A stretch of 38,503 nt of DNA, taken from contig QHRO01000242.1 of the NCBI GenBank assembly GCA_003220155.1, positions 1 to 38,503 of the forward strand, in the 5' to 3' direction. Positions 1 to 38,503 of the stretch are shown one piece after another (the stretch's first letter is position 1; each line of letters opens with the position of its first letter). A program made the position numbers and the translations under genes. The DNA is from Verrucomicrobiota bacterium (GTDB lineage: Bacteria; Verrucomicrobiota; Verrucomicrobiia; Chthoniobacterales; UBA10450). The notes under the pieces are model-generated. The model was given only the letters and a program-made list of their open reading frames with translations. It had not been told where the DNA came from and did not search any database.

Positions 1-47
1 AGCTCTGCGACGCCAGGCTCGCGGAGCTCGACCCTCCATCAGTTGCC

Positions 48-2735
48 TCAGCCGCCGAAATGCTTGCCGTAGATCGCGTGAATATCCGCGCGAGCGCGTT
101 CATAGGCCTGTTGCCAACTTTCGCGATCTTTGAATCCCATGCGAACAGCAAGCTTGCGCTGTTCGATTGGGTCGGGCGGCAAAGATGATGCGCTCGTGTT
201 TCGCCAGCGCCGCAGAACCGTTTCAAGGCGACGCAAAAATTCATAACCGCGGCCAAGCAAATCCGCATCCTCGGGGGAAATGATATCGGCAAGCTTTGCG
301 ATTGCCAACCGCACCGAAGTTTCGCGCACATCGTGTCGCATCTGCAGTGCCTGAACCAGAAACTCAGCCTCGACGATTCCTCCAATGCCGGTCTTGAAAT
401 CGAGCGCGTCGTTACCGCTGCCCCGTTCCGCACGGATGCGCTGTACCATGGCATCGATTTTGCCAAACAAATCAGGATCGCGGCCTGCGATGGACCAGGC
501 CGCGTGCGCGATTGCGCGAAAGGTTTCCTGGTTCGGGCCGGCTACCGGCCGGGCACGGGTCAGTGCCTGAATTTCCCAAAACTGGGCGCGATCGCGATAG
601 TAGGCCTCGAAGGCCTCGAGCGACCCGACAAGCGGCCCTTTTTCGCCTTCGGGACGCAGGCGCGCATCAACTGATGCAATGACACCTTCCGGACTTGGGA
701 TTGAAAGGACGGTTATGAAATCTTGCGCGGCGCGAAAATCATCGCCGACAAACATGAGATCGAGATCGGACGCATAGGTCAGTTCGCGACCGCCAAATTT
801 TCCCATCGCGATGATCGTCAGATTTTTCGCGCCCACAATTGCAGCCGCAGCGAGAAGGCAGGCTTCAGCCAGGTCCGTAATTTCCTGCCACAAGTTTGGC
901 AGAGGGCCGAGTCCTAATACGTCACGCATAATCGTGCGCAGCAACTGCGTTTGCCGATAAAGGCGAATGGAATCGAGATCGCCACGCTCGACCAAAGGAT
1001 GAAGCGACGCAGCATGCTCGGGGAGTGACAACGATCGATTGAGATTTGCGCTGCGGGTAATTTCCTCCAGCAGATGCGGGTGACGAATCAGAACATTGGT
1101 CGCAAAAAAACTGGCATCAAACGTTCGCACCAGCAGCTCGAGGAGTTTCGGATTGGTCGCGAGCAATTCGAAAAGAAGACTGCGCAAACCGAAGGCTTCC
1201 ACGAAACGCACGATGGCGATGAGAGTGGCATCGGGATCGGCGCACTGCACCAGTTCCTCAAGTAGCAGCGGTCGAAGTCTGCGAAAAATCTGCCGCGTCC
1301 GTGGGGCAACATGAAAGGAAACGGAACCCTGCGCTAATTCGTTGAGCGTCCGCGTGGCGCGCGCTGGATCGGAAAAAATATCGAGATTGACCGCGGGCGC
1401 GGCGGTTCCGGAAGCGATGAGGTGATGAAAGATTTCGCGGACGCGTTCATTACTCGCCTGCAAATCGGCCAGCAATGTCGCAGCGGAATCAAAGCCGAGG
1501 CTTCGCGCGAGCCGTTCACGCTTCTCGGGGTCGTCGGGAATCGAATGCGTTTGCCGTTCCGCCTCGATTTGCAAGCGGTGTTCGATGCGCCGCAGAAAAC
1601 GATACGACTCATCTAGGATGCGCACTTCTGAGCCCGGGAGCAATTCAAGCTCGGCGATCGCGCGCAATGCTTTCAGTGTCCCCGGCTCCTGCAAGAAAGC
1701 GTGTTGCGCGCCATGAACGAATTGGAGCGTCTGGATAACAAACTCGACCTCACGAATTCCGCCGGCGCCGAGTTTGACGTCTAATTCGTCAGCCGGCACC
1801 TCGCGTTCAATCCGACGTTTGATCGCGGCAATTTCGTCAAGCAGCTCCGGTGTGGGGTTTTTCGGAAAAATGAAAGGCTGATGTTGCCGCGAGAATTCGT
1901 AGGCCAGCTCTTTACTTCCGCAAACGTGGCGGGCTTTGATCAACGCCAGCCGCTCCCAGGTCTCGCCGAACCCGGCATAGTAATTTTCCATGCTTTCGAG
2001 CGAACGGGCGAGCGGGCCGGCCGAACCCTCGGGTCGTAGCCGCAGGTCGAGTCGGAACAAGGCAGGCTCGCCGGCAGAAAATGATTTTACGATTTGCTCC
2101 GCGAGGCGGTTATGCCATTCGTGGTTGGAAAGCCGCGGTGAGACCTGACCTTCTTCGCCATAGAGGAACATGAGATCGATGTCGGAACTGTGATTTAATT
2201 CCCGGCCGCCAAGTTTGCCCAGACCCAGGATGGTGAATTCAGTGTGAGGCGCGCCGAATCGCGCACGCAAGCGTGTGTCGCATTCTTCGTAAACGATGGC
2301 GAGGCAAACTCCCGCTAAACACGATAGTTCGGCCGTCGTGTCCTCGAGCGATGACGCCTCCGCCAGCTCGCGCAAAGCGATACGCGTCATTTCTCGTGCT
2401 TTCCACAAGCGTAAGGCGCGGAAATTTTCAGCTCGAACTGATTTCGAGCTATCGTGCAACTCTGCCAGCATTCGCCGCGGCCCGCGGTCAGACATCGAAA
2501 TTTCGGGGCGGGCCAGCCAGCGAAGAAGCTCGGGATTGCGCTGCAATCGTTCCGCGCGAATCTGCGAAACCGCCAGAAGATGAATCAGCGCTTCTTCGCC
2601 GAGAGGGAAATCGCGCAAGAAATCCGGAAGAGAACCGTCCCAGTCGGCAGCAATGTCGTTCAGCGCCGTTTCAACCTGGGGCGGATTGAGTGATTTCTCC
2701 GCTTTTGCTTTTATCCAGCGCGCTTGCGAGCTCAT
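48..2735 (-). CDS. glnE: Bifunctional glutamine synthetase adenylyltransferase / adenylyl-removing enzyme
   Basis: 895 aa ORF; two nucleotidyltransferase halves, each with the G-x-G-K-x-GG-E-L-x-x-x-SD-D-L-x-F motif (GLGKLGGRELNHSSDIDLMFLY and AMGKFGGRELTYASDLDLMFV). Confidence 0.95.
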   Translation of the reverse strand: MSSQARWIKAKAEKSLNPPQVETALNDIAADWDGSLPDFLRDFPLGEEALIHLLAVSQIRAERLQRNPELLRWLARPEISMSDRGPRRMLAELHDSSKSVRAENFRALRLWKAREMTRIALRELAEASSLEDTTAELSCLAGVCLAIVYEECDTRLRARFGAPHTEFTILGLGKLGGRELNHSSDIDLMFLYGEEGQVSPRLSNHEWHNRLAEQIVKSFSAGEPALFRLDLRLRPEGSAGPLARSLESMENYYAGFGETWERLALIKARHVCGSKELAYEFSRQHQPFIFPKNPTPELLDEIAAIKRRIEREVPADELDVKLGAGGIREVEFVIQTLQFVHGAQHAFLQEPGTLKALRAIAELELLPGSEVRILDESYRFLRRIEHRLQIEAERQTHSIPDDPEKRERLARSLGFDSAATLLADLQASNERVREIFHHLIASGTAAPAVNLDIFSDPARATRTLNELAQGSVSFHVAPRTRQIFRRLRPLLLEELVQCADPDATLIAIVRFVEAFGLRSLLFELLATNPKLLELLVRTFDASFFATNVLIRHPHLLEEITRSANLNRSLSLPEHAASLHPLVERGDLDSIRLYRQTQLLRTIMRDVLGLGPLPNLWQEITDLAEACLLAAAAIVGAKNLTIIAMGKFGGRELTYASDLDLMFVGDDFRAAQDFITVLSIPSPEGVIASVDARLRPEGEKGPLVGSLEAFEAYYRDRAQFWEIQALTRARPVAGPNQETFRAIAHAAWSIAGRDPDLFGKIDAMVQRIRAERGSGNDALDFKTGIGGIVEAEFLVQALQMRHDVRETSVRLAIAKLADIISPEDADLLGRGYEFLRRLETVLRRWRNTSASSLPPDPIEQRKLAVRMGFKDRESWQQAYERARADIHAIYGKHFGG

Positions 2736-2764
2736 CGCGCCTTCGAATTAACACGAAAGCGGGA

Positions 2765-3601
2765 TCAGGGCTCGGTTTTCGAGAGCATTTTTTCCCTCGC
2801 CTGTTCGAGCAGTCGGCGCTCGCCCCTGCTCAAGCTTTCCAGACCGCAGCGGGAAATCTTCTCGAGCAACGGATCTATTTCCTCCGCCACGAATTGATCG
2901 GCAGTCATGGAGCGCATCCGCTCCACTTTGACCCGGCGCTGCTGAAGCACGCGTGCAAGAAACGAGGTGCGGCCAAATCCGAGAAGATGGGCATAAAACC
3001 AACCCGCGACTGCACCTCCGAGAAAGGCGCTGTGGCCGACACTTCCGGTGCGATCGAAAAGCAGGAGAGCGATGGCAGCGAGAAGCGCGATCTGAGCGAC
3101 GCGGCGCATCTTTAATCGCACCGGCACCATGAACAGAAGCAGGGCTGTCATCTCCAACTCGGGCAAAATGGTGGCGTAGGCTGCGAAGATTGCAGCGATG
3201 CCCCCTCCGGCCGCGAACAAGACACAATCGCTCGGCATGAGAAAGAGATGACCGAGCTCGCCGCTAAAAGCGCCAAAGAGATAGAGGAAAAGAAATTGCC
3301 GCTGTCCGATAATCGCCTCCACATCGCGCCCGACAAAATAAAGGACCAGCATAATGGCGAGGAAATGCCAGATGTTGTTATAGAGCAGCGGGGCGGTAAA
3401 AAATTGCCAGGCGTAAGCGTCCGAAATACCGCGATCGCTAAGGCCGAGATATTCGAGAACGAATCCGCGATTCCAGGAGGTGAGAACGAGCTGGATAATG
3501 AAAGCCGCGGCGTTCAGACCCAGTAATGAAAAAAGAACGATACACTGCGGGGGCGCCCATGAGCGCGTGAAACGCGACGCCTTTCGCCCTGATAGCCGCA
3601 T
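2765..3601 (-). CDS. Rhomboid-family membrane protein, probably catalytically inactive (no Ser/His dyad)
   Basis: 278 aa multi-TM protein with rhomboid architecture (NNIWHFLAIMLVLYFVGRDVEAIIG; GHSAFLGGAVAGW); the Gx(S)G position reads AAGGG and the position before LGG is F. Confidence 0.75.
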   Translation of the reverse strand: MRLSGRKASRFTRSWAPPQCIVLFSLLGLNAAAFIIQLVLTSWNRGFVLEYLGLSDRGISDAYAWQFFTAPLLYNNIWHFLAIMLVLYFVGRDVEAIIGQRQFLFLYLFGAFSGELGHLFLMPSDCVLFAAGGGIAAIFAAYATILPELEMTALLLFMVPVRLKMRRVAQIALLAAIALLLFDRTGSVGHSAFLGGAVAGWFYAHLLGFGRTSFLARVLQQRRVKVERMRSMTADQFVAEEIDPLLEKISRCGLESLSRGERRLLEQAREKMLSKTEP

Positions 3602-3663
3602 ACATAAAGATTATCGCACCCGGCGAGCGATGTCGACGGGTGATTCGCCGCGAAAATCGAAAA

Positions 3664-4527
3664 TCAGGCGGGCGCGAGCACCCGGAGACCCCGTTCCCGC
3701 ATTCGAAACTCGACCGGGCAGGTCCCGATCAACTCGCCATCGACCTCGACCGGCACCTCGTCCTCAGAGGTAACACGCAAGCGTTTGGTCTGAAAATACT
3801 CCAGCTCCGGCATGGTGATGGACGAGCTGAAGATCACCTCTTGCAGGTAACGAATGATATCGAGATAACCGATTCGCTTAAAGACGACGATATCGAGCAA
3901 GCCGTCGTCGATCAGGGCGCGTTTAAAAAACGGGAATGGTCCACCATAAAGGCGGCCATTTCCGATGAGGACAAAGGAGCCTTCCGTGGTTTTCACGCCT
4001 TTCGATTCAATCACAAGATGCGGCGGCGGGCGGGAGGCGATCTGCGCCGCCGAAATAAGATAGCTGAGGGGGCCAAAGCTGCGTTTGAGGGCCAGGCTCG
4101 TCTCCTTCACCGCCTGGGCGTCGAGTCCGATACCGGCGAGTTGCACAAAATGTTTTCCGTTCGCGTTTGGCAAATCAATGGTGCGGGTGTGGCCATCACA
4201 AATAATCTGCCAGCATTGCTTCAAGTCGCCCGAGGGCAAACCGAGTTCGGTGGCAAAGACGTTGATAGTGCCGATTGGCAACAAACCGAGTGCGGCCGAT
4301 GTGCCGGCGAGACCGTTAACGACTTCATTGATCGTTCCATCGCCGCCAGCCGCCACAATTCTCCGGTACCCTTCCCGCGCCGCTTTGCGGGCGAGCGATT
4401 CCGCTTCGCCGATGCGTGAGGTCGAATGCAACGTCGCTCCTTGTGACACCTTTTCCACTCGCGAGCGCCAATGACGGGCACGCTCGCTACGCGCTGCCGG
4501 ATTTAGAATAACAAGGGTGTCCTGCAC
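3664..4527 (-). CDS. YegS/BmrU-type diacylglycerol/lipid kinase
   Basis: 287 aa; LNPAA...GGDGTINEVVNGL motif and LPIGTINVFATELGLP, typical of DAGK-catalytic family proteins. Confidence 0.9.
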   Translation of the reverse strand: MQDTLVILNPAARSERARHWRSRVEKVSQGATLHSTSRIGEAESLARKAAREGYRRIVAAGGDGTINEVVNGLAGTSAALGLLPIGTINVFATELGLPSGDLKQCWQIICDGHTRTIDLPNANGKHFVQLAGIGLDAQAVKETSLALKRSFGPLSYLISAAQIASRPPPHLVIESKGVKTTEGSFVLIGNGRLYGGPFPFFKRALIDDGLLDIVVFKRIGYLDIIRYLQEVIFSSSITMPELEYFQTKRLRVTSEDEVPVEVDGELIGTCPVEFRMRERGLRVLAPA

Positions 4528-4568
4528 GAATGATTTACTGCAATGACGCGCTGAGTAATGTTTTTTGA

Positions 4569-6020
4569 ATGTTCCGCCTTAGGCGAACCATCGGATGGCT
4601 GTTCCTGGTCGTGGTTGCGATTTTTCTGGTATCGCTGCTGGGGGCAAATCTCTATGTGCAATCACAGGCAACACAAGAGCGGATTCAGCAGGAACTCAGC
4701 CAACGTCTTAAGATGCCGCTGCAGATTCAGCGGATCAGTGTCACGCCGTGGGGCGGACTGAAACTCAGCGGAATCACCATTCCGCAAAGCAACGATGTCC
4801 ATGCTGCGCCATTTCTCCAAGCCAAACACTTTCAACTTCGCGTCCAATTACGTTCGATTTTCTGGCGACCGCTGGTCATTAAAGAGGTCGCGCTGATTGC
4901 GCCGGCAGTGATCTGGCCGCAAAACGAATCTGGCGAATGGCGCGTGCCAATGAAGGAAACGCCTTCCGAAGCTCAGGCGCAAGTTGAGGAGCCGACGGTT
5001 TCAACCCCGGAAACCCTGCCGGAAGGCACCCCCCCCGAAAAGGAGCGGAAACAACCGAAAGCAGTAGAGGCCGAAAATGCTGCACCCGGGCCGCAAATCA
5101 AAAAGGTGCGGTTGAGCGATGGCAGTTTCCATTTTCTCGACCACGAGAAACGAAACATCGCGTTGTTCGATGGGGTCCAGTTTTCTTCCTCCATGCGTGA
5201 TGTTACGACGATTCGAGGCCAGGCTCGCGTCGCCAAAATCGTTCTCCGTGATCGCGTTTTTCTTTCCGCGCTGCGGTCGCCCATTCACTACAGTCCGAGC
5301 GAGCTCGAACTCTCCGGGATTACCGCGCAAATCGCGAAAGGACAACTAGACGGAGATTTTTCGATGCAACCGCAGGCAGAAGATTCGCCCTTCACGGTAC
5401 ACGCAAGTTTTCATCGGGTGCAGGCAGATCAATTAGTGGCTGAAGCGGGTGGTTCCCGAGAAATCATTCGCGGTACTTTAGAAGGGACCCTCGAGGCGAC
5501 CGGCAAAACCGCCGATCCCGATGCTCTGAGCGGTTCCGGCACCATCCTTTTGCAAAATGGCCATGTGCAGCAGTTCGCAGTGCTCGCTGCGCTCGGACAA
5601 TTGCTGCAAATCGAGGAACTGACGCAGCTTGATCTCGAACAAGCCGAAGCAAAGTATCATCTCGCTGGCAACACCGTCCTGGTCGATGAGTTGCTCTTGC
5701 GTTCGCCTAATTTGCGCCTTACCGCCACTGGTTCCGTTTCGTTGCGCGGCAAACTCGCACTCGATTCCGTGCTTGCGATTAATGAAAAAATCCGGAGCCA
5801 ATTGTTTCGCGGAATTCGCGAAAATTTTGTTGCAACCTCCGAGCCCGGACAGTATGCGCTCCAGTTTCACGTCGGCGGCACTTTGGAGAAACCGAAAACG
5901 GATTTAGTAGAACGCGCCGTAGGCGCTGATCTTAAGGACCTCGGCGGTGTCATCGACGCGCTTCTCGGCCACAAAAGCAAAAAAAAGAAGGCCGCGCCGT
6001 CGGCTTCGCCTACACCGTGA
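4569..6020 (+). CDS. AsmA-like membrane-anchored protein
   Basis: 483 aa; one N-terminal TM followed by an AsmA-like start (QRLKMPLQIQRISVTPWGGLKLSGITIPQ) and a beta-rich C-terminal region. Confidence 0.65.
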   Translation: MFRLRRTIGWLFLVVVAIFLVSLLGANLYVQSQATQERIQQELSQRLKMPLQIQRISVTPWGGLKLSGITIPQSNDVHAAPFLQAKHFQLRVQLRSIFWRPLVIKEVALIAPAVIWPQNESGEWRVPMKETPSEAQAQVEEPTVSTPETLPEGTPPEKERKQPKAVEAENAAPGPQIKKVRLSDGSFHFLDHEKRNIALFDGVQFSSSMRDVTTIRGQARVAKIVLRDRVFLSALRSPIHYSPSELELSGITAQIAKGQLDGDFSMQPQAEDSPFTVHASFHRVQADQLVAEAGGSREIIRGTLEGTLEATGKTADPDALSGSGTILLQNGHVQQFAVLAALGQLLQIEELTQLDLEQAEAKYHLAGNTVLVDELLLRSPNLRLTATGSVSLRGKLALDSVLAINEKIRSQLFRGIRENFVATSEPGQYALQFHVGGTLEKPKTDLVERAVGADLKDLGGVIDALLGHKSKKKKAAPSASPTP

Positions 6021-6565
6021 GGGTTATTGCGGGCAGGGCGGGCGGCCTGCAACTGAAAGTCCCCCGCACCGGTGTACGACCAACGATGGATCGCGTGAAG
6101 GCTGCGATTTTTTCGAGCTTGGGCGAGAAGGTCATCGGAGCACGCATATTGGATCTTTTTGCCGGTGCCGGCGGGCTCGGCATCGAAGCAATGAGTCGCG
6201 GCGCGGCCTCCGCGGTCTTCGTTGAATCAAATCGAAACGCGGCGCGAATCATCGAACGCAATCTCGCCATTGCCGACGTGGATGGTCGCGTGCGGGTGCA
6301 GGATGTATTTGCGTATTTGAAATACGCGACCGGGCCGTTCGATATTATTTTTGCTGATCCGCCCTACGAAGCCGCGCCCGGAGCAAAATCTTTTACCGAT
6401 TTGCTACTAAACGATCCGAAAATTCCTCGTCTGCTTGTTCCTGACGGTGTGTTGGTTCTTGAGAAACGGCCGGGCGAGAAGGTGCCAGAGCATCCACACT
6501 GGAAAGAAGTCCGAGCGCGTCGCTATGGCGCGACCGAAGTAATTTTTGCGGAGCGCCAGAGATGA
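6017..6565 (+). CDS. rsmD: 16S rRNA (guanine(966)-N(2))-methyltransferase RsmD
   Basis: 182 aa, GTG start overlapping the upstream TGA; MRVIAGRAGG, RPTMDRVKAAIFSSL, LDLFAGAGGLGIEAMSRGA, IIFADPPYE. Confidence 0.92.
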   Translation: MRVIAGRAGGLQLKVPRTGVRPTMDRVKAAIFSSLGEKVIGARILDLFAGAGGLGIEAMSRGAASAVFVESNRNAARIIERNLAIADVDGRVRVQDVFAYLKYATGPFDIIFADPPYEAAPGAKSFTDLLLNDPKIPRLLVPDGVLVLEKRPGEKVPEHPHWKEVRARRYGATEVIFAERQR

Positions 6566-7857
6566 TCCGGCTCATCTACAATCTGCTCTGGCCAATCGGT
6601 CTGCTGCTGTTCCTACCCTCGTACCTCGCGAAAATGTTCCGGCGCGGCGGCTATCGAAAAAACTTTGGGCAACGGCTCGGTTTTTATTCAACCGAATACC
6701 GGCAACGCTTGCACGGAAAAAACCTGACCTGGATTCATGCCGTCAGTGTGGGTGAAGTCGTAATCGCGCTAAAACTCGCGGAACAATTGCGCGCACTGCA
6801 ACCCGATCTGAAGTGCGTCCTCACCACCACGACAACGACCGGCCGTGCTCTGGCACAGAAGCGTGCGCCCGATTGGATGGATGTTCTCTACGCCCCGCTT
6901 GATTTTTGGCCGGTGATGCGTCGCGCGTTTCGCGTTATTGCGCCGCAGCGTATCATTTTGATCGAAGCGGAAGTCTGGCCAAACCTGGTGGCGGAAGCAA
7001 CGCGCCGGAAAACTCCGATCATATTGGCAAATGCACGCTTATCCCCGCGTTCGGAACGAAGATTTCGACGTTTCAAGATTTTTGTCGGGCCCATTTTTCG
7101 TCAACTCGATCTTGTTTGCGTGCCAATACTCGAAGACGCTGAGCGATGGAAAAATCTTGGCGCGACCCCGTCCCAAATTCATGTGGTTGGTAATATCAAG
7201 TACGACGTTTTCAATCAGTCGATTTTATCCAGCGCGGCGCGACGATTCATCGAAACAGCGATTGATGCGACTCAGCCAATTCTTCTCGGCGGCAGCACCC
7301 ATCGGGGCGAGGAAAAGATTCTGGCGGATGTTTTTTGCGCGCTCCGATCGGAATTCCCCAATTTGTTTTTGGTTTTGGCGCCGCGTCATGTCGAGAGAGT
7401 GAAGGAAGTAGAATCGGAATTACGCCAGCGCAATCTGCGGGCGATTCGACGCACTGCAGCCGAGAAGCCCGCGCAATTGCCTGATTGCCTGCTCATCGAC
7501 ACCACCGGTGAACTGCCGGACTGGTACAATATCGCGACGATTGTTTTTATCGGGAAAAGTCTGACTGCGCATGGCGGTCAAAACCCGGTCGAAGCGATTA
7601 GCGCACAGAAGCCGGTAATTTTTGGGCCGCACATGGAAAATTTTGCAGGTCTGGCAAATCAACTCATCGCGGAAGGCGGCGCGCTGTGTGTCCGAAATTC
7701 GCAGGAATTAATGGAACACTCGCGTCGTTTATTGTGTAACTCCGCCGAGCGAGAAGAGCTGGCGACCAACGCCCTTCGCGTCATTCAACCGCATCGAGAA
7801 GCGGCGGTGCGAACAGCGACACTCATTGAAAAAATTTCTGCGAGCCGGTCGCCCTGA
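6562..7857 (+). CDS. waaA: 3-deoxy-D-manno-octulosonic acid (Kdo) transferase
   Basis: 431 aa; WIHAVSVGEV, TTTTTTGRALA, LIEAEVWPNL, GGSTHRGEE, HGGQNPVEA motifs of KdtA/WaaA. Confidence 0.93.
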   Translation: MIRLIYNLLWPIGLLLFLPSYLAKMFRRGGYRKNFGQRLGFYSTEYRQRLHGKNLTWIHAVSVGEVVIALKLAEQLRALQPDLKCVLTTTTTTGRALAQKRAPDWMDVLYAPLDFWPVMRRAFRVIAPQRIILIEAEVWPNLVAEATRRKTPIILANARLSPRSERRFRRFKIFVGPIFRQLDLVCVPILEDAERWKNLGATPSQIHVVGNIKYDVFNQSILSSAARRFIETAIDATQPILLGGSTHRGEEKILADVFCALRSEFPNLFLVLAPRHVERVKEVESELRQRNLRAIRRTAAEKPAQLPDCLLIDTTGELPDWYNIATIVFIGKSLTAHGGQNPVEAISAQKPVIFGPHMENFAGLANQLIAEGGALCVRNSQELMEHSRRLLCNSAEREELATNALRVIQPHREAAVRTATLIEKISASRSP

Positions 7858-7952
7858 TTTGCTTGCGGCTCCGCAGAGCGTCGCCCTACCAATGAAATTT
7901 TCGCGCGCACGCATTGGTAGGGCGAGACTCCGTCGAGCCGCGGAGTCAGGGC
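7849..7952. repeat. Palindromic intergenic repeat (MITE/REP-like)
   Basis: Nested inverted repeats: GCCCTGA...GCGGCTCCGC / GCGGAGTCAGGGC outside and CGCCCTACCAATG / CATTGGTAGGGCG inside. Confidence 0.7.
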
Positions 7953-8067
7953 GCAAAGCTCGATCTTAGTTAACACCAATCGGCGGTGTTACCTGGGATT
8001 TGCTTCGACCATTCGAGAGAAACGCGACTTGCAAGGTCGGTCGTCGTCTTGATATTTGGCGCTCGCC

Positions 8068-8140
8068 GACCCTATCGTCCAGTGGCCTAGGACACCGCCC
8101 TTTCACGGCGGTAACACGGGTTCGAATCCCGTTAGGGTCG
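8068..8140 (+). tRNA. tRNA-Glu (UUC)
   Basis: 7-bp acceptor stem GACCCTA/TAGGGTC, anticodon arm CCGCC-CTTTCAC-GGCGG with anticodon TTC, T arm ACGGGTTCGAATCCCGT. Confidence 0.95.
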
Positions 8141-8154
8141 CTTCCCTTGGGAAG
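8141..8154 (+). terminator. Short hairpin just after the tRNA, possible terminator or processing structure
   Basis: CTTCCC-TT-GGGAAG perfect inverted repeat; no clear T-tract follows. Confidence 0.35.
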
Positions 8155-8412
8155 CAATGACCATCGGCGGAATGCATAACGGAGTTGCATAACAACTGCA
8201 CGGAAATTCGCCTGCATCCGCTGACGTGCAGCAACGCGAATTTCCTCATGGTTGGCGGTTCATCGACTCCTTTGCAGATGACGTGCTCTGCTGACGCGCG
8301 CGGAATGGGACGACGGGAACGGGTGCAGATGCGGACAAACGCATTCCGCTAGGACGAAAAAGTCTAAAAATGTTGGGGAAGCTCTGGCTCAAACGAATCG
8401 CAGCCGAATGTC

Positions 8413-9183
8413 ATGCAGGATACGCAAATCAAAGTAGCGATTTACAAGCATTTCGCTGAGACGGGGCGGGCGCCTTCAGCGTCAATGGTCGCGAGGCTAA
8501 CCGGCTCAGACACAGAAAGTGTGCGTCAGGGCTATGCGAGATTGCGCGCGCAAAGAGTGCTTGTGTTGCAATCGGACGGCGAATCGATCCGAATGGCACC
8601 GCCGTTTTCCGGTGTTGCAACGCAGCATGTCGTTTCGGTTACCGGTAAACGATACTTTGCTAACTGCGCATGGGATGCGCTTGGAATTCCGGCCGCATTG
8701 CATCGGCCGGCTGTTGTCTATTCGAGATGTGAACAGTCTGGCGAACCATTGCGCCTACAGGTTAGTCTTGAGGGTCCCGAGCCATCGACCTGGCTATTTC
8801 ACTGCCTAGTTCCAGCAGCAAAGTGGTGGGATGACATAGTATTTACCTGAAACAACGTGCTTTTCTTCCGGTCGGAAGAAGCCGTTCACGAGTGGTGCAG
8901 CTTGCGTGGCTATCCGCTGCGACCGCTCGTGACAATTGATCAACTCTGGATACTTGCTACGACGTGGTATTCGACGAGGTTACGGGAAGATTCGCGCAGG
9001 CCACAACCGCAAGACATGCGCACAATCTTCGCTCGGGTCGGATTAAACGGAGAATCTTGGGACCCGCAATCGGACAGTTTCGGTTCAAATGAGCTAGCGG
9101 AATCAGCGATTCCATTGCTGAAACTGTTGAATCCCATTTTTGGGATGAACGAACACTCGCCTTTCCTTCTTATATTTGGTTAA
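8413..9183 (+). CDS. MerB-like alkylmercury lyase with in-frame TGA at 8848-8850; candidate selenoprotein
   Basis: ORFs 8413..8850 and 8857..9183 are in the same frame and together read as one MerB homolog: N-terminal winged-helix-like part, FANCAWDALGIPA (C96/D99 of R831 MerB), YSRCEQSGEPLRL, WWDDIVFT-[TGA]-NNVLFFRSEEAVHEWC, TIDQLWILATTWY. The TGA falls at the conserved catalytic Cys of the FTCxxxLFFRSEE motif. Confidence 0.8.
8854..8886 (+). promoter_or_regulatory. Candidate bacterial SECIS element
   Basis: AACG-(T)-GC-(TT)-TTCTTCC-[GGTC]-GGAAGAA-GC-CGTT: 13 bp stem with bulged T8858 and TT8861-8862 and a GGUC apical loop; 3 nt after the TGA, loop 19 nt after the TGA. Confidence 0.6.
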
Positions 9184-9510
9184 GTGATTCATTTTTATGC
9201 CCTTATAGCTACGATGTAGAGATGGCATGGTTGATGCAAGCACAAAGGTTATCAATCTCTAGAAACTTCGGAAACTCCAGTAAGTTCCATGGAACTTTCA
9301 TTCAAATCCGCTGCCGATACAAAATCCGCCGCGCTCCACCTGCTTCGCATGGTGTTGTTCGCTTCCGTTACTCTCGCAATGCTGAGCGCTAGCCGACCCG
9401 CCAGAGTGGCCCAAGCCGTCGAAGTAACAACGGCGTTACCTTTCCGATCTTGTTGGAATTCACCGACTACCTGATTTTGGATGAGTACCGGCCTCAGAAA
9501 GAAACTAAAC

Positions 9511-9536
9511 GGACCCTAATGCCGGTTAGGGTGTCC
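9511..9536 (+). other. Hairpin upstream of the BNR-repeat gene
   Basis: GGACCCTAA-TGCCGG-TTAGGGTGTCC inverted repeat with one bulge. Confidence 0.4.
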
Positions 9537-9562
9537 AGAATTCAATTGAGATCGCTTCCTAT

Positions 9563-12115
9563 ATGAAACTACTATCTTCCATCGGCAGCCCCGCCTTATC
9601 GCGGGTCGGCTTTTGTCGCGCAGTCTTCTTCGCTTCTATTAGCGTCGCGCTTCTCGTGGTGCCGACCTTGGCGTATGCCCAGAATTCCCACAAGCAAACC
9701 GCAAGGCATCCCCACCCAAGAATCGATGATACAGCGCCAACTTACGCAGAGCCAGAGACCATATTAACAGATGGAGCAGCAGGGATTCAACCGACCAGTG
9801 GACCTGCGATTTCGCTATCCGCGCCCGGGTCCTTCACCACGGTTGGCCCAGCATGGGCGGCTATCGGTCCGACGCCTATTCCAAATGGCCAGACCATACC
9901 GGCTGATGTTAACGGAATCTCTCTCACCCAATCCCCCGTCAGCGGGCGCGTGACGTCCGTGGCAATAGATCCCGGCAACGCAAGTATTGTCTATGTTGGG
10001 GCGGCGCAGGGGGGTGTATACAAGAGCACTAATGGCGGCGCGTCGTGGACACGTCTAATGGATGGCGCGATGACGCTGGCCGTCGGTTCTCTCGAGCTTG
10101 ATCCAACAGACGCGACGGGGAACACGCTCCTGGTCGGCAGTGGCGAGTCAAACTTCTCGGGCGACAGTTACGCTGGCTTCGGTGTTTACAAGGTGACCGC
10201 ACTGAAAAGCGGCAGCCCAGTCCTGAGCGGGCCATTCGGCTCCAATCAGTTCATCCATCGCGGCATCCCCGGGTTGGCTATCGACCCGAATAATCATAAC
10301 AACGTTTACGTCGGGAGTGCCACCGGCCAGCAAGGGATCGGGCCGCAAGCCCCTACCGGTGCTCCCCCGCGCGGTCTCTTTCGTTCGACTGATGGCGCCT
10401 CTACGTTCACAAAGCTTGCGGTCGCTAACCTACCTGCGACCGCCGACTTCCGGGTTACGTCAATCGTCTATGAGCCGGGCAACTCCGATCGCGTGTTTGT
10501 CGGGATCGCCGATGCCAATGTACCCAACGCATTTGGGGGCATCTACTTCACAGGCAATGCGAGCGCTCCTTCTCCGACGTTCACGAAACTTCGAGCAACC
10601 TCAAAGAAGGACTTCGCGCCTATAAAATTCGCCATCAATAAGATCGGAAACACAGTCACCGTGGTAGCCGTCACCGGCGAGACTGCCCCTAACAACCAAG
10701 GGCAAGGCCAAGCTTACAAAGCCGTTTACGACTCAAGCAAGTCAACCATCAATCCGACCTTCTCCCCGTTACCGGCCGCGAATGGATTCGCAGACGGTCA
10801 AGGATCCTACAACCTGGGGGTAGCGATCGACCCGACGAATGCAAACAACATCTACGTGGTCGGCACGCTGAACGGGACGTTTCTCTTTTCCAGAGATGGT
10901 GGCCAGACATTTACGCCAAGCAACGATAGACTGCATGTTGATAGCCACATGGTTGGTGTCGCACCATCCAATCCGTCGATCATTTACACCGGCAACGATG
11001 GTGGCGTTTGGCAGTCGACCGATGCGGGTGTGACTTGGCTAAGAGATCGCAACAATTCCACCTTTAGCGCAACACAGTTCCAGAGCATAGCGGTCCACCC
11101 GACCGACCCCAACTTCAGTATCGGCGGCACCCAGGACAACGGCACCAACTTCTTTAGGCCGAACCGAACCTGGCATCGTGTTGACTTCGGTGACGGCGGC
11201 TATGCGCTCATCGACCAGAACGCGACGAACACGGAAAACGTGACCATGTATCACACCTATTTCAACATTACGGGTGTCCTGATCGGCTTCGGGCGCGTCC
11301 TTAAAACAAGCTGCGCGACCGAGGGGCAGTGGTCATTTAAAGGGAACTCCAGCGATCCCGCGGACGTGGACCCCACTGTCGTCCACTGCGATGGTACCAC
11401 GAACGGTTTAAACGGAATTTCGCTCAACGACGCTGTGAATTTCTACGCACCGATGGCTCTTGGGCCGGGCAATCCAAACAAGGTTTACTTCGGGACGGAT
11501 AAACTTTATCGGTCAACTAACAAGGGCGACACGATGACCGTCGTCAGTCAGGTCTTCGCCGCTGGTGTCCCCGTCAGCGATATCGGTATTTCGAAGACGA
11601 ATGATGCCGTCCGCATAGTCGGTCTCAACAACGGAAAGGTGTTTGCGACGATCACTGGTGGGGCGACGGCTGCGAACATGACAGATGTGACTTTCGTTGG
11701 CACGCCCACTACTGGGATGCCTGCCAAATATATCGCGCGCACCGTCATCGACCCAAACAACGCGAACACCGCCTACGTCGTTTTTAACGGCAATGCCATC
11801 GCAGGGAGGCATGTTTGGAAGACAACAAATCTGAATAACACCGGTACGGGCACGGTCGCCTGGACAGCGATCGACGGCACCGGCATTCCGGATGTTTCGG
11901 TAAACGCCTTCGTGGTCGATCGAGCAGATTCGACCCATCTCTACGCCGGCACTGACCGGGGTGTTTTCCTCTCTACCGACGGTGGTACAACCTGGAATCA
12001 ATACGGCACTGGCCTGCCGGACGTCGCTGTATTTGATCTTGCGATCAGCTCCGATGGTCACTTGCGTGCAGCGACACATGGACGCGGATTCTACGAAATT
12101 CTGAAGGCTCCGTGA
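9563..12115 (+). CDS. Secreted BNR/Asp-box (VPS10/sortilin-like) beta-propeller protein
   Basis: 850 aa, signal peptide (ending TLAYAQ), repeated Asp-box motifs (STNGGASWTRL, SRDGGQTFTPS, STDAGVTWLRD, STDGGTTWNQY). Confidence 0.85.
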   Translation: MKLLSSIGSPALSRVGFCRAVFFASISVALLVVPTLAYAQNSHKQTARHPHPRIDDTAPTYAEPETILTDGAAGIQPTSGPAISLSAPGSFTTVGPAWAAIGPTPIPNGQTIPADVNGISLTQSPVSGRVTSVAIDPGNASIVYVGAAQGGVYKSTNGGASWTRLMDGAMTLAVGSLELDPTDATGNTLLVGSGESNFSGDSYAGFGVYKVTALKSGSPVLSGPFGSNQFIHRGIPGLAIDPNNHNNVYVGSATGQQGIGPQAPTGAPPRGLFRSTDGASTFTKLAVANLPATADFRVTSIVYEPGNSDRVFVGIADANVPNAFGGIYFTGNASAPSPTFTKLRATSKKDFAPIKFAINKIGNTVTVVAVTGETAPNNQGQGQAYKAVYDSSKSTINPTFSPLPAANGFADGQGSYNLGVAIDPTNANNIYVVGTLNGTFLFSRDGGQTFTPSNDRLHVDSHMVGVAPSNPSIIYTGNDGGVWQSTDAGVTWLRDRNNSTFSATQFQSIAVHPTDPNFSIGGTQDNGTNFFRPNRTWHRVDFGDGGYALIDQNATNTENVTMYHTYFNITGVLIGFGRVLKTSCATEGQWSFKGNSSDPADVDPTVVHCDGTTNGLNGISLNDAVNFYAPMALGPGNPNKVYFGTDKLYRSTNKGDTMTVVSQVFAAGVPVSDIGISKTNDAVRIVGLNNGKVFATITGGATAANMTDVTFVGTPTTGMPAKYIARTVIDPNNANTAYVVFNGNAIAGRHVWKTTNLNNTGTGTVAWTAIDGTGIPDVSVNAFVVDRADSTHLYAGTDRGVFLSTDGGTTWNQYGTGLPDVAVFDLAISSDGHLRAATHGRGFYEILKAP

Positions 12116-12388
12116 GGTGCCCTTTCCGCAACGCACCTTTGGCGAACCGCTAGAGCTGCGTGTCCTTCAGGCCTGACGCGAGAGTCGCCCTAGTTAACAG
12201 GCCGTGCCTCTCATCTTGCCGGGGCGCGAGCCGCGCTGTATGACCACTTGCGGCGAAGCTTGTCAGAAAAGCGCTTGCCTTGCGCGCTTGGTAAGCATTT
12301 TAACGAATTCGTTGTCCCCTCACCAGCCGCTGGCGCGTCCTCCTCTCCCTCAAGGGTGAGGGGTTTACGCTTCTCTAGCCGCGACAAG

Positions 12389-12946
12389 TTAAGGGGGAGC
12401 GGGCCGCGCATCGTGGCCGAGATTATTCGTTGAGTGCTTCCGCTTGGCTGGTCCCGGGTCGGCGAGCGAGTCGCCCGTTTTACGTTCCTGAATTTGGAAG
12501 CGCAAAAAATCATGAACAGCGTTCCGTGCTTCTGAGTTTGCCGTCGTAATGCGTACTCGCCCGCCATCCGGCAAATTTTCTGCCGCGTAAGAGATGTCGC
12601 CTTTTAACTGGCTCATTCTGTTTGCTCCTGGCGGGTTTCGTCCGCGCGTAACCGCTGGGACTTCGAATTTCCCTTGTCCGAACATAGCCACAGTGTTCGC
12701 TACTTGGCGCCGGATCGCACCGACGTCCGCGGGATCATTTGCGGTCATTTCTATTGCGCCGCCGTCCGGAAGCAATTTGAAATGGCGAACGGCTTTCTCT
12801 TGATCGAAACCCAAAGCTGTCTCTCCCGGAGTTGCAGCTGCAACTGAGTTCTGGGGCGTTTGCGCCGGCGAGAGATTCAGCATCATGAAATCAAGTATGG
12901 CAGTAGCAGCCGTAATGTAGAAACCGATTCTCAAGCTCACGTTCAT
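12389..12946 (-). CDS. Conserved hypothetical secreted protein
   Basis: 185 aa, N-terminal hydrophobic segment; LPDGGAIEMTANDPADVGAIR ... LPDGGRVRITTANSEARNAVHDFLRFQIQERKTGD, two similar 'PDGGxxxxT..' units. Confidence 0.65.
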   Translation of the reverse strand: MNVSLRIGFYITAATAILDFMMLNLSPAQTPQNSVAAATPGETALGFDQEKAVRHFKLLPDGGAIEMTANDPADVGAIRRQVANTVAMFGQGKFEVPAVTRGRNPPGANRMSQLKGDISYAAENLPDGGRVRITTANSEARNAVHDFLRFQIQERKTGDSLADPGPAKRKHSTNNLGHDARPAPP

Positions 12947-13186
12947 ATGTGGCGCAAGTTTATATCGTGCCGCGTCCCCCTTAGTTCGACGCCCTTTCCT
13001 AGTCTCTGTTCAAAAGAGTTGCGACCTTGGGTGCCTGCACTGGCGACAGAAACGCAGCCACCGGTACTTCGTCGATTGGCGCGGTTGCGAGCCGAGATGG
13101 GGGTCCGAAGCCTTCGCTTACGCCGCTACGCGAAATTTCCTCGCGACCCGAACGGCGCCAATGGAGTGAACGAGGTTGTGACACAA

Positions 13187-13987
13187 CCTGCATCCACCGG
13201 AACATTCGCAAACACGTCGACGCGCGCAGGAATTGTTAATGACGAAAATCAATTAATAGCCGGCTTCATTATTGCCGGTGCTTGGTCCAAACAAATTCTC
13301 ATTCGCGGGCTGGGGCCTTCCCTGGCCGCTTTTGGACTAACTGGGACGTTACAGGATCCTGTTCTTGATTTGCGCACTGAGACTGGGACCAATATTACAG
13401 TTAACGATAATTGGGCGCTAGCAGCGAACGCAGCCCAAATACCTGCCAACCTGAGGCCCACTGACCCGCGCGAATCGGCCATTTGGACAACTCTTGCGCC
13501 AGGTTCATATACAGCGATTGAAAGCGGCAAAAGCGGCGCAACGGGAACAGGTCTGCTGGAAGTATACGACGTGGATTCTGTCGCCTCATCGCAGCTGGCA
13601 AATATTTCGACTCGCGGTTTGGTGGGAACAGGTAACGACGTCATGATAGGTGGTTACATCGTGCGAGGCGGAGCCTCCCCAGTACTGGTGCGGGCATTGG
13701 GACCGTCGCTGGCTCCATTGGGCGTCGTTAATGTATTAACGGACCCTACGATAGAGCTTCGCGATGCCAACGGTGTACTTGTCGCAGCTAACGATAATTG
13801 GAAGCAAATCCAGCAAACCGCCATTCAGGCGACTGGGCTCCAACCCCCCAATGACGCCGACGCCGCCATCTCCACCATACTGCCCTCGGGCGCGTTCACC
13901 GCTATCGTACGCGGCGCTCATGGCGGCAGCGGTATCGTGCTTCTCGAGGTCTATAACCTGGAATCGCCCGTTCGCGCAGTCCCTTAG
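13187..13987 (+). CDS. Two-repeat secreted-type domain protein, 5' end uncertain (possible gene fragment)
   Basis: ORF 12860..13987; the two tandem ~120-aa units (GFIIAGAWSKQILIRGLGPSLAAFG... and GGYIVRGGASPVLVRALGPSLAPLG...) look genuine, but the first ~105 codons overlap a divergent CDS and show no signal peptide. The start given here is the approximate domain boundary, not a start codon. Confidence 0.55.
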   Translation, partial: PASTGTFANTSTRAGIVNDENQLIAGFIIAGAWSKQILIRGLGPSLAAFGLTGTLQDPVLDLRTETGTNITVNDNWALAANAAQIPANLRPTDPRESAIWTTLAPGSYTAIESGKSGATGTGLLEVYDVDSVASSQLANISTRGLVGTGNDVMIGGYIVRGGASPVLVRALGPSLAPLGVVNVLTDPTIELRDANGVLVAANDNWKQIQQTAIQATGLQPPNDADAAISTILPSGAFTAIVRGAHGGSGIVLLEVYNLESPVRAVP

Positions 13988-13989
13988 GT

Positions 13990-14454
13990 TTAGGGCGAAC
14001 GGCTGGCGACAATCAACCCAGCGAGAAGAAAGACCATCGCCGCCGAAAACAGGCAGTAGCGGCAGAAGGCGTGAAGAATGAATGCTTGAGTGTAGAGGAG
14101 CCAAAGCGTGACGGCGAACATCGACCACACCGTGAACAGTAATAAGCGGCGGACCCGGGCGTACCCGAAGGCGGCGAGAATCGCGAAACTGAAAACACAA
14201 AAATAAGCGACCGCGCCGATGAAAGCGAGCGGAACTCCCCCAATGCGCGCGTACGGGCTACCCAGCACTTTAAAACAGTCGGGAGACCCGCCGCAGACCA
14301 TGGTCTCGCCGGTCAAGGCCTGGACCGCAAGATAGGTTGCATCGGCGAGGCCGGCTAACGAGATTAATGCAACTATGGCGTAAATGACGATTTGAGAACG
14401 CGATATAGCGATGGCGTTGCCTCCCGGCTTTGAAGTCGCGCGATTGTTTTTCAT
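13990..14454 (-). CDS. Vitamin K epoxide reductase (VKOR) family protein
   Basis: 154 aa, 4-TM; CGGSPDCFKVLGSPYARIGGVPLAFIGAVAY and CRYC motif. Confidence 0.9.
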   Translation of the reverse strand: MKNNRATSKPGGNAIAISRSQIVIYAIVALISLAGLADATYLAVQALTGETMVCGGSPDCFKVLGSPYARIGGVPLAFIGAVAYFCVFSFAILAAFGYARVRRLLLFTVWSMFAVTLWLLYTQAFILHAFCRYCLFSAAMVFLLAGLIVASRSP

Positions 14455-14455
14455 T

Positions 14456-15121
14456 TCAAGACCTGGTTTTCTGCTTCACCGCGGCATCGACCGCGGCGCG
14501 CAAGGCGGTTGGGTTCAGCGAGGTGGGAGGAACCGACTCATCGTTAATGAAGATGGTCGGAGTATTCCGAACTCCGAGGGCCTCGCCTCGTTTTCGATCC
14601 TCCTCTACCTTAGCTTTTACCTGTTCGCCGCTAACGTCTTTCTTAAAGCGTTCGAGGTTCAAGCCGATCATTCCAGCGTAGGCGTCAAATAAGGACTGAA
14701 CATCGCTGCTCTTGGCCCACACTGATTGTTCCCGATATAGCAAGTCATGCATCTCCCAGAAGCGTCCCTGGAGACCTGCCGCTTCGGCAGCATAGGCAGC
14801 CTCGTGGGCATGCTCATGAATGGTAAAAGGAAAGTTGCGGAAGATGACACGTAAGCTGGAGGCGTAATCGCGCTCAATTTGCTGGAGAGGCCCCTCCATA
14901 GCACCGCAAGGAGGGCATTGGAAATCGCCAAATTCTTCAAGAGTAACCGCGGCATTAGCCGGTCCGCGCACGTGTACTTCCTCAGTCCGCTCTTTGGCAG
15001 CGGCCATTGCTTTGGGAATGGCCGTCGCTTGAAGGAGCTTTGACCGATAAAGCATAATAGCCGCTCCGAGCGTGACGAATCCGACCACGGCTACGATGAC
15101 GAATGGAAGAAAGCGTCTCAA
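14456..15121 (-). CDS. DsbA-family thiol:disulfide oxidoreductase (thioredoxin fold)
   Basis: 221 aa, N-terminal TM; FGDFQCPPCGAMEGPLQQIERDY, NFPFTIHEHAHEAAYAAEAAGLQGRFWEMHDLLY, GVRNTPTIFIN. Confidence 0.9.
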   Translation of the reverse strand: MRRFLPFVIVAVVGFVTLGAAIMLYRSKLLQATAIPKAMAAAKERTEEVHVRGPANAAVTLEEFGDFQCPPCGAMEGPLQQIERDYASSLRVIFRNFPFTIHEHAHEAAYAAEAAGLQGRFWEMHDLLYREQSVWAKSSDVQSLFDAYAGMIGLNLERFKKDVSGEQVKAKVEEDRKRGEALGVRNTPTIFINDESVPPTSLNPTALRAAVDAAVKQKTRS

Positions 15122-15326
15122 GTTGCCTCTTTTGCAGTGAAGGTTGAGTAGTTTAACGAGCCCCCACAGAGTTCAAGCGTAATTCAGTTGGCGCGGTCAA
15201 CTCGCGATTTGTTTAACGCGTTCGCCCATATTCTGCAAGCCGGCCGGCGGCCTGCCACCAACACTGAGAGCGAGATGGCGCTTAGGACTGATTATTGAAC
15301 GATAACCGCCCTGTTTAACTTATTGG

Positions 15327-16964
15327 CTATCGCAGGGAGGTCCGGGTTTGTCCCTGCGTTACTGACACATCGGCGCCGTCTATGCCCCCCGTGGCGTTGA
15401 CGTCGAACCGGAAATTGCCTTGGTTCACCTTCTGACCCGAGTGTTTCTGCACCGCAGAGACATCATTTTTATCGACACCGCCGGTCGCGCTGACATCCCC
15501 CAGCAGCACACCCATTTGAACGGCGACGTCGTTTGTGTTCTGGCCGTCGTTTACACCGAGCAAGGTAACAGTGGTTTTTCGCGTATTGACGACGTTCTTG
15601 AGATTTATTGTGACGATCGATGACCCGTTGCCGCTGAAGCTGTCAACGGACGCGCCACCTGACGTCGAAATGACGTTGCTAAATGTGACGGGCGTCGGGA
15701 ATGTAATTACGATTTGGTCGTCGATTCCTGCCCCAGCAAGGGTTAGACCGGGAACGCGGCATTCGATACCGGGGATAGTATTGAACTGGGTATTTAGTGG
15801 AAGAGTAACACCCAATGTCTGGGCCCCCGTTCCAGTTCCATGGATTTTTATTGAAGCGGCGTCGATCGCTTGTACCGGAAAGGCGTTGGTCCAAAATGCG
15901 GAATGCCCGTCGGATGTCTGCGCTTTTCGTACTACGGCTCCGGCTCCCTTGGGGATGATATCGGCCCCGCGGTCTGTCGTCGCCGTTGTATCTCCCAGCA
16001 GCCGCCAGCCTCCACTGTTACCAACCGAAGCGTCATAAAAATATGCGGCCGGCGACTTTTTGAAGGCCGCTTGGGCATTGTTGAAGACTAGCAGCTGATC
16101 GCCCGCAACAAAGGAGCCATTGGCTGGCCCTAGCCCGGTGGCGTTGAGAGCTACGTCAACCGGGCGCACCACGCCGATCGGATTATCCTGAGTCCGATTT
16201 GTCGCAGTCGCCAAGGGCGTTGACATCTTTCTTAGCAACACAGCGCCGAGGTTTGTCAGTAGACGAGTGGGCGCTTTGTTACCATTGTGAACTACAAAAT
16301 AGCCATCGGGAAGCAGCGGGTCGTCATCGCCCACACCGCCGTCGCCGCCACGACTGTTAATACGGTGCCAGGAACTGGAGCTACCATCAAAGTAATACTG
16401 TGTTGCGTAGGGGGAATTGTAGGTGGGAGCCGAGTAGTCCGGCACCTGAAGCAAGGTTTTGTAAGTCGGAGGGGACGTTGTCGGAGTGAAAGAAACGTTC
16501 GCATCGCTCGCTGGAAAGATAGTCGCAGGTGTCCAGTACGGAATCACCTGGACCTGAGTGTTAGCCGGTATTGTACTTAAGTTAGTTGAATCGTCATTAC
16601 TCGCATCAACTGTTAGTGTCCCGGTTCCGTTTCCTATGATTAAGTACGTGTGGCCTTCCTTTGTTCCCGTTCCGCTAATCGGGCCGATCAGCGCGTAATA
16701 GTGATTATGCTGAGCACCCCCGTACAAAAATTGACTCTGGCTCAAGGGATTGCCCACTAATGTGATGGTGCTTCCACTGGCAGAAGCAATACCTCCGATG
16801 AATTCGGGCGGGCGAATAAAGGGAACTGAAACGAAAGTATCGGAACTTCCCAAAAGTGTGGTGGTGGTGAAGCCGACGGGATTGGTGGTAACTGTTACCT
16901 GGGCACTGGCGAAATTTGCGACGCTCAAGAAGAGAGTGACAAAGAAACAAAGGCGACGAGACAT
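15327..16964 (-). CDS. TIGR02597-like secreted protein with dockerin-like C-terminus
   Basis: 545 aa with signal peptide; TNPVGFTTTTLLGSSDTFVSVPFIRPPEF start; C-terminal LGDVSATGGVDKNDVSAVQKHSGQ...FDVNATGGIDGADVSVTQ resembles duplicated dockerin Ca-binding loops. Confidence 0.65.
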   Translation of the reverse strand: MSRRLCFFVTLFLSVANFASAQVTVTTNPVGFTTTTLLGSSDTFVSVPFIRPPEFIGGIASASGSTITLVGNPLSQSQFLYGGAQHNHYYALIGPISGTGTKEGHTYLIIGNGTGTLTVDASNDDSTNLSTIPANTQVQVIPYWTPATIFPASDANVSFTPTTSPPTYKTLLQVPDYSAPTYNSPYATQYYFDGSSSSWHRINSRGGDGGVGDDDPLLPDGYFVVHNGNKAPTRLLTNLGAVLLRKMSTPLATATNRTQDNPIGVVRPVDVALNATGLGPANGSFVAGDQLLVFNNAQAAFKKSPAAYFYDASVGNSGGWRLLGDTTATTDRGADIIPKGAGAVVRKAQTSDGHSAFWTNAFPVQAIDAASIKIHGTGTGAQTLGVTLPLNTQFNTIPGIECRVPGLTLAGAGIDDQIVITFPTPVTFSNVISTSGGASVDSFSGNGSSIVTINLKNVVNTRKTTVTLLGVNDGQNTNDVAVQMGVLLGDVSATGGVDKNDVSAVQKHSGQKVNQGNFRFDVNATGGIDGADVSVTQGQTRTSLR

Positions 16965-17330
16965 GGGGATGAGTGGTTTGTTTCTGAGTATTTCAGGCTA
17001 ACAAAGAAGACTTATCGAGCAAGAAAAATCCTCGATCGCGCACCGGGTTAATGCGCGATTAGCGAAACCACTTTAAAGCGTTTTTGACGAGAGACTTGGA
17101 ATGGCAAAAGATGCTTCGCCCGCGAGCGGGATCGGGTGGTTTGCGATGGCCCAAAATCTTTGTTCACTGCGTTAGAATCAGGTGTGCCCCGCAGCGGACA
17201 CCCGCCCGGCTAGCTTGGCGGCGATCAAAGCGAGCAGCGGGCGGCAGGGATTTCATTCTCATGCCCGCGCTCGGAGCCGCTACGTGAGGGGGGAACGGCT
17301 TCGCTCCTAATCCTGGTTGCTATTAAGGAA

Positions 17331-20177
17331 CTAAGGTTGGCCGCAGGTACTGTTTCCAGCTACCCTGTAAGTTGCAGCAGGGTAGCTGTTATCCGAGTTA
17401 CCTTTCACAAAGGTGTGGTCTATGAAAGTCGTCGAACGTTCCAACGTATCGGTAACGCCCGGCACATCTCCCGTGATCGTCTTGCCCCCAATTGCGCCGA
17501 GTAGATCGCCGCGTTGCGGATTACCAACACCGCTCTTCGGCACATACATGGTAATTGTCCCATCGGGATCATAATGGGTTCCCGTCGGACTCTGTGGGAG
17601 ATCGGCTATCTTCGTCTCACCCAACACGAGGACTGCTGGAACTCCAGCATCCGCAAGTGTGCCGTACTCGAAGCTAACCGCGCCAGCCTGGTTGCTCTTC
17701 ATCCCGACGTAATACATCTGGGTCGTTGGCGTCCACCAGTCCCAGGCAATGCGCCAGCGGCTATTCGCAGGAATAGAAGAAAGTGTGTTGACCTTCATCT
17801 TAAAGACAAAGTAGCCGGGAGCGGATGCGGGCTCAGCCACCGAGACGTAGTCGATAAGGAGTTGCGGGATTGCACTTGCAAGCACCGGCGGGGTTGGTGT
17901 TGGCACTGGAGTTGCGCCTGGGCCGATCGGAGCGGTCGTCAATATCGCACCGCCGTATGATTCCGGATGGCTGGGATCATTGCGGTGGATGACCATCCCA
18001 TTACATGCATCGCCCATGTATGGGGCGGCTACTTCAGCGGAGGATCCTTGGCCAACCTTGTTGATCGCAACTACCCTGTAGTAGTACGTCTTTGTCGGAT
18101 CAGTTGCCTTTGTGTCATCGTATTTCATCTGCGTTCCCTTAATAGTCGCTAGATTGGTTTCCTTGCCGCTCGATGTACCTCTGAGGATCTTGTAGTTTGT
18201 GATCGAAGCGTTGCCCGTGTCGGCTTCATTCCACGCGAGATGGACAACGCTGCCAACGCGATATGCTGTTACGAACGGTGCACCCGGTTTGGAGGTCGGG
18301 GTAGCTGGATCAAAACTGGCGAGCAGCCGACGTCCGCTGGATTGCCGCGCGATGGTAGCAGTGACAGAGTAGGCGTTCCCATGCGCGGTGGCCGCGGCCT
18401 GTGAACAAGGACCACCGGCACAGCCATTCGCGTAGCCGACTTCGACACGGCCTTGCTTATCGATCGTCACGTCGAAGAAGTCAGCCAAATTGCGCACGAT
18501 ATCGGCTCCGCCTCCACGCAGCAGTCCGCTCCGCTGCATCGGCAGTGTTGGTGTCACGTCCGTAGTCGTCCAAGTCGATCCGCCATTAAACGTGTGGGCG
18601 ACATAAAGATGCCAGACGCCGGTGAAGCTGCCCTCATTGGAATCGCCGGTCGCACTTCCGTTCGGCGTAGTCGATCCATAGAAAGTCACGGCTGCTCGGC
18701 CGTTGCTCCCGCCAACCGCCGCCGGAAAGGCGACGTTCTTCACACCGTACGCAGCACCTACGTCATACATGTTCGTCCAGGTCTTGCCCTTGTCACTAGA
18801 AACCGCGACACCGGCGCTGGTCCCAAAATTTGAAAAGGCGAAATAGACGCGCCCGCTATCATCAATGGCGATGGCTGGATCATCGCCAGTTCCCACAAGG
18901 GAGGGTTTGGCAGCGTAAGTGCAGGTATTAACTGGTCGGATTGCCCATGTAACTCCGTTGTCCTCCGATACGACAGCCGATTGCGTGCCGCTGCAGTCGC
19001 GGTTCGGAACGTAAACCGTTCCGTCCGGCGCAACCTTTACATGCCCGTGCAAGCCGCCGCATTGAGTCCCCACGTACATTGGGATAGACGGGCCATAGGT
19101 AAGACCGCCATCATCGTTCCGCGAACACAGCGCGGTTTCTAGGTCCTGCGAGCAGTAGTAGACTGCGTTGGGATATGTTGGGGAATGAGGTGGCGCCACG
19201 ATTGGCGGAACAGCTGCAAGATCTTGCCGATACACGCCGCCACCGAGCGTTTCATGATCGACCGCCGATGCAATGCCTCCCGTCTGGTCAGGGATCCACG
19301 TCTGGCCGTCATCATCCGTGTAAGAGATTTTAACCGTGTCAGGCGACAACAGGGTCAGCTCGCTCGCGAACGTCCGTCCAGTCTGCCGATCGGTAAACAA
19401 AATAGGATCGGAATCGATGAACTGAGATGTCGGCGCACGGCGGTTCACCCAGGTCGCAAGCCCATTTGATCCGAATGTTACAAAAAGGCTCTCGAGATCG
19501 GATTGGTACGCGGTGACGTTTGTCGTCCAGTGCACGCCGATCGATGGCTCAAAGGCACTGCGTCCGAGGTACTCAACCGTGAACGCGCCCGAGCTTGTCT
19601 GCGTAATTGGCGTCAGAACCCCCGGTGCTTCGAAGTTCTCATATCCGATCTTTGGACCAGCATCGGCAGGCGCAGCAGGCAAGGTTGGAGTAAAGTTCGC
19701 CGGGCAGTTAGAAGATGCGGCCACGTCGTTGTAGGTAAACGTGCCGGTGTAAGTATAAGGTTGGATAAAGGGCGCGAGAGGGTTGGAAGACGCACAGACG
19801 TAAACGGTATAATTACCAGTCGGGACGGGTGAAGCTTCATAGTCAAAGGCCTCGTTGCCGACGCCGTTATCTTCCGTGTGGATCGGAGTTCCATCCGGGC
19901 CAACTAGTGTAACGGCCAGGTCATTTGTTGGAACACTCGCATTGACGTTGACAATAATCCGCGCCTGGCCGGGCGGTACCACAAACGGGCCCGAGAAGGT
20001 TGCGCATGGATACGGACTGGTAGTATCGAACGCGCCGCTGAACGTCATCACGTTAGAGGGCAATTGCGCGCGCGTGCCAATGAACGGAATCGCGCAGAGA
20101 AAGCCGAAGCCAGCTAAAGACAAAAGGATGGCAAGGGTAGTTCGAGCAGAGATTGAATGTGACGAATTAGTTTTCAT
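17331..20177 (-). CDS. Secreted sialidase-like/BNR-repeat protein with fibronectin type III domain
   Basis: 948 aa; signal peptide, SSDKGKTWTNMYD and SEDNGVTWAIRP Asp-box motifs, FnIII-like segment (PGAPFVTAYRVGSVVHLAWNEADTGNASITNYKILRGTSSG). Confidence 0.75.
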   Translation of the reverse strand: MKTNSSHSISARTTLAILLSLAGFGFLCAIPFIGTRAQLPSNVMTFSGAFDTTSPYPCATFSGPFVVPPGQARIIVNVNASVPTNDLAVTLVGPDGTPIHTEDNGVGNEAFDYEASPVPTGNYTVYVCASSNPLAPFIQPYTYTGTFTYNDVAASSNCPANFTPTLPAAPADAGPKIGYENFEAPGVLTPITQTSSGAFTVEYLGRSAFEPSIGVHWTTNVTAYQSDLESLFVTFGSNGLATWVNRRAPTSQFIDSDPILFTDRQTGRTFASELTLLSPDTVKISYTDDDGQTWIPDQTGGIASAVDHETLGGGVYRQDLAAVPPIVAPPHSPTYPNAVYYCSQDLETALCSRNDDGGLTYGPSIPMYVGTQCGGLHGHVKVAPDGTVYVPNRDCSGTQSAVVSEDNGVTWAIRPVNTCTYAAKPSLVGTGDDPAIAIDDSGRVYFAFSNFGTSAGVAVSSDKGKTWTNMYDVGAAYGVKNVAFPAAVGGSNGRAAVTFYGSTTPNGSATGDSNEGSFTGVWHLYVAHTFNGGSTWTTTDVTPTLPMQRSGLLRGGGADIVRNLADFFDVTIDKQGRVEVGYANGCAGGPCSQAAATAHGNAYSVTATIARQSSGRRLLASFDPATPTSKPGAPFVTAYRVGSVVHLAWNEADTGNASITNYKILRGTSSGKETNLATIKGTQMKYDDTKATDPTKTYYYRVVAINKVGQGSSAEVAAPYMGDACNGMVIHRNDPSHPESYGGAILTTAPIGPGATPVPTPTPPVLASAIPQLLIDYVSVAEPASAPGYFVFKMKVNTLSSIPANSRWRIAWDWWTPTTQMYYVGMKSNQAGAVSFEYGTLADAGVPAVLVLGETKIADLPQSPTGTHYDPDGTITMYVPKSGVGNPQRGDLLGAIGGKTITGDVPGVTDTLERSTTFIDHTFVKGNSDNSYPAATYRVAGNSTCGQP

Positions 20178-20466
20178 GGGTTTTAAGGAGAGATGAGGCG
20201 CTGCCTTTTCCCGTAGGAAGCGATGACAATTTTGTGAACGATAAAGGCCAGAGAGACAAGATTACGGTTTTGTAATGTAAACTACTCCGGCTCATCGAGT
20301 TTAGATCGGAAGTCGGCGGTAATTTGGTCGCGTCGGAACTTGCAAATTTTTGGAAAACCACAGCTTCTCGATCATTGCAACATTTGTAGAGGCGGGCGTA
20401 TCGCCTGCGATGATTCGAATTGCAGCCGACACGGCTGCCACGACAGCAGCGGGGAAGCTGTCTAAA

Positions 20467-21138
20467 TTACGGCAGCCGGCTCAGCGCTTTTTGCGCTAAG
20501 GTTTTCGACTTCTCGATCTTGGTTTCTTCATTGTCCGGCCCGCCGACACTTACCCGAATGAAAACGTCGCCTTTGAGCACGTAAAGCGCTCCACCGAAAC
20601 GGTTGCCGGACCAAAACGCTTCCTCGCCAATACCATCGAGCCTCTTCGGCGGCACTCCCTTTTCTTTTTCCTCTCGCTCTACTCCGCCAAGCTTTTCTTT
20701 TTTCTCGCCCGGTTTCTCCTCATCGGATTCGTCCCCTGTGAACCGGTGGAAGCTCTGGGTCCAGTAACTTTTCGCATCAGGTGCGGACGCATCTTGGGGG
20801 TTATGTTCGATCACTGCCAGGCTAACCGACATGTTCGGCTCCTTCGCAGAGTAATAGCATTGCGACATCAGCATGGCACCGCTGATGCCGGAACTGCTCT
20901 TCGCGTCAGTGATGGTTGCGTGCTGGATCGCGCCGACCTCGTCGTTCGTGATCAAAACGCACGGCGAAACTCGTGGCTCGACAGCGTTGTGACTCTGCGT
21001 GGGCAAATGCTGCTCACTAGGCGTTGGCAACACATTGATGCTCTGCTGAGACTTCTTACACCCGCCGCCTACCATCACCAGCAAGGGAACAAAAGTAAGG
21101 GCCAGCTTTAGCCGACGAGCAAAGACGACGCGTGGCAT
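20467..21138 (-). CDS. Putative lipoprotein
   Basis: 223 aa; lipobox-like VGGGC after a hydrophobic N-terminus, CVLITNDEVGAIQ segment reminiscent of DUF3558-type lipoproteins. Confidence 0.55.
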   Translation of the reverse strand: MPRVVFARRLKLALTFVPLLVMVGGGCKKSQQSINVLPTPSEQHLPTQSHNAVEPRVSPCVLITNDEVGAIQHATITDAKSSSGISGAMLMSQCYYSAKEPNMSVSLAVIEHNPQDASAPDAKSYWTQSFHRFTGDESDEEKPGEKKEKLGGVEREEKEKGVPPKRLDGIGEEAFWSGNRFGGALYVLKGDVFIRVSVGGPDNEETKIEKSKTLAQKALSRLP

Positions 21139-21208
21139 CTTTAAGGTCTAATCGAATTCAATTTTGTCCGAGACCCGTCACGCGAAGAGCATTCCAATAA
21201 GCTATTCT

Positions 21209-24200
21209 TTACCTTGTCTTGTTGCCTTTGATGTAGATCGTGACTGGTGCGCTCGTGTTATTGGTTTCGTCGCTTTCAGCCACTTCGTTTCTACTATCCG
21301 CCGTCGCTGAGATTGTGTGGTTACCCTTCGTCACACCGGCTGTGTTCCAAGTGACTGTTACCGACGTGTACGATTGAGCCGGTATGGCAGGCGTGGCTAT
21401 GTCACCAAGCACGGTGCTACCGTCGAGCACGAATTTGGTATGAGACGTGCCAGCGTCTGCCTGGCCGATGTTACTGATCGTCGCGGTTATTGGAATCTTT
21501 GCACCTTGTGGCGCCTGATTGTTAGCAGCCTTGAGGGTAGAAACAATCAGGTCGGGTGCGGTAACAGTGATCGTGACCTCGGCCGCGTTCTGGCTTTTTG
21601 CACCATGCGTATCGGTCACAGTCAGCGTCGCTCCATATGTTCCCGCCTTGTTGTAGGTGTGGGAAACGGTTGCAGTGGTTTGCGTGACCGATGTTCCGTC
21701 ACCGAAGTTGAAGGTGTAGGAAGCGATGTGGTCTCCAGAATCGGGGTCATACGAGCCGGAGCCGCTGAAGTTAACCGTCAACGGCGGCGGACCAGATGTT
21801 GGGTTTGCGGTTAACACCGCCGTCGGCGGATTGTTTGGCGGCGGGCAGATCGCCCACTTCTGGCCAAAACCAGTATTCGGCGCGCGATCCATTGGACTGA
21901 TGAAGTACAGTCCGCTGCCCAGCACGCCTTCGCCGGCGATCGTGAGTCCGTACGGGTTAGTCGCAGCTGGCGTCCCATTCACGTTTGTGATGGGTATCGT
22001 CGGATTGCCGACGCCAGTTTTTGGCACGTTTACGGTGATCGTGCCATTGACACCGGGCGTAAACGTACCTGTGGTCGAAGTGGAGCTTGCAAGTCTTTCA
22101 TTTCCTGCGTCCCACGGTCCCCACGCGTAGCTTTCCACGCCGGGGCTGACTGTTGCTCGCGTAGCATATTGGTTCCCATTATTTGCCGTCCATATGACGT
22201 AGTAGTAGGTGAACGTTGTGCCGGCCGATGGGACGTCGGAGAGATTGGCCAGGTTCATCGTCGTGGTGATGGTCGTGGCCGGAGTGTTAGCGGAGAACGA
22301 GATCGCGGTAATGTCGGCCTGGCTCGTGGTCCCACCGAGTCCGGATGGGTTGTGCGCATCTCCTGCGGGGTCGGTTACTACGTCGTCCCCGCTGCACGAG
22401 TACGGGAGCGGGGGTTGCAAAGATGGACCAACCTTCAGGTCGATCTCGTTACTGGCGTTGCCAATCCCTACGCTGTTGATCGCTTTAACCTTGTAGAAGT
22501 AGTCAGCTACCGTTGGATCCACCGTAGTGTCGATGTATGTCGTCTTATCGCTACCGGTATTGGCGACAAGCATTGTTTCACCACCTGAGCGGGTGCCGCG
22601 GAGGATTTGGTAACCGGTGGTAGCGGTGCCGCCGTTATCCGGCGCTTTCCAGTTTAAGAAGGACTCCGTAGAATCGCGTGCTCCCGACAAGCACGGCGGC
22701 TTGGGCAGCAACGCTGTCGTTGTGTCGGTGTTCGCGTCGTAGCTGGCGAACAAGCTCTTGCCTCCGGATTGGCGGGCGACGCGCATGAAGGCGGTGAAAT
22801 CGTTCGGCGCAGTGCCCGCGATGCAGCCGTCACTTACGCAACCATCGCTGTAGCCGTAAAGAACGCGGCCATTCTTGTCGACCGTGATTTCGTTGAAGTC
22901 GAGAAGGTTGCGATCCTGATGGCTACCGCCTTGCTGCCAGATACCGCTGGCATGCTGCACCGGATCGTTCGGCGTAGCGTTCACCGTGACCCAGTGTTGA
23001 CCGTTATCATACGTCGTGGCGATGAATGCGTACCAATCGCCGGGGAAGCTGATCGCCTGGTAGTCACCAGCAATGTCGGTGCCGAGGAAACCTACCGCCG
23101 CCCGGCCGATGCTACCGCCCACGGCCTCGATCTCAGCCGCGTTCTTGATGCCATGAGAAGCTCCGATATCGAAGTTACTCGTCCAGGTGATCGTGTTGGT
23201 CGATTTATTGAGAGTACCGACAGCGACGCGCGCGTGTCCTTCCAGCGGTTGACCAGTAGGAACTGGCTCATTGTTAACGTAGGAATAGTAAATCCTGTTG
23301 GTGCTATCGATCGCAATTGAAGGATCAGCTCCTTCGGCCTGCGATATAGCGTTCGGAACGGTAAACTCATGCCAGGTAACACCGCCATCGGTGCTGAAGG
23401 CGCCGCCCTGATTGCCAGCACATTGGTTCACCGGTAACCAGACAGTTCCGTCCGGGGCGACATGGACATGACCATGCAAGCCTTCGCATTTGGTAATGCC
23501 ATTGCCATAATAAGCGAATACGCCCGGGCCGTAGCTTGCACCGAGAGTATCGCTGCGCTGGCAGGTTGCAGGTCCTAGCGGCCATGTCTGCGAGCAATAG
23601 TAAACTGCCTCGCCCTGGTTCGCCGCGGTTGACAGCGTGGCCAACGACGCAGGAAATGGCCCAGAGGCGATTGTTTCGTGGTCGGTACCGCCGCTGGGCG
23701 GTGACACAGCAAGTGGCACCCACAGGTCGCCATCATTGTCGCTGTAGCCGTAAACGGCATTGGCGCCGGCCGTAGAATTGGAAGTGAAAGTACGGCCAGT
23801 CGTCTGATCGATCCAAAGAATGGGATCAAGCCCGGTGTTCGTCGTAGGATTACTCTTGTCTTCCCACAGACCTTCGCAGCATTCGGGCTTCGCGGGACTC
23901 AGCAGTTCAGGCGGAGTGATGCGCCAGACTGGACCGATGTTCATGTTCATGATCCTGCCCGTCTTCGGGTTGTAACCAATATTGAACTCGCCCGAGCTGC
24001 TTTGCGCGGACGTCCCATCAGGTGCGTAGAAATTCTGGTAACGCGGAACGCCCGGCGCGCTTGGATCAGGCCCCCCAAAACCGGGAACGCCGCCAGTGCT
24101 TCCAGAACCCGGCACCAATTCGGCTGTCACATGCACGGTCTCGCCCGTTGGCGTGTAGGGAACGACTACGACTGTGTATGTCTGCGAACCGTCATGCAGT

Positions 24201-24685
24201 GGGCTAATGGTGGCGATCTCAGGATTGCTGCTGCTGGCGGACTGATAATCAGCGGCCTGGGTGCCGTCCGTGCTGGTGCAATCGTTCGGACTACAGTCGC
24301 CGCGTGGCGTTTTGTAGATGTAGAGATCGTAGTCTGAAGAGCCGCTGCCGCTGTCGGTCCAACTGAGTGTGACCTTTACCGAAGCGTTCGGATATGTAGT
24401 CGTATAGCCGGAGGGCAAATTGACGGTAAGCTTAAAATCATCGCACGGCTGAGCTGAACCACCGCATTCGGGCCCACTGTCAAGTTCAATGACGGGCGTC
24501 GGGTTGGCGACGAAAAACGGGCCGGCATCGTAGTTGACTGGGCCGGACGCGTTCGTAAGCGTTCCACTGGATGGCGTGGACGCGAAGCTGAGCGCGCCGA
24601 GCCATACGCCTGCTGAACAGAGCAGGAAGGCGGCGAAGATGCGCGGGTTGAATGCGCCCGATTCAGAACCGGAAGATTTTTTCAT
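21209..24685 (-). CDS. Secreted sialidase-like/BNR-repeat protein with FnIII, PKD and CARDB-like domains (paralog of 17331-20177)
   Basis: 1158 aa; GLHGHVHVAPDGTVWLPVNQCAGNQGGAFSTDGGVTWHEF matches the paralog GLHGHVKVAPDGTVYVPNRDCSGTQSAVVSEDNGVTWAI; PKD (GSGSYDPDSGDHIASYTFNFGDG) and CARDB (VAESDETNNTS) motifs. Confidence 0.8.
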   Translation of the reverse strand: MKKSSGSESGAFNPRIFAAFLLCSAGVWLGALSFASTPSSGTLTNASGPVNYDAGPFFVANPTPVIELDSGPECGGSAQPCDDFKLTVNLPSGYTTTYPNASVKVTLSWTDSGSGSSDYDLYIYKTPRGDCSPNDCTSTDGTQAADYQSASSSNPEIATISPLHDGSQTYTVVVVPYTPTGETVHVTAELVPGSGSTGGVPGFGGPDPSAPGVPRYQNFYAPDGTSAQSSSGEFNIGYNPKTGRIMNMNIGPVWRITPPELLSPAKPECCEGLWEDKSNPTTNTGLDPILWIDQTTGRTFTSNSTAGANAVYGYSDNDGDLWVPLAVSPPSGGTDHETIASGPFPASLATLSTAANQGEAVYYCSQTWPLGPATCQRSDTLGASYGPGVFAYYGNGITKCEGLHGHVHVAPDGTVWLPVNQCAGNQGGAFSTDGGVTWHEFTVPNAISQAEGADPSIAIDSTNRIYYSYVNNEPVPTGQPLEGHARVAVGTLNKSTNTITWTSNFDIGASHGIKNAAEIEAVGGSIGRAAVGFLGTDIAGDYQAISFPGDWYAFIATTYDNGQHWVTVNATPNDPVQHASGIWQQGGSHQDRNLLDFNEITVDKNGRVLYGYSDGCVSDGCIAGTAPNDFTAFMRVARQSGGKSLFASYDANTDTTTALLPKPPCLSGARDSTESFLNWKAPDNGGTATTGYQILRGTRSGGETMLVANTGSDKTTYIDTTVDPTVADYFYKVKAINSVGIGNASNEIDLKVGPSLQPPLPYSCSGDDVVTDPAGDAHNPSGLGGTTSQADITAISFSANTPATTITTTMNLANLSDVPSAGTTFTYYYVIWTANNGNQYATRATVSPGVESYAWGPWDAGNERLASSTSTTGTFTPGVNGTITVNVPKTGVGNPTIPITNVNGTPAATNPYGLTIAGEGVLGSGLYFISPMDRAPNTGFGQKWAICPPPNNPPTAVLTANPTSGPPPLTVNFSGSGSYDPDSGDHIASYTFNFGDGTSVTQTTATVSHTYNKAGTYGATLTVTDTHGAKSQNAAEVTITVTAPDLIVSTLKAANNQAPQGAKIPITATISNIGQADAGTSHTKFVLDGSTVLGDIATPAIPAQSYTSVTVTWNTAGVTKGNHTISATADSRNEVAESDETNNTSAPVTIYIKGNKTR

Positions 24686-25738
24686 GAGGTGAGGAGGTAT
24701 TGTTTTTAAAAGAACGACGGTACGCCGGTCACTCGTTTTATTTCGGATGCGCCGCCACTAATGCTGCTTTGTACAAAAATGGGGTCGGATTGTCGAGCGG
24801 TACTTTTCGCTAAAATCGGGTTTTTGTTATCGCAGCGATCAGATGTTCGGTGTGGTTAGGGCATCATCGCAAATTTAGCCCGTACTCCTCCCCGTTATCT
24901 CTGACTAACCAGTGCACCTGTGCGCGTTGATTTGCCGCGATCCGGGTGCTAGTTAGCACCGCTCCTTACCATGACCCGGAATTACAAAGATACTCTCAAC
25001 CTTCCGCGCACCGATTTTCCGATGAAGGCGAATCTGGCGCAGCGCGAACCCGAATTGCTAAAGAAATGGGAGGAAACGCGCGTTTATGAGCAGATTCAAA
25101 AGACACGCGCAAATGCAGAGCTTTTTGTCCTGCACGATGGCCCGCCTTTTGCCAATGGCGACGTTCACATGGGCACTGCGCTCAACAAAATTCTGAAGGA
25201 TTTCGTGGTGAAATCCCAAACCATGCTCGGCAAACGCGCGCCTTACGTGCCGGGCTGGGATTGCCACGGACTCCCCATTGAATACAAGGTGGTGAAGGAA
25301 TCACGCGACCTCGCCCCACTCGAGGTGCGCAAACGTTGCGAAGCTTTTGCGCGCAAATTCATCGATATTCAGCGCGAACAATTCAAACGCCTCGGCGTTT
25401 TCGGCGATTGGGCACATCCCTATCTCACCATGAATCCCGCTTACGAGGCGGAGATTTTGCGCGCCTTCGCCGTCTGCGTTGAAAAGGGTTTGGTTTACGA
25501 ATCGCTGAAGCCGGTCTTTTGGAGCACCGGCGCACAGACCGCCCTGGCCGAAGCCGAAGTGGAATACCAGGAACGCGATGACACCGCCGTATTTGTGAAG
25601 TTTCCGATTATCTCGGGCGCGCTCAAAGACAAGGCCAGTATCGCGATCTGGACCACCACGCCATGGACACTGCCGGCAAATCTGCTCATCGCCGTGCATC
25701 CGAAAGAAATTTATGTCGTCCAGGAATTCAGCAAGCCG

Positions 25739-25774
25739 AACGTGGGAGGGACCTCGAACGTGGGAGGGACCTCA
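25739..25774 (+). repeat. 18-bp tandem duplication inside ileS
   Basis: AACGTGGGAGGGACCTCG / AACGTGGGAGGGACCTCA, encoding NVGGTS-NVGGTS. Confidence 0.9.
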
Positions 25775-27004
25775 GCGTCCCGAACCGAAACTCTCGTTCT
25801 CGCCGACAAACTCGTTCCCCAATTTTGTGCCGCCACCGGTTTCGAACCAACCGGCGAACCGATACAATCTTTTCCCGGCGACAAACTCGAAGGCATCGGT
25901 GCACAACATCCCTTTCTGCCGCGCACTGCCATGGTCCTGCTGGCCGAGTTCGTCACCATGGACACTGGCACCGGTGCGGTCCACATCGCACCCGGCCACG
26001 GCGAAGACGATTACCTGCTCGGATCAAAAAACGGTTTCCCGATTCTCTCGCCGGTCGATGATCACGGCCGCTACACTAACGAGGTCGGGATTCCGGAGCT
26101 TGTCGGCAAATATGTCTTCGACGCCAATGCCGACATTATTCGCATCCTGCGCCAGCGTCATGCTCCTGGCCGAACAAAATTTTCATCATAGCTATCCCTA
26201 TTGCTGGCGCTCGAAAACACCGATCATCTTTCGCGCGGTTGAACAATTTTTTATCCGCCTCGACGAGATCCGCGGCAAAGCGCTGGATGCCATTCATCAT
26301 CAAATAAAATGGATCCCTTCGTGGGGCGAAAACCGCATCGCCGGAACGGTCGAATCGCGCCCGGACTGGGTCATCTCACGTCAGCGCAGTTGGGGGGTGC
26401 CATTGCCGGTCTTCTATATAGATCGAAAAGCCACATTAAACGCCGATTGGATTCGCAGACTTGCCGATCTTGTCGCGCAACGCGGTTCGAACGTCTGGTT
26501 CGAATTAAGCGATGCCGAACTCACGCGCGAGCTGGAATTGCCGGAAGGAACCACCAAACGCAACGATACTATCGACGTCTGGATCGATAGCGGCGTTTCG
26601 CACCGCGCGGTTTGCGCCACTCACCCGGAATTGCGGGACCCGGCCGACATGTATCTCGAAGCAACCGATCAGCATCGCGGCTGGTTTCAGTCGTCGCTCA
26701 TGACCAGCATCGTCCTGAATGATCGCGCCCCCTACAAGATGTGTCTGACTCATGGGTTCGTCGTCGATCTCGATGGAAAGAAAATTTCCAAGTCCGGCAC
26801 TTACGACAAGCCGACGGACGCCGGGCATTTCGTAAAAAAACACGGCGCTGATCTAATTCGATTATGGGCGAGCAGCATTAATTTTGGAGACGATGTTCCC
26901 TTCTCGGAGGAAATGTTCACCCGTCTGGGCGATACCTACCGCCGGATTCGCAATACTCTTCGCATCTTGTTAGGAAATCTTTTTGATATCCCCGACTCGA
27001 AACC

Positions 27005-27071
27005 TGTAGCTGCGCTCTATGAGCGCCGAAACCAAGACGCGAAAGATCGGCGGTCACAGACCGCCGCTACA
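27005..27071. repeat. Double-hairpin palindromic repeat inside ileS
   Basis: TGTAGC...GCTACA ends enclosing GCGCTCtatGAGCGC and GGCGGTCacaGACCGCC. Confidence 0.8.
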
Positions 27072-27424
27072 AAAAGCGCAGACCTCTCCTCTCGCAGGGG
27101 AGAGGATGAAGGTGAGGGGTTCTTAGGTCGCGCGACGTTAATCGATCGCTGGATTCTCGATCGGCTCGATCATGTCATCGCGGAATGCCGGAACGCCTAT
27201 GCAACCTTCGAGTTCCACAAGGTTTACCACACTATCAATCACTTCTGCGCAGTCGATCTCAGCAGCCTCTACATCGACATCACCAAAGACCGAATGTATT
27301 GCGACGCGCCCGATTCGCCGCGCCGCCGCGGCACCCAATTCGCGATGCATGAAATTTTCGATGCCCTGTGTCGTTTGCTCGCGCCAGTCCTGGTCTTCAC
27401 CGCCGAGGAGGCGTGGAGTTATAC

Positions 27425-27473
27425 TGTAGCCGGCGTCGGTGACGCCGGCCCGCGGTCAGCGACCGCGGCTACA
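27425..27473. repeat. Double-hairpin palindromic repeat inside ileS, same architecture
   Basis: TGTAGC...GCTACA ends enclosing GCCGGCGTCggtGACGCCGGC and CCGCGGTCagcGACCGCGG. Confidence 0.85.
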
Positions 27474-27874
27474 AATTCCGTTCACGTGCAGTTATTCCCA
27501 GAGATCGGTGAAGGCGTGCGTGATGCATCCGTCAATCAGCAAATCGATCAGTTATTAAGACTGCGCGGCGTCATCGGTCAGGCCTTGGAAAAATCGCGTC
27601 AGGAAAAACTGATTGGCAACTCGCTCGAAGCTCGGGTCACGTTGAAATGCGATCGAAAAACACTCGGTTCGGCTTCGAAGGAGGAGCTCGAAGAATTTTT
27701 TATTTTAAGCGACCTCATTATCGAAGACGCGGATGAGGTCTCCGCCAGTGTCGAGAAAACACCGTACGCAAAATGCGCGCGTTGCTGGCGCCATCGCGAA
27801 ACTGTCGGCCAAAGCACGATCCACCCCGATTTGTGCGACCGCTGCGAAAGCGTGGTTACCACAAAATGAAGCCG

Positions 27875-27986
27875 TCATCCCGAGCGAAAACGCCAGTCCG
27901 GCTCGGACCGAGGGATGCCGCGGACGTTATCTTTAAGGTTTCGCATCGGGATCCCTTCGACTTCGCTCGGGATGCGGGCGTCTTGG
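27875..27986. repeat. Palindromic intergenic repeat, family 'TCATCCCGAGCG' (copy 1)
   Basis: GTCATCCCGAGCG...CGCTCGGGATG ends with core GAGGGATGCCG..GTTATCTTTAAGGTTTCGCATCGGGATCCC. Confidence 0.7.
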
Positions 27987-27992
27987 CGTGAT

Positions 27993-28450
27993 ATGAAGTG
28001 GATCGTGTTCCTTTCCCTGCCGCTCTATGCGCTCGATCAGATCAGCAAGTATTGGATTTTGCATCACATCGATGCCGAATCCCAACTCGAGATCATTCCT
28101 CGCTGGTTTTATCTGGTAAATGTTAAAACAACAACGCATTTTTTATCGTGCTGTCGTGCGTTGCCCTGGTCGCGGTGGTTTTCCTTCTCTTGCGCAAACA
28201 AGATCACAAAGATGCCTGGCGCGATCTCTCCCTCGCTCTGCTCCTCGCCGGGGTTTTGGGCAATCTGACCGATCGCCTGACCCACGGTCATGTCATCGAT
28301 TTTCTTCTCGTTAACTTACATGTTCGTTTTGCCAATCCGTGGCCGGCCTTTAACGTCGCCGATTCCTGCATCTGTATCGCGGTGATCTGCTTCATCATTG
28401 ATACTTTGCGCCAAAGACCGCTGTCCACCGCCGAAGGTAGAAGCGATTGA
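27993..28450 (+). pseudogene. lspA: Lipoprotein signal peptidase II, apparent internal deletion with frame change
   Basis: MKWIVFLSLPLYALDQISKYWILHHID...WFYLVNV in one frame, then NAFFIVLSCVALVAVVFLLL...GVLGNLTDRLTHGHVIDFL...PAFNVADSCI in another; the NxGAAFG segment is missing between them. Confidence 0.85.
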
Positions 28451-28465
28451 TTCGCGCCAGTAGAA

Positions 28466-28557
28466 TTGTAGGGCAGGCCGGCACCGCGATGCGCCCGCTC
28501 GCCGGGCGTTCCCCCTGCCGATCCCCGAGCTGGCAACCGGGAACGGTTGCCCTACAA
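28466..28557. repeat. Palindromic intergenic repeat
   Basis: TTGTAGGGCA...TTGCCCTACAA terminal inverted repeat. Confidence 0.65.
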
Positions 28558-28589
28558 GGCTGCGCAATGCAAAACTGGTAGCTGTGACA

Positions 28590-29903
28590 ATGGAAGGAAC
28601 CGCACGCAGCATCGCGGTAAAACTGCGCGAACAGGGCCATATCGCATACTTCGCCGGCGGCTGCGTACGCGACATGGTGCGTAAGCTTGCGCCGAAAGAC
28701 ATCGACATCGCCACCGACGCGCGCCCGGAGGAAGTGCAGAAATTGTTCCCGCGCACTTATGCGGTCGGCGCCCACTTCGGAGTCATTGTCGTTTTGGAAA
28801 ACGGATTCCAATTCGAAGTCGCGACCTTCCGTTCCGACGATGTTTATTTGGACGGACGTCGTCCGAGCGAGGTTCATTTTTCCTCGCCAGAGGAAGATGC
28901 GCAGCGGCGCGATTTCACCATCAACGGAATGTTTTTCGATCCAGTGAAGGACGAAGTGATCGATTTCGTCGGTGGCCGGGCCGATCTGAAAGCGAAATTG
29001 ATCCGCGCCATCGGCGATCCGGCGCAACGTTTCGCGGAAGACCGCTTGCGAATGTTGCGTGCAATTCGTTTTGCGACTGTGCTCGAGTTTGAAATTGAAA
29101 ACGAAACCTGGAGCGCGCTGCAGCAAAGCTCCTCGTCCATCACCGAGATCAGCGCGGAACGAATTCGCGACGAGCTCGTCCGCATCTTTCTTTCACCACA
29201 ACGATTGCGCGGCTGGGATTTGCTCGATCGCTCCGGCCTCCTGCGCGCAGTTCTGCCCGAGATCGATCCGATGAAAGGTTGTGCCCAACCGCCGCAGTTT
29301 CATCCCGAGGGCGATGTCTTTCAGCACACCCGATTAATGCTAAAGCTTTTGCCGGAAAACGTTTCCGTGCCGCTGGTTTTCAGCGTCATCCTTCACGATG
29401 TCGCCAAACCGCGGACGGCGATGGTGGATGCGGATGGCCGCATTCGTTTCAACGAGCATGATCGCATCGGCGCGGAGATGACCGAACAGATCATGGAGCG
29501 TCTGCGTTTTTCGCGCGCGGAAATCGACGCCACCGTGGAGATGGTGCGTCAGCACATGGTTTTTAAAGACGTGCCCCGGATGCGCGTTGCCAAACTGAAA
29601 CGATTCATGGCACGCCCGACTTTTGAAGATGAACTGGAACTCCATCGCGTCGATTGCGCCGGCAGCCATGCCATGCTCGACAATTACGAATTCCTTCAGC
29701 GCAAAAAAGAAGAGTTCGCAAACGAGCCGATCATTCCGCCGCCCTTAGTTACGGGGGATGACCTAATCGCGTTGGGAATGAAACCGGGCCCAAAGTTTGG
29801 CGAAATCCTGGAAGCCGTGGAAACGCGCCAGCTCGAAGGCGCCCTCAAAACGCACGAGGAAGCACTCGACTGGGTCAAGCGCGAATACCGAGCGCAAACG
29901 TAA
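28590..29903 (+). CDS. CCA tRNA nucleotidyltransferase / poly(A) polymerase family, HD-containing
   Basis: Class II nucleotidyltransferase head (YFAGGCVRDMVRKLAPKDIDIATDARPEEV), RRDFTINGM, RFAEDRLRMLRAIRFA, HD motif SVILHDVAKP. ORF track starts at GTG 28584; ATG at 28590 is more likely. Confidence 0.92.
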   Translation: MEGTARSIAVKLREQGHIAYFAGGCVRDMVRKLAPKDIDIATDARPEEVQKLFPRTYAVGAHFGVIVVLENGFQFEVATFRSDDVYLDGRRPSEVHFSSPEEDAQRRDFTINGMFFDPVKDEVIDFVGGRADLKAKLIRAIGDPAQRFAEDRLRMLRAIRFATVLEFEIENETWSALQQSSSSITEISAERIRDELVRIFLSPQRLRGWDLLDRSGLLRAVLPEIDPMKGCAQPPQFHPEGDVFQHTRLMLKLLPENVSVPLVFSVILHDVAKPRTAMVDADGRIRFNEHDRIGAEMTEQIMERLRFSRAEIDATVEMVRQHMVFKDVPRMRVAKLKRFMARPTFEDELELHRVDCAGSHAMLDNYEFLQRKKEEFANEPIIPPPLVTGDDLIALGMKPGPKFGEILEAVETRQLEGALKTHEEALDWVKREYRAQT

Positions 29904-29907
29904 CTTC

Positions 29908-30011
29908 GTCATCCACATAGCCTCGTCAGCCCGAGCATCAGTCGAGGGATTCCGTGAAGTTACCTTAAAGCCTTCGCACCGCATCCCTCGCATTCGCTCG
30001 GGATGACGCGT
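29908..30011. repeat. Palindromic intergenic repeat, family 'TCATCCCGAGCG' (copy 2, diverged)
   Basis: GTCATCC...GAGGGATTCCGTGAAGTTACCTTAAAGCCTTCGCACCGCATCCC...GCTCGGGATGACG. Confidence 0.7.
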
Positions 30012-30096
30012 GATGGTGGTATGAACGCGCATAACTGCGATTTCGTCTCCCCGTGTCTTTGACATCACATCTCAACCATCGAACATCAAACATCTT

Positions 30097-31554
30097 ATGC
30101 GCATCTTGATGATCAGTGCGGAAGCGCCGCCCCTGCACCGCGCCGGGGCCCTGGTGGACGTGCTCGATGCCCTGCCCCACGAACTGCGCGAACGGGGCCA
30201 CGAAATTAGCGTAGTCCTGCCGTTTTATCGCGAGATTCGCGAGAATAATGAACTCGAAATAAACGATACCGGCATCACCGTTGACATCCGCGTCGGCGAA
30301 AAAAATTACGTCGCGGAATATTTGGAAGGCCGGGCCTCGAGCGGGGTACAATTATTTTTTGTTCGTCGCGACGAATTTTTCGATCGCCCTGAAATTTACG
30401 GCGAACATGGCATCGCCTACGAAGACAACGCCACTCGTTTTATCTTTTTCAACAAGGCCGCCATCGAACTGGCGCGACGCCTGACCCCGGCCCCGCAGAT
30501 TCTGCACGTGCACGATTGGGCAGCCGCGCTCATCCCGGTCTATATCCAGGCGCACAATCTGCCTTTCGCCACTATCCTGACGATTCATAGACTTGCGGAG
30601 CAGGGAAGTTTTTGGGGGCTCGACTTCGCCCTTACCAATCTGCCGCAGCGCTTTTTCTCTCTTCGTGGAGTCGAATTTTTCGGGCGTCTCAATTTTTTGA
30701 AAGGGGGCATCGTTTTCGCCGATCGCATCACCACCGTCAGCGAGCATCACAAGTGCGAAATTCTTCAACCCGAAGGCGGTTATGAACTCGACGTCGTTCT
30801 CCGTGAAAATGCCCACAAACTCGGTGGCATCTTGCACGGCGCCGATTACGCGCGCTGGAATCCGGCAACCGATCCGCTGCTGCCAGCTCATTTCGGTTCC
30901 GAAAACTTATGGGGCAAAATGATCTGTCGTGACGCTTTGCTGGCAGATCTCGAGCTCGCTCCCGCGCCGCGCGGTCCGGTTTTCGGAATGGTCACACGCG
31001 TGGTCGGCGAAAAAGGTTTTGGAATTCTCACCCCGCTCTTCGATCGTTTGCTGACGGATGACGTGCGCCTGATTATTCTGGGCGAAGGCGACCCGGCGTT
31101 CGAAACTGCTCTTGCCATCGCTTCCCGCTGCTATCCAACGCGGTTCGCCTATCGCCGTCATTTCGATGAAAGGCTGGCTCACCTAATCGAAGCCGGTTCC
31201 GATATCACGCTAATACCGTCGCAGTTCGAGCCCAGTGGGCTAATCACAATGTATAGCTTGCGATACGGCGCGCTGCCGGTCGCGTATGCCAGCGGCGGGA
31301 TTCAGGAAATCGTCCAGGACTACGACCCGACGCTCGAGCCTTCCGACTCGGGCTATGGTTTCCTTTGCTACGACTATTCTGCGGAAGCGTTTTGGGATTC
31401 GATCAAGCGAGCCCGAGCCCTTTTTCGCGATCGCACAGTTTGGACCGATCTGATTCGCCGGGCGATGGCGCGGGAATTCTCCTGGTCAGCTGCAGCGCAA
31501 CGCTACGAAGAACTTTATCGGGGCCTTGTTGGGGACACAGAACTCGCCGCTTAG
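30097..31554 (+). CDS. Divergent glycogen/starch synthase-like GT5 glycosyltransferase
   Basis: 485 aa; MRILMISAEAPPLHRAGALVDV (cf. E..P..KTGGLADV), ILHVHDWAAALIPVY, WNPATDPLLPAHF, PSQFEPSGLITMYSLRYG. Confidence 0.8.
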   Translation: MRILMISAEAPPLHRAGALVDVLDALPHELRERGHEISVVLPFYREIRENNELEINDTGITVDIRVGEKNYVAEYLEGRASSGVQLFFVRRDEFFDRPEIYGEHGIAYEDNATRFIFFNKAAIELARRLTPAPQILHVHDWAAALIPVYIQAHNLPFATILTIHRLAEQGSFWGLDFALTNLPQRFFSLRGVEFFGRLNFLKGGIVFADRITTVSEHHKCEILQPEGGYELDVVLRENAHKLGGILHGADYARWNPATDPLLPAHFGSENLWGKMICRDALLADLELAPAPRGPVFGMVTRVVGEKGFGILTPLFDRLLTDDVRLIILGEGDPAFETALAIASRCYPTRFAYRRHFDERLAHLIEAGSDITLIPSQFEPSGLITMYSLRYGALPVAYASGGIQEIVQDYDPTLEPSDSGYGFLCYDYSAEAFWDSIKRARALFRDRTVWTDLIRRAMAREFSWSAAAQRYEELYRGLVGDTELAA

Positions 31555-31589
31555 GTAGGGGCGGTTCACCGAACCGTCCGCTCCTTTGA

Positions 31590-31811
31590 TTCTGGGGAGC
31601 GCAGGCTGCTAGCCTGCAGTTGCCGGCAGCCTGCCGGTAACATTCCGATGCGCTCGCGCATCGCTGGAGTACTTCGGGCAGCGCACGCGTCTCGCGTGTT
31701 GGTTTCGGCGTCTCGCCGAAACAGTCTTGCTCGATAACAGGAAGCTTGGGAGCAAAGTCTGCGATAGCGGGACACCATCGCCAACACGCGGGACGCGTGC
31801 GCTACCCAGAA
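31590..31811. repeat. Cluster of short palindromic repeats (copy 1)
   Basis: GGGGAGCGCAGGCTGCTAGCCTGC, GCCGGCAGCCTGCCGG, GGTTTCGGCGTCTCGCCGAAAC; shared with 35448-35555. Confidence 0.7.
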
Positions 31812-31952
31812 CATGCGAATAAAGCGAGAGGAGCAGCGTCAAAAAACCGCACCGTGACCGCCGTACTATATAATAAGGGCAACGCCGGGCTGGAAGAGCC
31901 TTGCATTCCGCGGGCCGTTCCGGTTTCCTCTGCCCTTCCACCGACTCGCCCC

Positions 31953-33179
31953 ATGATTCGTGTATCCGCTGCGGCCAAAGCCCTTTCCGCTGGTCTTGTC
32001 GTCACGCTGCTGCAAATGCTGGTCGCGATCTTCCTTCTGGCACCCGATGGGCCATTCGAATACCGCTATCAAACACTTCTCCAACACGATAGCCACTGGT
32101 TCGCGAATATCGTCAATCGTGGTTACGAAACGATTGTACCGCCGATTTCCCACAAATTGATGGAAGTCTCCAATACCGGTTTCTTCCCCGCCTACCCCGC
32201 AATCGCCTGGATATTGCATCGCGGGCTCGATCTCGGAGCCGAAAACGCCTTACTAATTACAGCCCAATCCGCCGCCTGGGGTTTCTGGACCTATTTCTTC
32301 CTCTTCTGCGAACGATGGAGCCTGCCTTCCGGTTGGCAGTTGCTCGGCGCGCTCGCCATTCTAGCGCATCCCGCCGCCTTTTTTCTCGTCGCCGGCTATT
32401 CCGAATCGCTTTTTTTAATGGCGCTGCTCGGTTTCCTCTTCTGGAGCGGGACAGAAGCACGAGGCGCGCGAATTTTGGCGGCGATTCACGGTATCGTCAT
32501 GTCGGCGACCCGAATCGTCGGCTTGCCCTGCGCGCTTGCGCCACTAGTGAAAAGGATTTGGGAGCTCGGCTGGCGCAAATTGACGAACGTTCGCGGTTGG
32601 TTGGCGAATTATGGCGCGACTGCCCTCCTCAGTGCATCAGCCATGCTCGGCGGTCTCGGATTTTTCGTTTACTGCCAGTTCCGCTGGGGACGCTGGGACA
32701 TCTACATGCTAACGCAGCAGTTCGGCTGGGCAATTGAACCCGATTACCTCGCCATCTTTAGACCATCGAGCTATCACTGGCTCCTGCCCGCGCTCGAAGA
32801 TCCTACCGAAATGAGCCAGATGGCGACGACGTTCGGCGGACTCTTGCTGCTCGGGATTTTTGCTTTCGAATTTTTACCGGGCGCGCGCCGTCAAACCAAC
32901 CGTTGTGTGCGCATCGCATTTTATTTCACCGCCTTCGTCGTTTATTTCCTCTCCGTCTCCGGCGTCGCCTGCGTGCACATGGAAAGCATGCTGCGTTACG
33001 AATTTTGCCTGCATCCACTTATCGTACTGGCGCTTTTGCATTATTTGCACAATCTTCCCCTCCGCTCGTGGCTGGGACGAGCAAGCGCGGTGACTGGAAT
33101 CGCGTTGATCAGCGCGGCGGGATTGGGCCTCGAAAGCTGGTACATTTGGAATTTTACACGGGGAAACTGGGTCGCTTGA
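31953..33179 (+). CDS. Multi-TM glycosyltransferase, PIG-V-like (mannosyltransferase family)
   Basis: ORF 31746..33179, likely start ATG 31953; [14 protein letters not shown]...[18 protein letters not shown]...[21 protein letters not shown]. Confidence 0.7.
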
Positions 33180-33183
33180 TTTA

Positions 33184-34704
33184 ATGAAAACGAACGTAGC
33201 CATTATCGGCGCCGGACCAGCCGGTCTGACCGCCGCTTACCTTTTGTCGAAGAACGAGGTCAGCGCCACCGTTCTGGAAGCCGATCCGGTTTACGTCGGC
33301 GGGATTTCCCGCACCGCCACCTACAAAGGTTTTCATTTTGATATCGGCGGTCATCGCTTTTTCTCGAAGTCGAAAGAAGTAAACGATCTTTGGAACGAGA
33401 TTTTGCCGCAGGACATGCTGGCTCGGCCGCGCAGCTCGCGCATTTTTTACGGTGGCAAATTTTTTGCCTACCCGCTCCGCCCGTTCGAAGCCCTGGTGAA
33501 ACTAGGCCTCCTCAAATCCATCCTCTGCGTTTTGTCGTGGTTGAAAGCGCGCCTCATGCCTGTGCGCGATCCGCGCAACTTCGAAGACTGGGTCAGCAAC
33601 CAATTCGGCAAACGTCTCTTCAATACTTTCTTTAAGAGCTACACCGAGAAAGTTTGGGGAATGAGTTGCCGTGAAATCTCGGCCGATTGGGCGGCGCAAC
33701 GGATCAAGGGTTTGTCATTAGGCAGCGCGATTAAGAACGCGCTTTTCCCGCAACGCCGCCCGAAAGACAGCTCCAAAGTAATCAAGACCTTGATCAACTC
33801 CTTTAAGTATCCGCGCCGCGGACCGGGAATGATGTGGGAAACGTGCGCGGAGAAAACCAAAGCGCTGGGTGGCGCGATTGAAATGGGCTGCCGCGTGACC
33901 CGTTGCCATTACGACGATGCTAACGGGACGTGGACGACATTTTATCGCGACCAGCGCGGCACCGAACATGCCCTCGAATCCGAACACGTCATCTCGTCGG
34001 CCCCGATGCGCGAATTGATCAACGGCCTCGAGCCCGCCGTTTCCGAAAAAGCAAAGCGCGCCGCCGATTCACTCAAATACCGCGACTTCCTGACCGTGAT
34101 GTTGATCCTAAAGAACCGCGACGCTTTCCACGATAACTGGATCTACATCCACGATCCGAGTGTGAAGGTGGGCCGGATCCAAAACTTCCGTTCCTGGTCG
34201 CCCGAGATGGTGCCCGATCCAGACAAAGCCTGCTACGGGCTGGAGTACTTTTGTTTCGAACACGATGGGCTCTGGGATTCGAAAGATGAAGACCTGATTG
34301 CGCTGGCCCGGCATGAGTTGATTAAGATCGGCCTGGCCCGTGAGGGCGATGTCCTCGATGGTTGCGTTGTGCGACAGAAAAAAGCGTATCCGGTTTACGA
34401 CGACGATTACGCGGAACACGTCTCCACTATTCGCGGCGAACTCGACCGCCGTTATCCCAATCTTCATCTCGTTGGCCGCAACGGCATGCACAAATACAAC
34501 AACCAGGATCACGCCATGATGACGGCGATGCTTTGCGCGGAAAATATCATCGCCAACACGAAACTTTACGATCTGTGGCAGGTGAATCAGGACGCCGAAT
34601 ATCACGAAGCGGGCGACGCGCCTGCGGAAGAAACTGTGGGAACGGCAATTCGTCTCGTGCCAACGCGAGTAACGGGCACGCCTGAGCTCGCGCCCGAAGG
34701 CTAG
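33184..34704 (+). CDS. NAD(P)/FAD-dependent oxidoreductase (UDP-galactopyranose mutase / amine-oxidase-like fold)
   Basis: 506 aa; [86 protein letters not shown]. Confidence 0.85.
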
Positions 34705-34718
34705 TTGCTGGTGCGGCC

Positions 34719-35390
34719 GTGCCGCGATCATTCATTTTTCAGGACCGGACCGACGCGGGTCGGCAGCTCGCGGAAAAATTGTTGAGCTATGCCGGGCGCG
34801 ACGACGTCATCGTTCTCGCTCTCCCGCGCGGCGGTGTCCCGGTCGCGTTCGAAGTAGCGCAACGGGTCCGGGTTCCGCTCGATGTTTGCGTTGTGCGCAA
34901 GCTCGGTGTGCCTGGTCACGAAGAACTCGCCATGGGCGCAATCGCCTCTGGTGGTGTCCGCGTCTTGAACGAAGACGTGCTCTACGTCCTGCCGGATGCG
35001 CAATCGATCGTCGAGATGGTCACGGCCATCGAACGCGAAGAATTGAAACGGCGGGAACGCGATTATCGCAGTAATCGTCCCGCGCCGGAGGTGCGTGGGC
35101 GGACCGTGATTCTAGTCGATGACGGACTCGCCACCGGCGCGACCATGCGCGCCGCGGCTGCCGCGCTGCGTCAGCAAGGTGCGGCGAAAATTATTGTCGC
35201 TGTCCCTGTTGGCGCACCGGGTACCTGCCACGAGATCAGGAGCGTGGCTGATGAGGTCGTTTGCTTGCAGACGCCCGGTTCATTCATGGGCGTCGGCCAA
35301 TACTACGAAGATTTTTCCCAAACCACCGACGAAGAAGTGCGCGAGCTCCTCGCGGCTTCGGCCTCCAAGGGACCAGAGGCCGACGTTTGA
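34719..35390 (+). CDS. Phosphoribosyltransferase-family protein
   Basis: 223 aa, GTG start; ALPRGGVPVAFEVAQ and TVILVDDGLATGATMRAA PRPP-binding motif. Confidence 0.85.
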   Translation: MPRSFIFQDRTDAGRQLAEKLLSYAGRDDVIVLALPRGGVPVAFEVAQRVRVPLDVCVVRKLGVPGHEELAMGAIASGGVRVLNEDVLYVLPDAQSIVEMVTAIEREELKRRERDYRSNRPAPEVRGRTVILVDDGLATGATMRAAAAALRQQGAAKIIVAVPVGAPGTCHEIRSVADEVVCLQTPGSFMGVGQYYEDFSQTTDEEVRELLAASASKGPEADV

Positions 35391-35416
35391 TGTTTGATGT
35401 TTGATGTTCGATGTTC
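35384..35416. repeat. Heptad microsatellite
   Basis: Tandem (GTTTGAT)n then GTTCGATGTTC; inverse-orientation copy ATCGAACATCAAACATC at about 30078-30094. Confidence 0.75.
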
Positions 35417-35447
35417 TGTTTGTTTATGCGCGAGAAACTCTTCCTCC

Positions 35448-35555
35448 GGGGAGCGCAGGCTGCCAGCCTGTCCGTTTCGGCTGCTAGCCGAAACCTATTT
35501 CCTTCTTGGGAGGACACGCGCCCTTGCGTGTCGTCTTTGGCGTCTCGCCGAAGAC
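35448..35555. repeat. Cluster of short palindromic repeats (copy 2)
   Basis: GGGGAGCGCAGGCTGCCAGCCTG, GTTTCGGCTGCTAGCCGAAAC, TTTGGCGTCTCGCCGAAGA. Confidence 0.7.
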
Positions 35556-35577
35556 CATCCTCAAATCTTTGATTTTT

Positions 35578-36525
35578 ATGAGCGAAACCACAACCACCGC
35601 ACCTCCTCCCGCAGAAATCCCTAGAGAAAAACTCACCAAAAAAGCCGTCACCGCCGATCACCCCACCTGGTGTCCCGGTTGCGGCGATTTCGCAGTGCTA
35701 GCTGCCTTTTACAAAGTCCTCGAGAAACGCCAGCTCGATCACGAAAAGATCGTCACTCTCGCCGGGATCGGTTGCTCGTCGCGTTTTCCCTATTTCGTCA
35801 ACGGCCACGGCGCCCACTTCATTCACGGCCGCGCCGTCCCGCTCGCCTCCGGCATCAGCCTGGCCCGACCCGATCTCCATGTCTTTTTGTTTGGCGGCGA
35901 CGGCGACGGCTTCTCCATCGGTGGCAACCATCTCAATCACGGCGCGCGCAAGAACATCAACATGGTCTATTTCATCATGGACAACTTCGTCTATGGCCTG
36001 ACCAAAAAGCAGACCTCGCCCACGTCGCCCATCGGTTTCAAAAGCAAAACCGATCCGACCGGCGCGATCGACATGCCGGTCAATCCAATGAAACAACTCA
36101 TTAGCGCCGGGGCCACCTTCATCGCGCGCACCCACGCCACTCAGGTCAATCACATGATCCAGATGATCGAGCGCGCCATGGATCATCCCGGCTTTTCCGC
36201 CATCGAATGTTTAAGTGAATGCGTCGAATTTTATCCGGGTGCCTTCGATCCGGCCAACCCGCGCAAAGGCGGCAGCTTCGAGCTGGTCCAGGAAAAGAAA
36301 TGGGACAACACCCCCGAGGACGAGCTGCGCCACGACGTCACCGACGAACTCGCCGCCTACAAGCTTGCGCAACTACCGTTCCCCGGCGTCTTCGGCGTCT
36401 TTTATCAGAACGACAGACCGACAAAGAACGCTCTCGAGAAGAAATGGATCGAGAGTACTCGTGAGAAAACGGGAAGCGCCAGCGATCTGGAATTGCTCCA
36501 GAAAACCTTCGACAGGATGAAGTGA
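35578..36525 (+). CDS. korB: 2-oxoacid:ferredoxin oxidoreductase, beta subunit (TPP-binding)
   Basis: TWCPGCGDFAVL, GIGCSSRFPYFVNGHGAHFIHGRAVPLASGI, FGGDGDGFSIGGNHLNHGARKNINMVYFIMDNFVYGLTKKQTSPTS; ATG at 35578 chosen. Confidence 0.92.
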   Translation: MSETTTTAPPPAEIPREKLTKKAVTADHPTWCPGCGDFAVLAAFYKVLEKRQLDHEKIVTLAGIGCSSRFPYFVNGHGAHFIHGRAVPLASGISLARPDLHVFLFGGDGDGFSIGGNHLNHGARKNINMVYFIMDNFVYGLTKKQTSPTSPIGFKSKTDPTGAIDMPVNPMKQLISAGATFIARTHATQVNHMIQMIERAMDHPGFSAIECLSECVEFYPGAFDPANPRKGGSFELVQEKKWDNTPEDELRHDVTDELAAYKLAQLPFPGVFGVFYQNDRPTKNALEKKWIESTREKTGSASDLELLQKTFDRMK

Positions 36526-36592
36526 GTTCCGTCGTCAAAATCCGACCAGCTGCTCCTGCAACCATCTACTGCCGCCCGAGCGTTTCGATTTG

Positions 36593-37198
36593 ATGGAGTC
36601 GTCGCTTAAGGAGCAATTGCGCTCGCTTCTTCAAGAAAAGTCCGTTTGTCACGGCGAATTTACCCTCGCCTCCGGCGCAAAGAGCGACTTCTACGTCGAC
36701 GCGCGTGTCACCACTCTGGATCCGCGCGGTGCTTGCCTCATCGGCGAGGTCGGTTGGGAACTGGTGAAAAAAACTGGCTCGAAGTTGGGCAAGCATGTGG
36801 ATGCCATCGGCGGTCTCACGCTGGGCGCCGACCCGGTTGCGCTGAGCATCGGTATCGCCGCACAACGCCAAGATCCTTCTAATTCGCTTCAGGTCTTCAC
36901 CGTCCGGAAAGCAGCGAAGGAACATGGCCGACAAAGACGGATCGAAGGCAATTTCTCACCGGGGAATTCAGTCGTCGTCGTTGACGATGTCGTCACAACC
37001 GGCGGATCGACCATCCAAGCCATAGAGGCAATCGAAGAGGCGAAAGGGTCCGTCGCGTTTGTGGTCGTACTAGTAGACAGAGAGGAAGGCGGACGCGAAA
37101 ACATCGAGAAACGCGGCCACACAGTTGTCCCAATCTTTACGCGTTCTGACTTGATAAAGACTGATGGTGGCCAACGCCCGAAGCTCGGCGCTGCTTGA
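36593..37198 (+). CDS. pyrE: Orotate phosphoribosyltransferase
   Basis: FTLASGAKSDFYVDARVTTLDPRGACLIGE, VVVVDDVVTTGGSTIQAIEAIEE PRPP motif. Confidence 0.88.
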   Translation: MESSLKEQLRSLLQEKSVCHGEFTLASGAKSDFYVDARVTTLDPRGACLIGEVGWELVKKTGSKLGKHVDAIGGLTLGADPVALSIGIAAQRQDPSNSLQVFTVRKAAKEHGRQRRIEGNFSPGNSVVVVDDVVTTGGSTIQAIEAIEEAKGSVAFVVVLVDREEGGRENIEKRGHTVVPIFTRSDLIKTDGGQRPKLGAA

Positions 37199-37279
37199 GT
37201 CGACCGAATCCTTCTTATTTTAGGCTGTCACTCGCGAAAGCTTTCGGAGTTCTTAATTCTCCCTTTTGTAAACGCCTTT

Positions 37280-38098
37280 TCAAACAGCGACCGTCACCCG
37301 CAGGAAGGTTGCGGGAATCGAGGTCGCATCCTTACTTTTGTTCTGGCGGTTAAATAGTTCTTCCAGCTCTCTCTGCAGATCGGCTGCGCGACCGCTCTTT
37401 TCTGCCGCCTCGAATGCATTCATGGTCGGCCCATAGTATTTCCTGAATTCATCCACGTAGGCGGACGGCGGGCCGGCGAAATTGAAGGTAAACGTGTCCC
37501 GCGCGAATGAGATCTTCTCCGCCGAAACTCCTCCGCCGGCAAACCGCTCGATCACATTGCTCTCGATCCCCCACGTCATCGGACTAACGAAACCCTCCGG
37601 CGGTGGCGGGGTGTAGTTTGAGCTGATCTTTAAAATTTGCGCTACCAACGTCGGATCATTGGGAATCCAGTTGCCCATCACGATCCGGCCTCCCGGCCGC
37701 GTGACGCGCACCATCTCTTTCGCGACCTCGAACGGCTTGGGCGCAAACATCGCGCCGAAAATACTGATGACGACGTCAAAGGTGTGATCCGGTAACTGCT
37801 CGAGATTCGACGCGTCGCCTTCCTGAAACCTGCAGTTAGTCAGCCCTTGTTCCCTAACCCGCCTATTCCCAGCCTCCACCAGGTTGCGCGCGATATCGAC
37901 GCCGAGCACGTCCGCTCCCAGTTTCGCCGCCGGAATCGCGGTGGTGCCATCGCCGCATCCGAGATCCAGGACTCTGAGCCCTTTGGTGATTCCAAGTTGC
38001 CGCACCAGTGCCTCTCCACTGTCGCGCATCGTGTCAGCAATACGGGTGAAGTCGCCTTTTTCCCAGAGGGCCTTGTTCGGATTCAAAGGAGTATTCAT
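37280..38098 (-). CDS. Class I SAM-dependent methyltransferase
   Basis: VLDLGCGDGTTAIPAAKLGADVLGVDIARN; start ATG at 38098 preferred over 38188. Confidence 0.85.
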   Translation of the reverse strand: MNTPLNPNKALWEKGDFTRIADTMRDSGEALVRQLGITKGLRVLDLGCGDGTTAIPAAKLGADVLGVDIARNLVEAGNRRVREQGLTNCRFQEGDASNLEQLPDHTFDVVISIFGAMFAPKPFEVAKEMVRVTRPGGRIVMGNWIPNDPTLVAQILKISSNYTPPPPEGFVSPMTWGIESNVIERFAGGGVSAEKISFARDTFTFNFAGPPSAYVDEFRKYYGPTMNAFEAAEKSGRAADLQRELEELFNRQNKSKDATSIPATFLRVTVAV

Positions 38099-38267
38099 AG
38101 TGACATTGTTGAATTGGCTTTCTGTGGTCGCAAATATCTTGGCGCCTGACGAGACACAAAAGGGGTGCGAATCTGATAAAGACCCCACTTTCCTAATTCA
38201 TCCTTCTTAATTCCTCCTTTCTTACGACGCGGCTTGTGTTTCGGAAATAATCGTCAAACGCTGTGGA

Positions 38268-38503
38268 ATGAAGATCGCGCTCCTGGCAGGGATGATTTTT
38301 ATCGCATGCGCCGCGACAGCGATATGCAGCGATCCGGGCGTGACTGAACAAACGATCGGGATCAACCCCGCTTACCGGAATTTGTCGGTGAAACCGGGCG
38401 ACGATTTCGAAGAATACGCTAACGGCGGCTGGCGAAAAACTGCCGAGATCCCCGCCGATCGCGCCAGCACCGGCGCTGGCTTCGAGGTTTTCGAGCGCGC
38501 GGA
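38268..38503 (+). CDS. M13-family metallopeptidase, N-terminal fragment running off the window
   Basis: ATG 38268: MKIALLAGMIFIACAATAICSDPG...GINPAYRNLSVKPGDDFEEYANGGWRKTAEIPADRAS; the PGDDFxxYxNGxWxxxxxIP motif is characteristic of M13 peptidases. Confidence 0.85.
   Translation, partial: MKIALLAGMIFIACAATAICSDPGVTEQTIGINPAYRNLSVKPGDDFEEYANGGWRKTAEIPADRASTGAGFEVFERA

Follow-up and report, generated by a model that had tools for sequence, protein, structure and literature searches.

In MerB, the organomercurial lyase known structurally from the R831 enzyme (PDB 3F0O, 3F2F and 3FN8) and from B. megaterium MerB2 (5C17), two cysteines, Cys96 and Cys159, hold the metal while an aspartate, Asp99, supplies the proton. 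MerB-like selenoproteins have also been recognized: SaoL (NF040728), a component of the SAO system, is a MerB-like organometallic lyase selenoprotein that carries a CU motif (PMC13188914, a 2026 review citing Haft & Gwadz 2023). Location in a sao operon, with its six selenoprotein genes, is a further mark of SaoL. Separately, a published survey reports a tRNA-Sec with a CUA anticodon in Geodermatophilaceae, and names FDH, a UGSC protein and AhpC as UAG selenoproteins there (PMC5330540).

The gene described here lies in a 38,503-nucleotide stretch of DNA (the window) from a Verrucomicrobiota bacterium, the host (GCA_003220155.1, contig QHRO01000242.1). The clade to which its product belongs shares with MerB a common fold, an N-terminal helical domain, the Cys96/Asp99 pair and the Cys159 position, but differs in having a predicted selenocysteine in place of Cys159, in an identity of only ~22-24%, in scores under the NCBIfam cut-offs and in the lack of a mer operon. 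Like SaoL, these proteins are predicted MerB-like selenoproteins with a presumed role in organometal biochemistry; however, all clade members bear TU, NU or AU at the recoded site rather than the CU motif that marks SaoL, and they score 23-44 bits against NF040728 (41.5 for the window protein), well short of its cut-off of 140. Three members use a TAG codon of the kind read by tRNA-Sec(CUA) in Geodermatophilaceae, although that survey does not list MerB as a UAG selenoprotein. A separate clade of Cys-type MerB-like proteins from Ralstonia, Paraburkholderia and other genomes of the host's class (L208, L209, L199 and L201) resembles the present one in length and in the C-terminal region, but has a Cys codon at the recoded column and no hairpin after it where this was inspected. 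These Cys-type proteins also read CxWC for CxWD, which places a cysteine at the Asp99 position.

The first-pass annotation of this locus had left open whether such a protein was already described. MerB-like selenoproteins are indeed known, in the form of SaoL; the present, widespread clade has no specific model in NCBIfam of June 2026, and we found no description of it in the literature searched, the SAO (PMC9879109) and selenoprotein-neighbourhood (PMC12013261) papers lying outside the reach of that search.

A MerB-fold protein with a single in-frame TGA codon

The gene spans positions 8413-9183 of the forward strand as a single frame, running from an ATG at 8413 to a TAA at 9181-9183, with the TGA at 8848-8850 as its sole internal stop. 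The first-pass annotation, made from sequence alone, had joined the two ORFs flanking this codon into one MerB-like protein, and had equated a CAWD motif with Cys96/Asp99 and the TGA with Cys159; both assignments held. The joined read-through protein matches the Pfam MerB family (PF03243) with E=2.2e-29 and 102.4 bits, exceeding the gathering score of 27, and the segments before and after the TGA align one after the other along the profile (1-80, then 87-125). An AlphaFold (AF2) model of the read-through protein has a pLDDT of 94.7 and a pTM of 0.91, and a Foldseek search with this model returned 11 PDB matches at E<1e-3, every one of them MerB or MerB2. Profile score and fold together establish that the protein is a member of the MerB superfamily.

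Alignment to solved MerB chains places the CAWD motif (8665-8676, forward strand) at Cys96 and Asp99 and the TGA column at Cys159. In the C160S structure 3F2G, where Cys159 is the lone cysteine at this point, that residue aligns with the TGA column. Thus, of the MerB catalytic triad, the window protein keeps the equivalents of Cys96 and Asp99, and the third position is occupied by the TGA codon, a predicted selenocysteine.

Upstream of the gene lies a tRNA-Glu (TTC) at 8068-8141 of the forward strand, a neighbor only. Between this tRNA and the stop codon of waaA, at 7865-7941, is a 30-nt imperfect inverted repeat (83% complementary, with a 17-nt spacer) that resembles a dispersed intergenic repeat.

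Conservation of the codon, the downstream hairpin and the matching tRNA

Peptide patterns built without the recoded residue, run against 85,462 species genomes, picked out 80 loci; together with added genomes from the host's family, these gave 78 distinct full-length relatives. The column of TGA 8848, which the first-pass annotation had proposed to look for in other genomes, reads TGA in 75 of these and TAG in the remaining three, with no instance of Cys, a degree of conservation that far exceeds chance. The relatives span ~13 phyla as judged from record titles and the tree (Verrucomicrobiota, Acidobacteriota, Actinomycetota, Chloroflexota, Planctomycetota, Calditrichota, Gemmatimonadota, Eiseniibacteriota, Krumholzibacteriota, KSB1, Armatimonadetes/Sysuimicrobiota, Eremiobacterota and Pseudomonadota), and nearly all of them lack further stops upstream of the domain end. 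Across 45 relatives, no variation is seen at Cys85, Trp87, Asp88, His130, Trp138-Trp139, Asp141 or the recoded residue. The region 3' of the codon is under purifying selection, with dN of 0.17-0.45 among the closer relatives and dS above 1.3; dS is close to saturation, so the dN/dS ratio downstream of the codon is informative for direction only. The locus satisfies one criterion for a bacterial selenoprotein, namely an in-frame UGA that stands where homologues have Cys and is conserved between genomes. One relative (L097, G092:C302) carries an apparent frameshift just upstream of the selenocysteine site, and may be a pseudogene or an assembly error.

Inspection of the sequence that follows the TGA revealed a hairpin at 8863-8880 of the forward strand (TTCTTCC-GGTC-GGAAGAA), in which a 7-bp stem closes a GGTC loop at 8870-8873. 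The hairpin begins 12 nt past the stop codon and its GGUC loop 19 nt past it, as compared with 18 nt between the UGA and GGTC of the E. coli fdhF SECIS element. Folding of 8848-8886 gives a z-score of -2.68, and a fixed 42-nt segment after the TGA has an MFE that is only mildly low relative to other in-frame segments (mean fraction 0.36-0.44). The decisive test of the hairpin, however, is conservation of codons and pairing rather than fixed-segment MFE. Of the 78 distinct sequences, 77-78 can form each of the six inner pairs and 76 have GGTC as the loop, whereas the outer pair is variable (C-G in 39, T-A in 21). Over the hairpin, where the window protein reads FRSE, the Arg codon is CGG in all 75 Arg-bearing rows, as against 30% elsewhere in the same genes, and 76 of 79 rows use TCG for the Ser, as against 36% elsewhere (the window sequence was entered twice among these rows). 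Compensatory changes are seen as well: the closing C-G pair has become T-A in L146/L149 and A-T in L078, in each case with loss of the Arg. No hairpin was found after the corresponding column in the Cys-type relatives inspected (L208 from Ralstonia and L199 from the host's class), both of which have TGC there. With a position just after the codon and a G at the start of the loop, as expected for a bacterial SECIS element, the hairpin is very likely such an element.

The three TAG members all belong to Geodermatophilaceae (Geodermatophilus saharensis, Blastococcus capsensis and B. saxobsidens), and their genomes contain a tRNA-Sec-like gene that scores 65 bits against RF01852 and has the anticodon CTA; ARAGORN labels this tRNA Pyl, from the anticodon alone. 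Among 17 sampled genomes with TGA members, 16 carry a tRNA-Sec with the anticodon TCA, and none was found in the remaining one, a MAG (L071). This co-variation of TAG with CUA and of TGA with UCA points to decoding as selenocysteine and makes other explanations very hard to sustain. The selenocysteine reading of the first-pass annotation is supported by the codon, the SECIS-like hairpin and the tRNAs, and its remark that TGA is a normal stop elsewhere agrees with the codon's use as the ordinary stop of other genes.

Selenocysteine machinery and the state of the host's two copies

The first-pass annotation had asked for selA, selB, selC and selD in the host genome; the assembly shows selB and a fragment of selA. 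SelB is encoded at full length on contig C103 and scores 312 bits, where the cut-off is 242. Directly upstream of selB are the last 62-68 codons of selA, truncated by the end of the contig, and on the other flank are genes that, from reading of the ORFs, are formate-dehydrogenase-like. Neither selC (tRNA-Sec) nor selD was found in searches of the host assembly. In relatives, including one of the host's own genus (G001), the genes form one complete cluster in the order selC-selD-selA-selB, and G001 has tRNA-SeC and a Cys form of SelD on its selB-bearing contig; the absence of selC and selD from the host assembly therefore fits a contig break inside selA, although this is not proof. The host candidates that we rejected were a thiamine-phosphate kinase (L018) and two matches with scores under cut-off (L019/L020) for selD, and a tRNA-Ser(TGA) as the best tRNA-Sec match. 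SelD is itself mostly a predicted selenoprotein in relatives, with an in-frame TGA in SCAGU-ASKLSQ (L042, L043, L045, L064 and L066-L069), and has Cys instead in G001 and G022.

Within the host's family, SelB scores above cut-off in 7 of 11 genomes with an intact gene, or 9 of 11 if contig-edge fragments are counted, as compared with 49 of 83 genomes overall. Given how common SelB is and how incomplete the MAGs are, this comparison (11 versus 83 genomes) shows no significant co-occurrence of SelB and the gene.

The host has a second copy of the gene (G000:C61), which is 65% identical, intact, and has TGA at the same place. The window copy departs from the norm at its 3' end. Clade members normally end near window position 9084; the ancestral stop, still TGA in a sister genome (G005), is TCA at 9085-9087 of the window, and its loss has added a recent C-terminal extension of ~32 residues (9085-9183, forward strand). 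The protein span to 9183 given at first pass thus requires refinement, in that its last ~32 residues stem from stop loss. The G005 ortholog carries a 64-nt frameshifting deletion, and neither SelB nor tRNA-Sec was found in the G005 assembly, which is 87% complete. The window copy differs from that of G005 by 9 synonymous and 7 nonsynonymous substitutions, for a dN/dS of ~0.24, weak evidence given so few changes. Decay in close relatives, which the first-pass annotation had named as a sign of a plain nonsense mutation, is present in the form of the deletion in G005, and the window copy itself has lost its stop, but the TGA is ancestral. Selection acts on the clade, while the C61 copy may make the window copy partly redundant.

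Mechanism, rival explanations and significance

What computation shows is the frame, the homology, the conservation of codon and hairpin, the matching tRNA anticodons and the presence of SelB in the host. From these we conclude that TGA 8848 is very likely read as selenocysteine at the MerB Cys159 position, in a widespread MerB-fold clade; insertion of selenocysteine and enzymatic activity are both inferred. In the mechanism that we propose, UGA (UAG in Geodermatophilaceae) would be decoded by SelB and Sec-tRNA-Sec under the direction of the GGUC-loop hairpin. By analogy with Cys96, Cys159 and Asp99, the Cys85 thiolate and the Sec146 selenolate would grip the metal, and Asp88 would donate a proton to the leaving carbon, such that a carbon-mercury, or similar carbon-metal, bond would be cleaved. 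We favor the inference that the protein acts as a stand-alone lyase of organomercury or related organometal compounds, outside the classical mer operon.

The genomic context does not by itself establish a role in mercury resistance. Inspection of the neighborhoods of clade genes found no mer operon and no conserved neighbors, and clustering of neighbors grouped only near relatives; nitrilase genes upstream of two loci, considered as a shared partner, were rejected as not conserved. Of 20 genomes bearing a clade gene, only 4 have a MerA that scores above cut-off, and none above it was found in the host. The window protein also falls below both NCBIfam MerB equivalog models (NF009710 and NF033555), scoring 63.3 bits against a cut-off of 193 and 56.2 against 200. 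Two further observations concern related proteins. Near a true MerA in one genome is a MerA-like reductase frame (G113:C27:19421-20776) that scores 374 bits, short of the MerA cut-off, and contains a single in-frame TGA; it may be a mercury-related selenoprotein or may simply have a stop at its end. In addition, other members of the phylum (L203, L204, L205 and L207) encode proteins of ~460-490 aa in which a MerB-like domain is accompanied by the motifs CCSHCALG / GCFHQGFF, a MerB-related family for which we have no explanation.

The rival that survives best is that the protein is a MerB-fold selenoprotein but not an organomercurial lyase, acting on another organometal(loid) substrate or only binding metal. 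This remains possible: the gene stands alone without conserved mer neighbors, MerA is infrequent in the genomes that carry it, and its scores lie far under the NCBIfam MerB cut-offs. Against it, the three catalytic positions of MerB are kept and invariant, as C/D/U with the U predicted. A second alternative, which we consider unlikely, is that the selenoprotein clade is real but the window copy is no longer functional, having become redundant recently after the loss of its stop. The added residues, the broken sister ortholog and the intact C61 paralogue speak for this view, whereas the intact catalytic residues, TGA and hairpin, and, weakly, the dN/dS ratio against the sister, speak against it. 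Very unlikely is a plain nonsense mutation, in which the window copy would be a dying pseudogene of a Cys-type MerB and the TGA a mere stop. The frameshift in G005, the lost ancestral stop and the retention of a second host copy could be cited in its favor, but the TGA is ancestral and shared by 75 relatives across ~13 phyla, purifying selection and a conserved hairpin are found downstream of it, and nothing else interrupts the frame of the window copy. Finally, reading of the stop as another residue, such as Trp, or Cys by way of a variant tRNA, has in its favor that an open frame does not by itself identify the residue, but is all but excluded by the tracking of TAG versions with the tRNA-Sec(CUA) of Geodermatophilaceae (PMC5330540) and by a SECIS hairpin and SelB that agree with selenocysteine; TGA is an ordinary stop in other genes.

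Returning to the preferred reading, selenocysteine in a MerB-like lyase, a bolder form of it holds that the clade is an undescribed, ancient branch of MerB, strictly selenocysteine-bearing in the sampled members and distributed over ~13 phyla, for the most part those of soil, sediment and groundwater. Its proteins would work on their own, without a mer operon, as selenium-dependent lyases of organomercury or organometal compounds, and one lineage would have retained them through a change from UGA to UAG. We lean toward this view, by a narrow margin. The TAG members lengthen the short list of known UAG-selenoproteins by one protein, and supply codon-anticodon evidence for selenocysteine. Because the affinity between selenium and mercury is very high, a selenolate at the site where MerB grips its metal would constitute a natural experiment on the tuning of methylmercury demethylation. 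Moreover, because genes of this type are readily overlooked or taken for truncated ones in annotation, the capacity of soil communities to degrade organomercury may be underestimated.
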